Source of the DNA: Jannaschia faecimaris | GTDB lineage: Bacteria > Pseudomonadota > Alphaproteobacteria > Rhodobacterales > Rhodobacteraceae | Reading direction: 5' to 3' | DNA length: 64,000 nt | Assembly (NCBI RefSeq): GCF_900107415.1 | Contig: NZ_FNPX01000015.1 | Span: forward strand, 1 to 64,000 | In this document: one piece after another, positions 1 to 64,000 of the stretch | Layout: each line of letters begins with the position of its first letter | Position numbering within the stretch: position 1 is the stretch's first letter | Notes under the pieces: generated by a model | The model's input: the letters and a program-made list of their open reading frames with translations, nothing else | The model's database searches: none | What the model was told of the DNA's origin: nothing | Translations under genes and position numbers: made by a program

Positions 1-99
1 CGCAAACATGTCAGAAACGGGATGCTGTCACCCGTCGACTTCGAAAACACACAGCGCAACGTGAACCAGGAAGGCGTCTAGGAAACTAGGGGCTATTCA
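1..99 (+). mobile_element. Right end of an IS3-family insertion sequence (truncated by window edge)
   Basis: The first 81 bases encode the last 26 residues of an IS3-family transposase (…NGMLSPVDFE… and a TAG stop at 79-81). The stop is followed at once by a short terminus that ends in CA at 99, the usual IS3 right-end dinucleotide. Sequence homologous to a tyrosine recombinase starts directly after position 99, so the element is inserted in that gene. The body of the IS lies to the left of the window. It is a different element from the one at 13325-14522, whose transposase ends in another sequence. The exact right boundary is inferred from the CA end and the homology switch. Confidence 0.75.
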
Positions 100-1196
100 G
101 GCCGATGTGCGACAAGCTCATCTCCGCCAGCTCGCGCGGCGCGTTTGCGACCTCGCTGGCCCAGTCGCGGAAAGTGAAGCGGAAGCCGTGGACGGTAACG
201 CCGTCCACTCCCACCCGGCGTAGAAGCATCGACATGGACATGTTGGAGAGGGGCGTATGGCGCTTCTGCCCTTCGAACACGACCTCCGACTGGAGCGCCT
301 GCAACGGCTCGAGGATCTCCAGCATCGCGTCTGTCAGCGGAACACGATTATCGTCGCCCGTCTTCATCCGTGCCGCCGGGCAGGTCTACGTCCGGGTCTC
401 GAAGCTCAGTTCTTCCCAGCGCATCCCCAAGACTTCGCCTGTTCGTGCCCCCGACAAACAGGTAAACATCAGTGCCTTGGCCGCCTTGGCATTGCGATCC
501 TGAAGATTCGCAAAAAACGCGGGTACATCCTGCCAGTGCATCGCATTGTGGTGCTTCGCCTTCGCTTTCACCTTCGGCAAGAAATGATCGTCGCGGATCG
601 CAGTCACCGGGTTCTCTCCGTCGCGGAAGCCTTTCGAACGCGCAACATCCAGAGCGGTCTTGATCCGTTGGGACAACCGCCGCGCGGTTTCATGCTTTTC
701 CGTCCAGATCGGTGACAGGCACATCAGCACCTCGGGCTGACCGATGCTGTCGACCTGCATTCGCCCGACCTTGGGAAACGCGTAGTCTCGCAGTGTATTT
801 ATCCATTGCTGGCCGTGCTTGGCGTTCTTCCAGGTCTGCATTCTGTCAATGTGGACCTGCTGGGCGATTTCTTGAAAAGTTGGGACCTCGCGCGCGGAGT
901 TGAAGCGCGGGTTCTGTCCTTGCTTGGCCATGCGGCGATATTCCAGTGCCCGGTCTCGGGCTTGCGGCAACGGTACGATGTCGGCACCGCCCAATCCAAA
1001 GTCGGTCCGAAGCGGCGCGCCCTTCGCGTTGATCTGACCCTTGACTGTCACGCGGACGATCCAGCGCCGCGCCCCGGACGGGTCAACGACCAGATAGAAC
1101 CAGTTGCCGTCCCCATGCTGACCCGGACCGAGATTTTCGACCAGCTTCCGCGTTAGCTTGCCGCCTAACGTCGTCGTATTTCGTACCCCATTTCAT
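100..1196 (-). pseudogene. Tyrosine recombinase / phage integrase, decayed
   Basis: Reverse-strand remnant of an integrase of about 400 residues. The start would be the ATG at 1194-1196 (MKWGTKYDD…). The frame is lost near 1155, because the TRKLVENLGPGQHGDGN segment reads in another frame with no start of its own. The core continues (…FQEIAQQVHIDRM…, …LSGARTGEVLGMRW…) to a stop at 386, where a second single-base frameshift occurs. The frame then resumes as …RMKTGDDNRVPLTDAML… and …VHGFRFTFRDWASE…. The protein is cut at …EMSLSH by the IS at position 99, which removes the distal HxxR/tyrosine region. The usual family motif is HGFRSTFRDWA. At least three independent lesions show that the gene is dead. 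Confidence 0.85.
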
Positions 1197-1411
1197 ACCG
1201 CACAGTGAACAGATACGAGGCATATCGAAACAAATCCAGATCGACTAAAAAATCCGGTATGAGCCATGTAAAAAGGAAAAAGGGCGGACTAGGAGATCCG
1301 GCACCACTGACGAAAAAGATAGGCTGGCGGAGAGACAGTCCGAAAGTCATTGCGAGTAAGCAGCTTAGATATATGAAATTAATAGATTTAGCCGGTTTTA
1401 GTGCTGCGTTT

Positions 1412-1435
1412 TGTGCAGCAAAATGTGCAGCAAAC
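1412..1435. repeat. Tandem 12-bp repeat TGTGCAGCAAA(A/C), possible recombinase arm sites
   Basis: Two adjacent copies of TGTGCAGCAAA lie about 220 bases upstream of the decayed integrase, in an AT-rich intergenic stretch (1197-1473) that otherwise holds no supported gene. A third copy is at 14600-14610, at the 5' end of the second recombinase remnant beside tRNA-Ser. The shared position relative to two recombinase genes suggests arm-type or attachment-related sites. That role is inference. The repeat itself is seen directly. Confidence 0.4.
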
Positions 1436-1473
1436 TGCATGTTCAACACCTCGACCTTACGGCTCTGATTTGG

Positions 1474-1944
1474 CTAAGAACTGTGGTCTCTTGTGGCGTC
1501 GAATACGGTCAGCAACGCCTCGAGATATGCAATTGAATCGTTGGTCGCGTCTTCGAGTTCCTCCGCTGCCGCTGGGGATACCGCAAGGCGTCCGTCTGCG
1601 TCCCGTGTAACCCAACCCTTGGTCTGCAACACGCTGACCTTTCGGCGGACGGTCTCCCGTGGGATCCCTGAATATTCGGAAACCGACTGGATGTTTATCG
1701 GATACTGACGATGTTCGTCACTGCCACCCTGCGTCATTTGTCGATAGGTCAGAAGCTCGGGTGTCCAGTTTTCGGGCCTGGTTCGGTCCCCGATCACGGC
1801 CAGCACGAGCAAGAGGTCGAGATCGCCATCGAACCGATCGCGTAGCTTTACGAGCAGTCGGGTGAAGCCGGCGAGATGAGTGGGCCAGATGGACTGAAAG
1901 TTGGCCCTGATGAATTCGCCCGGTTCTGTGTTCTTAGTCGGCAT
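1474..1944 (-). CDS. Winged-helix transcriptional regulator, unassigned family
   Basis: A 156-residue protein. The N-terminal half (about 1-60) is rich in hydrophobic and charged residues. The middle has a winged-helix signature: INIQSVSEYSGIPRETVRRK at roughly 93-112 reads as helix-turn-helix, followed by VSVLQTKGWVTRDADGRLAV as recognition helix plus wing. The C-terminal tail is acidic and may serve dimerisation. This arrangement resembles MarR/IclR-type or TrmB-like small regulators, but I cannot place it in a named family. It is transcribed divergently from the beta-barrel gene at 2056, with 111 bases between the starts, so it may control that operon. It sits next to decayed mobile DNA and may have been brought in with it. 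Confidence 0.7.
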   Translation of the reverse strand: MPTKNTEPGEFIRANFQSIWPTHLAGFTRLLVKLRDRFDGDLDLLLVLAVIGDRTRPENWTPELLTYRQMTQGGSDEHRQYPINIQSVSEYSGIPRETVRRKVSVLQTKGWVTRDADGRLAVSPAAAEELEDATNDSIAYLEALLTVFDATRDHSS

Positions 1945-2055
1945 GTATGCCGCCTTCCCAATAAACCTCGCCCATTTTGGGTATGTATCCTATTGATCAA
2001 CACCAAGCGCGAGTTAAGATAAATAAATTAGTGAATTTGGGGGTCGTCGCGCAAC

Positions 2056-3561
2056 ATGAACATTGACTGTGGCAAGCGGCATTTCGGTCCGCGACGAACC
2101 TCTGGCCGCAACCGCCACCTCATCAACACATGGAGCCAGGCATATAAGGCCTTCGCAGGCGCGTTGGTTGTCGCGTCCGCCGGCGCAGTCGCAGCGGAGG
2201 CGCAGGACAGCGACCCCATGCTGTTCTACGACCAGAATGGCTTGACCGTGCGCGGGCACTTGCAGTTCGGATTGAACGCCGTTGCCGAGCGCAATCTGTT
2301 TTGGGACCTAGCTGCGACGACCGCTCCTGGCAGCGGGTTCGACCCCGATACCAACTGGCTGGAAGGGTACATCAAGCCCGGCGTCAGTTTTGAGTATCAA
2401 CTCGACACCGGCGCGGTTTTCTACGGCAAACTTTCCGCGGTGTCCTCCTACACCTGGGGTACGGACGCGTTCGACACGGGCGACACCGGAGCCACCACGC
2501 TCGAAGAGGCCTATCTCGCGATCCGGGGCGATCTGGGGACAGGCCTGTCGTATGACCTGTCGCTGGGGCCGCGTGAACTAACGCTCGGCACAGGCATGCT
2601 GATTGCGAACGGCGCTACCAGCGGGTTCGAGCGGGGTGCATTGAAGTTCGGCCCCCGCAAGGCATGGGAGATGGCTGTAATCGGGCGTCTTTCCTTCGGC
2701 AACGTGACCGGGACCGCATTCTATCTCGACCCGAACGAACTGCCCTCCACGGACGGGAACAACGAACTCGCCGGGTTCGATCTGCGGTTCGATGACCCCG
2801 CGGGCGGCTTTTTGGGCGCGACATTCGTGAACGTGCTGAATTCGGACTCGCCATATCCGCAAGCCGCCCCGGGCGGGGTCGGAGCTCCGAGCGTGACGCC
2901 CGGCGCGCGCGAGGACACGAAAACGCTCGGTCTTTACGCCAAGACCAGCCCGTTCAGCGGTGCTTTGGAGAACTGGACCTTTACCGGCGATTTCGCCTAC
3001 CAGTGGAACGACAGGATCGACCTCGAAGCCTGGGCGGGTCGCGTGACGGCCGGATACACTTTCGCCAGCCTGCCCTGGTCGCCAAACCTGACCCTGGGAT
3101 ATCAGACCTTTTCCGGCGACGATCCGGACACGGCAAAGCTCGAGCGTTTCGATCCCCTCTACTATCAAGGCAGCCCAAGCGCCTGGGCCACCGGATCGAA
3201 ATCCGCCTCGACCTTCATCAATTCCAACGTGAACGCCTTGACGCTCGCGCTTCGGGTTCAGCCGACGCGGCAAGACACGTGGACCCTGCGCTACGCGCAT
3301 ATCAGGGCAAACGAGTTGAACAGCCCTGTCCAATTCGGCCAGGCAACGCGGGTCGATGTGAATGGGAACGTGGTTTCGGGTGTCACGGACGCACACCTGG
3401 CCGACGATCTGTTCTTCGAATACAGCCGCATCATCAATCGCAATACGTTCCTGACGGCAGGTGTCTCGGTGTCCTTTCCCGGGGCCGGGCTCGACAACGT
3501 CGTCGGCGGGAGCGCAGACCCATGGACAGGAGGCTTCGTGAATGTCGTCGTCAACTTCTAA
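2056..3561 (+). CDS. Alginate-export-like outer-membrane beta-barrel protein
   Basis: A 501-residue protein, first gene of a forward run to 6805. Residues about 28-48 form a signal peptide ending in AAEAQ. The ~25 residues before it are basic and may mean the true start is further in, but no better start is evident. The mature part has the alternating pattern of a barrel (GHLQFGLNAVAERN, SYDLSLGPRELTLGTG, TLRYAHIRANELNS) and ends in VNVVVNF with terminal Phe, the usual outer-membrane assembly signal. Content and length resemble the alginate-export (AlgE-type) porin family (PF13372). The substrate cannot be read from sequence. Its last 20 bases overlap the start of the serine hydrolase at 3542, which indicates co-expression. 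Confidence 0.7.
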   Translation: MNIDCGKRHFGPRRTSGRNRHLINTWSQAYKAFAGALVVASAGAVAAEAQDSDPMLFYDQNGLTVRGHLQFGLNAVAERNLFWDLAATTAPGSGFDPDTNWLEGYIKPGVSFEYQLDTGAVFYGKLSAVSSYTWGTDAFDTGDTGATTLEEAYLAIRGDLGTGLSYDLSLGPRELTLGTGMLIANGATSGFERGALKFGPRKAWEMAVIGRLSFGNVTGTAFYLDPNELPSTDGNNELAGFDLRFDDPAGGFLGATFVNVLNSDSPYPQAAPGGVGAPSVTPGAREDTKTLGLYAKTSPFSGALENWTFTGDFAYQWNDRIDLEAWAGRVTAGYTFASLPWSPNLTLGYQTFSGDDPDTAKLERFDPLYYQGSPSAWATGSKSASTFINSNVNALTLALRVQPTRQDTWTLRYAHIRANELNSPVQFGQATRVDVNGNVVSGVTDAHLADDLFFEYSRIINRNTFLTAGVSVSFPGAGLDNVVGGSADPWTGGFVNVVVNF

Positions 3562-4885
3562 ACTCATCGCAACGGTCGCGGGGGTTGTCATGTCACTCGG
3601 CGCAGCAACCGGCGCTGAGGCGCAATCGGTGCCTTTGTCGGCCGAAGAGTCCGACCCAAATGTCATGGGCTGGATGCAGGGGTTCCCGCCCCCCGAGGAC
3701 AAGCTGATCACCCAGCCAGACAGCAATTATTTCAGCTTCCCCAAGTTGCGCTGGTCGGTCTGCCACTTGCGGGAATTTCTGCCCACCGAGGAGATCAGCA
3801 GCGGCCTCGGGGCGCCGACGCCGCTCAGCTACCCGTCACCTGCGGAGTTCGCCGACCTGCGGTCGGAAATAGATGCGCTGACGTTCATGCCGATGAACGG
3901 CACCGAGCCGATGACGTGGGAGCGGTCGCTCTACGAGAACTACACCGACGGCATGCTGATCCTGCACCGCGGTGAGGTCGTCTACGAACGCTATTTCGGC
4001 TGCCTCGAAGAAGACGGCAAGCACGCCATCATGTCGATGACCAAGTCGATCACCGGGCTGCTGGGCGAGATCCTCGTGGCCGAGGGCGTTTTGGACGACA
4101 CCCTTCTCGTGCGCGACGTGATCCCCGAGATCGGCGACAGTGCCTTTGCCACCGCAACGGTGCGTGAGGTCATGGATATGACTACGGGTGTCCAGTATTC
4201 CGAGGATTACTCGAATCCGAACGCCGACATCTGGCTATATTCCGCCGCCGCAAGCCCACTGCCGAAGCCCGAGGGCTACGACGGGCCAAACGGCTACTGG
4301 GAGTACCTCCAACAGGTGCCGCCCGATGGCGAGCATGGGGCGGAGTTCCATTACAAGACCATCAACTCAGACATGCTTGGCTGGATGATTTCGCGTGTCA
4401 CCGGAAAGGCCGTGACCGATCTGGCCTCCGAGCGGCTCTGGAGCCGGATGGGTGCCGAGCAGGATGCCTACCAGACGGTCGACGGCAAGGGCGTGCCTTT
4501 CGCGGGTGGCGGCGTCACCGCGGGTTTGCGCGATCTTGGGCGGCTGGGGCAGCTCTTGCTGGATGGCGGTGTCGCGGCCGATGGCACGCGCCTGTTTCCT
4601 GCGGAGGTCGTCGAGACGATCGCGGCCGGTGGCGACCAGAGTAAGTTCGGTGGGTTCCCCACCATCCCGAACGGCAGCTACACCAGCCAGTTTTGGGTCT
4701 TCCACAACGACAACAGTGCCTATGCGGCGCGGGGTGTGCACGGCCAGACGATCTATGTAGACCCCACGGCAGAGATGGTGCTGGTCCGGCTGGCATCGTT
4801 CCCGCGGGCTCAGAACGGCTTCATCGACCCCACCTCGTTGCCCGCTTACCAGGCTGTCGCAGACTACCTGATGACACGCGACTGA
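3542..4885 (+). CDS. Secreted serine hydrolase, beta-lactamase/EstB-like family
   Basis: A 447-residue protein with a signal peptide at residues 1-27 (…GAATGAEAQ), so the enzyme is periplasmic or exported. The SxxK catalytic motif is SMTK at 165-168. A later HYKTINSDMLGW segment fits the second active-site region and HGQTIYVDP fits the third. The family (PF00144) includes class C beta-lactamases, esterases and 6-aminohexanoate-dimer hydrolase. The YFGCLEEDGKHAIMSMTKS context is closest to the dimer-hydrolase/esterase side, so I would not call it a resistance enzyme. The start is supported by GGAGG eight bases upstream, inside the end of the barrel gene. The stop overlaps the next ATG by one base (TGATG). 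Confidence 0.82.
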   Translation: MSSSTSKLIATVAGVVMSLGAATGAEAQSVPLSAEESDPNVMGWMQGFPPPEDKLITQPDSNYFSFPKLRWSVCHLREFLPTEEISSGLGAPTPLSYPSPAEFADLRSEIDALTFMPMNGTEPMTWERSLYENYTDGMLILHRGEVVYERYFGCLEEDGKHAIMSMTKSITGLLGEILVAEGVLDDTLLVRDVIPEIGDSAFATATVREVMDMTTGVQYSEDYSNPNADIWLYSAAASPLPKPEGYDGPNGYWEYLQQVPPDGEHGAEFHYKTINSDMLGWMISRVTGKAVTDLASERLWSRMGAEQDAYQTVDGKGVPFAGGGVTAGLRDLGRLGQLLLDGGVAADGTRLFPAEVVETIAAGGDQSKFGGFPTIPNGSYTSQFWVFHNDNSAYAARGVHGQTIYVDPTAEMVLVRLASFPRAQNGFIDPTSLPAYQAVADYLMTRD

Positions 4886-6219
4886 TGACAGGCACTGCAA
4901 GCGAAACACCACATAAGTCTGCTGCCTGGTATACGTCTGCTGCCTGGTGTTTCGTCATGGTCTTGTTCGTCCTATGTGGTTTCTCCGGCCCGGCGCTTTC
5001 CCAGGACGCCGGAGGCGGAGACACGGACGCCGCCATCCCGGTCGAGCTAGTTGCGCCCGGCATCTCGACCGACGAACTCGCCTACCGTCTTATCCCGCTG
5101 ACCAAGAGCGAACTGGACCCGTTGTCGACCGCTTGGCTGGGAATCGTCCGCGACAAGACGGCAGAGATTTCCGAAAGCCAAGTTGCTCTGCTGAATGATC
5201 CGTCGCAAGCGACCGACGCATCCTATCAGGCACTTGCACGAATGGTCGAAGAACGTGCGGCGCTATTCGAGCGGTTCTCCATGGTCGTGGACGCGTTCGA
5301 AAGCAAAGGCGGAGACGAAGCGCTGGTTGCCGATCTGCGCGCTTATCGGGACTCCGTTATCTTCAACGAGACCATTCTTGCGAGTCCCAGAGCCATTGCG
5401 CTGGCCTTTCTGTCCTGGCTCACGAGGTCCGACGGCGGCGTGGCGATCGCAATGGACATTGGCGTGGTAATCCTGGCCTTTGTCGCCCTTCTGATCGTCT
5501 CGCGATCCGCGCGCGGGCTGGCGCGGCGCTGGATCGGACGTGTACCCAACATCTCCAAGCTACTTGAGGCATTTCTCGTGGCAGCCGTCTTCTGGCTGGT
5601 GATCGCCGTAGGTCTGCTGTTCGTCCTGGCGGCGCTGGGCGTCAACGTTACGCCTCTATTCGCGATGATCGGTGGTGCGTCCTTCATCCTTGCATTTGCC
5701 TTTCAGGATACGCTGGGCAACCTCGCAAGCGGGCTGATGATCATGATCAACCGGCCGTTTGATGAGGGAGACTACGTCCTCGTTGGGGGCGTAGGTGGTT
5801 CGGTTAAATCCGTTAGCATCGTCGCAACGACGGTCATCACGCCAGACAACCAGGTCATTGTCATCCCGAACAAGAACGTGTGGGGCAATGTCATCACCAA
5901 TGTTACCGCCAGCGATACCCGGCGTGTCGATCTGGTCTTTGGCATCTCGTATGATGATTCGATCCCCGATGCGCTCCGCGTCATAGAGGAAACCGTCCGG
6001 TCACACCCTTTGGTTCTGCGCGATCCCGAACCGACCATTCGGGTCCATGAGTTGGCGGAGAGTTCTGTTAACTTCATCTGCCGTCCATGGACGAAAACCT
6101 CGGACTACTGGACAGTCTATTGGGATTTAACGCACCGCATGAAAGAGGCGCTGACAGAAGCGGGTCTCTCCATCCCATATCCACAGCGGGACGTACATAT
6201 CAGGACCGGAGAGGTATGA
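4885..6219 (+). CDS. Small-conductance mechanosensitive channel (MscS family)
   Basis: A 444-residue channel. The start at 4885 overlaps the previous stop as TGATG. Residues about 12-35 form a signal or first membrane helix and are followed by a soluble periplasmic segment of about 140 residues. Membrane helices follow from about 185. The pore-lining helix contains GGASFILAFAFQDTLGNLAS and is followed by NRPFDEGDYV and the beta domain (…TVITPDNQVIVIPNKN…), all classic MscS features. The C-terminal alpha/beta cage ends …IPYPQRDVHIRTGEV. The role is release of solutes on hypo-osmotic shock. Translational coupling to a secreted hydrolase is unusual for MscS. The stop overlaps a 31-codon ORF by four bases. 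Confidence 0.9.
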   Translation: MTGTASETPHKSAAWYTSAAWCFVMVLFVLCGFSGPALSQDAGGGDTDAAIPVELVAPGISTDELAYRLIPLTKSELDPLSTAWLGIVRDKTAEISESQVALLNDPSQATDASYQALARMVEERAALFERFSMVVDAFESKGGDEALVADLRAYRDSVIFNETILASPRAIALAFLSWLTRSDGGVAIAMDIGVVILAFVALLIVSRSARGLARRWIGRVPNISKLLEAFLVAAVFWLVIAVGLLFVLAALGVNVTPLFAMIGGASFILAFAFQDTLGNLASGLMIMINRPFDEGDYVLVGGVGGSVKSVSIVATTVITPDNQVIVIPNKNVWGNVITNVTASDTRRVDLVFGISYDDSIPDALRVIEETVRSHPLVLRDPEPTIRVHELAESSVNFICRPWTKTSDYWTVYWDLTHRMKEALTEAGLSIPYPQRDVHIRTGEV

Positions 6220-6311
6220 CCGATAGCGCTCGCAGAGGCAGTATCCCAAGCTTTAAAGACCATGCGAAACGTGCTCCGAAAGAGGATGGGCGAGTGGAGC
6301 GCGGAACATGA
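6216..6311 (+). CDS. Candidate 31-residue microprotein, translationally coupled on both sides
   Basis: A short reading frame (MTDSARRGSIPSFKDHAKRA…, 31 residues). Its ATG overlaps the MscS stop as ATGA at 6216-6219, and its own stop overlaps the next gene's ATG as ATGA at 6308-6311. A GGAGAGG element lies just before its start. The product is highly basic and hydrophilic with no signal or membrane helix. I recognise no homologue. It may be a real microprotein, or it may only carry ribosomes from the channel gene to the membrane protein gene. The double ATGA junction is the main evidence. Confidence 0.5.
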   Translation: MTDSARRGSIPSFKDHAKRAPKEDGRVERGT

Positions 6312-6805
6312 GCGACGGCACGGCTGACGGCTGGCAGAGCTTGGACAAGGCTGCTTTCGGCATCATCTACGGCTCGATCATGGTGCTGAGTATCTTGCTT
6401 GCACAGGGCGGCCACCCGGCACCGCCGCTGGAGACGGCCGTGGTCTTGTTCGGTTCGGTGCTGGCGATCACGCTCGCGAAGGCCTTTGCCGAGTTTCTGG
6501 GTCATGCGCTGGAGGCGCGGAAACGCATGACCCGGTACAGCTGGCGGGCGGCGTGGCACCACAGCACACCGACGCTGGCGGTTGCCAATGTGCCCACGGC
6601 GCTTTTTCTGGTGGCTTGGATGGGCTGGTTCGCGCCGCAGACCGCGCTTATTGTGTCGCAGGTGTTATGCGTGGCTCTGTTGGCCTTGCTCGGTGCGCGG
6701 GCGGGCTGGGTGCTGGATCACCGCGCCATCCCGGCAATCCTTGGTGCGCTTTTCGTCGGCGGCGTCGGTTTGCTTCTGTCGATTGTGAAATACGTCATCC
6801 ACTGA
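6308..6805 (+). CDS. Small integral membrane protein of unknown function
   Basis: A 165-residue protein with about four hydrophobic helices (roughly 17-35, 43-62, 92-110, 112-160). A charged stretch HALEARKRMTRYSWRAAWHH lies between the second and third. The start ATG overlaps the preceding 31-codon ORF and has GGAA just upstream. I recognise no family. It is the last gene of the forward run that starts at 2056. Downstream it is convergent with the broken hydrolase ending at 6817, only 11 bases away. Confidence 0.65.
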   Translation: MSDGTADGWQSLDKAAFGIIYGSIMVLSILLAQGGHPAPPLETAVVLFGSVLAITLAKAFAEFLGHALEARKRMTRYSWRAAWHHSTPTLAVANVPTALFLVAWMGWFAPQTALIVSQVLCVALLALLGARAGWVLDHRAIPAILGALFVGGVGLLLSIVKYVIH

Positions 6806-6816
6806 TCTAGACGTTC

Positions 6817-7874
6817 TCAATCGCTCTCTGGTGATCGGAGGTGCCACAGATTCGAGCCTTGCGCCACAAGGCCGGAACGCATCGAAGTCCGCCTGCCCTC
6901 GTTCAGAAGCTGGCGCAGGTCGTAGCCGACCGTGGGGCTGTAGATATGGTAAAGGTGCCCGGTAGGACCTTCACTCGGCAGGTCGCTCAGGTCGATCACC
7001 TCGACACTGGTGAATCCGGACACGTCGTTGCCGGCCTCGCGAAGCCTCGGATAGCCATGGAGTTGCGCAGAGAGCGCCAGCGGCCTGTCCCCGGTCGTCA
7101 CGTAGACGGTCATGCTTTCCGCGACGGGCACAATACGGGGCAGGAAGCGCTCGAAGATCCCGAAATCCATGTCCGGCACCAGCAGAACGACATGGCCCAG
7201 CCGGATCTATGGATGCCGGTTCGCCACTTCGGCCAAGGCCAGCACGACACCGCGCGCGCCCAGGCTGTGCCCGATGACATCGACGGTCCCGGGCCCGAAG
7301 CGCCGTTCCAATTCAATGATGGTGTCTGCGATGTCGGGCAGGCTCCAGTAGAGATCGGCCTCGTCATGGGTGTAGTAGGCCGCAGCACCATCAGTTGGCC
7401 AACTAAACCACAAGAACCGTCCGATTAGGTTTGCATTCTGCTGCACAAGTGCCGCCCGGCGACACCCTTTTCGAAGCCGATGTAGCAGCCATGCACGTAG
7501 AGTGCCGAACCCCGCGCGCCGGCTGTTTCTTCGAGCCCATCCAGAAGCGCGGTCGGATTGATCTCCCGCACGCTTTCCACTCGGAGAAGCTCCTCGCGCA
7601 AGAAATTCGGCGCGACATCCGCCAGCGGCGCGAGAACGCCAAGATCAACTTCTCCGACATTGCAGACTCCTGCCTTCAGTTCGCTCCGCTCGCCGCCATA
7701 GAACTCTGCTGGTGCCTCGGAACCTGTCCTGTTGCGCAGCTTGAAATACGAAAACTCCAAGGTTTCAATCTCCGTCTGGGCCGCCGACCGCACGGGCGTC
7801 ATGCAAACCGGAACGCTCGCCAAAAGGACCATGCCCGTGACCCGGGCAAACTGGAAAACGACGGATTTCATCAT
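6817..7874 (-). pseudogene. DUF900-type alpha/beta hydrolase, broken
   Basis: Reverse-strand remnant. The 5' part (from 7874) encodes a signal-like N-terminus and runs to SALYVHGCYIGFEKG. The frame is then lost near 7465 and the real continuation (RRAALVQQNANLIGRFLWFSWPTDG) reads in the next frame. A nonsense TAG follows at 7207-7209 after EVANRHP, and homology resumes in the same frame as IRLGHVVLLVPDMDF to the stop at 6817. The nucleophile elbow GHSLGAR is preserved. The order HG…FSWP…GHSLGAR…PDMDF is that of the DUF900 hydrolases (PF05990). One frameshift plus one stop mean no functional enzyme is expected. Confidence 0.8.
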
Positions 7875-8115
7875 GAATTCATAGACGTAGCATGGCTGGC
7901 AGGTTGAGGATAATGTTATAATACTTAAGCGCTTTCGGGCCAGATGGCACGAGGACCAAAAAAATCTGTACGATCATTGTATCAATATGCCCGCGCCGCA
8001 GCGAGAAGACTAAGGGCCCGCGGCGACGCTTCCCGTTTAGCCCCGTGGTGCCTAGAAAGGACTCGCAAAGAAGGTCGACAGCAGGGCCTTTTGCATGCGC
8101 GGAAAAGGGGGACCA

Positions 8116-9792
8116 ATGAGTAATCGGCGTTTGGCCAGACTGATCGGACCTCTGTCCGTGCCCTGCCTTCTCCTGGGCCTTCTTTTTTTCGCGGCATCTC
8201 TGACGCCCTCGCTCATTCCACGCGGGCCTGCCGTACAGGGGATTCTCGGGGGTCTGGTCATGGCGGTCGGCTACCTGATCGGCCGGATCGTCGCTCTGTT
8301 ATGGAGCGCCGCGGATCTGCCACGCCTCTCGGGCAATCGCGCGCTCATCCTGACCGCTCTCATAGCTCTCCCGCTGGTCGCGTTCTTCCTCTGGGTTCTG
8401 GACTCGAGCCTGACGTGGCAGAACGATATCCGGCAGAAGATGGGCATGGAGGAAGCCGAGGCACTTGGCCTCGCAACAATCCTGCTCTTGGGTCTCGTCA
8501 CATTCGCTTTCGCCTATGCCGTCGGTCGGCTGACCGCGGGGTTCTTTCGTCTGGTCCGCGGATGGCTCTATCGCGTGATGCCACCCCGACGCGCGAACGT
8601 GCTGGGCTTCGTCACTGTGGTCCTGATCCTCTTTGTGGTGACTCGGGACGGCATCCTGGACCGGGTGGTGACCGGGCTCGACGAAAGCTACGAGGCCGCG
8701 CAGCAGTTGTTCCAGAACGCCGCGCCCCCGCCCGACGATCCCCGGATGACCGGCAGTGCCGCGTCCCTGATCGATTGGGCGGCTATGGGGATATACGGAC
8801 GCGAATTCATAACCAGCGGCCCCGATGCAGAGGATATCGCCGCCTTCACCGGCCGACCCGCTCTGGACCCGATCCGGGTCTATGTCGGGCGCGCCAATGG
8901 CGAAACCCCCGAGGAGCGCGCCGAGCTTGCTCTGGCCGAACTGATCCGCCAGGGGGCGTTCGATCGCAAGGTGCTGATCATCACCAGCCCCACGGGAACA
9001 GGCTGGATGGACCCCGGATCGCATGATCCGGTCGAATACATGCATGGCGGCGATATCGCGACGGTCGCGGCGCAGTATTCCTACCTGCAATCCCCACTTG
9101 CGTTGATACTCGAGACCAACACCGGGCTGCAGCAGGCGACCGCACTGCAGGATGTCGTGCACGGCTATTGGAAGACCCTGCCAGCGGATGCCCGACCGCG
9201 CCTCTACGTTCACGGACTCAGCCTCGGGGCATGGTCGTCGATGCACGCGACCAATCTCTTCCGTTTGCTCGACGATCCAATCGATGGCGCGTTCTGGGCC
9301 GGGCCGCCGTTCCCGTCGACCTTCTGGAACTACGTGCAGAACCAGCGCGCTCCCGGCTCACCCTGGGTGCTGCCGACAATCGGCGACGGATCGCTTGTGC
9401 GCTATGCCTCACATACCGCCGATGCGTCCGAGGCCCCGGCCGAGTGGGGCGGAATGCGGATCGTGTTCCTCCAGTATTCTAGTGATCCCGTGGTCTTCTA
9501 CGAACCGCGGTCGCTGTGGCGGGCACCGCCTTGGATGAGGGACCCACCGGCCGAGGACATGTCGGAGCATTTCGTTTTCATGCCCGTCGTCACCCAGTTC
9601 CAATTGGCGCTCGACATGGCTTTGTCGTTCGGCGCGCCGCCCGGGCATGGCCATGCCTACTACGCTCGGGACTATCTAGGCCCCTGGATACAGATGACAG
9701 CGCCCGATGGGTGGTCGGCCGAAGACACTGCGCGGCTGAAGGCCCATTGCGACACCGGCTTCCAGAAGGGTTGTCTTAACGGCATGCGCTAG
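8116..9792 (+). CDS. Membrane-anchored alpha/beta-hydrolase (Abhydrolase_9 family)
   Basis: The start chosen at 8116 has a strong AAAGGGGGA element before it. The frame is open seven codons further upstream. The 558-residue product has four to five membrane helices in the first ~190 residues (…CLLLGLLFFAASLTPSLIP…), then a soluble hydrolase domain. The nucleophile elbow is HGLSLGAW with Ser near residue 369, and a late HGHAYY may supply the catalytic His. The arrangement of a membrane N-terminal domain plus hydrolase domain matches PF15420/PF10081. The substrate of this family is not established to my knowledge. The gene stands alone on the forward strand. Bases 7875-8115 upstream are relatively AT-rich with no other gene seen. 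Confidence 0.8.
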   Translation: MSNRRLARLIGPLSVPCLLLGLLFFAASLTPSLIPRGPAVQGILGGLVMAVGYLIGRIVALLWSAADLPRLSGNRALILTALIALPLVAFFLWVLDSSLTWQNDIRQKMGMEEAEALGLATILLLGLVTFAFAYAVGRLTAGFFRLVRGWLYRVMPPRRANVLGFVTVVLILFVVTRDGILDRVVTGLDESYEAAQQLFQNAAPPPDDPRMTGSAASLIDWAAMGIYGREFITSGPDAEDIAAFTGRPALDPIRVYVGRANGETPEERAELALAELIRQGAFDRKVLIITSPTGTGWMDPGSHDPVEYMHGGDIATVAAQYSYLQSPLALILETNTGLQQATALQDVVHGYWKTLPADARPRLYVHGLSLGAWSSMHATNLFRLLDDPIDGAFWAGPPFPSTFWNYVQNQRAPGSPWVLPTIGDGSLVRYASHTADASEAPAEWGGMRIVFLQYSSDPVVFYEPRSLWRAPPWMRDPPAEDMSEHFVFMPVVTQFQLALDMALSFGAPPGHGHAYYARDYLGPWIQMTAPDGWSAEDTARLKAHCDTGFQKGCLNGMR

Positions 9793-9831
9793 GCTCTGAG
9801 CTTTAACAAGGTCGGGGTCGGACGGCTCCAA

Positions 9832-10593
9832 TCACTCCGGCGTCTCAACGAAATGTAAGATCGCATTCCCTTGCGCATCTGTCATGACCAAACCGGCTCC
9901 GTAGCGCACATACCCTTTGACCAACTTCAACGCGGCGATAAAGCGCCGCTCGAGCACCTCGACCTCATCGGGGCAGGCCATCATGGTCCCGGCAAGGTTC
10001 TCGGGAAAGGCAAGCCCGCCGACCGGGTGTTGCAACTGACCCCGAAACCGATTGCATCCGCCAAAAAGCGAGACACCTCCGTCAGCTTCAATCGTCATGG
10101 TTGCAGGATCGTCGGTAGCCCAGGGCGCGCCGAAGGTCTCCGTCACGGTCCACATCACACCCGAAATCGCGCCCGGTGCCATTTTCACGTCGTTATCGGG
10201 CAGCATCGTCAGGGTTAGCTCCACCGGAGCCGCGGCTTGCTCGAAACGTACTTCGATAGGTGCAGTGCTACGAAACATCTCCTGCCCATGCTGCGTGAAG
10301 ATAGATGCAACGACCCCGTAGTCCGACCCGGAAGTCAGAACGGCGGGATCGTAGGACAGGGCGACGGTCAATGGCACGGTGGACATGGCATATCGCTGAG
10401 AGGAAATGGTCCTCGTCGCAATGCCGGTGCTTGAGAGATCGACCAGACGGACGTCGAGTTCAGCACCCGGTGGTAGTGCAATGCGTTCCCGGTAGGTGAC
10501 GCTAACTTCTATCGAACCTGTGTCAGCCCTCGCAGTAGCGACTGCAGCACTGAAAGAAATGATCAGTGAGAGGAAAAGAAAAATGCTTCTCAA
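9832..10593 (-). CDS. Secreted YscW/YbaY-like plus META-domain protein
   Basis: I place the start at the TTG at 10591-10593 because AGGAGA lies six bases before it and a signal peptide begins there (FLFLSLIISFSAAVATARA). A longer frame starts at 10668 without such support. The 253-residue product has a beta-rich N-terminal domain opening GSIEVSVTYRERIALPPGAE, the pattern of YbaY/YscW lipoprotein-type domains (PF09619). The C-terminal domain has VSLFGGCNRFRGQ and AGTMMACPDEVEVLER, typical of META/HslJ domains (PF03724). Such proteins are secreted and often linked to envelope stress or drug tolerance, but their molecular role is unclear. There is no lipobox Cys at the expected site, so it is probably a soluble periplasmic protein. 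Confidence 0.75.
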   Translation of the reverse strand: MRSIFLFLSLIISFSAAVATARADTGSIEVSVTYRERIALPPGAELDVRLVDLSSTGIATRTISSQRYAMSTVPLTVALSYDPAVLTSGSDYGVVASIFTQHGQEMFRSTAPIEVRFEQAAAPVELTLTMLPDNDVKMAPGAISGVMWTVTETFGAPWATDDPATMTIEADGGVSLFGGCNRFRGQLQHPVGGLAFPENLAGTMMACPDEVEVLERRFIAALKLVKGYVRYGAGLVMTDAQGNAILHFVETPE

Positions 10594-10755
10594 GTAGTTT
10601 CTCCTGGTCTTTGCCAACCGGCGCAACCGGTTGCGATGGCCAATGGCTCGCGGCAAGGTCAATTGCAATATTTCGCCATCTCCATTCTATCCTCAAGAAG
10701 CAACACGACCCAAAAGCTCTGATCAATTGTGGAACAGGGGTGTGTCGCGGATCAA

Positions 10756-12840
10756 TCACAATCCCAACCCCCGCTTCCGCCCGAACGTCCAATCCACACC
10801 CCCACCTGGCAAACCAACTCCCGCAATCTGCCGGCCCATACGTCGTTCCAGTGCGTCGTTCCAAGGGACGAGGCTGAAACCCAATCCGTTGTCGGTCATG
10901 GCGAAGCGGCCGCTCGGGAGTTGGGTGCAGCCGACCAGTTCGCCGCCGAAGTGGCTGCCAGGCTTGACGGGTGTTCAGTCTCGACCGCGGTCCGTTGCCA
11001 TGGTGCGGCCGACGCGGTCGATCTCGCGGGCTTCCAGGCGTTGGAGTAGGTCGCGCGGGGCGCGGGCACGGCCTTCACCGAGGTCTTGCGCGTCGCCGCG
11101 TTGGACGAGGACCTGCTTGCGACTTCCCATGGCAAGCTTCATTTCCAAGCCGAAGCCTGCCTCTCGCAGGTTCGGCGCGCCCTGTTTCATCAGCTCTTTG
11201 TCGAGCCAGGTTGCGACATCGTGGGCGACTTGCTTGTCCAGCCCAATGGGTGACAGGAGTTCCATCCGCGCGCCGGAGCCGTGCGATTTCCGGTCATGGG
11301 CAAGACTGCGCTCAGGCAGATCCTGCGGCACTTTCCAGTGGTCTTCGATCCAGCGCTCCACGACCCCGGCGCGGCGAAGGGCCTCGAGGCGGCGGACATG
11401 GGCGGCGACGAAGCGGTCCGGATCGGGGATGATCTTCTCCTCCCTGGCGATCCCGATGTGCCGGGACGGGTGGTAGGTGCCGTCACTGCCCGTCGCGGCG
11501 AGGATGTTCCGGTCTGCGGCGCGAGGTTCGGTTCGCGGCGGCACGGCGGCCACGATCATGCCGCAGCTTATGCCATCGCAGCGCTCGGCGGGCAGCTCGA
11601 TCTGGTGCGCGCGCCCATCCGCGCCGTCGATGACCAACTGCACCCGGTCACCATTTCCGTCGCCCGCGAGGTCGCGCGCCAGCACCCGACCGGTGATCCG
11701 CTCCCGCAGCTTGTCGCGGTGAACCGCCAGTTGGGCGATACCACGCGCGTCGTTGAGGTTGTTGCCTTCCAACGCCCGGTGCATCGACTTGATGATGTCT
11801 TCGCGCTCGCCCAATGCGCGCAAGGTGCCTTCGGCACGGTCGGAGATGTGCCATTCGCCGGGCCGCACTTCCGTCGCCATGCCCATCTTCTCGAGCCGCC
11901 TGGCGCGGGCGATCAGCAGCGCACGGTTGCGCATCATGGTCGCCAGTGTGTCGTGATCCGGCCGCAGATCGGCGAACTCGTTGGCCGCCTCTTGTTCCGC
12001 AATCAGCATCCGGTCAAGCCGCGTGAAGCGGTCGGCTTGCACCTCGCGGCGCAGCTGGTCCGTTACCTCCAGCTCGGTCTGGCGGCCCAATTCCAGCGTC
12101 ACGATCTCGCTCGCGCGTTCGCGGATTCCGTGCGCGATGTGGTCGCCCGCGATGTTCAGGATCTTCCCCTGGTCGGTCACACCACGGACAAGGATGTGGC
12201 TGTGCGGATGTCCGGTGTTGTAGTGATCCACGGCGATCCAATCGAGGCGCGTCTGCAGGTCGGCCTCCATCTGGGCCATGAGATCGCGCGTGGTCTGGCG
12301 CAGGTCGGAGAGATCGACGCCGTCTTCGGCAGACACGATGAAACGGAACTGGTGACGGTCGTCGCGGCCGCGGTCGAGGAAGTCTCGACCGTCCGCCGCA
12401 TCCTCGGTCGCGGAATAGACCTGACCACGCTCGCTGTCGCGCGTGACACCGTCGCGCTCGAGGTAGCGCAGATGAGCGTCGATTGCCTTGGCACTGACGA
12501 AGGACCGCCCGCGGGCCGCTCCCCGCTGCGGGTTCAGCTTCACGATCCGCGCCTTCACGGTCACCCGCCGGGCACGCGTCCGGCTGCCATCCGGGCCGCG
12601 GGACCACGGATTCCGGCCCTTCAACTCGGCCACCACTTTCGCACCACGGCCGCGCGCATTGAACCGTCCACTCGCCTTTTCCGTTCCGGCCAGCTTGTTC
12701 GGATCACCGCCCGCGCGTCGCACGGCCTGGTGCACTTCGGCGAGGAAGCCCTGCGGCTTGCGACGCACCCTCGGCAGCCGCGGCTGGTGGTCCCGGGGCT
12801 TGCCGGGGCGAATGTGGAACTCGATCTCGTCGCGGGTCAT
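10756..12840 (-). pseudogene. VirD2/MobP-type conjugative relaxase interrupted by an in-frame TGA
   Basis: The start MTRDEIEFHIRPGKP at 12840 matches the usual N-terminus of this family. The frame is open 18 codons further, to 12894. Residues about 100-260 form the relaxase domain, with HPHSH as the three-histidine metal motif and FRFIVSAEDG upstream. The C-terminal half matches DUF3363. The frame stops at a TGA (10975-10977) after 621 residues. The same frame then encodes 72 more residues that complete the domain (FAMTDNGLGFSLVPWNDALE … VDWTFGRKRGLGL) to 10756. A single stop therefore separates two well-conserved halves. It is most likely a recent nonsense mutation. Readthrough cannot be excluded. 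It shows that the island was once mobilisable. Confidence 0.85.
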
Positions 12841-13363
12841 GGGCTGACGATTGGGGGTCGTATCGGGACGTATCAAGGGCCGTCCGAGGGCCATCGCAGC
12901 GTGGCGTGCAAAGACAGGCCATGGCGCAGATTGCCCTCCGGTTGCGGCGTGGCGTGGCAGGGAAGAGTCTGGAATTCATTGAGGAAAGTGTCGGAACGTG
13001 CCGCACACTATCCGCGCACCGACCACGACAGAGCCAAAAAACCAATGTGCAGACAACAGCTTAGGGCCAGGGGCCCGGCCGGCGAGGAACTCGCTTTATC
13101 TTGCCATCCCCTCTGTCGTCTCCTGTGGCCCTCCCAAGTGAACGATCAAGGCACTTCCAGAACTCATTCGGGCATCCGCATCGGCGCTTTTCCCGACGAG
13201 GCGCGCCTCCCACGCCTCGATCATCTGGCTCCACGCGCGATCCGCCTTGCTGCGGGCCACGGTCTCGGAATCGGTATGAAGGCTGATCCAGACAGTTTCG
13301 CGCAGCTCGATCCCCCGGTGCCGCGGTAATCCCCCCATTCTTAATGGGGTCCAGCCGTAGAAT

Positions 13364-14188
13364 TCAGGCGGCTGTCTTCAGTTTCATGGCAGGTGTTATG
13401 CCGCCGATGACCATGTTGGGTCGCTCGTTGTTGTAAGTCCAGAGCCATACCGTGGCCTGATCCTGTGCCTCCTCAATCGTTTCAAAGATGTATTGGCTGA
13501 GCCATTCGCCACGAACTGTGCGATTGTTGCGTTCGATATAGGCGTTCTGTTGGGGCTTTCCGGGTTGGATGTATTCCAGCCTAACGCCTTGTTTTTCAGC
13601 CCACTCCATGAGCTTTCCACTGACATATTCGGGTCCATTATCGATACGAATAGCCTTGGGCTTTCCACGCCATTCGATGATCTGGTTTAGGCTCCGCACC
13701 ACGCGCTCGGCAGGCAATGAGAAGTCGATCTCGATGCAAAGGCCCTCGCGATTGAAGTCATCCAGGACGTTCAATGTCCGGATCGACCGGCCGTCAGAGA
13801 GCTGATCGGCCATAAAATCCATCGACCACGTCTCTTTGGGCCTGTCAGGCACAGCCAGCGGTTCTGGCTTGTCACGCTTCAGCCGTTTCTTGGGTTTGAT
13901 CCGTAGATTCAGCTCCAGTTCGCAGTAGATCCGGTAGACGCGTTTGTGGTTCCAGCCATAGCCTTGCACATTGCGCAGATACAGAAAGCAAAGGCCAAAG
14001 CCCCAGCTGCGCTTGTTCGCTGTCAAACGTTCCAGCCAATCAGCGTTTTCCTCGTTCTCGTCGCTCAGCGTTGGCCTATAACGATAGCAGGTCTCACTGA
14101 TCTGGAACGTGCGGCACGCCAGCGCGACACTGACACCACGCACCGCAACCACCTTCATGGCCATCTCTCGTCGATGAGACGGCCTCAA
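13364..14188 (-). CDS. IS3-family transposase OrfB (DDE integrase domain)
   Basis: A 274-residue frame. The N-terminal ~100 residues carry the HTH_21-like segment ([21 protein letters not shown]), and the catalytic rve domain follows: [14 protein letters not shown] gives the first Asp, [11 protein letters not shown] the second, and [15 protein letters not shown] the Glu. Translation is probably by -1 slippage from OrfA at the run A AAA AAG (14191-14197). A shift there gives [15 protein letters not shown] in frame with this ORF. The C-terminus [15 protein letters not shown] is typical of IS407-group elements. Confidence 0.92.
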
Positions 14189-14451
14189 GACTTTTTTCCG
14201 AGGGCTTCCTTGAGCAACTCATTCTGCATGCTCATCTCCGCATACATCTTCTTGAGGCGGCGGTTCTGCTCGGCCATGTCCTTCATCTCTGCGATGAGCG
14301 ACGCGTCCATACCGCCAAATTTGGCCCGCCATTTGTAAAAGCTGGCACTGCTCATCCCGTGCTCCCGGCACAGCTGAGAGACCGGCACACCGCCCTCTGC
14401 CTGCTTCAACACAGCCATGATCTGCGCATCGCTAAATCGTCCGTTCTTCAT
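14185..14451 (-). CDS. IS3-family transposase OrfA (helix-turn-helix)
   Basis: An 88-residue protein. The start at 14451 ([20 protein letters not shown]) fits the family better than the longer frame from 14502. HTH_8/IS407 OrfA features are [21 protein letters not shown] followed by [14 protein letters not shown] and a leucine-rich coiled region that ends in LGKKS. The stop lies just after the A6G slippery sequence used to make the OrfAB fusion. OrfA binds the IS ends and regulates transposition. Confidence 0.9.
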
Positions 14452-14698
14452 CGTAAATCTCCTCAGATATCTTGCCGAGAAAATTCCACTTTTGAACACC
14501 ACTAATTTTAGGGGGGATTACCCCGCCGCGGGACGCGGCGGCGGAGGTGGTAGAGACGGCCTCGTTGCGCGACGCTGCATAGCGGAGAAATCCCCCATGT
14601 GTGCAGCAAATCAAGCGGACCGATAACCGCCGAAAGCGCGAAAACGCCGAATGAAACCCTGCTATCAGATGGTTATGGGATACCCATCTTGAGGAAAA

Positions 14699-14788
14699 TG
14701 GCGGAGAGACAGGGATTCGAACCCTGGGTAGACGTTAATCCACAACGGTTTTCGAAACCGTCCCGTTCGACCACTCCGGCACCTCTCC
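14699..14788 (-). tRNA. tRNA-Ser (anticodon CGA)
   Basis: Reverse-strand gene. The acceptor GGAGAGG pairs with TCTCTCC (one G-U). The anticodon stem ACGGT/ACCGT holds the loop TTCGAAA, so the anticodon is CGA and reads UCG. A long class II variable arm follows, then the GGTTCGAATCC T-arm. The discriminator is G and the CCA end is encoded (14699-14701). The 3' end points at the island remnants on its left, as expected for a tRNA used as an integration target. Confidence 0.95.
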
Positions 14789-14944
14789 GCACCAAGTGGT
14801 GGCGCGTCTGTATGCAACCCGCGCCGGGGTCGCAAGTCCATGCCGGAGCTTTTTGGTGAGAATGTGCGGACGGCGCTCTGCATCGGCCGTTTTTGCCGTT
14901 TCGGGCGGGGTGGAACAGTGGGTTTCGGCGGGTAGGGGGTGCGC

Positions 14945-14973
14945 TTGACAGGGGGCGTCGCCCGTGGGATAGG
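14945..14973 (+). promoter_or_regulatory. Candidate sigma-70-type promoter for rplU-rpmA
   Basis: A perfect TTGACA (14945-14950) is followed by a 17-base spacer and GATAGG (14968-14973) as a weak -10. This leaves a leader of about 150 bases before the rplU start at 15131. The rest of the gap between the tRNA and rplU (14789-15130) holds nothing else I can support. Confidence 0.4.
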
Positions 14974-15130
14974 CCGCCGGTGATCGCTCGGGGTTCCCGC
15001 GGTCCGCTGATTTTTACGTATGCCTCATACGGGGCACGCTGTCCGAGGTGGCTGGCTTTCCACGGAATGCCAATCGCGAACGCCCCGAAAGGGGGACCAC
15101 AGGACGCGAGAAACATGAAGGAGAGAACGG

Positions 15131-15904
15131 ATGTTTGCCGTTCTGAAAACCGGTGGGAAGCAGTACCGGGTCGCCGAAGGCGACGTGCTTCGCGTCGAGC
15201 GACTGGCTGCCGAAGCTGGCGAAACGATTCAATTCAACGACGTTCTGATGCTCGGCGGTGACAAGGTCACTGTCGGTGCTCCGCTGGTCAATGGTGCCGC
15301 GGTTCAGGCCGATGTGATCGATCAGATCAAGGGCGAGAAGCTGATTCACTTCGTAAAGCGCCGTCGTAAGCACTCGTCGCAGCGCACCAAGGGCCACCGT
15401 CAGAAACTGACTCTGCTGCGGATTACGTCGATCCTTGCATCGGGTGGCGAAAAGTCCGGTGTGAAGGCCGCACAAGGTGCCGGTTCCATGACCGTCGCCG
15501 AGCGCGCGGCTGCAACACCCGCGTCGAACAAGCCGAAGCGTGCGGAAGCGCCCAAGCAGGTCGCCAAGCCGCAGAAGACGGCTTCCAAGCCTGCCGCGAA
15601 GAAGTCTGCTCCGAAAAAGGCCGCCGACACTGAGGTTGCCGCTGCCGAAGTCATAGGTGCCAAGCCTGCGAACCTCCTCACGGAAGCGCGCGACGGCAAG
15701 GCCGACGACCTTAAGAAGATCTCGGGCGTTGGTCCCAAGCTGGAGGGTGTTCTGAACGAGAACGGTGTCTTCCACTTTGACCAGATCGCCGCTTGGGGAT
15801 CGGACGAAATCGCCTACATGGACGACCTTCTGTCGTTCAAGGGCAGGATCGAGCGTGACGGCTGGATTGATCAGTCGAAGCAATTCGCTGCAGAACAGGA
15901 GTAA
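15131..15904 (+). CDS. rplU: 50S ribosomal protein L21 with long C-terminal extension
   Basis: Residues 1-103 are a normal L21 (MFAVLKTGGKQYRVAEGD … VDQIKGEKLIHFVKRRRKHSSQRTKGHRQ). The protein runs on to 257 residues. A low-complexity Ala/Lys/Pro linker (about 125-175) leads to a small helical domain with KKISGVGPKLEGVLNENGV, a helix-hairpin-helix motif of the kind seen in DUF4332-like and nuclease-associated domains. Ordinary L21 is about 100 residues, so more than half is extra. As I recall, related Rhodobacteraceae carry such L21 forms. GGAGAG lies seven bases before the ATG. It is co-transcribed with rpmA six bases downstream. Confidence 0.93.
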   Translation: MFAVLKTGGKQYRVAEGDVLRVERLAAEAGETIQFNDVLMLGGDKVTVGAPLVNGAAVQADVIDQIKGEKLIHFVKRRRKHSSQRTKGHRQKLTLLRITSILASGGEKSGVKAAQGAGSMTVAERAAATPASNKPKRAEAPKQVAKPQKTASKPAAKKSAPKKAADTEVAAAEVIGAKPANLLTEARDGKADDLKKISGVGPKLEGVLNENGVFHFDQIAAWGSDEIAYMDDLLSFKGRIERDGWIDQSKQFAAEQE

Positions 15905-15910
15905 GGACAA

Positions 15911-16180
15911 ATGGCACACAAAAAAGCCGGTGGTTCCTCCCGCAACGGACGCGACTCTGCGGGGCGGCGTCTTGGCGTTAAACTATTCGGTGGTCAGAAG
16001 GCCATCGCGGGCAACATTATCGTGCGCCAGCGCGGCACCAAGTGGTGGCCGGGTGAGGGCGTCGGCCTGGGCAAGGATCACACGATCTTCGCCACGGTTG
16101 ATGGTGCTGTCACCTTCCGCAAGGGGTTCAAGGGGCGCACATTCATCAGCGTTCTTCCCGTCGCCGAGGCCGCTGAGTAA
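15911..16180 (+). CDS. rpmA: 50S ribosomal protein L27
   Basis: An 89-residue basic protein that begins [20 protein letters not shown], the canonical L27 N-terminus that reaches the peptidyl-transferase centre. It continues [10 protein letters not shown]…[24 protein letters not shown] lies before the start. It forms the usual rplU-rpmA pair and is followed by an intrinsic terminator. Confidence 0.97.
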
Positions 16181-16207
16181 GCCGAACCTTAAGGTTTAGA
16201 AATTAAG

Positions 16208-16234
16208 GGGATCGGCACCGCCGGTCCCTTTTTT
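16208..16234 (+). terminator. Rho-independent terminator of rplU-rpmA
   Basis: The stem GGGATCGGC (16208-16216) pairs with GCCGGTCCC (16220-16228) through one T-G pair, with a 3-base loop and a run of six T (16229-16234). It lies 28 bases after the rpmA stop. Confidence 0.85.
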
Positions 16235-16279
16235 CGTTTTCCAAGTCTTCCGTCGCACCTGCTATAAAGCGAGGCTCCG

Positions 16280-16858
16280 ATGCCCCATTCTTCCCCGATT
16301 CCGGTCGGAACAGAGCCCCTGACGATGGCCGGTCCGCGGGTTCACCTGCGTGCGCCGACCGATCGCGATGCGGCGGCGCGGATGGAACTTGGCTACGACC
16401 CTACGATACTGCGTGCCTACGGTGTGCAGATGGCCGAAAAAGCGGCCTACACGCCGGAACGGGCCCAATCCTGGCTCAAGGAGCAGCGGGAGGCCTGTGC
16501 ATGGATGATCACCGTCGCGGGGGAGCTTATCGGGACCGTCAGGCTGCATAGTCATGTCGTGGCCGACCGCCGCGCCCAGATCGCCATTGGTCTTCTGGAC
16601 AGTGAGCGCTTGGGGCAGGGGCTGGGAACCGAGGCGTTACGCCTTGTCATCGATCACGGCTTCGATGGCCTGGGGCTGCACCGTCTGTCGCTTCGGGTGC
16701 TGGCCGACAATAATCGTGCGATCCGCTGCTACACCAAGCTCGGCTTCGTGGAGGAGGGGCGGGAGCGTCAATCAGCACGGGTACCGGGCGGTTGGCAGGA
16801 CGACCTGATCATGGGCCTTCTGGCCGATGACTGGACCGCAGCGGGACAGGAGGGATGA
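16280..16858 (+). CDS. GNAT-family N-acetyltransferase (RimJ/RimL-like)
   Basis: A 192-residue protein. The GNAT fold is visible as VHLRAPTDRDAAARM at the N-terminus, IAIGLLDSERLGQGLGTEAL as motif A (acetyl-CoA loop RLGQGLGT) and HRLSLRVLADNNRAIRCYTKLGFVEEG as motif B. The substrate is unknown. Related proteins acetylate ribosomal or other N-termini. The stop overlaps the next start by four bases (ATGA at 16855-16858). Confidence 0.85.
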   Translation: MPHSSPIPVGTEPLTMAGPRVHLRAPTDRDAAARMELGYDPTILRAYGVQMAEKAAYTPERAQSWLKEQREACAWMITVAGELIGTVRLHSHVVADRRAQIAIGLLDSERLGQGLGTEALRLVIDHGFDGLGLHRLSLRVLADNNRAIRCYTKLGFVEEGRERQSARVPGGWQDDLIMGLLADDWTAAGQEG

Positions 16859-17457
16859 GCGTCGCGGCCCTCAGCTTTGCGATCTTCGCCGCAAGCCAGG
16901 TTGGAACGCCCGGACCTGCGAACATGGCGCTGATGACGACGGGCGCGGCCCACGGGCTGCGCGCGGCCTTGCCTTTCGTCGCGGGTGTCGCACTCGGCAA
17001 GCAGCTTATCATCTGGCCCGCCGGATTCGGCCTCATGGAGCTTGCTGTCCGTTATCCTTGGGCGTTCGAAGCATTGAAGTGGGTTTCGGCGGGATACATA
17101 ATCTGGTTGGCTTGGCGCGTGGCGAACATGCGGCTGGCCCTAAAGGGGCGGGCAAAGGCCCCCGGGTTTCTGGCCGGGCTGATCGTGCATCCGCTGAACC
17201 CCAAGGCCTGGGCCATGATCACTGGCGGGTTCACCGCCTTCACCGCGCCCGGCACGCCAGCGTTGCAGGCGACGGTGACAATTGCCGCGATCCTGTTGGC
17301 GACGCAGATCGTCTTGCATCCGCTTTATACTTGGGGCGGCAGCCTCCTCGCACAACACGTTTCGGGCACAGCAGCCGAACGTTACCTGATGTGGACGCTG
17401 GCCGCTCTTACAGTGGCCAGCGTCCTGTTCGTGCTGTTCGGAGGAGGAACGACATGA
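16855..17457 (+). CDS. LysE-family transporter (amino-acid exporter type)
   Basis: A 200-residue membrane protein with about six helices. The family N-terminus is visible as SQVGTPGPANMALMTTGAAHG, and VHPLNPKAWAMITGGFTAF is the conserved second half-motif (PF01810). Members export amino acids and related small metabolites. It overlaps an acetyltransferase gene by four bases on each side, so acetylation and export may be linked, but the substrate is not readable. Confidence 0.85.
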   Translation: MSVAALSFAIFAASQVGTPGPANMALMTTGAAHGLRAALPFVAGVALGKQLIIWPAGFGLMELAVRYPWAFEALKWVSAGYIIWLAWRVANMRLALKGRAKAPGFLAGLIVHPLNPKAWAMITGGFTAFTAPGTPALQATVTIAAILLATQIVLHPLYTWGGSLLAQHVSGTAAERYLMWTLAALTVASVLFVLFGGGTT

Positions 17458-18020
17458 CGCCACAACGCGCGCCCCATCGGCAGGACCAGGTGACGACGCA
17501 GCATCAGGCCATCCTGCGGTCGAAGCGGCTGTTTCTGCGTCCCTTGCGCCGCAGCGACATGGGCCTGATAGAGCTTTACGCTTCGGACAAGCGAGTGGCG
17601 CTGAATACGCCATCAATCCCGCACCCGCTGCCGCCCGGCGCGACCGACGCATTCGTAACCCGTGTGATGGCCGGTCAGGGTGAAGATATGGTTTGGGCCA
17701 TGGACGCAAGCGATGCAGGTATGGACGAACTGGTTGGTGTCGTCAGCCTCAAACGTATGGATCGTGCGCAGTCGGAGGTCGGCTATTGGGTCGCTCCCTT
17801 CGTGTGGAACACCGGCCTCGCCTCCGAGGCGGTGAGCACCTTGCTCGATGCGAACCCATTGGCCGCGCGTCAGATATTCGGCTCCATCTTTCAGGATAAT
17901 CCAGCATCGGCCCGCGTTCTGACGAATGCCGGATTCGACTATATCGGCGATGCTGAAACGTTCTGCGTCTCTCGGAACGCGGTTGTTCCGACCTGGACCT
18001 ACATCCGCCAGATGGACTGA
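17454..18020 (+). CDS. GNAT-family N-acetyltransferase
   Basis: A 188-residue protein. SKRLFLRPLRRSDMGLIELYASDKRVA opens the fold, GYWVAPFVWNTGLASEAVS is the acetyl-CoA site (the usual R/Q-x-x-G is degenerate as WNTGLA), and GSIFQDNPASARVLTNAGFDYIG closes it. This is a RimJ-like pattern. The start at 17454 overlaps the LysE stop as ATGA. It ends 86 bases before obgE. Confidence 0.82.
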   Translation: MTPQRAPHRQDQVTTQHQAILRSKRLFLRPLRRSDMGLIELYASDKRVALNTPSIPHPLPPGATDAFVTRVMAGQGEDMVWAMDASDAGMDELVGVVSLKRMDRAQSEVGYWVAPFVWNTGLASEAVSTLLDANPLAARQIFGSIFQDNPASARVLTNAGFDYIGDAETFCVSRNAVVPTWTYIRQMD

Positions 18021-18049
18021 GAGCCTCTGTCCGACATCTGCTTGCTTGA

Positions 18050-20238
<2,189 letters not shown>

Positions 20239-20256
20239 GACATGGGAGACGACACG

Positions 20257-21516
20257 ATGAAAGATCAGATCGAAGACATTCCCCGCATGATGCACACCAT
20301 CGGCGAGGCCGCGCGCGCCGCGACCGCCGAACTGGCCAGTGCGTCTGCGGATCGCAAGCAGGCCGCCCTGACTGGTGCCGCCGATGCCCTTTGGGCCGCG
20401 CGCGCCGATGTGCTTGCAGCAAACGAAAAGGACATGGACTTTGGGCGAGACAAGGGCCTGTCGGATGCGATGATGGACAGGCTGAAGCTGGACGAGGGGC
20501 GCATTCAGGCGATCGTGGACAGCCTTCGCTCCATCGCAGGTCAGGCAGACCCGGTGGGACGTGTTCTGGCCGAGTGGGACCGCCCCAACGGCTTGCATAT
20601 TCAGCGCGTCGCGACACCCTTGGGTGTCATCGGTGTGATCTACGAGAGCCGCCCGAACGTGACCGCTGACGCCGGGGCCCTGTGCCTCAAGGCGGGTAAC
20701 GCAGTAATCCTGCGGGGCGGCTCCGAGAGCTTCCACTCCAGCCGCGCGATCCACGCCGCGATGATCGAGGGGTTGCGCGGTGCCGGACTGCCCGAAGCGG
20801 CGATCCAACTGGTGCCGACGCGCGACCGCGCCGCCGTGACCGAGATGCTGACCGCCACGGACCATATTGACGTGATCGTACCACGCGGCGGCAAGGGCCT
20901 TGTCGGTCTGGTACAGCGCGAAGCCCGCGTCCCGGTCTTTGCCCACCTTGAAGGCATCGTGCATGTCTATGTCGACAAATCCGCCGACCCTGAGATGGCG
21001 CGCAAGATCATCCTGAACGCCAAAACGCGGCGCACCGGCATTTGCGGGGCCGCTGAATGCCTGCTGATCCACCGCGATATTGCCAACACCCTGGGGGCCG
21101 AAATGGTGGCCGACCTGATGCGCGAGGGTGTAGAGGTTCATGCGGGTGAGGGGCTGACGGGCACAATCGTCGCGACCGAGGATGACTGGGGCACGGAATA
21201 CCTGGACATGAAGATCGCCGCCAAGATCGTGGACGGCGTCGATGGGGCCATCGCGCATATCCGCAAGTACAGTTCCAGTCACACCGAATGCGTTATCGCC
21301 GAGGATCCTGACGTCGTGGCGCAGTTCTTCGGACGGATCGACTCTGCGATCCTGATGCACAACGCCTCGACCCAGTTCGCCGATGGTGGTGAATTCGGGA
21401 TGGGGGCTGAAATCGGGATCGCCACGGGCAAGATGCACGCGCGCGGACCGGTCGGAGCGGAACAGTTGACGAGTTTCAAATATCTCGTCACTGGAAAGGG
21501 TGCGATCCGCTCATAA
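20257..21516 (+). CDS. proA: Gamma-glutamyl phosphate reductase
   Basis: I choose the ATG at 20257 because GGGAGA lies seven bases upstream. The frame is open from 20242. The 419-residue aldehyde-dehydrogenase-fold enzyme has [30 protein letters not shown], a catalytic Cys in [16 protein letters not shown], and the C-terminal [16 protein letters not shown]. It reduces glutamyl-5-phosphate, the second step of proline synthesis, and follows proB in the normal order. Confidence 0.97.
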
Positions 21517-21540
21517 TCAACAGCTTGGAAGGCGAAATTC

Positions 21541-22755
21541 ATGTCAGATCCTGAATTCGGGGGCCACCCCAACCTTGTGCGCCGGACGGCGTTTCCCGCA
21601 TCCGTCAGCCGGGCTGTCGTTACGCCATTGCAGCCTTCGGTCGTCTATTCCTCACCCGACCCGGATGCGCTTGACGATCAGTATGAAGGTCGGGCGGCTG
21701 GGTATACCTACGGCCGCGAGGGGCATCCGAACGCCGACGTCCTGGCGAAGATGATCGACAGTCTGGAGGGTGGCCCGACCGAGGCGGGGCAGGGTGGCAT
21801 TATCACCGGGTCGGGGATGTCGGCCGTGACGGCGACACTGCTGGGTCTGCTGTCGTCGGGCGACCACATCGTCGGCGGCAATCAGCTTTACGGTCGCAGC
21901 CTGCGGATGATGACCCAAGATTTGCCGCGTTGGGGCATCACTTCGACATTGGCCGACCCCACCGACGTGGCCGCGATGGAGGCGGCGATCACGCCTGCGA
22001 CCAAGCTGCTTCTGGTCGAGGTCGTGTCCAACCCGACCCTGCGCATCGCCGACATGGACGGGATCGAGAAACTGGCGCGCGACCGGGGCCTGATCCTCGT
22101 GGTCGACAACACCTTCACCACACCCTACGGCTTCCCCGCCTTCACGCGCGGGGCGGATGTTGTGATCCATTCGGTCACCAAATTACTGGCCGGGCATTCT
22201 GATGTGACGCTGGGCTATGTCCGCGCGCGCGATCCGGCGCAGCGCAATGCGATCTACGACACGAACGTCACGCTGGGCCTGACACCAAGCCCGTGGGATT
22301 GCTGGATGGCGGAACGGGGGCTTTACACCTTCGATATGCGGTTTCAGCGGGCGCAGGAGAATGCTGGCACCCTCGCGCAACTTTTCGCGGATCACCCGGC
22401 GGTGGACGCCGTACTCTATCCGGGGCGCTCTGACCATCCCGATCACAACCGGGCCGGCGCGCTTTTGGACGGCAACTGGGGCAACATGTTGAGCATTCGT
22501 CTTAAGGGCGGGCGGGCGCAAGCCAACGCCCTGACGCGCGCGGCACCGCAAGTGGCCTTCGCGCCGACGCTGGGCGACGTGGGCACGACGCTGTCGCATC
22601 CCGCGTCGAGCAGCCACCGCGCCCTGACGCCGGACGGACGTGCCGCGCTTGGGATCACCGAAGGGTTCTTCCGCGTATCCGTCGGCTGTGAACCGATTTC
22701 GCTTCTGGAGCAGGACTTTCGTTTTGCATTGGATGCCGCTGCCGCTGTGACCTAG
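21541..22755 (+). CDS. Cys/Met-metabolism PLP-dependent enzyme (cystathionine gamma-synthase/beta-lyase type)
   Basis: A 404-residue protein. The PLP Lys is in HSVTKLLAGHSD (K214). Other hallmarks are YTYGREGHPN, GSGMSAVTATLLGLLSSGDH, VDNTFTTPYGFPA and LSHPASSSHRAL near the C-terminus. The fold and motifs are those of PF01053 trans-sulfuration enzymes (MetB, MetC, MegL). The exact reaction cannot be fixed by eye. It lies 24 bases after proA and may be read from the same transcript. Confidence 0.88.
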   Translation: MSDPEFGGHPNLVRRTAFPASVSRAVVTPLQPSVVYSSPDPDALDDQYEGRAAGYTYGREGHPNADVLAKMIDSLEGGPTEAGQGGIITGSGMSAVTATLLGLLSSGDHIVGGNQLYGRSLRMMTQDLPRWGITSTLADPTDVAAMEAAITPATKLLLVEVVSNPTLRIADMDGIEKLARDRGLILVVDNTFTTPYGFPAFTRGADVVIHSVTKLLAGHSDVTLGYVRARDPAQRNAIYDTNVTLGLTPSPWDCWMAERGLYTFDMRFQRAQENAGTLAQLFADHPAVDAVLYPGRSDHPDHNRAGALLDGNWGNMLSIRLKGGRAQANALTRAAPQVAFAPTLGDVGTTLSHPASSSHRALTPDGRAALGITEGFFRVSVGCEPISLLEQDFRFALDAAAAVT

Positions 22756-22874
22756 GGCTTCGTCAGTCGGGCGCGGCCCCAACGAGGGTCGCGCCCAGTG
22801 TCATCAACCAGCAAATAGTTGACAGAGAACGGGCGACCGCGCAGGCGGCAAGGATCACGGAGGCAGGAATCGCA

Positions 22875-23906
22875 ATGATTGAGTCCGTTCTCGACGCACT
22901 TCTGGAGCCCGCGATGCTCCTTGACGGCTCTGGCCGGGTCTCCGTTGCCAACCTTGCCGCGCAGGAACGCCTGGGTGTCTGGGTGATTGGACGATCCTAC
23001 GTCAGCGTCCTGCGGCAGCCGGCGCTTCTGGGGCCAGTCGAAGACGCTTATTCCGAAGGCACCAGTGGCATCGCCCGGTTCGTGCACAGCTCCGGACAGG
23101 TTGAGACCCTGTTCGAAGTAAGTATTTCTGCGTTGACCGAAGCCGGGGAGGGGACGCGCCACGTCCTTCTGGTTTTCAGGGATGTATCGGATGCACATGC
23201 CGGCGAATCCATGCGACGGGATTTTGTCGCGAATGTCAGTCATGAATTGAAAACGCCGCTGACCGCCGTTTCTGGCTTTATAGAAACATTGCAGGGTCCG
23301 GCCCGCAATGACGCGCCCGCCCGCGATCGGTTTCTGGGAATGATGGCGCAGGAGACGGCGCGCATGAACCGTCTGGTGTCCGACCTTCTGTCGCTAAGCC
23401 GGTTGGAGGGGCAGTCGCGCAGACGACCGACCGAAGTCGTGGATCTTGTCGGTGTTATATCCGAAACGATGGGTACATTGCGCCCCGGGGCCGACACCAA
23501 CGAGGTTCAAATCGTGACCGATCTGCCCGATAGCGCTGCGATGCCGGCCGACCGCGATCAGATCATTCAGGTCATCACCAATCTGGTGGAAAATGCCATC
23601 AAGTATGGACGTCAGCCCGGCGTGGTCACGCTCTCGCTGGCCCACGTCGCGCGGGAGCCGGTGATCAAGGGGCCGGCCTGGCAATTGTCGGTGCGTGATG
23701 CGGGGGCCGGAATCGCACCTGAGCATATCCACCGCCTGACCGAGCGGTTCTACCGTGTCGACACCGACCGTTCGCGGGCGAAGGGCGGCACGGGTTTGGG
23801 CCTCGCAATCGTCAAGCACATCGTGAACCGACACCGCGGCCGGTTGCGCATCGAAAGCGTCGTGGGGCAGGGGACCGAGGTTTTGGTGACCCTGCCGGCG
23901 GCCTGA
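22875..23906 (+). CDS. phoR: Phosphate-regulon sensor histidine kinase
   Basis: A 343-residue kinase directly upstream of the pst operon. A PAS-like domain occupies about 1-105. The H-box is FVANVSHELKTPLTAVSGF, followed by N-box NLVENAIKYG, G1 DAGAGIAPEH and G2 GTGLGLAIVKHI. No convincing membrane helix is seen, unlike E. coli PhoR, which fits soluble or peripheral alphaproteobacterial forms. It would sense phosphate status through PstSCAB-PhoU and phosphorylate PhoB at the far end of the cluster. The 119 bases upstream hold no gene. Confidence 0.9.
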   Translation: MIESVLDALLEPAMLLDGSGRVSVANLAAQERLGVWVIGRSYVSVLRQPALLGPVEDAYSEGTSGIARFVHSSGQVETLFEVSISALTEAGEGTRHVLLVFRDVSDAHAGESMRRDFVANVSHELKTPLTAVSGFIETLQGPARNDAPARDRFLGMMAQETARMNRLVSDLLSLSRLEGQSRRRPTEVVDLVGVISETMGTLRPGADTNEVQIVTDLPDSAAMPADRDQIIQVITNLVENAIKYGRQPGVVTLSLAHVAREPVIKGPAWQLSVRDAGAGIAPEHIHRLTERFYRVDTDRSRAKGGTGLGLAIVKHIVNRHRGRLRIESVVGQGTEVLVTLPAA

Positions 23907-23963
23907 TCGCAAGGGTTTGAGAAGCTCCGGCTGTGGGGCCGTCCTTTAGGGCGGCGGCTACCA

Positions 23964-23992
23964 CCGTCATCAAACTGTTACACGGGCGTCAC
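23964..23992 (+). promoter_or_regulatory. PHO box array upstream of pstS
   Basis: Three half-sites lie at 11-base spacing: CCGTCAT (23964-23970), CTGTTAC (23975-23981) and GCGTCAC (23986-23992), each separated by four bases. The known PHO box is two 7-base CTGTCAT-like repeats with a 4-base AT-rich spacer, so this reads as two overlapping boxes. It lies 90 bases before the pstS start. Autoregulation by PhoB follows from the context. Confidence 0.8.
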
Positions 23993-24081
23993 AAAAGGCC
24001 AACATCGCGCCCCTAGCTGCTGCAATGAGCGGGTCCCGAGGCGGGAGCCGTCAGACGCTCAACGAAATTCAGGAGCATGCC

Positions 24082-25116
24082 ATGTCCATCAATAAGGCCA
24101 CCGTTTCGGCGCTTGCCATCGTCGCTGTCTCGGCCACCGCCGCCGCTGCCCGCGATCAGGTTCAGATTGCCGGGTCTTCGACCGTTCTGCCTTACGCATC
24201 AATCGTCGCCGAAGCCTTTGGCGAGAACTTTGACTTCCCGACCCCTGTCGTAGAGTCGGGCGGCTCATCGGCCGGTCTCAAGCGTTTTTGCGAAGGTGTG
24301 GGTGAGAATACGATCGATATCGCCAATGCATCGCGCAAGATCCGTGACGGCGAAATTGCCGCCTGCGCCGACGCCGGCGTGACCGATATCATCGAAGTCC
24401 GCATCGGCTATGACGGCATCGTCTTTGCCAGTCAGCAGTCAGGCCCTGCCTTCACCGAGTTTACACCTTCGCAGTGGTACCTCGCGCTCGCCGCCCAAAT
24501 TCCGGGCGAGGATGGGAACTTGGTCGATAACGCCAACAGCAGTTGGTCAGACATTGACGAGGCGCTGCCTGACGTGGGCATCCTGGCGTTCATCCCGGGT
24601 ACCAAGCACGGCACGCGCGAAGTGTTCGAAGAGAAGGTCATTCTTCAGGGATGTGAAGACACGGGCGCGATGGAACGTATGATGTCCGCCGGGATGGACG
24701 AGGACGCGACCGAAGAGGCCTGCATGTCGATCCGCGCCGACGGGGCATCGGTCGATATCGATGGCGACTACACCGAAACTCTGGCCCGCATCGAAAGCGA
24801 CGGCAACGGCGTCGGCGTCTTCGGTCTGTCCTTCTATGAAAACAACACGGACAAGCTAAAAGTGGCCAAGATGGGCGGCGTTGTTCCGTCGACCGAGACG
24901 ATTTCGACCGGCGAATACCCTGTGTCGCGGCCGCTGTACTTCTACATCAAGAAAGCACACCTGGCCGCGATCCCCGGTCTGAAGGAATACGCCGAGTTCT
25001 TCGTCAGCGATGACATTTCGGGCCCCGATGGTCCGTTGTCCGAGTACGGCCTCGTATCCGATCCCGAATTGGCCGAGACGCAGGCCACGGTTTCGGACGA
25101 AGCCACGATGAAGTAA
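24082..25116 (+). CDS. pstS: Phosphate ABC transporter, periplasmic binding protein
   Basis: Start at 24082 with AGGAG upstream. The frame is open earlier without support. The 344-residue protein has a signal peptide (…IVAVSATAAAA) and then RDQVQIAGSSTVLPYASIVA, the typical opening of the PstS/SphX subtype. Phosphate-contact segments are AGSSTVLP, ESGGSSAGLKRFCEG and IPGTKHGTREVF. It captures Pi in the periplasm for PstCAB. Confidence 0.95.
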   Translation: MSINKATVSALAIVAVSATAAAARDQVQIAGSSTVLPYASIVAEAFGENFDFPTPVVESGGSSAGLKRFCEGVGENTIDIANASRKIRDGEIAACADAGVTDIIEVRIGYDGIVFASQQSGPAFTEFTPSQWYLALAAQIPGEDGNLVDNANSSWSDIDEALPDVGILAFIPGTKHGTREVFEEKVILQGCEDTGAMERMMSAGMDEDATEEACMSIRADGASVDIDGDYTETLARIESDGNGVGVFGLSFYENNTDKLKVAKMGGVVPSTETISTGEYPVSRPLYFYIKKAHLAAIPGLKEYAEFFVSDDISGPDGPLSEYGLVSDPELAETQATVSDEATMK

Positions 25117-25122
25117 TGCACC

Positions 25123-25152
25123 CCGGACCGGGGGAGCGATTCCCCGGTCCGG
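25123..25152 (+). promoter_or_regulatory. Intercistronic stem-loop between pstS and pstC
   Basis: CCGGACCGGGG (25123-25133) pairs perfectly with CCCCGGTCCGG (25142-25152) around an 8-base loop, starting six bases after the pstS stop. No T-run follows, so it is more likely a 3'-end stabiliser or partial attenuator than a full terminator. It would let the binding protein be made in excess of the permease. Confidence 0.7.
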
Positions 25153-25179
25153 CCCTTTGACGACCCCGGAGACCGCGCC

Positions 25180-26643
25180 ATGCCCCTCAACTGGATCCTC
25201 CTGATCCTTGCCGTCATCGGCATCGCTGCCTTCATCGCCTCCCGGTTTCGCGCAATCGGCTCGGTCGGCGGGGATGCGCGCCGCCTTCACTCGCTTCCGA
25301 TCTACTACGGGATGAACGGTGCCATGATGGCGCTGGTCCCAGCACTTTTGCTGCTGGCGGTCTGGCTGATCATGCAGCCCTTGCTGTTGGAGCGGTCTAT
25401 CCTGGCCGGCTTGCCGGACAGTGCGATCCCCGTCGGCAGTACGCCCGGTCTTGTCATGTCCGACGTTCGTCGCGTTGCCGACGGGATCGAGACGGGCTTT
25501 GCGACGGGAGCCTTCACCCGTGGCGACCTGACCACGTTGACGACCGAGGCCGTCGGATCCGTCCTATCGGCGGGGGGCACCGCACTTGGCACCCCGCTGA
25601 CCGCCGATGTCCTCTCGGCAGCCGCCGACTACTGGCAGGCGCGGGGCACACTGTCCTGGATTATGGCCACCGCAGCGATCGGCTTCGCGCTGATCGGCGC
25701 GGCTTGGGCCATTCGCCAGTCGGAGGGCGACTTCCGCGCCCGCAACGTGGTCGAGAGGGGTGTCTTGGTCCTCCTCATCGCCGCAGCTTCCATCGCGATC
25801 CTGACAACGGTGGGTATTGTACTGTCCATGGTGTTCGAGACGTCGAACTTCTTCCGCCAGTATGACTGGAAGGATTTCTTCTTCAGTACAACATGGTCGC
25901 CCAGCTTCTCGGGCCGCGGCGGCGGGTCGGATCTAGGCATTCTGCCGCTGCTCTGGGGTACGCTGTACATATCGGTGATCGCACTGATCGTGGCCGTGCC
26001 CGTGGGCCTTTTCGCCGCGATCTATCTTTCGGAATACGCCGGAAAGCGGTTCCGCAACATCGCCAAGCCACTGATTGAGATTCTGGCCGGCATTCCGACG
26101 ATCGTCTACGGTCTTTTCGCACTGATCACCGTTGGCCCCCTGCTGCGTGACGCCTTCGCCTCGCCGCTGGGTCTGGGCAATTCGGCGTCGTCGGTGATGA
26201 CGGCCGGTCTCGTGATGGGAATCATGTTGATCCCATTCGTCAGTTCCCTGTCGGATGACATCATCAATGCCGTTCCGCAGGCGATGCGGGACGGCTCGCT
26301 CGGCCTTGGGGCCACGCAGTCGGAAACGATCCGTCAGGTCATCGTGCCCGCCGCCCTTCCGGGTATCGTGGGGGCCGTTCTGCTGGCAGCGTCTCGCGCC
26401 ATCGGCGAGACGATGATCGTCGTCCTCGGGGCAGGGGCTGCGGCCCGGCTTGATCTCAACCCGTTCGAGGCGATGACAACGGTAACTGTTAAGATCGTCT
26501 CGCAACTTACTGGTGATACTGACTTTGCATCGCCAGAGACACTGGTGGCGTTCGCCCTAGGTCTGACGCTTTTCGTGATCACGCTGGCCCTTAATGTTCT
26601 GGCCCTCTTCATCGTCCGCAAATACCGGGAGCAGTACGAATGA
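25180..26643 (+). CDS. pstC: Phosphate ABC transporter permease PstC
   Basis: A 487-residue permease, longer than E. coli PstC (about 320) because of an extra N-terminal region with two or three helices and a periplasmic loop (up to about 235). The transport core has LLWGTLYISVIALIVAVPVG, EILAGIPTIVYGLFAL and the coupling EAA-loop PQAMRDGSLGLGATQSETI. The stop overlaps pstA by four bases. Confidence 0.93.
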   Translation: MPLNWILLILAVIGIAAFIASRFRAIGSVGGDARRLHSLPIYYGMNGAMMALVPALLLLAVWLIMQPLLLERSILAGLPDSAIPVGSTPGLVMSDVRRVADGIETGFATGAFTRGDLTTLTTEAVGSVLSAGGTALGTPLTADVLSAAADYWQARGTLSWIMATAAIGFALIGAAWAIRQSEGDFRARNVVERGVLVLLIAAASIAILTTVGIVLSMVFETSNFFRQYDWKDFFFSTTWSPSFSGRGGGSDLGILPLLWGTLYISVIALIVAVPVGLFAAIYLSEYAGKRFRNIAKPLIEILAGIPTIVYGLFALITVGPLLRDAFASPLGLGNSASSVMTAGLVMGIMLIPFVSSLSDDIINAVPQAMRDGSLGLGATQSETIRQVIVPAALPGIVGAVLLAASRAIGETMIVVLGAGAAARLDLNPFEAMTTVTVKIVSQLTGDTDFASPETLVAFALGLTLFVITLALNVLALFIVRKYREQYE

Positions 26644-27989
26644 CCGACGCGACCGCAACGATGGGCGATGGGGCCGGCAAGGGCAGCCTGTTAGCCAAGG
26701 ACAGCCGTACCGCCAAGCGCAACGCCGCCGAAAAACGGTTCAGGCTGTATGGCCTCGTCGCTGTTTGTATCGGTATCGCGATGCTGGTGATGCTGCTGAC
26801 GTCGATCCTGTCGAACGGCCTGTCGTCCTTCCAGCAGACGACAATCCAGATCCAGGTGAACCTGCCGGAGGCCAAGCTGGACAAGTCCGGTGTCCGTGAT
26901 CCCGAAGTAATGGCCAAGGTCACGACGTTTGGCTACGCGCCGCTGCTACGCGACGGCTTGCAGGCGACCATCGCCGGGGCGGGTATCGAGACCGAGGTTT
27001 CGGCCAAGGATGCCGCGGACCTCATCTCCGACGAAAGCGTGGCGCAGTTGCGTAACCTCGTTCTGGCGAACCCTGATCTGATCGGCCAGACGATTCCGGT
27101 AGAAGTATTGGCCTCAGGGCGGATCGACGGCTTTTACAAAGGCCGCGTGACGATGGAGTCGGCGGAGCTCGACAGCAACATCAGCCCCGCGCAGTTGCAG
27201 CTTGCCGACGCGCTCAAGGAGGCGGGCCTGCTTAGCACCTCGTTCAACTGGCTGTTTTTCACCGCACCCGATGCCTCGGACACGCGGCCCGAAGCCGCGG
27301 GCCTTGGAGTGGCGATCTTGGGTTCGCTCTACATGATGCTGATCGTGTTGGTTCTGGCTCTGCCCATCGGTGTCGCAGCCTCTATCTACCTAGAGGAATT
27401 TGCGCCCCAGAACCGATGGACCGACCTGATCGAGGTGAACATCTCGAACCTCGCCGCCGTGCCATCCATCGTCTTCGGTATCCTGGGCCTCGCCATCTTC
27501 ATCAACTTCGCGGGTCTTCCTCAATCGGCCCCGATCGTCGGGGGCCTGGTTCTGACGCTGATGACGCTGCCGACGATCATCATCGCCACCCGCGCGGCCC
27601 TCAGGGCCGTGCCGCCGTCGATCCGCGATGCGGCCCTCGGTCTCGGTGCCTCCAAGATGCAAAGCGTGTTTCACCACGTCCTGCCGCTTGCCATGCCCGG
27701 CATCCTGACCGGCACGATCATCGGGTTGGCGCAGGCTCTTGGTGAAACTGCGCCGCTTCTGCTTATCGGTATGGTCGCCTTCGTGCGCGAATATCCGGAC
27801 AGTCCGCTGGACGGCGGTCTGTTCGATCCGGCAACTGCGCTGCCGGTGCAAATCTACAACTGGACCCAACGGTCCGATCCGGCCTTTGTGGAACGAGCCA
27901 GCGGTGCGATCATCGTGCTTCTGTTGTTTCTGCTGGTCATGAACCTGACGGCCATTTTCCTGCGCCGGAAGTTCGAGCGGCGCTGGTAA
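26640..27989 (+). CDS. pstA: Phosphate ABC transporter permease PstA
   Basis: A 449-residue permease, also extended at the N-terminus. One helix near 40 is followed by a periplasmic domain (…LPEAKLDKSGVRDPE…) that resembles the DUF3333 type. The core has GVAASIYLEEFAPQNRWTDL, NLAAVPSIVFGILGLA and the EAA-loop PPSIRDAALGLGASKMQSVF. It pairs with PstC in the membrane. The start overlaps the pstC stop (ATGA). Confidence 0.93.
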   Translation: MTDATATMGDGAGKGSLLAKDSRTAKRNAAEKRFRLYGLVAVCIGIAMLVMLLTSILSNGLSSFQQTTIQIQVNLPEAKLDKSGVRDPEVMAKVTTFGYAPLLRDGLQATIAGAGIETEVSAKDAADLISDESVAQLRNLVLANPDLIGQTIPVEVLASGRIDGFYKGRVTMESAELDSNISPAQLQLADALKEAGLLSTSFNWLFFTAPDASDTRPEAAGLGVAILGSLYMMLIVLVLALPIGVAASIYLEEFAPQNRWTDLIEVNISNLAAVPSIVFGILGLAIFINFAGLPQSAPIVGGLVLTLMTLPTIIIATRAALRAVPPSIRDAALGLGASKMQSVFHHVLPLAMPGILTGTIIGLAQALGETAPLLLIGMVAFVREYPDSPLDGGLFDPATALPVQIYNWTQRSDPAFVERASGAIIVLLLFLLVMNLTAIFLRRKFERRW

Positions 27990-28004
27990 GGGCAGGGGGA
28001 CGAT

Positions 28005-28802
28005 ATGAAAGACACACAAGCGACGGAGACCGCCGTGACCACCGAGACACCCAAGATCACGGCGCGCGGCGTTCAGGTCTACTACGGCGACACACACGCC
28101 ATCAAAGACGTAGATGTTGACATCGCGGCCAACACCGTGACGGCCTTTATCGGTCCATCCGGTTGCGGTAAATCGACTTTCCTGCGTTGTATCAATAGGA
28201 TGAACGACACCATTCCGATCGCGCGGGTCGAGGGCGATATCCGCATCGACGGCGAAGACATCTACGACAAGCGCGTGGACCCGGTGCAGCTGCGCGCCAA
28301 GGTCGGTATGGTCTTCCAGAAGCCGAACCCGTTTCCCAAGTCGATCTATGACAATGTGGCCTACGGGCCGCGCATCCATGGGTTGGCGACGGACAAGGCT
28401 GACCTGAACAATATCGTCGAGAATGCGCTGCGTCGGGCCGCGCTCTGGGATGAGGCGAAGGACCGGTTGGACGAACCTGGCACCGGGCTGTCCGGCGGGC
28501 AGCAGCAGCGCCTGTGCATCGCACGCGCCGTCGCCACCGCGCCCGAGATCCTGCTGATGGACGAACCCTGCTCGGCCCTCGATCCAATCGCGACCGCACA
28601 GATCGAGGAATTGATCGACGAACTGCGACAGAATTTTTCGGTCGTGATCGTGACTCACTCGATGCAGCAGGCCGCCCGTGTCAGCCAGAAGACCGCGTTC
28701 TTCCACCTTGGCCATCTGGTTGAATACGGAGAGACTGGCAAGATTTTCACCTCGCCCGAGGATTCTCGGACCGAGAGCTACATTTCCGGCCGTATCGGCT
28801 GA
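28005..28802 (+). CDS. pstB: Phosphate ABC transporter ATP-binding protein
   Basis: A 265-residue ATPase: Walker [10 protein letters not shown], the PstB-specific [14 protein letters not shown]-loop [17 protein letters not shown], signature [14 protein letters not shown], Walker [14 protein letters not shown] and switch [14 protein letters not shown]. It energises PstCA. It starts 15 bases after pstA. Confidence 0.97.
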
Positions 28803-28812
28803 GGAGGTCCAA

Positions 28813-29529
28813 ATGATCAATCAAACGCACATCGCCAGCGCCTTCGACCGCGACCTTGAGGCCATTCAGACCCAGATCATGAAGATGGGCGGAATGGTCG
28901 AAGCGGCCATCGACGACGCGACCCGCGCCCTTCTGGAGGGCGACACGGGGCTGGCCAATGCCACGCGCCGCGGCGACAAGGTGATCGACGCGCTAGAGGT
29001 AACCGTCAACGAAGAGGCCGCCCGCGTCATCGCCCTGCGCCAGCCAATCGCGACTGACCTGCGTACGGTTCTGAGTGTGTTCCGCATTTCCGCAGCCCTT
29101 GAACGGATCGGCGATTACGCGAAGAACATCGCGAAACGTACTGAAATACTTGCGGATTTGCATCCTGTCGACGGCGGAACAGCTTCCTTGAAGCGCATGT
29201 CGAAGGCGGTCCAGATTATGCTTAAAGACGCGCTCGACGCCTATATTCAACGTGATGCCGCGCTTGCTTATGACGTCCGTGCCCGAGATGAGGAAGTGGA
29301 TCAGATGTATAACGGCCTGTTCCGTGAATACCTGACCCACATGATGGAAGATCCCCGCAACATTACGGCCTGTATGCACTTGCATTTCATGGCAAAAAAC
29401 ATCGAGCGGATGGGTGACCTTGTGACCGGAATCGCCGAACAGGTAATCTATCTTGTGGACGGTGAACTGCCCGACGAAGACCGCACCAAGGCCGACATTA
29501 CCAGCACTGCCAAGGGGGGCATGGTCTGA
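28813..29529 (+). CDS. phoU: Phosphate-signalling protein PhoU
   Basis: Start at 28813 with GAGGAGG eight bases before the ATG. The 238-residue all-helical protein has two PhoU repeats (…QIMKMGGMVEAAIDDATRAL… and …YNGLFREYLTHMMEDPRN…), with LERIGDYAKNIAKR and IERMGDLVTGIAEQ as the paired metal-binding motifs. It links PstB activity to PhoR and represses the regulon when Pi is ample. Its stop overlaps the phoB start. Confidence 0.96.
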   Translation: MINQTHIASAFDRDLEAIQTQIMKMGGMVEAAIDDATRALLEGDTGLANATRRGDKVIDALEVTVNEEAARVIALRQPIATDLRTVLSVFRISAALERIGDYAKNIAKRTEILADLHPVDGGTASLKRMSKAVQIMLKDALDAYIQRDAALAYDVRARDEEVDQMYNGLFREYLTHMMEDPRNITACMHLHFMAKNIERMGDLVTGIAEQVIYLVDGELPDEDRTKADITSTAKGGMV

Positions 29530-30215
29530 TGGCACAGCCCTCCGTCCTGGTGGTGGAAGACGAGGCGCCGCAGCGGGAGGTTCTTGTCTACAACCTGGAA
29601 GCAGAGGGTTTCATGGTGCTTCAGGCCACAACGGGTGACGCTGCTTTGGAAATGGCGCGGGAGGATGTACCTGACCTGATCCTGCTGGACTGGATGCTGC
29701 CCGAAGTATCGGGCATCGAGGTTTGCCGCCGTCTTAAATCGGCGGCCGATACGCGTGCCATCCCGGTTATCATGATCTCCGCGCGATCCGAGGAAGTCGA
29801 CCGAGTGAGGGGGCTGGAAACAGGGGCAGACGACTACGTCGTGAAACCCTATTCCGTGGTCGAGCTTATGGCCCGCATTCGGACCCAACTGCGCCGTGTG
29901 CGACCGGCGTCCGTGGGCGAGCGGCTGGAATTCGGCGATGTCACGCTGGATACCGCCGAACATCGTGTCTTTCGCGCCGGCAACGAATTGCATCTGGGGC
30001 CGACAGAATTCCGGTTGCTGACAACTTTCATGGAGCGGCCCGGTCGTGTCTGGTCACGTGACCAATTGCTTGATCGTGTCTGGGGCCGCGACATCTATGT
30101 CGATAGCCGAACGGTCGATGTTCACGTGGGACGTTTGCGCAAGGCACTGCGCAACGCAACCGGGGCCGACGATCCGATCCGTACGGTGCGTGGTGCAGGA
30201 TATGCGCTTGGATGA
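29529..30215 (+). CDS. phoB: Phosphate-regulon response regulator PhoB
   Basis: A 228-residue OmpR-type regulator. The receiver domain begins SVLVVEDEAPQREVL, the phospho-acceptor Asp is in LILLDWMLPEVSG and the conserved Lys in DDYVVKPYSVVEL. The winged helix has HLGPTEFRLLTTFMERPGRV and DSRTVDVHVGRLRKAL. It binds PHO boxes such as 23964-23992. It is the last gene of the phoR-pst-phoUB cluster. The 215 bases after it hold no gene I can support. Confidence 0.96.
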   Translation: MAQPSVLVVEDEAPQREVLVYNLEAEGFMVLQATTGDAALEMAREDVPDLILLDWMLPEVSGIEVCRRLKSAADTRAIPVIMISARSEEVDRVRGLETGADDYVVKPYSVVELMARIRTQLRRVRPASVGERLEFGDVTLDTAEHRVFRAGNELHLGPTEFRLLTTFMERPGRVWSRDQLLDRVWGRDIYVDSRTVDVHVGRLRKALRNATGADDPIRTVRGAGYALG

Positions 30216-30430
30216 CTACTTGTTATCAAGCCACTCGGAGCCGTGGTTGTGAGAAAGGGTAGTCGCCTGCTTCGCACTGCATTATCCAATAACCAAGATT
30301 ATGTAATGTAAGCGTCTGCTGCATTACAGGGATACACTGGATCGGCTGCCGATCATCAGGAACTCGCGCCATCGTTGCGAAACGCGATCAGCGGTTGCCC
30401 TACCATTACGAAGGCCGTCTCAGCGCAATA

Positions 30431-31387
30431 TCAGGCCCGCCAATCTTGCACGGTTTGATCAATGGTTCCGAAGAGGCTTTTCCCTTCGTGTTCCATCCAT
30501 ATCTCGACCCGATCTCCTGTGGTCAGAAACGGCGTGGTCGCGCTGCCGGTTTGGATCGTTTCAACCATGCGCTGCTCCGCGATGCAGGAGTACCCCGCGC
30601 CGCCGTCCACGATCCGGTCCCCCGGGCCCCCTTCCCGCTTGTTCGATACGGTGCCAGAGCCGATCACGGTCCCGGCCCGCAGGGGGCGCGTCTTGGCGGC
30701 ATGGGCGATAAGTTCGGGAAAGCCGAAGGTCATGTCCTGACCCGCATTTGTTTGACCGAACGGCAGCCCGTTTAGATTCACGCACATGGTCGCATGCAGC
30801 CGGTCGCCGTCCCAACACGGCAGTTCATCGGGGCTGAGCGCCAGCGGCGCAAACGCCGAGGGCGGTTTGGATTGTACAAACCCGAAACCTTTCCCCAGTT
30901 CCGCTGGAACAAGCGCGCGCAGAGACACATCGTTCAGCAGCATTATGAAGCGGATGGCAGCCCGCGCGGTATCGACCGTCGCACCCATGTCGACGTCGGA
31001 AATCACGACGGCGACCTCTGCTTCGAAGTCGACACCCCACGCGGGGTCACCCGAAATGGGGTCGGTCGGACCGAGAAACGGATCGGAGCAACCCTGATAC
31101 ATCAGCGGATCGGTCCAGAAGCTCCGAGGCATTTCCGCCCCTCGCGCCCGGCGAACAAGTTCCACATGGTTCACATAGGCCGAGCCGTCCAGAAACTGCC
31201 ACGCGCGTGGCATCGGGGCCGTGCATCGGGTGATGTCGAATGGCTCTGGCTCGCCCTCTGGCGGGGCAACTCCGTATTCGATCATCTCGGCAAAGGAGCG
31301 GCGCTGCATTCGGGTGGAGGTCTGACGGTCCGGTGCGACGATGCGAAGCTCCCCATCGCGCTGCTTCGGGTAGGAGGCAAGGATCAT
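30431..31387 (-). CDS. Fumarylacetoacetate hydrolase family protein
   Basis: A 318-residue protein. FAH-fold features are [17 protein letters not shown] (metal-binding acidic residues), [37 protein letters not shown] and [13 protein letters not shown]. It would split fumarylacetoacetate to fumarate and acetoacetate, the last step of homogentisate breakdown. The ATG overlaps the hmgA stop (ATGA at 31384-31387), which supports that role over other FAH-superfamily activities. No maleylacetoacetate isomerase gene is present in the window. Confidence 0.88.
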
Positions 31388-32742
31388 CCCTTCACTCCCG
31401 GTGTGCCATCAAACAGCTTGGGCATATCGCCCCAGCAGTCGATATAGTCGTCCTGCAAGGGGGCTTCGGTCGCGGCGAACGGTGTGAGGTGCTGCGGAAA
31501 GCGGGTCTCGAACATGAAGGACATCGTGTCTTTGAGCTTGTGCGGCTTCAGGTCGGCGTTGGACGCGCCCTCGAACGCCATCCGGTCCGGCCCATGGGGC
31601 AGCATCATGTTGTGCAGCGACATACCGCCTGGCACGAACCCCTTGGGCTTGGCATCGTACTGGCCGTGAATGTTCCCCATCAATTCCGACATGACGTTCT
31701 TGTGGTACCATGGCGGGCGGAACGTATCCTCGGCCACCATCCAGCGGTCGCGGAACAGCACAAAATCGATGTTGGCCGTCCCCGGCACGCCAGACGGTGC
31801 CGTCAGCACGGTAAAGATCGACGGGTCAGGGTGATCGAACAGGACCGATCCGACTGGGCAGTAGGTGTTCAGGTCGTATTTGACCGGTGCGTAATTGCCG
31901 TGCCAAGCGACGACATCCAGCGGCGATTGCCCGATCTGCGTGACGTGGAACTGTCCGCCCCATTTCACGGTAACGGTCGAGGAGACTTCGCGGTCCTCGA
32001 AGGCGGCGACCGGTGTCTTGAAGTCGCGGCGGTTCGCCATGCAGTTGGCCCCGATCGGCCCGCGCTCGGGCAGAACGAACTTCTGGCCGTAGTTCTCGCA
32101 GACGAAACCGCGGCACGGCCCCTCCAGAACCTCGACACGGTAGACCAAGCCACGCGGTAGGATGGCCACCTCCTGCGGGGCTAGGTCGATGATCCCAAGT
32201 TCAGTACAAAATCGCATCCGACCTTGCTGCGGAACGACCAACAGTTCGGAATCGGCGGAATAGAAATAGGCATCCACCATGCTGTCGGTCACGACATAGA
32301 CATGGGCCGCCATCCCCACCTGGGTGTTCACATCACCCGCAGTCGTCATCGTGCGCATCCCCGTCAGCCAGGTCGTTCCCCCGGCCTGCAACACGGGGTC
32401 CCAGCGATACTGCCCCAGAGAGATGACGTCCGGATCGACCAGAGGTGCGGATTTCCAGTACGGAAGATCTACCCGCTTGAACCGGTGCGTGTGCTTGACC
32501 GACGGGCGGATGCGATAGCACCACGTCCGCTCGTTCTGATGTCCCGGTGCCGTGAATGCGGTTCCCGAAAGCTGTTCGCCGTAAAGGCCATAGTTACACT
32601 TCTGCGGCGAGTTCATACCTTGCGGCAGCGCGCCAGGCAGGGCTTCGGTCTCGAAATCATTGCCAAAGCCGGGCATGTAGCCCTCATGCGGGCCGGGGAT
32701 CGAGGGGGCCTGAATGAACTGGCTTGTCTTGGCGCTTGCTTT
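31384..32742 (-). CDS. hmgA: Homogentisate 1,2-dioxygenase
   Basis: Start at 32742, preceded by GAGGAGGATCCG. The 452-residue enzyme has the family signature [18 protein letters not shown] at the N-terminus and the iron-site region [20 protein letters not shown] (His and Glu ligands), then [15 protein letters not shown]. It opens the ring of homogentisate to maleylacetoacetate in tyrosine/phenylalanine catabolism. It is coupled to the hydrolase gene downstream. The 190 bases before it (32743-32931) contain no other gene. Confidence 0.97.
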
Positions 32743-32931
32743 CATCGGATCCTCCTCAACTACCCCCTTGGCATAGCCGTTACTTTTGTAACCAACAATC
32801 TGTGGCCCGCCCAAGACAACGCGAGCATTGGTCGTGCCCAGCTATAAGGATCGGAATCCCGCTGCCTTCCTGCCTCGGAAATCGACTTGCGGAGACGCCT
32901 GAGTGCATTCGCGCTTTTTGGGTCAGTACCA

Positions 32932-34587
32932 TCAAGTCAGTCGCGACGTCAGCAGGCGCCCGGCCTGATGAAGCAGAGGATAGGCAACCATCGAAAAAGA
33001 GGTATTCACAAGTTTCAGACTGCGCAGGGTTTCCTGGTGAATTGCCGACGTTTCCAGGCTTTCGGGACGTCCGTCACGCAAACGGGCCAAATGGGAATGT
33101 TGCAGTTCGTTCTCCAGCCCGCGCATCGCGTCCTTCTTGGCCATGAGGCCGTGTGCCGTATCCGGGTCGCCGGTCATCAGCACGTCAAGGGCAAGCTGCG
33201 CGTTGACCAGAACGCGATTGTGAAAGTCAGACAGTTCCGCCTGCCCCGCGTCGGAGAAGCGAAGGCCTTCGGCGTGCAAGCGGTTTGCAATGACCCGCAG
33301 GTTTCCCGAAATCGCGTCGGACGCGGTTTCGAAGTCGACGGCGATGCGCGCAAGGTCCTGTGCCGCCTGCTCCACCGGCTCGTCCTTACAGCGGCGCGAC
33401 AGGCTGGCGAGGAACAGTTTCACGTCGTGATGGCGCTCGGCCACGAAAGCCTCGTTCGCCTGCAGGTTCGCGGCGGCTGTCTCGTCCCAATTCTGGAATA
33501 GGTCACGCGCGGTGCGCAGCATCGCCTCGACGGTCTCTCCGATCCGCAATACCTCGCGGCGGGCAAGTGCGAGTGCCTGCTCGGGCCGATCCAGCGCTGC
33601 ATTGTCGAGTGCCGTCCGGGGACCGGTTGCGCGCCCACCGGCCGGGGCCAACGGGTGCAGGAGCGTGGCAAGACGCTCTGCCGGGCCGATCAGGGGGAGG
33701 AAAAGCAGTGCCAACGCCACGTTGAAGCCGATATGCACACCGATAAGCTGCGCGGTAATCTGAGCGCCCGCGCCCGGCAGCGGACCTTCCAGCCGGGACA
33801 GCAGGAATGTGGCGAAGGCAGCCGCTGACGCACGCATCACCAGATTGGCGGTCGTGACGCGACGAACCTCGGGGGGCGCGGCAAGCGTCAGAACGACGGC
33901 GATCAGGGCTCCACCCGCGTTCGCGCCCAAGATCATCGCCATCGCCGCAGCTGGCGGCAGGACGCCCTGCGCCGCAAGTGTGACGTAGAAAAGGATGGCG
34001 GCCACGCTGGAATGCATCGCCCACGCCACCGCCGCGCCTAGGATGAATGCCAGCGGCAGGTCCGATGTCAGCGCCGTCAGGACCGCCGTCACGCCGGTGC
34101 TTTCGCCGAGCGGTGCCGTCGCGTCACGGATCAGGTCGAGCGATACAAACACCAACGCCAGTCCGATCAGGATGCGACCGATCTGACGAACGCGGGCCGT
34201 CGGGCCGCGCAGGAACAACACGACCCCGAACAACAATAGCGCAGGGACCAGAAGGTCCGCGCCCGACAGCAGCACCGAGGCCACGACCGCCGAACCCAGG
34301 TCGGCCCCCAGCATGATCGCGATGCCGGTCGCCGCGCCGACGCTGCCCGCGCCGACGAATCCGCTGATCAGGAGCGCGACCGCAGTCGAGCTTTGCAATG
34401 CGATGGCTGACATCGCGCCAGTTGCCGCCGCAAGGAAGCGCGACCGCGCCGATCCCCGCAGCCAGCCGCGCAATTGCCGGGCGAAGGCCCGCTCGACTCC
34501 CGTGCGGATCAGACGCACGGCCCAAAGCAGCAACGCCACTGCGCCCGCGACGTGTAGGATCAGAAAAAGACCGCTGGACTGGGCCAT
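32932..34587 (-). CDS. Na/Pi cotransporter family protein with PhoU-like domain
   Basis: A 551-residue protein with 8-9 membrane helices. The first inverted repeat carries ALQSSTAVALLISGFV (the QSS motif of NptA/SLC34 transporters). In the second repeat it is changed to AMHSSVAAILF, where the first Gln is His. From about 340 a cytoplasmic all-helical PhoU-like domain follows (…LDRPEQALALARREVLRIGE…). It is a low-affinity, sodium-coupled phosphate (or phosphonate-like anion) importer. It stands alone between hmgA and the ugp operon. Confidence 0.88.
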   Translation of the reverse strand: MAQSSGLFLILHVAGAVALLLWAVRLIRTGVERAFARQLRGWLRGSARSRFLAAATGAMSAIALQSSTAVALLISGFVGAGSVGAATGIAIMLGADLGSAVVASVLLSGADLLVPALLLFGVVLFLRGPTARVRQIGRILIGLALVFVSLDLIRDATAPLGESTGVTAVLTALTSDLPLAFILGAAVAWAMHSSVAAILFYVTLAAQGVLPPAAAMAMILGANAGGALIAVVLTLAAPPEVRRVTTANLVMRASAAAFATFLLSRLEGPLPGAGAQITAQLIGVHIGFNVALALLFLPLIGPAERLATLLHPLAPAGGRATGPRTALDNAALDRPEQALALARREVLRIGETVEAMLRTARDLFQNWDETAAANLQANEAFVAERHHDVKLFLASLSRRCKDEPVEQAAQDLARIAVDFETASDAISGNLRVIANRLHAEGLRFSDAGQAELSDFHNRVLVNAQLALDVLMTGDPDTAHGLMAKKDAMRGLENELQHSHLARLRDGRPESLETSAIHQETLRSLKLVNTSFSMVAYPLLHQAGRLLTSRLT

Positions 34588-34668
34588 TGGGTCAGCGCCG
34601 CTGCATTCGGTACTGGTAAGCGCCTGACTGTGGCCTGTAATCGATAGGTGCCGGCAAACAGGCCGCGA

Positions 34669-35715
34669 TCATGTCAAGCGATGCCCGTCAACTGCGTCGA
34701 AGATATGCAGGCTGCCGAGTTGGACGCTTAGACGCAGAACTTCGTTCGTCGTGACGCGGTGCACGCCCGCCAGACTAGCGGTAAAGGCTTGACCGCAGGC
34801 CAGACGCCCATGAAGCAGCGTGTTCGCGCCAAGTGGCTCCGCCATGCGGACAGTCAGCGTAAGTGGGCCATCGGGATCAACGTCAACATGTTCCGGCCTT
34901 ATCCCAAGAGACACGGCACCATCGGCCCCCTGCCCGCCTGGAATCGATGTCTCACCGATATGCAGCACACCACCTTCGGCATGCGCGTCCAGAACATTCA
35001 TGGACGGTGATCCGATGAACTGCGCTGCGAAAAGGGTCTGCGGCGTCTCGTAGACATCCAGTGGTGTGCCGATTTGTTCGGCACGGCCAGCGTTCATCAC
35101 GATCATGCGGTCGGCCATCGTCATCGCCTCGACCTGGTCGTGGGTGACATAAAGCGATGTGATGCCCAATCGGTCCTGCAGATCGCGGATTTCCAGCCGC
35201 ATCTGCACGCGCAGCTTGGCATCGAGGTTCGACAATGGCTCGTCGAACAGGAACACCTCGGGTTCGCGCACGATGGCACGGCCCATGGCGACGCGCTGTC
35301 GCTGACCGCCGGACAGGTCGCGCGGGCGACGATCAAGATAGGGGTCGAGTTGCAGCAGCTTGGCTGCCTCGCCCACCTTGCGGTCGATCTCGGGCTTGCT
35401 GTCGCCCGCGATCTTGAGGCCGTAGCCCATATTCTGGCGCACCGACATGTGCGGATAAAGGGCGTAGTTCTGGAACACCATGGCGATGTCGCGATCCATC
35501 GGTTCCACCTCGTTGACGCGCCGCCCGCCGATGCGCACCTCGCCTGCAGAGACGCTTTCAAGGCCCGCAACCATACGCAGCAACGTGGACTTGCCGCAGC
35601 CCGAAGGCCCGACGATGACGATGAACTCACCGTCTTCGATGGTGGTCGTTACGCCATGGATAACCTCGGTCTTGCCGAAGCGTTTCTTGACGTCGATCAG
35701 CTCTACGTTCGCCAT
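34669..35715 (-). CDS. ugpC: Glycerol-3-phosphate ABC transporter ATP-binding protein
   Basis: A 348-residue MalK-type ATPase: Walker [10 protein letters not shown], signature DLSGGQRQR, Walker [20 protein letters not shown] and switch [10 protein letters not shown]. The C-terminal TOBE/OB regulatory domain runs from about 240 ([26 protein letters not shown]). It is the last gene of the ugpB-x-A-E-C operon and powers UgpAE. It starts 8 bases after ugpE. Confidence 0.93.
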
Positions 35716-35723
35716 TCCGGTCC

Positions 35724-36620
35724 TTACTTTTCGCTGTCCACGAGGCCGCGGATAAAGAGTTTCTGCATCGAGATGACGACGACGATCGGCGGGATCATCG
35801 CCAGGATCGAGGTGGCCATGATGACGGGCCAGTCAGCCACATCATCGCCGGACGGGAACATCTGTTTGATGCCCATGACGATGGTGTTCATCTCGGGGTC
35901 AGTGGTGATGAGCAGCGGCCAAAGGTATTGGTTCCAGCCATAGATGAAGAGGATGACGAAAAGCGCGGCGATGTTCGTCCGGCTCATCGGCATAAGGATG
36001 TCCCAGAAGAAGCGCATCGGGCGCGCGCCATCGACGCGGGCCGCCTCGGCCAGCTCGTCCGGAACGGTCATGAAGAACTGCCGAAACAGGAAGGTCGCCG
36101 TCGCGGACGCGATGAGCGGGAAGATAAGGCCGCCGTAGGAGTTGAGCATCCCAAACCCCGCGACGACTTCATAGGTGGGTACGATCCGCACCTCGACCGG
36201 CAGCATCAGCGTCAGGAAGATCATCCAGAAGAACACCGATTTTCCCGGGAACCGGAAATAGACAATCGCGAAGGCAGACAGCAGCGAGATGATGATCTTG
36301 CCAACCGTGATCCCGAGCGCCATCACAAGCGAATTGAACAGCATCGTCGCGACAGGCACGTTAACGCCCGAAAAGAGAGCCGCCTTGTAGTTCGTCAGGA
36401 ATTGATCCCCCGGCCAGAGTGGCATCGGCGGGCGCACGATTTCGGGCTGCGTCACAGTCGAGGCGACGAAGGCGAGCCAGATCGGGAAGAACACGATCAG
36501 AACGCCCAGGATCATCAGAACATGTGTCAGCCAGAGCGATGCGCCGCGCCGCTCAACCATTCCGGGTGCCGGCTCGCGGCGCGGCTCGGGACCGGATGCA
36601 ACTTTGGTGACGTCGGTCAA
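35724..36620 (-). CDS. ugpE: Glycerol-3-phosphate ABC transporter permease UgpE
   Basis: A 298-residue permease with six helices. A first helix at about 32-55 is followed by the core and the EAA-loop [24 protein letters not shown]. The C-terminus [14 protein letters not shown] matches UgpE (E. coli ends …[13 protein letters not shown], as I recall). It pairs with UgpA. Its ATG overlaps the ugpA stop by four bases. Confidence 0.93.
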
Positions 36621-37498
36621 TAGTGCACCCTCCGCTCAATGAACTTGAACTGGACAATTGTGAGCGCACCCACAAGGACCAGCAAGATTACGGATTGCGC
36701 CGCCGAAGAGCCGAGGTCCTGGCCCACGAAGCCGTCGGCGAATACCTTGTAGACCAAGATTGTCGTGGCTTGCTGCGGCCCGCCCGCGGTGATCGTGTGG
36801 ATCACGCCGAAGGTCTCGAAGAAGGCGTAGACGATATTGACCACCAGCAGGAAGAATGTCGTCGGCGACAGCAGCGGCAGGACGATCGTCCAGAACCGTC
36901 GCCAGAACCGCGCGCCGTCAATCGCAGCCGCCTCGATCACCGATTTTGGCACGGCTTGCAGCGCGGCAAAGAAAAACAGGAAGTTATAGCTGATGCGGCC
37001 CCAGGCCGACGCGACAACGACAAGGCCCATCGCCTCCGCATCGTTGAGAACGTGATTCCAGTCATACCCCAACTGTCCCAGGTACCAGGCCACGACGCCA
37101 ACGCGCGTGTTGAACATGAAGAGCCACAGCACACCCGCCACCGCCGGCGCCACCGCATAGGGCCAGATCAGCAGCGTGCGATAAGTGCCCGCCCCCTTGA
37201 CCAACCGGTCGGCGATAACTGCAAGGAACAGCGCCGGTATCATCGAGACCACCGTCACCAGCGTCGAGAAGATGGCCGTCGTAACGAATGACGCGCGATA
37301 GTACGGGTCGGACAGCAGGTATTCGAAGTTTCCGAGGCCTACGTATTGCATCGACAAGCCGAACGGATCCGGGATGAACAGCGAATTCCAGATCGCCTGC
37401 CCCGCCGGATAGAAGAAGAACACCGCCGAGACGATGACCTGCGGCGCAATCAGCAGAAGCGGCAGAAGCCAGCCCTTGAAGGTGACACGCTTTTCCAT
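36617..37498 (-). CDS. ugpA: Glycerol-3-phosphate ABC transporter permease UgpA
   Basis: Start at 37498 with AAAGGGGAAGA upstream. A longer frame begins at 37552. The 293-residue permease opens [21 protein letters not shown], has [21 protein letters not shown], the EAA-loop [20 protein letters not shown] and the C-terminal [11 protein letters not shown] typical of UgpA. It transports sn-glycerol-3-phosphate or its diesters with UgpE. Confidence 0.93.
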
Positions 37499-37517
37499 TT
37501 CTTCCCCTTTGCCCCCT

Positions 37518-37922
37518 TCAAACCAGTGCGAGCACGAAGCCCAGAGCGCCAAGGCCCGTCAAACCCGCCGCAGGTCGCCACGGTGTGCGTACCCCGGTTT
37601 CGGTCTCGACGCCGCGCATTACTGCGACAGCAGTTCCGCCAGCACCGGCGATCATGATGAGCACGGCCAGTTTCGCCCAGAATGCATCACCCATGACCCC
37701 GCCCAAAGCCACGATCGCCACACCCCCCGCAAGCGCCAGAAGCGCCCCGGCCAACACCCGGTAGAGCGCCCCGATTACCCGTTTGGTCGCCGGGCCGACC
37801 GTGTCAGCGGCCATGATCCTTGCGTGGTATTCCACGGGCGGCGTCGCCCGCAGATACTTCAGCGCCAGCCCAGCCATCCCGAGGGCGGCCAGACAATCCA
37901 GAAAAATAGCAACGATCAACAA
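37518..37922 (-). CDS. Small membrane protein inside the ugp operon
   Basis: A 134-residue protein with about four hydrophobic helices (1-22, 50-80, 82-100, 115-134). A short polar segment [22 protein letters not shown] lies after the first. I recognise no family. It lies between ugpB (69 bases upstream) and ugpA (19 bases downstream) on the same strand, so it is co-transcribed. It is not part of the E. coli ugp operon. A role in transporter assembly or glycerophosphodiester handling is only a guess. Confidence 0.65.
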
Positions 37923-37991
37923 TCCCCGTTCCCCCGGCGAACCATCACGTGTGGATCACGCGCCCCGCGAACGGGACGCGTGACTTTGGTC

Positions 37992-39305
37992 TCAGCGGCT
38001 GGCTTGCTCGAACCGGCGCAGAAGCTGGTCGCCCCGCTCCTTTGCGCTGTCGAGGGCTTCCTGTGCCGACTTGTCACCGGCCCAGACGCCCTCAAGCTCC
38101 TCGTCGATGATCGTACGGATCTGGTCGAACGACCCCAACCGCAGACCTTTGGAATTCGCCGTCGGCTCGTTTGTGGTCATCTGGATGACAGCCACGTCGG
38201 TTCCAGGATTCTCATCATAGAAACCCGCCTCGCGGGTTGCTTCGCCCGCCGCTGTTGTGATCGGCAGATAGCCGGTGTCCTGGTGCCACTGTGCCTGAAC
38301 CGGGGTGGACGACAGGTAGGCCAGGAACTCGGCCACGCCCTCGTAATCCTCGGCCGGCTTCCCTTCCATCACCCACAGCGACGCGCCGCCGATGATCGTG
38401 TTCTGCGGCGCGTCCACGACGTCAGAATCATAGGGCAGCGGGCGCACGTCAAAGTCGAACTCCGCCTCGGCCTTGATGCCCGCGTATCCTGCGGACGACT
38501 CGGTGAAGAGTGCGCATTCCCCGGCGCGGAAGTTCGCGCCACCCTCGTTGCGGCGACCGGCGTAGATGAACTTGCCGTCTTGTGCCCATTCCCCCATCCG
38601 GGCGATGTGGCCAACCTGCGCCGGCGAATTCAGGGCCAGTTCGGTGTCGGTCCCGGCAAAGCCGTTATCCTGCGTCGCAAAGGGAACGTTGTGGTAGGCC
38701 GAGAAGTTCTCAAGGTGCACCCAGCTCTGCCATGCGGTGGTCAGCGGGCAGGTGCTTCCGGCGGCCTTCAGCTCGTCGAGGACGGGACCAATGTTCTGCC
38801 ATGTCGACAGGTCGACGTCGGGGTCGATACCGGCCGCCTCCAAGGCATCGCGGTTCACCCAGAGTACTGGCGTGGAGGAGTTGAACGGCAACGAAAGCAT
38901 CTCACCGTCTGTCGTGGTGTAGTAGCCTTTGACCGCGCCGATATAGGCGTCGGGGTCGAATTCGACGGACGAGGCCTCCATGACCTCGGCGACGGGCTTG
39001 ATGGCCCCCGCAGCCCCCATCATCGTGGCGGTGCCCACTTCGAAAACCATCAGGATGTGCGGCTGCTCACCGGCGCGGAAAGCGGCGATGCCTGCGTTCA
39101 GCGTCTCGGAGTAGTTGCCCTTGTGGCTTGCCACGACGGCGTAGTCAGACTGGCTTGCGTTGAAATCCTCGACCTGCGCCGCGACCAACTCGCCCAGGCG
39201 ACCGGTGAAGGCGTGCCAGAACTGGATCTCGGTCTGTGCAAGAGCCGCCAGAGGCGACAGAATGGTGGTGCCGGCGACAAGCGCGCCGATCGTAAAGCGT
39301 GTCAT
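37992..39305 (-). CDS. ugpB: Glycerol-3-phosphate ABC transporter, periplasmic binding protein
   Basis: Start at 39305 with GGGAGG upstream. The 437-residue protein has a signal peptide (…ILSPLAALAQ). Long stretches agree with E. coli UgpB: IQFWHAFTGRLGELV, LPFNSSTPVLWVNRDAL, WVHLENFSAYHNVPFA, NTIIGGASLWVMEGKP, TGYLPIT and the C-terminal RGDQLLRRFEQASR. It binds sn-glycerol-3-phosphate and glycerophosphodiesters. It is the first gene of the operon. No PHO box is evident before it, unlike pstS. Confidence 0.96.
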   Translation of the reverse strand: MTRFTIGALVAGTTILSPLAALAQTEIQFWHAFTGRLGELVAAQVEDFNASQSDYAVVASHKGNYSETLNAGIAAFRAGEQPHILMVFEVGTATMMGAAGAIKPVAEVMEASSVEFDPDAYIGAVKGYYTTTDGEMLSLPFNSSTPVLWVNRDALEAAGIDPDVDLSTWQNIGPVLDELKAAGSTCPLTTAWQSWVHLENFSAYHNVPFATQDNGFAGTDTELALNSPAQVGHIARMGEWAQDGKFIYAGRRNEGGANFRAGECALFTESSAGYAGIKAEAEFDFDVRPLPYDSDVVDAPQNTIIGGASLWVMEGKPAEDYEGVAEFLAYLSSTPVQAQWHQDTGYLPITTAAGEATREAGFYDENPGTDVAVIQMTTNEPTANSKGLRLGSFDQIRTIIDEELEGVWAGDKSAQEALDSAKERGDQLLRRFEQASR

Positions 39306-39450
39306 GATGTTCCTCCCAAGAACGGTACAAGAGCCCGTGAACGAGCCCCGTGTGCCGCGATGGTACGCCGACGGTATTGAATAATTCAAGGCTATTGCAC
39401 GTATTTCTGTTATAACATCATACTATGTTTTGGTCATGTGGAGGATGTCC

Positions 39451-40347
39451 GTGAGCGGAAGTCTCAGGTTACGCCAGTTGGAGGCACTGAAAGCAGTGGC
39501 ACAGCATGGCTCGATGACCCGCGCCGCCGGGGATCTTGGCGTTTCCCAGCCTGCCGTCAGCCGCCTGATCGCGGATCTGTCGACCGAACTTGGGTTCACC
39601 CTGCTCGACCGCCGGGATGGGCGCCTGGTTCCGACGCAGGAAGCACGCTACATCCTGCCCGATATTCGGCGGGTCGTAGACCTGATGGCGCATATTTCGG
39701 AAACCAGCCGCGGCCTGAATGAACGCAAGGCGGGACATCTGCGCGTGGCCTGCCTGCCCGGATTCGCGACAAGCCATCTGCCGGGTGTCGTGTCGAAATT
39801 CCTTCATGCCAGACCGGACGTGACCATCACCGTGGAACCGGACCGACCCGAGCGCATCCTCGAATGGATCATCGGGGAGCAATACGATTGCGGCATCACG
39901 GATTCCTTCGAGGGACACCCCGCCATCGAGAGCGAGACGATTGCGGTCCGCTCCGTCTGCGTGTTTCCAAAGGATCATAGATTCGCGGCATTGGATCGGG
40001 TGACCGCGCAGGATCTGCACGGCGAGCGGCTAATCCATGCACGGCGCGACTCTCCATTCTATCGTCGGCTGCTGGAAACCTTTACGCAGGCCGCTGCGGT
40101 GCCCCGCCCCGTGATCGAGGTGCGCCAGTTCACCGCCGCCTGCGAGTTTGTCGCCCTCGGCGAGGGCATTTCGGTCGTCAGTGAGTTGGACGCGCTGACC
40201 TACGCCGGGCGCGTCGCCTACCGCCCTTATGAACCCGCCGTACCGCATCGCCTGTCGCTGGTGCGACCGATCCACAAGACACCGTCGCTTATCACGCTGG
40301 AATTCATGGAAAGCCTGTTCGATAGCCTTCGCCCGCTTGCCGCCTGA
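39451..40347 (+). CDS. LysR-family transcriptional regulator
   Basis: The GTG at 39451 is preferred because GGAGG lies six bases before it. In-frame ATGs exist at 39430 and 39445. The 298-residue protein has the HTH LRQLEALKAVAQHGSMTRAA and LGVSQPAVSRLIADLS, then a ligand-binding domain (HLRVACLPGFATSHLPG…). It is divergent from ugpB with an AT-rich 145-base gap that contains a TTATAA-like element, so it probably controls the ugp operon. The inducer is unknown. Confidence 0.88.
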   Translation: MSGSLRLRQLEALKAVAQHGSMTRAAGDLGVSQPAVSRLIADLSTELGFTLLDRRDGRLVPTQEARYILPDIRRVVDLMAHISETSRGLNERKAGHLRVACLPGFATSHLPGVVSKFLHARPDVTITVEPDRPERILEWIIGEQYDCGITDSFEGHPAIESETIAVRSVCVFPKDHRFAALDRVTAQDLHGERLIHARRDSPFYRRLLETFTQAAAVPRPVIEVRQFTAACEFVALGEGISVVSELDALTYAGRVAYRPYEPAVPHRLSLVRPIHKTPSLITLEFMESLFDSLRPLAA

Positions 40348-40368
40348 CGCGGCGGGGCTGTCCGCGCG

Positions 40369-41469
40369 TTAGTTTCGTTCGGCAGTGGTGATGGAGGTCT
40401 GGCCGATCTGCGCGAGGGTGATGCTCGTCTCGGTCTTCAACACGTTCCAGAGTTCGGATAACCCCTCTTCACCCCCTGCCGCGATGGCGAATTGCAGAAT
40501 GCGCCCGAAGAATGTGAAATTCGCGCCTTGGTTGAACGCCTTCACGACATCCTCCCCACTACGCAGGCCCGTGTCATAGAATAGGGGGTAGTCTTCTCCC
40601 AGTGCCGCCCTGATCTGGGCAAGCGCCGAGATCGGCGGCGGCGCACTGTCCAGTTGCCGTGATCCGTGGCTGGACACCTGGATCGCATCGACGCCCGCCG
40701 CCCGGAGCGCCACCGCGTCGTCGACGTCGAGAACGCCCTTCACAACCAGCTTGCCCGGCCACATCTCCCGCAGACGGGCGAGCGTTTCCCAATCGGCCTT
40801 GGCCCGGCTTTCCGTGCGGTCGAAGTCGTATCCGGGCATGTCGAAGTTCGCCATGGTCGGCTTGCCCTTGAACAGCGCTTCAAGCGACCAGCGCGGGTGA
40901 AGCGCGAAATCGATGAACTGACTGGGACCGATGCGGAACGGCATGGTGAACCCATGACGCAGTTCACGCGGGCGCCTCCCCACTTCGGGCACGTCAACGG
41001 TCAGGACGATGGTTTCATACCCGGCGGCCTTGGCACGCTCGACCAACTTGAATGTGCCGACGCCGTCACCGCTGAAATAAAGCTGGAACCAGGCGTTTCC
41101 CTGAGCCGTCTCGATCAGCGGCTCCATAGCGGTCGAGGCGACGGTGGATACGCCGAGGGGCACATTCTCCCGCGCCGCCAGACGCGCCAGCATGAGATCG
41201 GCTCCGGGGGCAGACAGATTGCACATGCCCATCGGGCTGATCCCAAAGGGAACCTTGGCGGTCTGGCCGAAAAGCGGCACCGCCAGCGTTCTGTCACTGA
41301 CGTCCCGAAGGATCCGGGGCGTCAGTTCAAGGTCGTCCAAGGCCGCACGATTGCGCGCGGCCCCGGTTTCCTGGCCCGCAGACCCGTCGATATAGTCGAA
41401 CACCATCCACGGCAGGCGCCGCCGCGCCAGGCGTCGCGCGTCCGCTGCGGAATGAATGCCAACTGCCAC
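40369..41469 (-). CDS. FMN-dependent alpha-hydroxyacid oxidase/dehydrogenase (candidate sulfolactate dehydrogenase)
   Basis: A 366-residue LldD/glycolate-oxidase-fold enzyme. Features are WMVFDYIDGSAGQET, PFGISPMGMCNLSAPGADL (FMN), LTVDVPEVGRRPRELRHGF, VVKGVLDVDDAVALRAAG, the catalytic His in VSSHGSRQLDSAPP, and FYDTGLRSGEDVVKAF. The family oxidises 2-hydroxyacids to 2-oxoacids. It starts three bases after the end of the sulfopyruvate decarboxylase beta gene and is the last gene of the sulfonate operon. I infer that it oxidises sulfolactate to sulfopyruvate, the substrate of that decarboxylase. Lactate or another 2-hydroxyacid remains possible. Confidence 0.75.
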   Translation of the reverse strand: MAVGIHSAADARRLARRRLPWMVFDYIDGSAGQETGAARNRAALDDLELTPRILRDVSDRTLAVPLFGQTAKVPFGISPMGMCNLSAPGADLMLARLAARENVPLGVSTVASTAMEPLIETAQGNAWFQLYFSGDGVGTFKLVERAKAAGYETIVLTVDVPEVGRRPRELRHGFTMPFRIGPSQFIDFALHPRWSLEALFKGKPTMANFDMPGYDFDRTESRAKADWETLARLREMWPGKLVVKGVLDVDDAVALRAAGVDAIQVSSHGSRQLDSAPPPISALAQIRAALGEDYPLFYDTGLRSGEDVVKAFNQGANFTFFGRILQFAIAAGGEEGLSELWNVLKTETSITLAQIGQTSITTAERN

Positions 41470-41472
41470 CGA

Positions 41473-42027
41473 TCAGCTCGCCACAGCTTCCATGAACCGA
41501 TGACGGATCACGACGGGGTCCATGGTGATGACCGGCAGCTTGATGTTGCCGCTGTCGCATTTCACGACGATCACGGTCATCTTCTTGCTGTCGATGGCCG
41601 CTTGCAGCACCTTGCCTGTGTCCACGTCCTTACAGACGACGACATTCTCGCAACCGCAGGCCTCGGCCACCTTTTCCAGCTTGGTCTTCTTGCCGGCATA
41701 GGTGGGCTGATCGCCGGTGGAACCGTAGGAGCCGTTGTCGATGATCAGCAGGACAAAGTTGTCGGCCACGTTATTGGCGATCGTTGGCAGCGTGCCCAGG
41801 TTGGTCAGGACGGACCCGTCGCCGTCGATCGAGATCACGGTCTTCGACTGCGCCAGCGCAAGGCCGAGGCCGATAGACGATGATAGGCCCATCGTGCCCA
41901 GCATGTAGAAGTTGGTCGGCTGATCATCGATCATGTGCAGCTCTTGGCTGGGCAGACCGATATTGCAGACGACAAGTTGATCCCTCAGGATCGGGGCGAT
42001 TTCTCTCAGGATTTCAGAACGGATCAT
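41473..42027 (-). CDS. comE: Sulfopyruvate decarboxylase, beta subunit
   Basis: Start at 42027 overlapping the comD stop (ATGA). The 184-residue TPP-binding subunit has LGTMGLSSSIGLGLALAQ and SIDGDGSVLTNLGTL followed by LLIIDNGSYGSTGDQPTY, the GDG…N thiamine-pyrophosphate motif. Size and split architecture match ComE (phosphonopyruvate/sulfopyruvate decarboxylase beta). With ComD it converts 3-sulfopyruvate to sulfoacetaldehyde plus CO2. Phosphonopyruvate as substrate is less likely because no PEP mutase gene is near. Confidence 0.87.
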   Translation of the reverse strand: MIRSEILREIAPILRDQLVVCNIGLPSQELHMIDDQPTNFYMLGTMGLSSSIGLGLALAQSKTVISIDGDGSVLTNLGTLPTIANNVADNFVLLIIDNGSYGSTGDQPTYAGKKTKLEKVAEACGCENVVVCKDVDTGKVLQAAIDSKKMTVIVVKCDSGNIKLPVITMDPVVIRHRFMEAVAS

Positions 42028-42530
42028 TGGTCGCCGTAGCCTCCCCAGAAGTTGGCGTCGGTCAGGATTGCGACCGGCTTTTTGGACATGAAGGTGTATT
42101 TCAGGATGTTGTCGAACTCTTCGACATCCTTCTGCCAATGGAAATGGTAAGTCGGGATGTTGAGTTGTGCGAGCAGTGCCTTGGTATGCACTGCCATTTC
42201 AACCTGGCAGGAGACCGGCTCGCGCAATTCACCGCGATACGAAATCAGCATCGGCAGGGGCATGCGGTAGAACTGGGTCAGCGTCGCCAGCGTGTTGATC
42301 GTCACGCCGATGGCCGTGTTCTGCATGATGATCATCGGGCGTTTGCCGCCCATCCACGCGCCCGCGCACAGGCCCATGCCCTCGTCTTCCTTGTTGGCGG
42401 GGATGTGAAAAATTTCCGGCCGCGCTTCGACTTCTTCGATCACGCCGGCCAGTTGTTTACAGGGAACGGTGGTTACGAATGACACGTCATTCGCCACCAG
42501 ATCGTCCACGATTCTCTTGTCAATGCTCAA
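42024..42530 (-). CDS. comD: Sulfopyruvate decarboxylase, alpha subunit
   Basis: A 168-residue pyrimidine-binding subunit. VSFVTTVPCKQLAGVIEEVE, PANKEDEGMGLCAGAWMGG (conserved Glu that activates TPP) and MQNTAIGVTINTLATLTQFY are typical of ComD. It forms a heteromer with ComE, encoded immediately after with a 4-base overlap. It lies 36 bases downstream of the universal stress protein gene. Confidence 0.87.
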   Translation of the reverse strand: MSIDKRIVDDLVANDVSFVTTVPCKQLAGVIEEVEARPEIFHIPANKEDEGMGLCAGAWMGGKRPMIIMQNTAIGVTINTLATLTQFYRMPLPMLISYRGELREPVSCQVEMAVHTKALLAQLNIPTYHFHWQKDVEEFDNILKYTFMSKKPVAILTDANFWGGYGDQ

Positions 42531-42566
42531 GGTTCGCTCCTTCGCGAAGGGTTGGATGGATAGGGG

Positions 42567-42980
42567 TCAGGTCGGGTTTCGGACAACATGGACCGCACAG
42601 TTTGCATGCCGCACCACGCGCGCAGCGGTTGAACCGAGAAGGAAATCGACCAGCCCCGGTTTGTGGGAGCCGATCACGATGCAGTCGATCTTCTGCTGTT
42701 TGGCCACGTCGACGATGGTGCGCCCGCTGTGGCCCTTGACGATCATGCCGGTCACGCCCGGCATGTCCTTGACGCGTTCGGCCAGCTTGGCCTCGGCGCG
42801 GTCGAACGCTTCCTGTACGACACCCTCGTCCAGATATGCGCTGACCGAGCCTTGTGGTGCTTCGTGAACGTGCAGCGCGGTAATCTTGCCCCCGTCGGAC
42901 ACAAGCGCCTGCGCCACGTCCAGCGTGGCACTGGCAATCCCGTGGTCAAGGGCCATGGGAACTAGAATATTGTTATACAT
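42567..42980 (-). CDS. Universal stress protein (UspA domain)
   Basis: A 137-residue protein with start at 42980, overlapping the alcohol dehydrogenase stop by eight bases. The Usp fold is MYNNILVPMALDHG … ITALHVHEAPQG … DCIVIGSHKPGLVDFLLGSTAARVVRHANCAVHVVR, with the GSHKPG…GSTAARVVRHA ATP-binding pattern. It sits inside a catabolic operon, between two metabolic genes. Single-domain Usp genes are often found with TRAP transporters, where an ATP- or AMP-sensing role has been suggested. Confidence 0.85.
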   Translation of the reverse strand: MYNNILVPMALDHGIASATLDVAQALVSDGGKITALHVHEAPQGSVSAYLDEGVVQEAFDRAEAKLAERVKDMPGVTGMIVKGHSGRTIVDVAKQQKIDCIVIGSHKPGLVDFLLGSTAARVVRHANCAVHVVRNPT

Positions 42981-43962
42981 CAGAGGGCTCCAATATAATC
43001 TTGGGGGCCGCGACCGTGCCCGCGCGAATGTCAGAGAAGGCCTGCTGACCATTCGCAAGTGGCCGTTGTTCCGTCCAGTCGAGCGATCCAAGACGTCCGT
43101 CGAAGATCGCCGCTGCGGTGTCGCGGAAATCCTGCGCCGTATAGGTATAGGTTCCGACAAACGTAATTTCCTGAAGGGTCATCCGGCGGATATCGAGCCC
43201 GCCCGTCCCCTCGCCCAAACCGATATGCATGATGACGCCGCCGGGCCGGGCAATCGCGGTCGCATCCGCCCGCGTCGCTGCATACCCAACGCCGTCAATG
43301 ATCAGGTCGGCCTGTGTGACCGTGCCGGGAGCCACGGTGTCGAAGCCGTCGATCCGGTCCAACGTTGCACGGCGCGTCGCGTTCGGTTCCGCCACGGTGA
43401 TCTTCGTGGCACCAAAGGCTCGCAGGGCCAGAGCTGCGCCAACTCCGATCGCACCGCCACCTATGACGTGGCACTCGGCATCGGCCAGCGGGTATGACAG
43501 GGCCGCAGTGCCAAGACGCACGGCGTGCCAGCCGCAGGCCAACGGCTCGGACAGCGCGGCCTTACGCAGGGGCACGTCGGCGGGTACGACGACCAGATTT
43601 TCGTCGCGCATCACGACCCGCTCGGCAAAGGCCCCTTCGCGCGGCGGCATGGAAATGATCATCCGTTCGGGGCAGAGGTTGTCCCGGCCCGCCATGCAGG
43701 CGCGGCACGTTCCGCAGGTTACCAGCGGATTGATCGTGACCCGTGCCCCGTCGCGCGGCCCGCCGATGATCGTGCCTGCCGCCTCGTGCCCCAGGATCAG
43801 CGGCGCGGGCCGGCGCTCGTCATGCCCCAGGAAGGCATGCATGTCCGATCCGCATATGCCCGAAGCCTGAACTTGGATAAGGCTTTGGCCCGGCCCCGGT
43901 TCCGGCTCCGGCATATCGCGGTAGACGAGCGTTTCGACAGCTTCGTAAACAAGTGCTTTCAT
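42973..43962 (-). CDS. Zinc-dependent alcohol dehydrogenase (HpsP-like candidate)
   Basis: Start at 43962, overlapping the SDR stop by four bases. The 329-residue MDR enzyme has GICGSDMHAFLGHDE and LGHEAAGTIIG (catalytic Zn), the structural-Zn Cys cluster TCGTCRACMAGRDNLCPERM, and the Rossmann VIGGGAIGVGAALAL. It lies with an HpsN-like gene and an SDR gene, as in described DHPS clusters that carry hpsNOP, so oxidation at C2 of DHPS or interconversion of its enantiomers is a reasonable inference. Confidence 0.82.
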   Translation of the reverse strand: MKALVYEAVETLVYRDMPEPEPGPGQSLIQVQASGICGSDMHAFLGHDERRPAPLILGHEAAGTIIGGPRDGARVTINPLVTCGTCRACMAGRDNLCPERMIISMPPREGAFAERVVMRDENLVVVPADVPLRKAALSEPLACGWHAVRLGTAALSYPLADAECHVIGGGAIGVGAALALRAFGATKITVAEPNATRRATLDRIDGFDTVAPGTVTQADLIIDGVGYAATRADATAIARPGGVIMHIGLGEGTGGLDIRRMTLQEITFVGTYTYTAQDFRDTAAAIFDGRLGSLDWTEQRPLANGQQAFSDIRAGTVAAPKIILEPSDV

Positions 43963-44720
43963 TTTGCGGTATACCCCCCGTCGACCATGAGGACCTGTCC
44001 CGTCACGTAGGCCGAAGCGTCCGAACAAAGGAAAAGCAACGGCCCGTCGATGTCCTCCAGTGCGCCGTTGCGTCCGATGCAGGTTTGTGCGGCATTGCGT
44101 GCGGCCCGCTCGGGGTCGGAAAAGACCGGGCCGGTCAGCTCCGTCGGAAAGAACCCCGGACCGATTGCATTTGCCGTGATCCCGTCCGTTGACCATGCCT
44201 CGGCCATGGCGCGGGTCAGTTGGCCGACGCCCGCCTTTGACGCGCCGTAAGCTATCCCGCCGGGAAAGGCGCGTGTCGTCTGCAGGGACGCGAAGTTAAC
44301 GATCCGGCCCCAGCCGCGCGCTTTCATTGCCGGAACCAATGCCTGGCTCAGGAAGAATGGCGCGGCGAGATTGAGATTCATCGTGACGTCCCAACCGTCG
44401 GCGGTAACGTCGTCCGCGGCCTCTCGCGTGTTGATCCCGGCGGCATGGACCAAGATGTCGGGTGCCCCGAAGGGCTGCGAGACATCAGTCGCAATCTTCG
44501 CAATCGCATCGCGGTGCGACAGATCCGCCGCGACGGTCGCCGCACGCTCGCCGGTCTTGGCCGCCCAATCGGACAGTGCGTCGGCCCGACGGGCAACGCC
44601 CACGACCCGCGCGCCCGCCGCCGCCAGGGCGACGGCGGCGCGCTGCCCCAGACCGGAGCTTGCCCCCGTCACACAGGCGACGCGACCGGTCAGGTCGAAC
44701 AGGGCGCGTGGGTCACTCAT
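43959..44720 (-). CDS. Short-chain dehydrogenase/reductase (HpsO-like candidate)
   Basis: A 253-residue classical SDR: NAD(P) motif GRVACVTGASSGLGQ, LVHAAGIN, catalytic Ser in VNFASLQTT, YxxxK as YGASKAG, and the C-terminal VTGQVLMVDGGYTAK. The start overlaps the hpsN-like stop by eight bases. Context suggests it oxidises a DHPS enantiomer to the ketosulfonate in partnership with the adjacent Zn-dehydrogenase. The substrate is inferred, not seen. Confidence 0.82.
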   Translation of the reverse strand: MSDPRALFDLTGRVACVTGASSGLGQRAAVALAAAGARVVGVARRADALSDWAAKTGERAATVAADLSHRDAIAKIATDVSQPFGAPDILVHAAGINTREAADDVTADGWDVTMNLNLAAPFFLSQALVPAMKARGWGRIVNFASLQTTRAFPGGIAYGASKAGVGQLTRAMAEAWSTDGITANAIGPGFFPTELTGPVFSDPERAARNAAQTCIGRNGALEDIDGPLLFLCSDASAYVTGQVLMVDGGYTAK

Positions 44721-46020
44721 GCGACGTTAGGTCGAAGTTCTCGCCAGGGAAGTACTTGGCAAGGCGCACATCGGCGGCGCGGGCATGACCCTCCATGCCC
44801 TCCAGGCGGGAAATCCGCGCGGTCGCTTCCGCAACGCGCTTGGAGCCTTCGCGGGTGGCCTGCTGCCAGGTGACGATCTTCATGTACTTGTGCACCGAAA
44901 GCCCGCCGGTATAGGACGCGGCCCCCGATGTCGGCAGCACGTGGTTGGTGCCCGACGCCTTGTCTCCATAGGACACCGTCGTCTCCTCTCCGAGGAACAG
45001 CGAGCCATAGCAGGACAGGCGGTCGAGCCACCACGGCAGATCCTCCGCTTGAACGGTCAGGTGCTCAGGCGCATAATCGTCGGAGCAGGCGGCCATTTCC
45101 TCGCGGTCGGCACACAAGATCACCTCGGCATAGTCGCGCCAGGCGGCGGCGGCGTTGTCGCGGTTCACCTCGGGCAGGTCCGCAATGAGGTCCGGCACGC
45201 GCTTCATCACGTCCTCGGCGAGGTCGCGATCGTCGGTGACCAGCCACACGGGCGAATTGTAGCCATGCTCTGCCTGGCTCACCAAATCGGTCGCAACGAT
45301 GTGCGGGTCGGCCGTCTTGTCGGCCAGGATCAGGCTGTCGGTCGGACCGGCGATCATGTCGATGCCGACACGCCCGAAAAGGATGCGCTTGGCCTCGGCC
45401 ACGAACTGGTTACCGGGGCCGACCAGGATGTTGGCCTTGGGCAAGCCAAACAGGCCGAATGTCATCGCCGCGACGCCCTGCACACCGCCAAGGGCCATGA
45501 TCGTGTCGGCACCGCAGATGTGGGCTGCATAGACGATTGCCGGGGCGACGCCCACGCCGGGACGCGGCGGGGATGTCGCCGCGATATGCGTGCACCCGGC
45601 AACCTTGGCCGTTGTTACGGTCATGATCGCGCTGGCGATGTGGCTGTAGCGCCCGCCGGGGATGTAGCAGCCCGCCGCGTCCACCGGGATGGCCTTCTGC
45701 CCCGCCCGCAGGCCAGGAACGATCTCGTACTCGAAATCGCTGACAGTGGCCTTTTGCGCTTCGGCAAAGCGGCGCACGTTGTCGTGGGCGAACTGAATAT
45801 CTTCCTTCAGCTTTTGTGGAACAAGGTCGCAGGCCGTGGCAATCTCTTCCTCCGTGAGGATGATGTTGCCATCGTACTTGTCGAACTTGGCCGCATATTC
45901 GCGGGCCTTGTCGTCGCCGCCCGCCTCGATGTCGGACAGGATGCCCTGCACCAACTCGTGGACGTCCGATGCGCCCGATTGCGCCGTCAGTGTCGCTTTC
46001 TTTAGATAGTCTCGTGCCAT
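44713..46020 (-). CDS. hpsN: Sulfopropanediol 3-dehydrogenase-like protein (HisD family)
   Basis: A 435-residue HisD-fold enzyme. Conserved elements are DLVSQAEHGYNS (Gln and His Zn ligands), DDYAPEHL (catalytic Glu-His), SYGDKASGTNHVLPT (Asp ligand) and MEGHARAADVRL (His ligand). The GGLSVHKYMKIVTW segment differs from the HisD sequence at that place. No other his gene is near. The genes around it are a TRAP transporter and sulfopyruvate decarboxylase. HpsN is a known HisD homologue that oxidises (R)-DHPS in two steps to sulfolactate with NAD. I assign that role by context. True histidinol dehydrogenase is the main alternative. Confidence 0.78.
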   Translation of the reverse strand: MARDYLKKATLTAQSGASDVHELVQGILSDIEAGGDDKAREYAAKFDKYDGNIILTEEEIATACDLVPQKLKEDIQFAHDNVRRFAEAQKATVSDFEYEIVPGLRAGQKAIPVDAAGCYIPGGRYSHIASAIMTVTTAKVAGCTHIAATSPPRPGVGVAPAIVYAAHICGADTIMALGGVQGVAAMTFGLFGLPKANILVGPGNQFVAEAKRILFGRVGIDMIAGPTDSLILADKTADPHIVATDLVSQAEHGYNSPVWLVTDDRDLAEDVMKRVPDLIADLPEVNRDNAAAAWRDYAEVILCADREEMAACSDDYAPEHLTVQAEDLPWWLDRLSCYGSLFLGEETTVSYGDKASGTNHVLPTSGAASYTGGLSVHKYMKIVTWQQATREGSKRVAEATARISRLEGMEGHARAADVRLAKYFPGENFDLTSHE

Positions 46021-46032
46021 GATTTGACCGCC

Positions 46033-47361
46033 CTATTTATAGATATCAGGAAGCATCGTCGTGGAGATCGCCGGGATATAGGCAATCATCAGTACCACGA
46101 TCAGCATGAAGAAGACGAAAGGAACCGCGCGCCAAGCGATCCGGAGGATAGACTCGCCCGTGATGCCCGACACCACGAACAGGTTGAGGCCCAGCGGCGG
46201 CGTGATGAAGCCTACGCCCAGGGCCGTGATCATCATGATGCAGAACTGGATTTCGTTCATCCCGATGCTGTCGGCCAGCGGCTTGAGGATCGGGGCGAGG
46301 ATCACGATGTTGGGCGTGGTCTCCATGACGCAACCCGCCGCGATCAGGATCCCGATCATCATCAGGATCAGTAGCGTCGGATTGTCGGTCAACGCTGTGA
46401 TTGAATAGACGAAGCCCTGCGGTACGCCCATGATCGCCAACGCCTGCGCCAGCGGCAGCGAAAACGCAATGATCGGCAGGATGATCCCGTTCACCTTGGC
46501 CGAGGAGATGAGCATCGAGGGGAAGTCAGCCAGCTTCAGCGTGCCGAGGATGAACCCGATGATGATCGTCACGACAACGGCAGTCGCACCCGCCTCGGTC
46601 GGCGTCAGGCGGCCCGAAAAGATGCCGTAGAAGATGATGCCGGGCACGATGAACGCGTACCAGCCCGAGGCCAGCGCGCTACCGAGGTTGGAGAAGTATT
46701 CCCCCATCGACAGATTGCCGCCGCCTTCGTAGCCGTAGATCCGGTTCACCACGATGTTGGTTACCAGAATGGACGTCAGGATCAGGATGCCGGGGATCAA
46801 GGCCGCCAGGAACAGCGTAGACGCGGATATGCCAAGCACGAGACCGATGATGATATACGCGATGGATGGCGGGATCAGGATACCGGTACAGGCACCCGCC
46901 GCGACAAGCGCGCAGGCATAAGGCCGCGGGTAGCCGCTCTCGACCAGCCGGTCGATTGTCATGCGGCCCACCGCGGCGGCACCCGCCGCGTCGGAGCCGG
47001 AAATCGCCGCGAACATGCCGCAGACCAGAACCGTGGCCGAGCCGAAGCCGCCCTTGGCGAACTGGGTCAGCGCCTCGGCCACGTCAAGAAACTTGCGCGA
47101 CAGCCCGGTGCGCACCAGCACGTCACCCGTCAGGATGAACAGCGGCACGGCCGTCAGCGCGAAGGCGTCGATGCCGTGGAACAGGCTCTCGCCCACCAAC
47201 GCCAGCGGCAGGTCGCCCGACATTAACAGCATGGTAATCGCGGCGACCCCGATCGAGGCCCAGACCGGCACGGCCAGCGCGCAGAGCGCCACGAAGATGA
47301 GCACCGGCAGGTAAAAATCCCAGCCCAACTCGACCGCTTGATTAAGGGTATTCCAAAGCAT
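46033..47361 (-). CDS. TRAP transporter large permease (DctM/HpsM-type)
   Basis: A 442-residue permease with about 12 helices. Family motifs are ALTAVPLFILTGDVLVRTGLS, SGSDAAGAAAVGRMTID, ACTGILIPPSIAYIIIGLV, TPTEAGATAVVVTIIIGF and GFITPPLGLNLFV. It works with the small permease just upstream and the binding protein at 47991. Sodium-coupled uptake of an organic anion fits a sulfonate such as DHPS. It ends 12 bases before the HpsN-like gene. Confidence 0.93.
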   Translation of the reverse strand: MLWNTLNQAVELGWDFYLPVLIFVALCALAVPVWASIGVAAITMLLMSGDLPLALVGESLFHGIDAFALTAVPLFILTGDVLVRTGLSRKFLDVAEALTQFAKGGFGSATVLVCGMFAAISGSDAAGAAAVGRMTIDRLVESGYPRPYACALVAAGACTGILIPPSIAYIIIGLVLGISASTLFLAALIPGILILTSILVTNIVVNRIYGYEGGGNLSMGEYFSNLGSALASGWYAFIVPGIIFYGIFSGRLTPTEAGATAVVVTIIIGFILGTLKLADFPSMLISSAKVNGIILPIIAFSLPLAQALAIMGVPQGFVYSITALTDNPTLLILMMIGILIAAGCVMETTPNIVILAPILKPLADSIGMNEIQFCIMMITALGVGFITPPLGLNLFVVSGITGESILRIAWRAVPFVFFMLIVVLMIAYIPAISTTMLPDIYK

Positions 47362-47372
47362 CTTCTATCCCC

Positions 47373-47885
47373 TTAATCGAACAGCTTATCGCCTTCGTAG
47401 ACGGGTGTACCGTCTCGAAGGCTGCGAAAATCACGAACAAGAGATTGCGTCAGACGCAGCAGCATCAGCGCAAACCCGATCGGCACCGCCAGCAGGAACC
47501 ACACCAGCGAGATGCGCAGGCCATGGCTGACCGAACCGAATTTCCACGAGACGGCGACGGTCTCGAACGACCAGTAGAGTGCGATGATGGCGACGCCGAC
47601 CATCACAAGGTCACCGAAGATATAGAGCAGCGCCTTCAGGCGCGGGCTGAGGTAATGCATGATCACGTCGATGCGGATATGCGCACGATCCTTGATCGCG
47701 GCCGCGGCACCGATCCAGGCGAGGTAGATGAATGAATAACGCACAACCTCTTCGCCCCAGATCGACGAATAGGAGAAAATTTCCCGACGCAGCACTTCGA
47801 CTGCCATCGTCATCACAAGCATCACGTAAAACACCAGAAGCGCCCATCGCTCCGCGTCACGGTTAAGCCGTTGCAGTATCTTCAT
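47373..47885 (-). CDS. TRAP transporter small permease (DctQ/HpsL-type)
   Basis: Start at 47885 with GAGGGG six bases before the ATG. The 170-residue protein has four helices. The signature is YSSIWGEEVVRYSFIYLAWIG (DctQ: W-x-E-E…R) and GLRISLVWFLLAVPIGFALM. It lies 11 bases before the large permease. Confidence 0.9.
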   Translation of the reverse strand: MKILQRLNRDAERWALLVFYVMLVMTMAVEVLRREIFSYSSIWGEEVVRYSFIYLAWIGAAAAIKDRAHIRIDVIMHYLSPRLKALLYIFGDLVMVGVAIIALYWSFETVAVSWKFGSVSHGLRISLVWFLLAVPIGFALMLLRLTQSLVRDFRSLRDGTPVYEGDKLFD

Positions 47886-47957
47886 CACGGACCCCTCGTG
47901 TAGCCCCGCCACCGGTCGGGCACGGCCAGGATTTGCGGGAAGTTCGAAAACAGATTA

Positions 47958-47985
47958 GCGGGCGGGTGCAATCGCACCCGCCCGC
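47958..47985 (-). promoter_or_regulatory. Intercistronic stem-loop after dctP
   Basis: A perfect 12-bp stem GCGGGCGGGTGC / GCACCCGCCCGC with a 4-base loop lies five bases after the binding-protein stop and 72 bases before the small permease start. On the reverse transcript it is followed by TAATCTG with no U-tract, so it should protect the upstream mRNA or cause partial termination, giving more binding protein than permease. Confidence 0.75.
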
Positions 47986-47990
47986 GAGTC

Positions 47991-49139
47991 TTATGCGTCG
48001 TTTACGTAGTAACGGCCCATTGTGCCGGCAGCTTCTTCAAGCTTGGCGAAGGTATCCATGGATCCGGCCAGTTCGGTCTTGAAGCTGTCCCAATCGGTCA
48101 ACTGGTAACCGCCAGTGGCCTTCCACTCGGCCAACTGATCGTCGGACAGCGTGTGGAATTCGACACCGGCCTTGCGCAACTCGGCCATGGCGTAGTTGCG
48201 CGCGGATGGCACCTTGGCCAGGTTTTGGTGGCGGGTGATCTCGGCGGCTTCCATGATGCCGTCCTGAACATCGGCGGGCATCGAGTTGAACCACTCCAGG
48301 TTGCACGAATAGACCTGAGAGTCCGGCACCGCCTGCGTGAAGGTCACGTGGGACAGGATGTCCTTGAAACCGAACACGTAGAGCGCGCCCACCGACGGGT
48401 CGAGCGCGTCGGCCACGCCCTGCTTGATCGCCGAGGGCGTCTCGCCCCAAGCCACCGGCGTCGGGTTGGCACCGACCATGCGGTAGTATTGCTGCAACAT
48501 CGCCGATCCGGGGACGCGGAACTTCACGCCAGCCAGATCGCCCGGCGTCATCACGGGGCCCGAACCTCCGGCACGGACGGCGACGACGCGGGGGTCGATG
48601 TTGATGTAGAGGAGCGGTTTGAAACCGGCAGCTTCGACCTTGGGGTTCACTTCCTGCGCCCACACATCGGAATGCACGAGGTTGGTGAAACGCTGGTTCG
48701 AGCCGCACAGATACGGAAGGTTGATCAGGTCGGTGACGGGCGCGAAGGGCGCGAAGTTCGAGATCGAGTGCTGTGCGGCCTGGATCGTGCCACCCTGCAC
48801 GGATTGTACCAGTGCGCCGCCCGCACCCAGCTGCCCGCCGGGGGCCAGCTTGACATAGATTTTGCCATTTGTGGCGTTCTGGATGTTTTCCTTCAGGTCC
48901 AGTTGCATGATCGGATAGCTACGCGTGGCACCCAGCACATAGGCGGTGGCGACCGTCATCACGTGCTCGGCTGCGGCTTCGCGGTCACGCTCTTCGTTGG
49001 CTGTCTGCGCGGCTGCCTCGGTCGACCAGAGCGACCCGGCTGCACCCGCAACGAGGGCAGCGGTGAAACTGCCGGTCCCGGCGAGCTTCAGGAAATTGCG
49101 ACGCTCGGCCGAAATGAGTTCTTTGGTGTTTTTATCCAA
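47991..49139 (-). CDS. TRAP transporter substrate-binding protein (DctP/HpsK-type)
   Basis: A 382-residue protein with a Tat-type signal peptide: AERRNFLKLAGTGSFTAALV with the RRNFLK twin-arginine motif, cleaved near STEAAAQ. The mature domain has KIYVKLAPGGQLGAGGALVQSVQGGTIQAA and GVKFRVPGSAMLQQYYRMVGANPTPVAWGET, typical DctP, with the conserved Arg in KFRVPGS for the carboxylate or sulfonate. Tat export means it is folded in the cytoplasm. It is the second gene of the sulfonate operon, after the 57-residue protein. Confidence 0.9.
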   Translation of the reverse strand: MDKNTKELISAERRNFLKLAGTGSFTAALVAGAAGSLWSTEAAAQTANEERDREAAAEHVMTVATAYVLGATRSYPIMQLDLKENIQNATNGKIYVKLAPGGQLGAGGALVQSVQGGTIQAAQHSISNFAPFAPVTDLINLPYLCGSNQRFTNLVHSDVWAQEVNPKVEAAGFKPLLYINIDPRVVAVRAGGSGPVMTPGDLAGVKFRVPGSAMLQQYYRMVGANPTPVAWGETPSAIKQGVADALDPSVGALYVFGFKDILSHVTFTQAVPDSQVYSCNLEWFNSMPADVQDGIMEAAEITRHQNLAKVPSARNYAMAELRKAGVEFHTLSDDQLAEWKATGGYQLTDWDSFKTELAGSMDTFAKLEEAAGTMGRYYVNDA

Positions 49140-49172
49140 TGTGGTGTCCTCCCTGGACTGCTTTTCGCCGAG

Positions 49173-49346
49173 CTACTTTCGAGCGTCGGCCTCCCTTTTT
49201 AGAATGGCTATGACGAACAGAACCGCGACACCCGACAGGACCAACATCTCTCCGACATCATTCAGGAAGCCGGAATTGGACATGGAGCCAAGCCCCACGT
49301 TCACAGCAAAAACCACGAATAATATGATCGCCCCGATAAGCGGCAT
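49173..49346 (-). CDS. Small two-helix membrane protein (57 residues), first gene of the sulfonate operon
   Basis: Start ATG at 49344-49346 with GGGAGGAG before it (a near-perfect ribosome site), stop TAG at 49173-49175. The product begins MPLIGAIILFVVFAVNVGLG, a membrane helix. A short polar loop SMSNSGFLNDVGE and a second helix MLVLSGVAVLFVIAILK follow, then a charged tail READARK. It lies between the LacI promoter region and dctP, on the dctP strand, 33 bases before that gene. I recognise no family. It is too short to be found by usual gene-length cut-offs. Confidence 0.75.
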   Translation of the reverse strand: MPLIGAIILFVVFAVNVGLGSMSNSGFLNDVGEMLVLSGVAVLFVIAILKREADARK

Positions 49347-49385
49347 GACGCGTCTCCTCCCAGTCGCTAAGCCGATTCCTACAGC

Positions 49386-49424
49386 ATGTAAGCCTTTACA
49401 TTTTTAATAAGCAAGTCTTTACAT
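49386..49424. promoter_or_regulatory. Candidate operator of the divergent LacI regulator
   Basis: ATGTAAGCCTTTACAT (49386-49401) is a near-perfect inverted repeat of ATGTAA. A further half-site CTTTACAT follows at 49417-49424, about 31 bases away centre to centre. Both lie in the AT-rich gap between the 57-residue protein gene and lacI-type gene at 49500. LacI-family operators are such short palindromes. Binding by this regulator is inferred from position. Confidence 0.6.
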
Positions 49425-49499
49425 TTGTATTTTTGCAATTTGCCCTAGATCTCACGGCTGTCTTTTCGGCTTTGGACGGGCTCCGCGCCAAGGAACGGC

Positions 49500-50525
49500 A
49501 TGAATATCAAAAGGCTGACGCCAACCCTTCAGGACGTTGCGACCGCTGCGAATGTGTCGACAGCAACGGTATCGCGCTGCCTGAACTTTCCCGACAAAGT
49601 CGCGGAGCGGACGCGGACCAAGGTTTCGACCGCAATCCGGGACCTTGGCTATACCCCGAACTTCGGGGCAAGGGCGATGGCGGCCCGGCGGACGCATACG
49701 ATCGGCGCGATCATACCCACCATGGACAATGCGATTTTCGCGCGCGGGCTGGAGGCGTTTCAGAACGAGTTGCGCCTGCACGGTTTCACGATGCTGGTGG
49801 CGAGCACATCCTATCGGCCTGAGATCGAGGAGGAGCAAATTCGTGCCCTGGTGTCGCGAGGGGCGGATGCCTTGCTGCTGATCGGGCATGCACGCCACCC
49901 GGAAATCTATCGCTTTCTTGAGGCGCAAGGCGTTCCCGCACTGGTGACATGGGCCTTCGATGCCGACCTTGCGCGCCCATCGATCGGCTTCGACAACCGC
50001 GCTGCAATGCGCGACATGGCAACCAGGGTCATTGAACTGGGCCACCGCCGACTGGCCCATATCTCGGCCGATACCAAACACAACGATCGTGCAGAGGCAC
50101 GGCTGCTGGGCATTCAAGACGCGATGCTTTCTGCCGGGCTGAATTTGGATGATCTGCGTCTGGTCGAGACAACCTACGGGATCGAGGAGGGAGCCGTCGC
50201 ACTGGAAGCGCTGGTGACGACCGGCCCCAGCCCGACCGCGATCTTCTGCGCGAACGACGTGTTGGCGGTCGGCGCGCTGCGGCGCGCGCGTGAGTTGGGG
50301 GTATCGGTGCCGGGTGAGGTGTCCATCGTCGGCTTCGACGACATCGAACTGGCGCAAATCGCCTATCCGGCGTTGACCACAGTACATGTGCCGCATCGAG
50401 AGATGGGCCGCCGCGCGGCGCGTGCCCTCGTCAATCTGGTCAAGACCGGAGCGCCGTTCGAGTCGGTCGAACTCGAAACCTGGCCGGTATTCCGCGACAC
50501 GTTGGGTCGGGTCAGCGACGACTGA
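49500..50525 (+). CDS. LacI-family transcriptional regulator
   Basis: A 341-residue protein. The HTH is TPTLQDVATAANVSTATVSR followed by hinge helix FGARAMAARRT. The periplasmic-binding-like effector domain shows TIGAIIPTMDNAIFARGLEAFQ, GHRRLAHISAD, PTAIFCANDVLAVGALR, VSIVGFDDIELAQIAYPALTTV and EMGRRAARALVNL. It is divergent from the sulfonate operon and most likely represses it until DHPS or a product such as sulfolactate appears. Downstream it is convergent with hyuB, six bases apart. Confidence 0.92.
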   Translation: MNIKRLTPTLQDVATAANVSTATVSRCLNFPDKVAERTRTKVSTAIRDLGYTPNFGARAMAARRTHTIGAIIPTMDNAIFARGLEAFQNELRLHGFTMLVASTSYRPEIEEEQIRALVSRGADALLLIGHARHPEIYRFLEAQGVPALVTWAFDADLARPSIGFDNRAAMRDMATRVIELGHRRLAHISADTKHNDRAEARLLGIQDAMLSAGLNLDDLRLVETTYGIEEGAVALEALVTTGPSPTAIFCANDVLAVGALRRARELGVSVPGEVSIVGFDDIELAQIAYPALTTVHVPHREMGRRAARALVNLVKTGAPFESVELETWPVFRDTLGRVSDD

Positions 50526-50531
50526 ACAACC

Positions 50532-52241
50532 TCAGGGTTCTTCTCCGCGCGCGATTGCGCGCATGACTTCGTCCGTGTCCTCGGGCGTCAGCCCATAAAC
50601 TTTTTGCGCCGTCTGCGCATCGATATAGCCGCGCGCCAGATCCCGTTTCACCGACGCCAGTCCGCGCTCTGACGGAAGGCCGTAGCCGCCGCCGCCGGGG
50701 AACGCCATCACCACCTTGCGGCCATGGGGCACGAACTGTTTGCCTTTCACGCGCATCGGAGTGCCGTCGTCTTGAGCGATTGTCGTTGGCGCGCCGTCGT
50801 CCCCGCCGCGCCGCCCGCGGGCGGGATGCTGACCCCGATCGAACATCGCTGAAAGGTCGAACTCGTGGCCAGGCATCGCGCCCACCTCCATGTGCTGACC
50901 AAGCCCACCACGCATCCGGCCGGCACCGCCCGATCCGGACCTCAATTCCTTGCGCCAGATGATGACGGGGCCCGCATGTTCCGTCGCCTCGATCGGCATG
51001 GTCATCACGCCCGACGGAAACGCCGTCGCGTTCAGGCCGTCGTGGTCGGGCCGCGCGCCGGATCCGCCCGAATTAAAGGTCAGCACCTCGGCGCGCCGCG
51101 CACTCGCAGGGGCCGGAATATCAGTCCGGGGCCGTAGCGATACTTGGAAGTTGCATAGACACCCTGCCCCTTCGGCTGGGACAAGTCCGGGCACAATCTT
51201 GTCAAAGGCATCGAACACGACATCCGGTACAAAATGCCCGACGATATGGCGTAGCGCCACCGGTGCAGGGTGCAGCGCGTTCACGATGGTATTCTGCGGG
51301 GCCGTCACCTCGAACGGGGCGAGTGACGCGGCGTTGTTCGGGATATCAGGGGCCACCGCGATCTTAAGCGCGTAGCAGGCATAGGCCTTGGTATAGACCA
51401 TCGGGCAGTTGATACCCTTTGGGTCGAGCCCGGAGGTGCCGTCGAAGTCTGTCACAATCCGGTCTTCCTCCACCGTGACGCGCACTTTCAGGGTGATCGG
51501 TGTTGCGAAGCCGTCGACCGTCATCTCCCCGGTGGCTGATGCGCGGGGCAACGCGGCGATCCGCTCCAGCGTCGCGCGGCGGGAATTGTCGAGGATGAAA
51601 TTCGCGATCCCATCCAAGTCGGTCAGCGCGAACTCCTCCATCATCTCGATCAGGCGTCGCTGTCCGATCTCGTTGCAGGTCACCAGCGCATAGATGTCGC
51701 CGATCAACTGATCGGGTTCGCGCACGTTGCCGCGGATGATCCGCGTCAGCGTCTGGTCGACCGTTCCCTGATCCACAAACTTCATGATCGGCAGGTACAG
51801 ACCTTCCTCATAGACGCTGGCCCCATCGGCACCAAAGCCGCGACCACCGATGTCGACCACATGCGCGGTGCAGGCAAAAAACCCGACCAGCGCGCCGCGA
51901 TGAAACGTAGGCGTGACCATAGTGATATCGTGCAGGTGTCCGGTACCTTCCCAAGGGTCGTTGGTGATATAGACATCGCCCGCATGTATGTTGTCGCGCC
52001 CGATCCGGCGGATGAAGTGCGGTACCGCGTCGGCCATGGCGTTCACGTGGCCCGGTGTCCCGGTCACGGCCTGCGCCAGCATTCGTCCCTGCGTGTCATA
52101 GACGCCCGCCGACAGATCCCCCGCTTCGCGGACAGACGTTGAAAACGCGGTGCGGACAAGAGCCTGCGCCTGTTCCTCCACCACTGAGATGAGGCGGTTC
52201 CACATTACCTGGTACGCAACCTGAGAGCGATCCTGCGTCAT
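50532..52241 (-). CDS. hyuB: Hydantoinase B / oxoprolinase B-type subunit
   Basis: Start at 52241 (MTQDRSQVAYQVMWNRLIS). The 569-residue protein has GHVNAMADAVPHFIRRIG, DVYITNDPWEGTGHLHDITM, DIGGRGFGADGASVYEEGLY and, at the C-terminus, FPGGGGYGLPSERGLASVKRD. This is PF02538. With HyuA it forms an ATP-dependent amidohydrolase (N-methylhydantoinase, 5-oxoprolinase) or a carboxylase relative. The ring substrate is not readable. It starts directly after the hyuA stop. Confidence 0.9.
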   Translation of the reverse strand: MTQDRSQVAYQVMWNRLISVVEEQAQALVRTAFSTSVREAGDLSAGVYDTQGRMLAQAVTGTPGHVNAMADAVPHFIRRIGRDNIHAGDVYITNDPWEGTGHLHDITMVTPTFHRGALVGFFACTAHVVDIGGRGFGADGASVYEEGLYLPIMKFVDQGTVDQTLTRIIRGNVREPDQLIGDIYALVTCNEIGQRRLIEMMEEFALTDLDGIANFILDNSRRATLERIAALPRASATGEMTVDGFATPITLKVRVTVEEDRIVTDFDGTSGLDPKGINCPMVYTKAYACYALKIAVAPDIPNNAASLAPFEVTAPQNTIVNALHPAPVALRHIVGHFVPDVVFDAFDKIVPGLVPAEGAGCLCNFQVSLRPRTDIPAPASARRAEVLTFNSGGSGARPDHDGLNATAFPSGVMTMPIEATEHAGPVIIWRKELRSGSGGAGRMRGGLGQHMEVGAMPGHEFDLSAMFDRGQHPARGRRGGDDGAPTTIAQDDGTPMRVKGKQFVPHGRKVVMAFPGGGGYGLPSERGLASVKRDLARGYIDAQTAQKVYGLTPEDTDEVMRAIARGEEP

Positions 52242-52243
52242 GG

Positions 52244-54322
52244 TCAGCCTTTCACGGTCACGTCGATGCAGCCGTCCGACTGGCACAGGGCCACGCGGCT
52301 GACGGGGAGGATGATGGTCGTTTCGGCTTCAGTCACGGCCGCCGGCCCGGCAACATGCTGCCCGGTTTTCAGGCTGTCTCTGTCGATCAACGCAGCGTCG
52401 AGGTAAGTGCCCGATGCCGCATCGAAAATGGGCCGTGTGCCATTGGCATGTACTGGCCCCGCGTCTTCCGCGGGGGTCAATCGCGCAACGGTCTCTGGGG
52501 GGGTGGTGGCGTTGACGGACCAGACGGTCACTTCGATAACCATGCCCGCAACTGCGCGCCCGAAAAGCTTGGTGTACTCGGCCTCGAACCGGGCCTTGAA
52601 GGTGGCAGCGTCAGGCGTCATGGCCTCGGCTTCGGTCAGGGTAATGGGGATTTCCCACCCCTGCCCCGCGTAACGCATGTAGGCTTTGAACTCCGACAAG
52701 ACGGGGCTTTCCGCATCGCAGGTGCGCACGAACCCTGTCGCCTCGGCCTGCAATTCAGTCAAAAGGGACCGGATTACCTCCGGATCGAACGCGTCGAGCT
52801 TCATGTAGACCGATCGGTTGGCCTCAAAGCTGAACGGCGCGCGCAAGAACCCGATGGCGGAGCCGACGCCAGCCCCTGGCGGCACGATCAGGCGCTCCAC
52901 CCCCAGCTTTTCGCAGAGCCGCGCGGCATGAAGCGGAGCGGCCCCGCCAAAGGCAATCATGGTGTATTCTGCTAGATCCTCGCCATTCTCGACCGCGTGG
53001 ACACGGGCTGCGTTTGCCATGTTCTCGTCCACAACCTCGATCACGCCGAAGGCGGCTTCTACCGCGTCCATGTCCAGTGTGCCGCCCACATGCGCGTCCA
53101 GCGCAGCGCGCGACGCATCCGCATGCAGGGCGATTGATCCCCCTGCGAAATTGTCGGGATCAAGCTTGCCCAGAACAAGGTCGGCATCGGTCACCGCGGG
53201 TCGTTCTCCTCCGCGACCATAACAAGCGGGGCCCGGCTCGGACCCGGCACTATGCGGCCCGACACGGATCTGCCGCAGAGCATCGACATGTGCCAGACTT
53301 CCACCCCCTGCCCCGATCTCCACCATATCAATAACCGGGATCGAGATCGGCATGCCCGACCCCTTCTTGAATCGGTATGTCCGCGCCACCTCGAACACGC
53401 GCGAGGTGCGGGGCGTCTGGTTCTTTATCAGACAGATCTTGGCCGTGGTTCCCCCCATGTCAAACGACAGCACCTTGTCGAGGCCGTAGCGCGCCGCGAT
53501 ATGCGCCGCAAACACCGCGCCACCCGCCGGCCCGGATTCCACCAGCCGCACAGGAAATTCGGCAGCACTTTCGATCGAAATGATGCCACCGCCCGAGTGC
53601 ATCAGGAATATCCGGCATGTGACCCCCTCATCGGCCAGTCGCGTCTCCAGCCGGCCCAGGTAGGATGCCATCAGCGGCTTGATGTAGGCATTGGCAACAA
53701 CCGTGTTGAACCGCTCATACTCGCGCATCTGCGGACTGACATCAGACGACAGCGAAATCGCCGCACCCGGCATTCTTTCGGCCAGCACGTCGCGGATCAG
53801 GCGTTCGTGGTCGGGGTTCAGGTACGAATGGATCAGCCCGACCGCGACTGAAGTCGCGCCAGTTGCGGCAATACGGTCGACGACGGCCTCCACCTCTGAG
53901 CGGTTCAGGTCGATCATCACCTGACCCTTTGCGTTGATCCGTTCTGATACGGTAAACCGCATGTAGCGCGGGAGCAGAGGCTCCGGCAGGGTCAGGTTCA
54001 GATCGTATTGCTCAAAGCGGCTCTCGGTCCGCATTTCTATCACGTCGCGGAACCCATCCGTCGTGATCAGCGCAGTCTTTGCCCCGCGTCGCTCGATCAG
54101 CGCATTGGTCGCCAATGTCGTGCCGTGGATGATCTGCTCGACCTGTGCGGGCGTGATCCCTGCCTTGGCGCAAACCTGATGCATCCCTTCGATAATCGCG
54201 GTCTCGGGCGCGGCGTATGTGGTCAGGACCTTGGTGGAATAGGACCGACCAGCAGTCTCAAGCACGACATCCGTAAAGGTGCCTCCGATATCAACACCCA
54301 GCCGTGCCGCGTTATCCTTCAT
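52244..54322 (-). CDS. hyuA: Hydantoinase A / oxoprolinase A-type subunit
   Basis: A 692-residue protein. N-terminal ATPase-like fold: RLGVDIGGTFTDVVLETAG (phosphate loop), IIHGTTLATNALIERRGAKTALITT, and VLSFDMGGTTAKICLI with IDMVEIGAGGGSLAHVD. The C-terminal domain runs from about 510. This is PF05378/PF01968. It catalyses the ATP-dependent step with HyuB. It is the first of the two genes, separated from hyuB by two bases. Confidence 0.92.
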   Translation of the reverse strand: MKDNAARLGVDIGGTFTDVVLETAGRSYSTKVLTTYAAPETAIIEGMHQVCAKAGITPAQVEQIIHGTTLATNALIERRGAKTALITTDGFRDVIEMRTESRFEQYDLNLTLPEPLLPRYMRFTVSERINAKGQVMIDLNRSEVEAVVDRIAATGATSVAVGLIHSYLNPDHERLIRDVLAERMPGAAISLSSDVSPQMREYERFNTVVANAYIKPLMASYLGRLETRLADEGVTCRIFLMHSGGGIISIESAAEFPVRLVESGPAGGAVFAAHIAARYGLDKVLSFDMGGTTAKICLIKNQTPRTSRVFEVARTYRFKKGSGMPISIPVIDMVEIGAGGGSLAHVDALRQIRVGPHSAGSEPGPACYGRGGERPAVTDADLVLGKLDPDNFAGGSIALHADASRAALDAHVGGTLDMDAVEAAFGVIEVVDENMANAARVHAVENGEDLAEYTMIAFGGAAPLHAARLCEKLGVERLIVPPGAGVGSAIGFLRAPFSFEANRSVYMKLDAFDPEVIRSLLTELQAEATGFVRTCDAESPVLSEFKAYMRYAGQGWEIPITLTEAEAMTPDAATFKARFEAEYTKLFGRAVAGMVIEVTVWSVNATTPPETVARLTPAEDAGPVHANGTRPIFDAASGTYLDAALIDRDSLKTGQHVAGPAAVTEAETTIILPVSRVALCQSDGCIDVTVKG

Positions 54323-54799
54323 ATGATCCTCGTCCTACTCATCTTGCCGACCTTGATCTGATCGCTGTCGACATACAAACAGTAAGTTAGGGACCGACGC
54401 TGCGCCAAAGCGCAGCGCTCTGATCACAGAGCAGTTGCGCCGCTAAACTCCTGGCGATTGACTGCAAAGAGATTGGAAAGTATAGTTAAAACAGTCCGGT
54501 ACGGACGGAGGATACAGTGCGGAGGCGTTCTGTGGCGGGGTCGAGGTCGGCAACGCGGAAAAACTGTGTTTCCATTTAGCGCCGATTTACCCACTTCCGT
54601 ATGGAAATCCGTAATGACAAGCTGTCGATGTCCGTAAACCAATGGCATTTAGGCCAGAGGGACTAAACAGTTGAAGGTCGACTGCTGTATTGAGCTGGGA
54701 CCTGACGTTGACCGATGAGTTTCGGGACTGCTCGGACGTCGGGGAATTTACCCTGACGTCCGGGCTTCCAGCCCGGTCGTGTCTTTGACAAACCTTCGT
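54323..54799. other. Intergenic region with no supported gene
   Basis: About 480 bases between the hyuA start and the tsf terminator. Base composition is more AT-rich than the flanks. I see no convincing coding frame, tRNA or long inverted repeat. It must contain the promoter of hyuA near its left end. Confidence 0.6.
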
Positions 54800-54834
54800 A
54801 AAAAAGCGGTACCGAGTTCTCACTCAGCGCCGCT
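54800..54834 (-). terminator. Rho-independent terminator of rpsB-tsf
   Basis: On the reverse transcript AGCGG…TGAGT pairs with ACTCG…CCGCT around a short GAGA loop and is followed by a run of six T (complement at 54800-54805). It lies about 25 bases after the tsf stop. Confidence 0.75.
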
Positions 54835-54858
54835 CTCTACATTGGTGATCGGGCTGGA

Positions 54859-55734
54859 TCAGCCCTTGCCGACGGCAGCAACCTCGGCGGCGAAGTCTTC
54901 CTTAACCACTTCGATGCCTTCGCCCACTTCCAGACGAACGTAGCCCATGACGTCGACGCCGGCTTCCGCGGCAGCCTGCGCAACGGTCAGGTCGGGGTTC
55001 ACGACAAACTGCTGATTTACCAGCGTCACCTCGGCCATGTATTTCTTCATGCGGCCTTCGATCATCTTCTCGATCACCTGCTCGGGCTTGCCGCTCTCGC
55101 GTGCGATATCGATCTGGACCTGACGCTCTTTGTCGATGACAGAGGAGTCGAGCTCAGCCTCGTTCAGAGCGGCCGGGCTGGTCGCTGCAACGTGCATCGC
55201 GATCTGCTTGCCAAAAGCATCATTTTCGCCCGACAACGCGACCAGGACGCCGATCTTGCCCATTCCGGGCGCGGCGGCGTTGTGGACGTAGGACACGACC
55301 GACGCACCGGAAAGCTTGGCCATGCGGCGCACCGACATGTTCTCGCCGATCGTGGCGATCTTGTCTGTCAGGATTTCGGAAACGGCTTTCCCGTTGATCT
55401 TGGATGCCTTCAAAGCCTCGACGTCGTCTGCCTTGAGCGCTGCGTCTGCGAAAGACGCGACCATCGATTGGAAGTCGGAGTTCTTGGCCACGAAGTCCGT
55501 CTCGGAGTTCACCTCGACCGCCACGGCGGTGCCACCTTCGACGGCGACGGCAACAAGGCCCTCCGCGGCGGTGCGACCCGACTTCTTGGCGGCCTTGGCC
55601 AGGCCCTTGGTACGCAGCCAATCAACGGCGGCCTCCATGTCGCCGTCGTTTTCGGTCAGCGCCTTCTTTGCGTCCATCATGCCTGCGCCAGTGGTGTCGC
55701 GCAGTTCCTTAACCATGCTCGCGGTAATCGCCAT
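54859..55734 (-). CDS. tsf: Elongation factor Ts
   Basis: Start at 55734 ([20 protein letters not shown]). The 291-residue protein has the EF-Ts signature [41 protein letters not shown] and a dimerisation/core region ending [20 protein letters not shown]. It is the guanine-nucleotide exchange factor for EF-Tu. It follows rpsB in the usual order, 78 bases downstream. Confidence 0.97.
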
Positions 55735-55812
55735 GATCATGTCTCCTTGGATCGAAATGGGGTCGGGCGCGATCATGATGACCGCGCCCGGGAACCTATC
55801 CATGTCAGAGGC

Positions 55813-56619
55813 TTACGCCTCGGCAGGGGCTTCCGTTGCAGCTTCTTCGGCGGCGGGCTCGACGGCCTCGCCGGGATCGACGGCCTCGGCCGCCTCTTCC
55901 AATTCACCGATGTCAACGCCAGCCGCACCCAGCTGCGCCGACATGCCGTCCAGCGCCGCACGGGCCACCAGGTCGCAATACAGCGCGATCGCACGGGCCG
56001 CGTCGTCGTTACCTGGAATGATGTGATCCACGCCATCGGGCGAGCAGTTGGTGTCAACCACGGCCACGACCGGAATGCCCAGCTTCTTGGCTTCGGCGAT
56101 GGCAAGGTCTTCCTTGTTCACGTCGATGATGAAGATCAGGTCGGGCAGGCCGCCCATTTCGCGGATGCCGCCGAGCGATGCCTGCAGCTTGGCCTGGTCA
56201 CGCTCCATGCCCAAACGCTCTTTCTTCGTCAGGCCGGCGAACCCGGTTTCCATGGCTTCGTCGATGGACTTCAGGCGGTTGATCGAGTTGGAAACGGTTT
56301 TCCAGTTCGTCAGCGTGCCGCCCAGCCAGCGGTGGTTCATATAGTACTGCGCGCACCGCTCGGCGGCATCGGCGACGGGCTTCTGGGCCTGACGCTTCGT
56401 TCCAACGAACAGGATGCGACCGCCACGGGCGACGGTGTCGCGAACGGCTTGCAGGGCGTTGTCCAGCAAGGGAACGGTCTGCGTAAGATCCATGATGTGG
56501 ATCCCGTTCTTGGCACCGTAGATATACGGGCCCATGCGGGGATTCCAACGCTGGGTCTGGTGACCAAAGTGAACGCCGGCTTCCAGTAGCTGACGCAGGG
56601 AGAAATCAGGCAATGCCAT
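55813..56619 (-). CDS. rpsB: 30S ribosomal protein S2
   Basis: Start at 56619 with GGAAAGGAC upstream. The 268-residue protein has [65 protein letters not shown] and [17 protein letters not shown]. The C-terminal tail of about 40 residues is acidic and Ala/Glu-rich, a common alphaproteobacterial extension. Confidence 0.97.
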
Positions 56620-56920
56620 GTCTCTTGTCCTTTCCGGTTTGTACCTGAGCGGGGGATCAGAGCATTCGCTCAACCGGTGGACCATTCGGGGATTTCTCCC
56701 CCGAGGGCCCGCCCCCGCCTGTGAAGTGGTTGCCGGTTAAGGCAAGCCGCAAGAAGGCGCAAGGCCCGAAATGATATCCGAGAGGCGTATCGACCGTGAT
56801 TGCCATCCAGACGATGTGCATGTCACCCGGATAGCTGATCAAACAAGCCGTCTGATGCAATACAACGTCTTCGCCAACCGTACGCGCCCGCCAAGTGTCC
56901 GGACGCGCAACGTGCAGAAC
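56620..56920 (-). promoter_or_regulatory. Upstream region of rpsB with a small hairpin
   Basis: About 300 bases between the SYLF-protein gene and rpsB. No gene is supported. On the rpsB strand a short hairpin CGGGGGAGAAATCCCCG lies around 56687-56704, about 70 bases before the start, followed by GAGC repeats. It could be part of a regulated leader, as many rpsB operons are autoregulated by S2, but I cannot match it to a known leader class. Confidence 0.3.
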
Positions 56921-57478
56921 CTACGGGATGATACGGTTGTACTTGGCCCCTTCGAGCGAGGCACCGGCCAGCAGGCCCGCCTGCCCGAAGACCACCGCAA
57001 TCACGGGAGTCAGCAATTCGGTCGTCCCCGTCGAGAGCGAGCGCGCGTTCGAAGACACGGCATATTCCAGATCTGCCCCGGCGGTCCAACCCTGGGACGT
57101 GCGGAAATTGTTCAGTGCCGGTTGGGTCATGAAGAACAGGGCGTGGCTGTATTGCTGCCCACCGATCTGAAGCCCGACCGAGGCCGACGTGGTCGAGTAG
57201 TAGTCGACCGTCACACCGTTCACGCGCAGCGCGCCGCGCCCATAGGCCCCGCCGAAGCCGAAGCCCGCTTCGGTTACCACCGGCATCATCAGGATGCCTG
57301 CCGCTTTGTCCGCCAGTACCCGCGTGTCGGGTAACGTGTTGTACATGAAGTTAAAGGCAGCATCGACGCGACCGTCGATCCGGTCGCCCCCGTTGCCACC
57401 GACACCATTGCCGCAAGCCGCAAGGGCCAACGGCGCGGAAGCCACCGCAAGGAAGCGACGACGCGAAAATGCGGTCAT
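56921..57478 (-). CDS. SYLF (Ysc84)-domain lipoprotein
   Basis: A 185-residue protein. The N-terminus RRRFLAVASAPLALAACGN has a lipobox ending in Cys at about 22, so it is a lipoprotein. The mature part has LADKAAGILMMPVVTEAGFGFGGAYGRGAL, the SYLF/Ysc84 lipid-binding signature, and LTPVIAVVFGQAGLLAGASLEGAKYNRI at the end. Bacterial members are periplasmic or outer-membrane-associated with unknown precise function. It stands alone between rpsB and hflX. Confidence 0.85.
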   Translation of the reverse strand: MTAFSRRRFLAVASAPLALAACGNGVGGNGGDRIDGRVDAAFNFMYNTLPDTRVLADKAAGILMMPVVTEAGFGFGGAYGRGALRVNGVTVDYYSTTSASVGLQIGGQQYSHALFFMTQPALNNFRTSQGWTAGADLEYAVSSNARSLSTGTTELLTPVIAVVFGQAGLLAGASLEGAKYNRIIP

Positions 57479-57571
57479 GAGATTATCCTGTCCAAAGTCT
57501 GCTCTGTTTGGTCAGGGTCTAACGCCCTGCTCCGTCAAAACTCTAGCAGCCCTGCGCGCATGTGTCACCCC

Positions 57572-58963
57572 TCAGGGCGACCATGGCTCATTGGGCGCGG
57601 ACTGCTGCTCGTCTCCGTCCGGCTGCACGACCGCCGGTGCCACTTCGGGAAAGGCCGCGGCGAAGCGCGCGGCCTGCCGAGCGGTCCAACGGACGGTGAA
57701 TTCCGTGCCTTGATCGGTCGCCGCCTCGGACAAGACGGCCCCCTCCTCGTGCAGCCATGCACGTGCCTTGCCCGCAGCGAACGGAAGGATCAGCGTTGTC
57801 TCGGTAAGGGTCGCGGTCATCTCGTTGGCGATACGCTCCAACAGGCGTGTCAGCCCCTGCCCCGTGAGCGCGGATCCCAAATAGACATCATCGCGCCGCG
57901 CGGCCAGGTTAGCCGCCGCCTGCATGTCGTCCATCGAAAGCGCATCGGACTTGTTCCACATTTCCAGCCGCGGGATATCATCGGACACGCCGAGTGCTTC
58001 CAGAATGGTTTCCACATCGCGGGCCTGAAGCTCGGTATCCGGATGACTTATATCGCGGACATGCACGATCAGGTCGGCGTCCAAAACCTCCTCGAGTGTG
58101 GCGCGGAAGGCCGCCACGAGTTGTGTCGGAAGATCGGAAATGAAGCCCACGGTATCGGACAGGATGACCTTGGTGTCATGTGGCAAATCGACGGCGCGCA
58201 TCGTCGGATCGAGCGTGGCGAAGAGCATGTCCTTGGCCATCACGTCGGCACCGGTCAGGCGATTGAACAGCGTCGACTTGCCCGCGTTGGTATAGCCCAC
58301 GAGAGCGACGACGGGATACGGAACCTTCGCACGCGCCGCGCGGTGCAGTTCGCGGGTCTTAACGACCTTGTCGAGCTGGCGGCGCAGCTTGGTCATCTGT
58401 TCGTCGATCGCGCGGCGGTCCGCCTCGATCTGCGTCTCGCCGGGGCCGCCGACAAAGCCGAGGCCACCGCGCTGCCGCTCCAGGTGGGTCCAGGCGCGGA
58501 CAAGGCGCGTGCGCTGGTACGTCAGGGCCGCCAGTTCCACCTGCAACACGCCTTCGCGGGTGGCGGCCCGGTCGGCGAAGATCTCAAGAATAAGGCCGGT
58601 GCGGTCCAGAAGCTTTACCTTCCAGACCTTCTCCAGGTTGCGCTGCTGGACGGGCGTGACAGTTCCGTCGATCAGGATCAGCTCGATCTCGTCGGCCTCG
58701 ATCCGCTGGCGGAGCTCTTCTACCTTGCCCTTGCCGAACAACATGCCGGGATGCGGCTTGGGTAGGCGCACGGTGTCGCCGCCCAGCACTTCCAGACCCG
58801 GAAGCGCGTGCGCAAGCGAGATACACTCTTCCAAAGCATGCTTGGGTTCGCGACCGGACCGATCGCCCGCACGGGTATCGGGATGCAGAACCAAGGCACG
58901 CGTCGGGCGCGCCTCGGTCGAGTGGGTCACATCAGGAGGATTCGCCAGCGGCTTCTTCCTCAC
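57572..58963 (-). CDS. hflX: GTPase HflX
   Basis: A 463-residue protein. The N-terminal domain carries [22 protein letters not shown], followed by the linker helix [22 protein letters not shown]. The G domain has G1 [17 protein letters not shown]3 DTVGFI and G4 NKSD. It is a ribosome-splitting GTPase for stress rescue. The frame starts at 58963 inside the 3' end of hfq (overlap 32 bases). A GTG at 58930 is an alternative start. The order trkH-hfq-hflX is conserved in the group. Confidence 0.95.
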
Positions 58964-59183
58964 CGTTGTAAAGGCTGATGGGCTGCGCGGGCATCACCGT
59001 GGAAATGGCGTGCTTGTACACCAACTGTGACTGCCCATCGCGGCGCAAAAGAACGCAGAAATTGTCGAACCAGGTGATAACACCTTGCAACTTAACGCCA
59101 TTTATCAGGAAGATCGTGACCGGCACTTTTGCCTTGCGCACGTGGTTGAGAAAGGCGTCCTGAAGGTTCTGCTTGTCAGCCAT
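58932..59183 (-). CDS. hfq: RNA chaperone Hfq
   Basis: An 83-residue protein. Sm1 is [24 protein letters not shown] with [12 protein letters not shown], and Sm2 contains the Hfq hallmark [12 protein letters not shown]. The tail is short and acidic, as in alphaproteobacterial Hfq. It forms hexamers that pair small RNAs with mRNAs. Confidence 0.97.
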
Positions 59184-59323
59184 GTCAATCTGGTTCCTGT
59201 TTCGCGCGCCCTTGCCATGGGCGTCTGTTCACCATAATCGCAGTTATGCGGGCATCAACGCCAAGTTTCCACCCCCCAAAGTTTGGAGGCGGCCGGTTTG
59301 CCGTCAAAGGGTTGCACGAAAGC

Positions 59324-60835
59324 TCAGTCGCGCCAAAAATCCGGGTTCAGAAGCGCGATAAGTGCCAGCGCCTCCAACCGCCCCAGAACCATTGTCAGTG
59401 CCGCGATGATCTTGGCCGCATCGGGCAACGCGTTGAGCGCACCCTTGCCGCCGAGCACCAGCTCGGCAACGGGACCCGTCGTGGTCAGGCAGGCGATGGC
59501 AACGGTCAGTGCGGCCTCAAAATCCATTCCGACCAGGGTCAGCAACAGAGATACGGCGGCAATCGACGTCGCGAACAACATGAAGAAGATCCAGGCCGCC
59601 TCGATCCCTCCGGGCGGGATGCGTCGGACGGCACCGGTTGAACTGGCCACCAAGCTGGGATGGACCAGCAGGTTCATCTCGTTACGCCCATGCGCATAAA
59701 GCGTATATATCCGCAGCAGCTTCACACCGCCTGCGGTGGTCGCCACGCCACCGCCGAAGATCGACAGGCCAAGCAACAGGACCGAGGGTGCGCCCAGTCC
59801 GGACCATTCCCGCGCGTCGTGCCAGTGGCTGGATTCGAATCCGGTCGTCGTCAGGAACGACAACGCCGTGAACGCCGCCCCCCAAAGCGCGCCAAGCGCC
59901 GCCCCGGTGTTGGACAGGCCGCCGACCTCTAGCGCGCCGATCCAATGCCGGATAAACAGCACCACTGTCACCGTGGCGACGACAAACAATGCGATCCGAA
60001 GCTCCCGATCGTCGGCAAGATGGCGAATGTGGTCGCGGTTCATGTCGGTCACGAAGGCCTGCCGAGTGACCGCGAAGATCAGGAAGGCGGCGACGGCCAT
60101 TTCGCCCACCAGCCCCGCGCTGCTTCCGGCGACGGTCGTGCCATCGCTTATGCCGGACGTCGACATCGTGGACATCGCATGGATCAGAGCCGTGGTGCCG
60201 TTTTCGCCCGCAATGACCAGGATCGCCCAGAGCAGCAGCGTCAAACCGAAGTAGATCGGGCTCAGCGTCAGGATCGCGCGGCGCATGCGTGTGTTCGGCT
60301 CTGCCGAGCCGATCCCGTCGCGCGCAGCGTGTTGACCGTACATCCGCCCCTCGGCCACCTCGAATCCTCCGAGGTTGAGCGGTGCCAGGATCGAGATCGC
60401 GGCGACCCAGATGATCAGCCCCCCCTGCCAAGCAACCAGCGCACGCCACAGGTGTGCCGAATCCGAGAGCCGTTCGGGCGCGAACAGGCTGCCACCAGTC
60501 GTCGTCACCGCGGCGACCATTTCAACATAGAGGTTCAGCACCCGCGTGTCCGGCACCACCTCCAGCATCGGCAGGACCGCCATCGCGGGAAGTACGGTAA
60601 AGGCTCCGAACATCGCGATCAGGTGGCTGCGGGTAATATTGCTGGACTTGTCGCGCGACGTGGCCACCGCAATGCCGATAAGAAATACCAGCAGCAGCGT
60701 GCCCGAGTAGAAGAACGCCTGTGCTTCCCGGTGGGCGTCGCGGACTAGTGCATGCACCGCCGGTAGGTACATGCTGGCCGAGAAGACCAGCGCCAGAACG
60801 ACCAGTAGCGGGACGCGGCGCACCGACAGACGCAT
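59324..60835 (-). CDS. trkH: Trk-type potassium uptake permease TrkH
   Basis: I place the start at 60835, where ATG overlaps the trkA stop (TGATG). The frame is open much further but upstream codons have no homology. The 503-residue protein has four pore loops with the K+-filter glycine: VTTTGGSLFA, MSTSGIS, LTTTGFESS and LTTTGPVAE. It imports K+ under TrkA control. It ends 140 bases before hfq. Confidence 0.95.
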   Translation of the reverse strand: MRLSVRRVPLLVVLALVFSASMYLPAVHALVRDAHREAQAFFYSGTLLLVFLIGIAVATSRDKSSNITRSHLIAMFGAFTVLPAMAVLPMLEVVPDTRVLNLYVEMVAAVTTTGGSLFAPERLSDSAHLWRALVAWQGGLIIWVAAISILAPLNLGGFEVAEGRMYGQHAARDGIGSAEPNTRMRRAILTLSPIYFGLTLLLWAILVIAGENGTTALIHAMSTMSTSGISDGTTVAGSSAGLVGEMAVAAFLIFAVTRQAFVTDMNRDHIRHLADDRELRIALFVVATVTVVLFIRHWIGALEVGGLSNTGAALGALWGAAFTALSFLTTTGFESSHWHDAREWSGLGAPSVLLLGLSIFGGGVATTAGGVKLLRIYTLYAHGRNEMNLLVHPSLVASSTGAVRRIPPGGIEAAWIFFMLFATSIAAVSLLLTLVGMDFEAALTVAIACLTTTGPVAELVLGGKGALNALPDAAKIIAALTMVLGRLEALALIALLNPDFWRD

Positions 60836-62217
60836 CAGAAGAAGTCCACCTGCACCTGCAGCAACCGCTCCACTTCGGGCACATCGGCCGAGAGGGCGAA
60901 GATGACGACGACGTCGCCCTCCTCGATCCGGGTCTTGCCTTCGGGGCGCACATATTTGCCGTCTGGCTTCTGGATCGCGCCGATCAGCGCGCCTTCGGGG
61001 AAATTCAGTTCGCGGATCGTGCTTCCTGTCAACGGCGAGGTCGACATGACCTGCGCCTCGATCACCTCGGCCTCGGCATCGCCGACCGAATAGACGTTGC
61101 GCACCCGACCGTGTCGCACATGCCGCAGGATCGAAGACACCGTGCTTTGGCGCGGGTTCACGTAGGCATCGATGCCCAGCGGGACCAGCAGCGGGACCAG
61201 CGTAGGATCGTTGATCAACGCAATGGTCTTGTTGCATCCCGACGCCTTGGCCCGGACCGCGGCCAGCATGTTGGTCTTGTCGTCATCGGTGACGGTAAGG
61301 ACGGCATCGGCGCGGTCGATGTTCGCTTCGCGCAGCAGATCGATATCGAGTCCGTCGCCGGACAGAACAATCGTACGCACCAGCGCTTCGGCCGCACGTT
61401 CGGCGCATTTTCGGTTACGTTCGATCATTTTGGCGCGGATGCGCTCGGGCGCGGCCTCCAGTGCCTGTGCCACCGCAAGGCCGACATTGCCTCCGCCGAT
61501 GATGATGACCCGGTCCTGTTTCTTGACCTTCTTGCCAAAGATTTCCTGTGTGCGCGCCAAGTCGTCGGAGTGGCTGAGCACATAGATCTCGTCGCCTGCC
61601 TTGAGTTGATCACCCGGGTCCGGCGCGAAGAGCCGTCCTTTCTGACGTCTGACACCCACGACAACGGCGCGCAGGGTACTGAAGAGTTCGGACAATTGGC
61701 GCAGGGGCGTATCCAGTACCGGGCATTCCGTATCGAGACGCAGGCCGATGAATTGCGCCGTGCCGTCGATGAATTCTTCCACGTCGAAAGCCTCGGCCGC
61801 GCGCAGGCGGCGAAGCGCGGCCGAGGCGACCTCGCGCTCCGGGCTGATCACGACATCAATCGGAAGGTGGTCGCGGCGATACAGATCCGAGCGTACGGCG
61901 GCAAGGTAGGACTGCGCCCGCAGACGCGCGATTTTGCGCGGCACCCGGAAAATCGAATGCGCCACCTGACAGGTGACCATGTTCACCTCATCTGAATGGG
62001 TCGCGGCAATGATCATGTCCGCGTCCTCGGCCCCGGCCCGCTCTAACACGTCCGGATAACTGGCAAAGCCGGTGATGCCCTGTACGTCCAGCGTGTCGGT
62101 GGCCCGATTGACCAACTCCGGATTATTGTCGACCACGGTCACGTCGTTGCGTTCGCCGGCGAGGTGACGTGCAATTTGCCAACCAACCTGGCCGGCCCCG
62201 CAGATGATGATCTTCAT
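60835..62217 (-). CDS. trkA: Trk potassium transporter regulatory subunit TrkA
   Basis: Start at 62217 (MKIIICGAGQVGWQIARHLA). The 460-residue protein is two tandem RCK units: the first NAD-binding motif GAGQVGWQIA, first TrkA-C about 140-220, second motif VIIIGGGNVGLAVAQAL near 235, and second TrkA-C to the end. It binds nucleotide and gates TrkH. It lies downstream of ntrX, as is usual in Alphaproteobacteria. Confidence 0.96.
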   Translation of the reverse strand: MKIIICGAGQVGWQIARHLAGERNDVTVVDNNPELVNRATDTLDVQGITGFASYPDVLERAGAEDADMIIAATHSDEVNMVTCQVAHSIFRVPRKIARLRAQSYLAAVRSDLYRRDHLPIDVVISPEREVASAALRRLRAAEAFDVEEFIDGTAQFIGLRLDTECPVLDTPLRQLSELFSTLRAVVVGVRRQKGRLFAPDPGDQLKAGDEIYVLSHSDDLARTQEIFGKKVKKQDRVIIIGGGNVGLAVAQALEAAPERIRAKMIERNRKCAERAAEALVRTIVLSGDGLDIDLLREANIDRADAVLTVTDDDKTNMLAAVRAKASGCNKTIALINDPTLVPLLVPLGIDAYVNPRQSTVSSILRHVRHGRVRNVYSVGDAEAEVIEAQVMSTSPLTGSTIRELNFPEGALIGAIQKPDGKYVRPEGKTRIEEGDVVVIFALSADVPEVERLLQVQVDFF

Positions 62218-62401
62218 GCAGATACCCTTCGCGGTCTTTGCAGACATGTTGGATACGCCTGTGGCCCGGTAAGGGTCAACGGGGCCACGCGGTGGGATTT
62301 TTAACTGTCTGACATTTTGAGCCGTGGACGGGGAAATGTCTGACAATTAGACGGGATGCATCAGAGATTGCCGTCGGCCCAACGGCTGCTAGAGTTGGGC
62401 G

Positions 62402-62851
62402 ATGCTCCGATTGATCGCCATCATCGCCCTGCCCCTGCCCCTGCTCTTGGTCAGCTGCGCCCCGACGCCCGCGCCGGTCTGGTTGAAGCCCGGCACAGCC
62501 AGTCTGAGGGCCGAACAGGATTTCCTGGCTTGCGCCGCACAGGCCAGACGCGATTTTCCTGAGCGGCACCGCATTGCCACAGCGCCCCGCGTCACCATTG
62601 GCGGCGGCCTTTGCCGAAGTGGACTCTGTGTCGGCGTGAATGACACGCCGGATGTCTTCGACACCGACCACAACGAGCCGCTGCGGCAACGGGCGGTCGA
62701 GGTCTGCATGCAAGCGCAAGGCTATCGGCAGGAGAACCTGCCGGCATGTCCCGCCGGCCCAGTTGCGGCGCTGCAAAGCATGCCGTTCGACACCCGCGGG
62801 CTTTGCGTCGCGAACGGACGGATTGCCGCCCCCTGGGCGGGGCCCTTCTAG
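62402..62851 (+). CDS. Small lipoprotein of unknown function
   Basis: A 149-residue protein with a lipoprotein signal (IIALPLPLLLVSCAPTPAP, lipobox LVSC with Cys at 19). The mature part has six further Cys (…FLACAAQAR…, …GGGLCRSGLCVG…, …VEVCMQAQGY…, …LPACPAG…) and ends in GLCVANGRIAAPWAGPF. I recognise no family. It is divergent from trkA (185-base gap) and its stop overlaps the end of ntrX by four bases in convergent orientation. Confidence 0.75.
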   Translation: MLRLIAIIALPLPLLLVSCAPTPAPVWLKPGTASLRAEQDFLACAAQARRDFPERHRIATAPRVTIGGGLCRSGLCVGVNDTPDVFDTDHNEPLRQRAVEVCMQAQGYRQENLPACPAGPVAALQSMPFDTRGLCVANGRIAAPWAGPF

Positions 62852-64000
62852 TCGTCAACCCGGGCGACGCGGGCCCCGCCCCGTGCCGCCGTCACCACAC
62901 CCAGCGACTTCAGCTTGCGGTGCAGCGCGCTCCGCTCCATTCCCACGAAGCTCGCCGTCCGGCTGATGTTGCCGCCAAAACGGTTGATCTGTGTCATCAG
63001 ATATTGCCGCTCGAACAGTTCCCGCGCTTCGCGCAAAGGCAGGCTGGCCAGGCTGCCGGACAGTGTCATTTCGCCTGAGTCGCCGCCACCGTCCGTCGGA
63101 CTTGGCAATTCCTGCGGCTCAATAGGACCCGTGCCGTCGCCCAGGATCAGAACGCGTTCGATCACGTTGCGCAATTGTCTGACATTTCCCGGCCACCGCA
63201 TCGTCTGTAGTAACGCCTTGGTTTCATCTGATAACTCGCGCAGCGGCAAACCCTGCGTCTTATTGAGCGCCGCAATGAAGTAATCGGCTAGAACCGGTAT
63301 GTCGTCTCGGCGTTCCTCCAAGCTTGGAACCGGAATCGGCACCACGTTCAACCGATGAAACAGCTCCTCCCGGAAACGCCCCGCGCGGATTTCCTGTTGC
63401 AGGTCGCGGTTGGTCGAGGAGATGACACGAAGGTCGACCCGAACTTTTTCCGAGCCGCCAACGCGGGTGAAGGCCTGTTCCACCAGCACGCGAAGGATCT
63501 TGGACTGTGTCCCAAGTGGCATATCCGCAATTTCGTCGAAATAGATCACGCCCTCGTGGGCCTGTTCCAGCAGTCCAGGCTCTACCCCCTTATCGGCGCT
63601 TTCGCGACCGAACAGTACTGTCTCCATTCGGTCAGGTTCGATCGACGCAGACGAGACGGTCACGAAGGGGGCGGAAGCCCGGTTCGATTTTGCGTGGATG
63701 TATCTCGCGGCGACCTCTTTGCCCGATCCGGCAGGACCCGTCAGCATCACGCGGCCATTCGAATTCATTACTTTTTTCAGGTTGGACACAAGGGTTTTAT
63801 ACGCGACGGACTGCCCAATCATCTCGGCCGAGGAGGCGTCCTTGCGGCGCAGCTCTGAATTCTCGGAGCGCAGGCGCGACGTCTCCATCGCGCGCCCCAC
63901 GACGACCATCAGCTGGTCGATGTTGAACGGTTTCTCGATATAGTCGTAGGCACCTTGCTTGATCGCAGCGACCGCGATCTCGACGTTTCCGTGGCCGGAA
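62848..64000 (-). CDS. ntrX: NtrX-type response regulator (partial, 5' end beyond window)
   Basis: At least 384 residues. The receiver-domain end is visible at the window edge (GHGNVEIAVAAIKQGAYDYIEKPFN, with the conserved Lys). The AAA+ domain has Walker A GPAGSGKEVAARYIHA, Walker B GVIYFDEIADMPLGTQSK and R-finger region STNRDLQQEIRAGRFREELFHRLN. The C-terminal Fis-like HTH is NISRTASFVGMERSALHRKLKSLGV. The GAFTGA loop that contacts sigma-54 is absent: after LFGRE the sequence is SADKGVEPGLLEQA. The neighbours trkA-trkH-hfq-hflX support NtrX over NtrC. Confidence 0.93.
   Translation of the reverse strand, partial: SGHGNVEIAVAAIKQGAYDYIEKPFNIDQLMVVVGRAMETSRLRSENSELRRKDASSAEMIGQSVAYKTLVSNLKKVMNSNGRVMLTGPAGSGKEVAARYIHAKSNRASAPFVTVSSASIEPDRMETVLFGRESADKGVEPGLLEQAHEGVIYFDEIADMPLGTQSKILRVLVEQAFTRVGGSEKVRVDLRVISSTNRDLQQEIRAGRFREELFHRLNVVPIPVPSLEERRDDIPVLADYFIAALNKTQGLPLRELSDETKALLQTMRWPGNVRQLRNVIERVLILGDGTGPIEPQELPSPTDGGGDSGEMTLSGSLASLPLREARELFERQYLMTQINRFGGNISRTASFVGMERSALHRKLKSLGVVTAARGGARVARVDD

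Follow-up and report, generated by a model that had tools for sequence, protein, structure and literature searches.

We found, judging from sequence, that the segment from 40369 to 49346 of the window (the whole 64,000-nucleotide stretch of Jannaschia faecimaris DNA that was analysed) is very probably an hps operon of the Roseobacteraceae, of the Xsc-route type, which would take up DHPS and break it down via sulfolactate and sulfopyruvate. This reading is based on gene identity, gene order, conservation and the gene complement of the genome. An open reading frame check confirmed 11 minus-strand genes in the segment, and family searches agreed with the gene calls, giving matches to FMN_dh, Histidinol_dh, Usp, dctM, TIGR03845 and TIGR03846; every gene and coordinate that a preliminary description had listed for this reverse-strand run was borne out. 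The comD and comE genes share 4 bases, and slcD follows comE after a gap of 3 bases. The window holds hpsN, hpsO and hpsP together with a transporter and a regulator, the set by which membership of the hps operon is recognised. The divergent LacI-family gene at 49500-50525 was missing from the earlier list. The features are as follows.

40369..41469, minus strand: slcD, predicted FMN-dependent sulfolactate dehydrogenase (FMN_dh; homology to the Roseovarius nubinhibens ISM enzyme)
41473..42027, minus strand: comE, sulfopyruvate decarboxylase beta subunit (TIGR03846, 245.8 bits, cut-off 221.5)
42024..42530, minus strand: comD, sulfopyruvate decarboxylase alpha subunit (TIGR03845, 150.2 bits, cut-off 147.95)
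42567..42980, minus strand: hpsQ, universal stress protein (Pfam Usp; UspA family)
42973..43962, minus strand: hpsP, S-DHPS dehydrogenase, Zn-ADH (PDB 8wwd, 458 bits)
43959..44720, minus strand: hpsO, R-DHPS dehydrogenase, SDR (PDB 8wwf, HpsO, 419 bits)
44713..46020, minus strand: hpsN, R-DHPS 3-dehydrogenase, HisD fold (best match PDB 8wwe, R. pomeroyi HpsN, 765 bits)
46033..47361, minus strand: hpsM, TRAP large permease (TIGR00786 over cut-off)
47373..47912, minus strand: hpsL, TRAP small permease (PRK09877 below cut-off; position; sequence), ATG start probably at 47885
47991..49139, minus strand: hpsK, TRAP substrate-binding protein with a twin-arginine-like leader (TRAP_S1, dctP; sequence start)
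49173..49346, minus strand: unnamed small membrane protein of 57 amino acids adjoining hpsK (conservation)
49387..49400, no strand: predicted HpsR operator TGTAA-N4-TTACA (exact palindrome at the operon head)
49500..50525, plus strand: hpsR, LacI-family regulator, divergent from the operon (Pfam LacI and Peripla_BP)

The arrangement is conserved. Of 309 relatives we used the best 80, and among these took the 64 loci of named genomes in which 5 kb or more precede the FMN gene; a sample drawn in this way leans to close relatives. In 53 of these 64 loci hpsNOP is present and comDE lies directly before slcD, showing that the hpsNOP-comDE-slcD grouping is not due to chance. We weighed the LysR gene at 39430-40347 as a possible regulator of the pathway and rejected it: no homologue (at least 35% identity over at least half the length) appeared in the 80 related loci, some of them short, so this gene is probably unrelated to the pathway.

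ComDE, assigned as such from the start, exceeded the curated cut-offs with both subunits, ComD narrowly (by 2 bits above its equivalog cut-off); it would decarboxylate sulfopyruvate to sulfoacetaldehyde. The FMN enzyme next to it is identified as SlcD, a predicted sulfolactate dehydrogenase, because it is closely homologous to that of R. nubinhibens and associated with sulfonate genes. Its pairwise identity to the FMN enzyme of the R. nubinhibens ISM comDE-TctCAB-FMN cluster is 78%; its two FMN paralogues in the Jannaschia genome showed 31-34% identity to it by BLASTP. SlcD would oxidise sulfolactate to sulfopyruvate, the electrons probably passing to quinone, and homology and genome content support the preliminary description in placing the enzyme at this step. 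The SlcD of R. pomeroyi has been catalogued as a sulfolactate dehydrogenase bound to the membrane (PMC4334477, text available in part).

We also considered whether the FMN enzyme could instead be a general dehydrogenase for L-lactate or glycolate whose place in the operon is incidental, with another enzyme of the ComC or SlcC type oxidising sulfolactate. The protein does belong to the FMN_dh family, and its closest curated and solved relatives are lactate and mandelate dehydrogenases. However, it scored below the curated lactate cut-offs (248 against 376, 214 against 550 and 126 against 645.5 bits), whereas one of the paralogues, a separate FMN enzyme, exceeded that of PRK11197, an L-lactate dehydrogenase subfamily. 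Moreover, among the 70 loci that offer 1.3 kb or more of upstream sequence, 61 have slcD immediately after comDE, and the other 9 have no comDE right before it. The sole Ldh_2 (ComC-type) gene reached 161 of the 500 bits set for L-sulfolactate dehydrogenase, and ComC was rejected for this step. These data make a general lactate or glycolate dehydrogenase highly unlikely and favor SlcD.

The step after sulfoacetaldehyde was expected to be encoded elsewhere, and xsc was indeed located on another contig, contig 42 (900 bits, cut-off 676.4), directly beside pta (322.6 bits, cut-off 311.2); the joint presence of the two genes in one genome is the mark of the Xsc route. The pair is followed by genes for a Mo-oxidoreductase, an Fe-S protein and a DmsC-type protein. 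Sulfite and acetyl-CoA would be the products of Xsc and Pta, and the sulfite would probably be oxidised by a SoeABC-like enzyme encoded behind them. Among 120 genomes of the family, xsc was present in 19 of the 22 with comE versus 50 of the 98 without it (Fisher p 0.003, ignoring relatedness); the comE genomes with no xsc match were three (G032, G043 and G086). A genome-wide search for CuyA, which we take to belong to the TIGR01275 family, gave 0 matches (12 of 14 control genomes were positive), and the CuyA route was rejected on this ground. The genome is an Xsc-route carrier in which a CuyA-family gene was not found. The path first proposed, from DHPS through sulfolactate and sulfopyruvate to sulfoacetaldehyde, is supported by both homology and genome content.

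A SuyAB lyase could also degrade most of the sulfolactate, leaving comDE-slcD as a side branch. SuyAB is the commonest published route with HpsN (93 of 272; PMC11382572, text available in part), fused SuyA-SuyB proteins, four members, have been reported (same source, in part), and one GD_AH gene does exist in the genome. But this gene, the only one of its kind, encodes a single 550-residue SAF + GD_AH protein that shares 31% identity with the SuyB-like protein encoded on a Paracoccus plasmid, where a separate pair of 96 and 393 residues is found instead, and it adjoins another TRAP system. No close SuyB was found in the genome; the absence of suyAB at the locus had been noted earlier. We rejected SuyAB as the main route, which we consider very improbable, in favor of the path through ComDE and Xsc.

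The upper part of the pathway was assigned from the dehydrogenases. All three of HpsN, HpsO and HpsP have matches among the solved DHPS dehydrogenases of R. pomeroyi and D. shibae, and all three keep the residues that were mutated in published work. HpsN is recognised by a G-R-Y-A/S-H motif with catalytic Glu-His, Asp and Lys (PMC11382572, in part); the protein of the window has GRYSH at residues 123-127 and keeps E319, H320, D353, K354, Q249 and H252, which, together with its best match to PDB 8wwe, upholds the original reading of the HisD-fold enzyme as HpsN. HpsO retains S145, Q147, Y158 and K162, and HpsP retains H59, E60 and E139 (numbered from its Met), the key residues given for these two enzymes (PMC11131964). 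HpsN would oxidise R-DHPS to R-sulfolactate, while HpsO (R) and HpsP (S) would oxidise DHPS to sulfolactaldehyde, to be oxidised in turn, presumably, by an aldehyde dehydrogenase encoded elsewhere; a search of the genome for a sulfolactaldehyde dehydrogenase gave no SSADH match over its cut-off. That the HisD-fold enzyme is a histidinol dehydrogenase, in an operon serving histidine or another substrate, has next to no probability and was rejected: the protein exceeds the TIGR00069 hisD cut-off and a public Leisingera record names its homologue hisD, but it carries GRYSH and not GSAPL, the histidinol dehydrogenase motif (PMC11382572, in part), its best matches are solved DHPS dehydrogenases, and another gene of the genome fits Histidinol_dh better (551.8 versus 449.8 bits). 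This second HisD-like gene reads GLASY at the motif position and thus lacks the HpsN histidine; GSAPL is absent there too.

DHPS would be imported by HpsKLM and the small membrane protein. In all 37 loci that have both hpsK and hpsM, a small membrane protein (about 60 residues) is encoded beside hpsK, and its HMM matched in 21 of 120 family genomes (own genome counted), each time by hpsK (21/21). Its dN/dS was 0.02-0.35, computable for 16 of 31 pairs. The protein has no NCBIfam family; searches against Pfam gave weak matches only, and the window's copy had none over cut-off. The hps genes named in the literature searched do not include the one for this protein. In four loci without hpsKLM (L003, L014, L039 and L016), the open reading frames left of the operon gave no clear alternative transporter.

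The divergent LacI homologue is present in 50 of the 64 related loci, and hpsR of R. pomeroyi is of the LacI family as well (PMC4334477, in part). TGTAA-N4-TTACA occurs exactly in the window only at 49387..49400, against a chance expectation of 0.01. Of 51 intergenic stretches separating hpsR from its neighbour (the 50 loci and the window), 43 held the exact palindrome and 8 a copy with one mismatch. We infer that it is the HpsR operator, where HpsR, probably a repressor, is predicted to bind and act; no mention of the palindrome at the hps operon head was found in the literature searched. A promoter scan of the operon head gave a single site, on the opposite strand and near chance level, and a terminator was also not found. 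In the 19-kb xsc region, the operator search returned one match with two mismatches (1.08 expected by chance), and for want of a good match joint control of hps and xsc is unsupported. It is possible, though somewhat short of probable, that the small membrane protein belongs to the DHPS TRAP transporter as a fourth, dedicated component, acting in HpsLM assembly, stability or gating, and that HpsR switches the whole operon at TGTAA-N4-TTACA.

Because the hpsNOP-slcD-comDE-xsc route and its genes were published earlier, the reading of the operon is correct but ordinary. DHPS is an abundant marine sulfonate that passes from algae to bacteria, and operons of this kind thereby direct the flow of carbon and sulfur in the sea. 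Two details lend themselves to testing: the small protein that accompanies the TRAP transporter, and the putative operator of HpsR.

Several known systems resemble the window. In R. nubinhibens ISM (locus L033), to which a sulfolactate branch has been ascribed (Denger 2009, as cited by PMC6278857 and PMC5812351), comDE-TctCAB-slcD shares ComDE and the 78% identical FMN enzyme with the window. A TTT transporter (TctC-TctA-TctB) lies there between comDE and slcD; no hps genes were found beside that cluster within the flank retrieved. The hpsR-hpsKLMNOPQ-slcD cluster of R. pomeroyi DSS-3 (SPO0590-SPO0598) has the LacI regulator, TRAP genes, hpsN, hpsO, hpsP, UspA (as hpsQ) and slcD as in the window, but its hpsQ and slcD tags are consecutive, so that no comDE lies between them (PMC4334477, in part). 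R. pomeroyi is placed on the CuyA route (PMC11382572, in part), whereas the window has comDE and the genome has no TIGR01275 match. The combination of hpsNOP, slcD, comDE and xsc, the Xsc route of DHPS breakdown, has been described in Jannaschia (sp. CCS1), Ruegeria sp. ANG-S4 and Granulosicoccus; these share the enzymes and the route to sulfoacetaldehyde with the window, although here xsc lies on a separate contig (PMC11382572, in part). Finally, the plasmid NZ_CP081081.1 of Leisingera caerulea S141 carries all twelve genes in the window's order, including the small hypothetical gene and the divergent LacI gene. This copy is plasmid-borne, and its record still has hpsN as hisD and slcD as alpha-hydroxy acid oxidase, annotations on which the present assignments could improve.

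All genes of the run claimed in the preliminary description were located on the minus strand at 40369-49346. From the 5' end, the operon encodes a membrane protein of 57 residues, a TRAP binding protein whose leader is twin-arginine-like, the small and large TRAP permeases, a HisD-fold enzyme (HpsN), an SDR (HpsO), a zinc alcohol dehydrogenase (HpsP), a universal stress protein (HpsQ), ComD, ComE and an FMN hydroxyacid enzyme (SlcD). The comD and comE genes overlap by 4 bases, and the gap from comE to the FMN gene is 3 bases. A LacI-family regulator gene (hpsR, 49500-50525), missing from that earlier list, is divergent from the operon. A LysR regulator gene (39430-40347) is convergent with slcD; it had no match at at least 35% identity over at least half its length among 80 related loci, some of them short.

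By match and motif, the HisD-fold enzyme is of the HpsN type, as had been held. Its best match was the solved R. pomeroyi HpsN, PDB 8wwe (765 bits), with 532 bits to PDB 8v35, named sulfopropanediol 3-dehydrogenase and presumably the C. pinatubonensis enzyme, and only 261 bits to the best histidinol dehydrogenase match. The available text of PMC11131964 gives 8wwe as the R. pomeroyi HpsN code, and that of PMC11382572 gives G-R-Y-A/S-H as diagnostic of HpsN and G-S-A-P-L as diagnostic of HisD. In the window protein GRYSH is present and GSAPL absent, and the catalytic Glu-His, the substrate-site Asp and Lys and the zinc ligands Gln and His are kept. A second HisD-like gene, on contig 23, scored 551.8 bits against Histidinol_dh versus 449.8 for the window HpsN; its protein reads GLASY at the motif position and thus has neither the HpsN histidine nor GSAPL. 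HpsO and HpsP matched PDB 8wwf (419 bits) and 8wwd (458 bits), and both retain all catalytic or binding residues named in the available text of PMC11131964.

ComD and ComE both scored above curated cut-offs, ComD by 2 bits. SlcD scored under the curated lactate cut-offs, and its nearest PDB relative was (S)-mandelate dehydrogenase, a membrane-associated enzyme. The two other FMN paralogues of the genome are 31-34% identical to SlcD (BLASTP), one of them exceeding the PRK11197 L-lactate dehydrogenase cut-off, and the sole Ldh_2 gene reached 161 of 500 bits for L-sulfolactate dehydrogenase. In Roseovarius nubinhibens ISM, comD, comE and the genes of a TctC-TctA-TctB transporter are followed by an FMN enzyme to which SlcD is 78% identical. 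PMC5812351 (partial text) classes the slcHFG transporter of R. nubinhibens ISM as a TTT system, and the branch from sulfolactate through sulfopyruvate and sulfoacetaldehyde to Xsc has been assigned to R. nubinhibens (PMC6278857, partial text). A figure legend of PMC11131964 labels SlcD an R-sulfolactate dehydrogenase. The sulfonate arm takes priority over the carboxylate, so R-sulfolactate corresponds spatially to L-lactate, and the product of HpsN would therefore be a fitting substrate for an L-specific FMN enzyme.

The xsc gene had been expected outside the window, and it was found on contig 42 (900 bits versus a cut-off of 676.4) adjoining pta (322.6 versus 311.2). In this stretch of contig 42 (129500-140300), the genes directly after xsc-pta encode a molybdopterin oxidoreductase, a 4Fe-4S protein and an anchor of the DmsC type. 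They would fit SoeABC, a name given to them by no curated family. A MocR-type regulator and an aminotransferase gene lie upstream of xsc-pta, the arrangement of taurine loci. A profile search of the genome for TIGR01275, which we take to include CuyA, found no match. The only GD_AH gene of the genome, within 9700-18800 of contig 42, codes for a single-chain SAF and GD_AH dehydratase of 550 residues, with 31% identity to a SuyB-like protein of a Paracoccus plasmid. Its neighbours are the genes of another TRAP system, a PhyH protein gene and a shikimate-dehydrogenase-like gene. No sulfolactaldehyde dehydrogenase could be singled out: of 10 SSADH matches in the genome, two are short and none exceeds the cut-off.

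We scanned with the FMN enzyme, which gave 309 relatives in named genomes; only the best 80 were retained, so the sample is skewed to close relatives. In 64 of these 80 loci the upstream DNA reached 5 kb or more; among these 64, comDE lay immediately upstream of slcD in 55, hpsNOP were present in 55, both held in 53, a divergent LacI homologue was found in 50 and TRAP genes in 37. With at least 1.3 kb upstream, comDE directly preceded slcD in 61 of 70 of the best 80 loci. Three loci (L016, L020 and L029) have hpsO-hpsP-slcD, and hpsN and comDE were not found there. Where hpsKLM are missing (L003, L010, L014 and others), hpsR directly precedes hpsN, and no TRAP genes or other transporter were found in the stretch. 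A Leisingera plasmid (NZ_CP081081.1) carries all twelve genes in the window's order. Its record annotates hpsN as hisD. This and 12 further plasmid records, from Leisingera and a few others, hold slcD homologues of 60-80% identity. Among 120 genomes of the same family, comE was found in 22 and xsc in 69, xsc occurring in 19 of the 22 comE genomes versus 50 of the 98 others (Fisher p 0.003, relatedness not corrected). Three genomes (G032, G043 and G086) have comE and no xsc match.

Two features stand at the operon head:

49173-49346, minus strand: small membrane protein, 57 residues here and about 60 in most relatives
49387-49400, between hpsR and the next gene: palindrome TGTAA-N4-TTACA, predicted HpsR operator

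The 57-residue protein appears to come from a genuine gene. Of 31 pairs with the window copy, 16 allowed dN/dS to be computed and gave 0.02-0.35, mostly at high dS; the remaining 15 were saturated. It adjoins hpsK in 37/37 loci having hpsK and hpsM (two copies, L060 and L078, are broken or partial). Counted from the small-protein side, it was matched in 21 of the 120 family genomes, the window's own included, with hpsK adjacent in all 21. It matched no NCBIfam family and Pfam only weakly, the Leisingera record annotates it as a hypothetical protein, and a literature search on DHPS TRAP transport returned nothing on it. In R. pomeroyi the hpsR and hpsK locus tags are consecutive, so that no gene is listed between them in the available text of PMC4334477.

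The palindrome was exact in 43 of 51 gaps (one from each of the 50 loci, out of 80, in which both ends were found, plus the window) and had one mismatch in 8; in every gap the match was reached by at most 5 of 200 simple shuffles. The site is the sole exact match within the 64-kb window, and 64 of 134 fetched loci have an exact copy, one per locus. By coordinates read by eye, these copies stand at the hps head or, in L016, L020 and L029, just before hpsO. On a Paracoccus plasmid (L132, 8601-8614) the palindrome precedes an ABC transporter operon adjoining a LacI gene, not hpsN, a hint that this transporter may carry DHPS in Paracoccus. The xsc region had no good match, and a literature search for the consensus letters found no paper. 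We infer that HpsR binds the palindrome and represses.

Taken together, these data support the proposed pathway from DHPS to sulfoacetaldehyde. SuyAB had been named as the commoner route, and it is: among 272 HpsN organisms, 93 have SuyAB, 51 CuyA and 37 Xsc (PMC11382572, partial text). The operon is an already known system, because both the R. pomeroyi genes and the Xsc route are in print: SPO0590-SPO0598 are hpsR, hpsK, hpsL, hpsM, hpsN, hpsO, hpsP, hpsQ and slcD (PMC4334477, partial text), and for Jannaschia, Ruegeria sp. ANG-S4 and Granulosicoccus, DHPS breakdown by the Xsc route is described with hpsNOP, slcD, comDE and xsc (PMC11382572, partial text). Beyond this known operon, the small TRAP companion and the predicted operator are modest leads.
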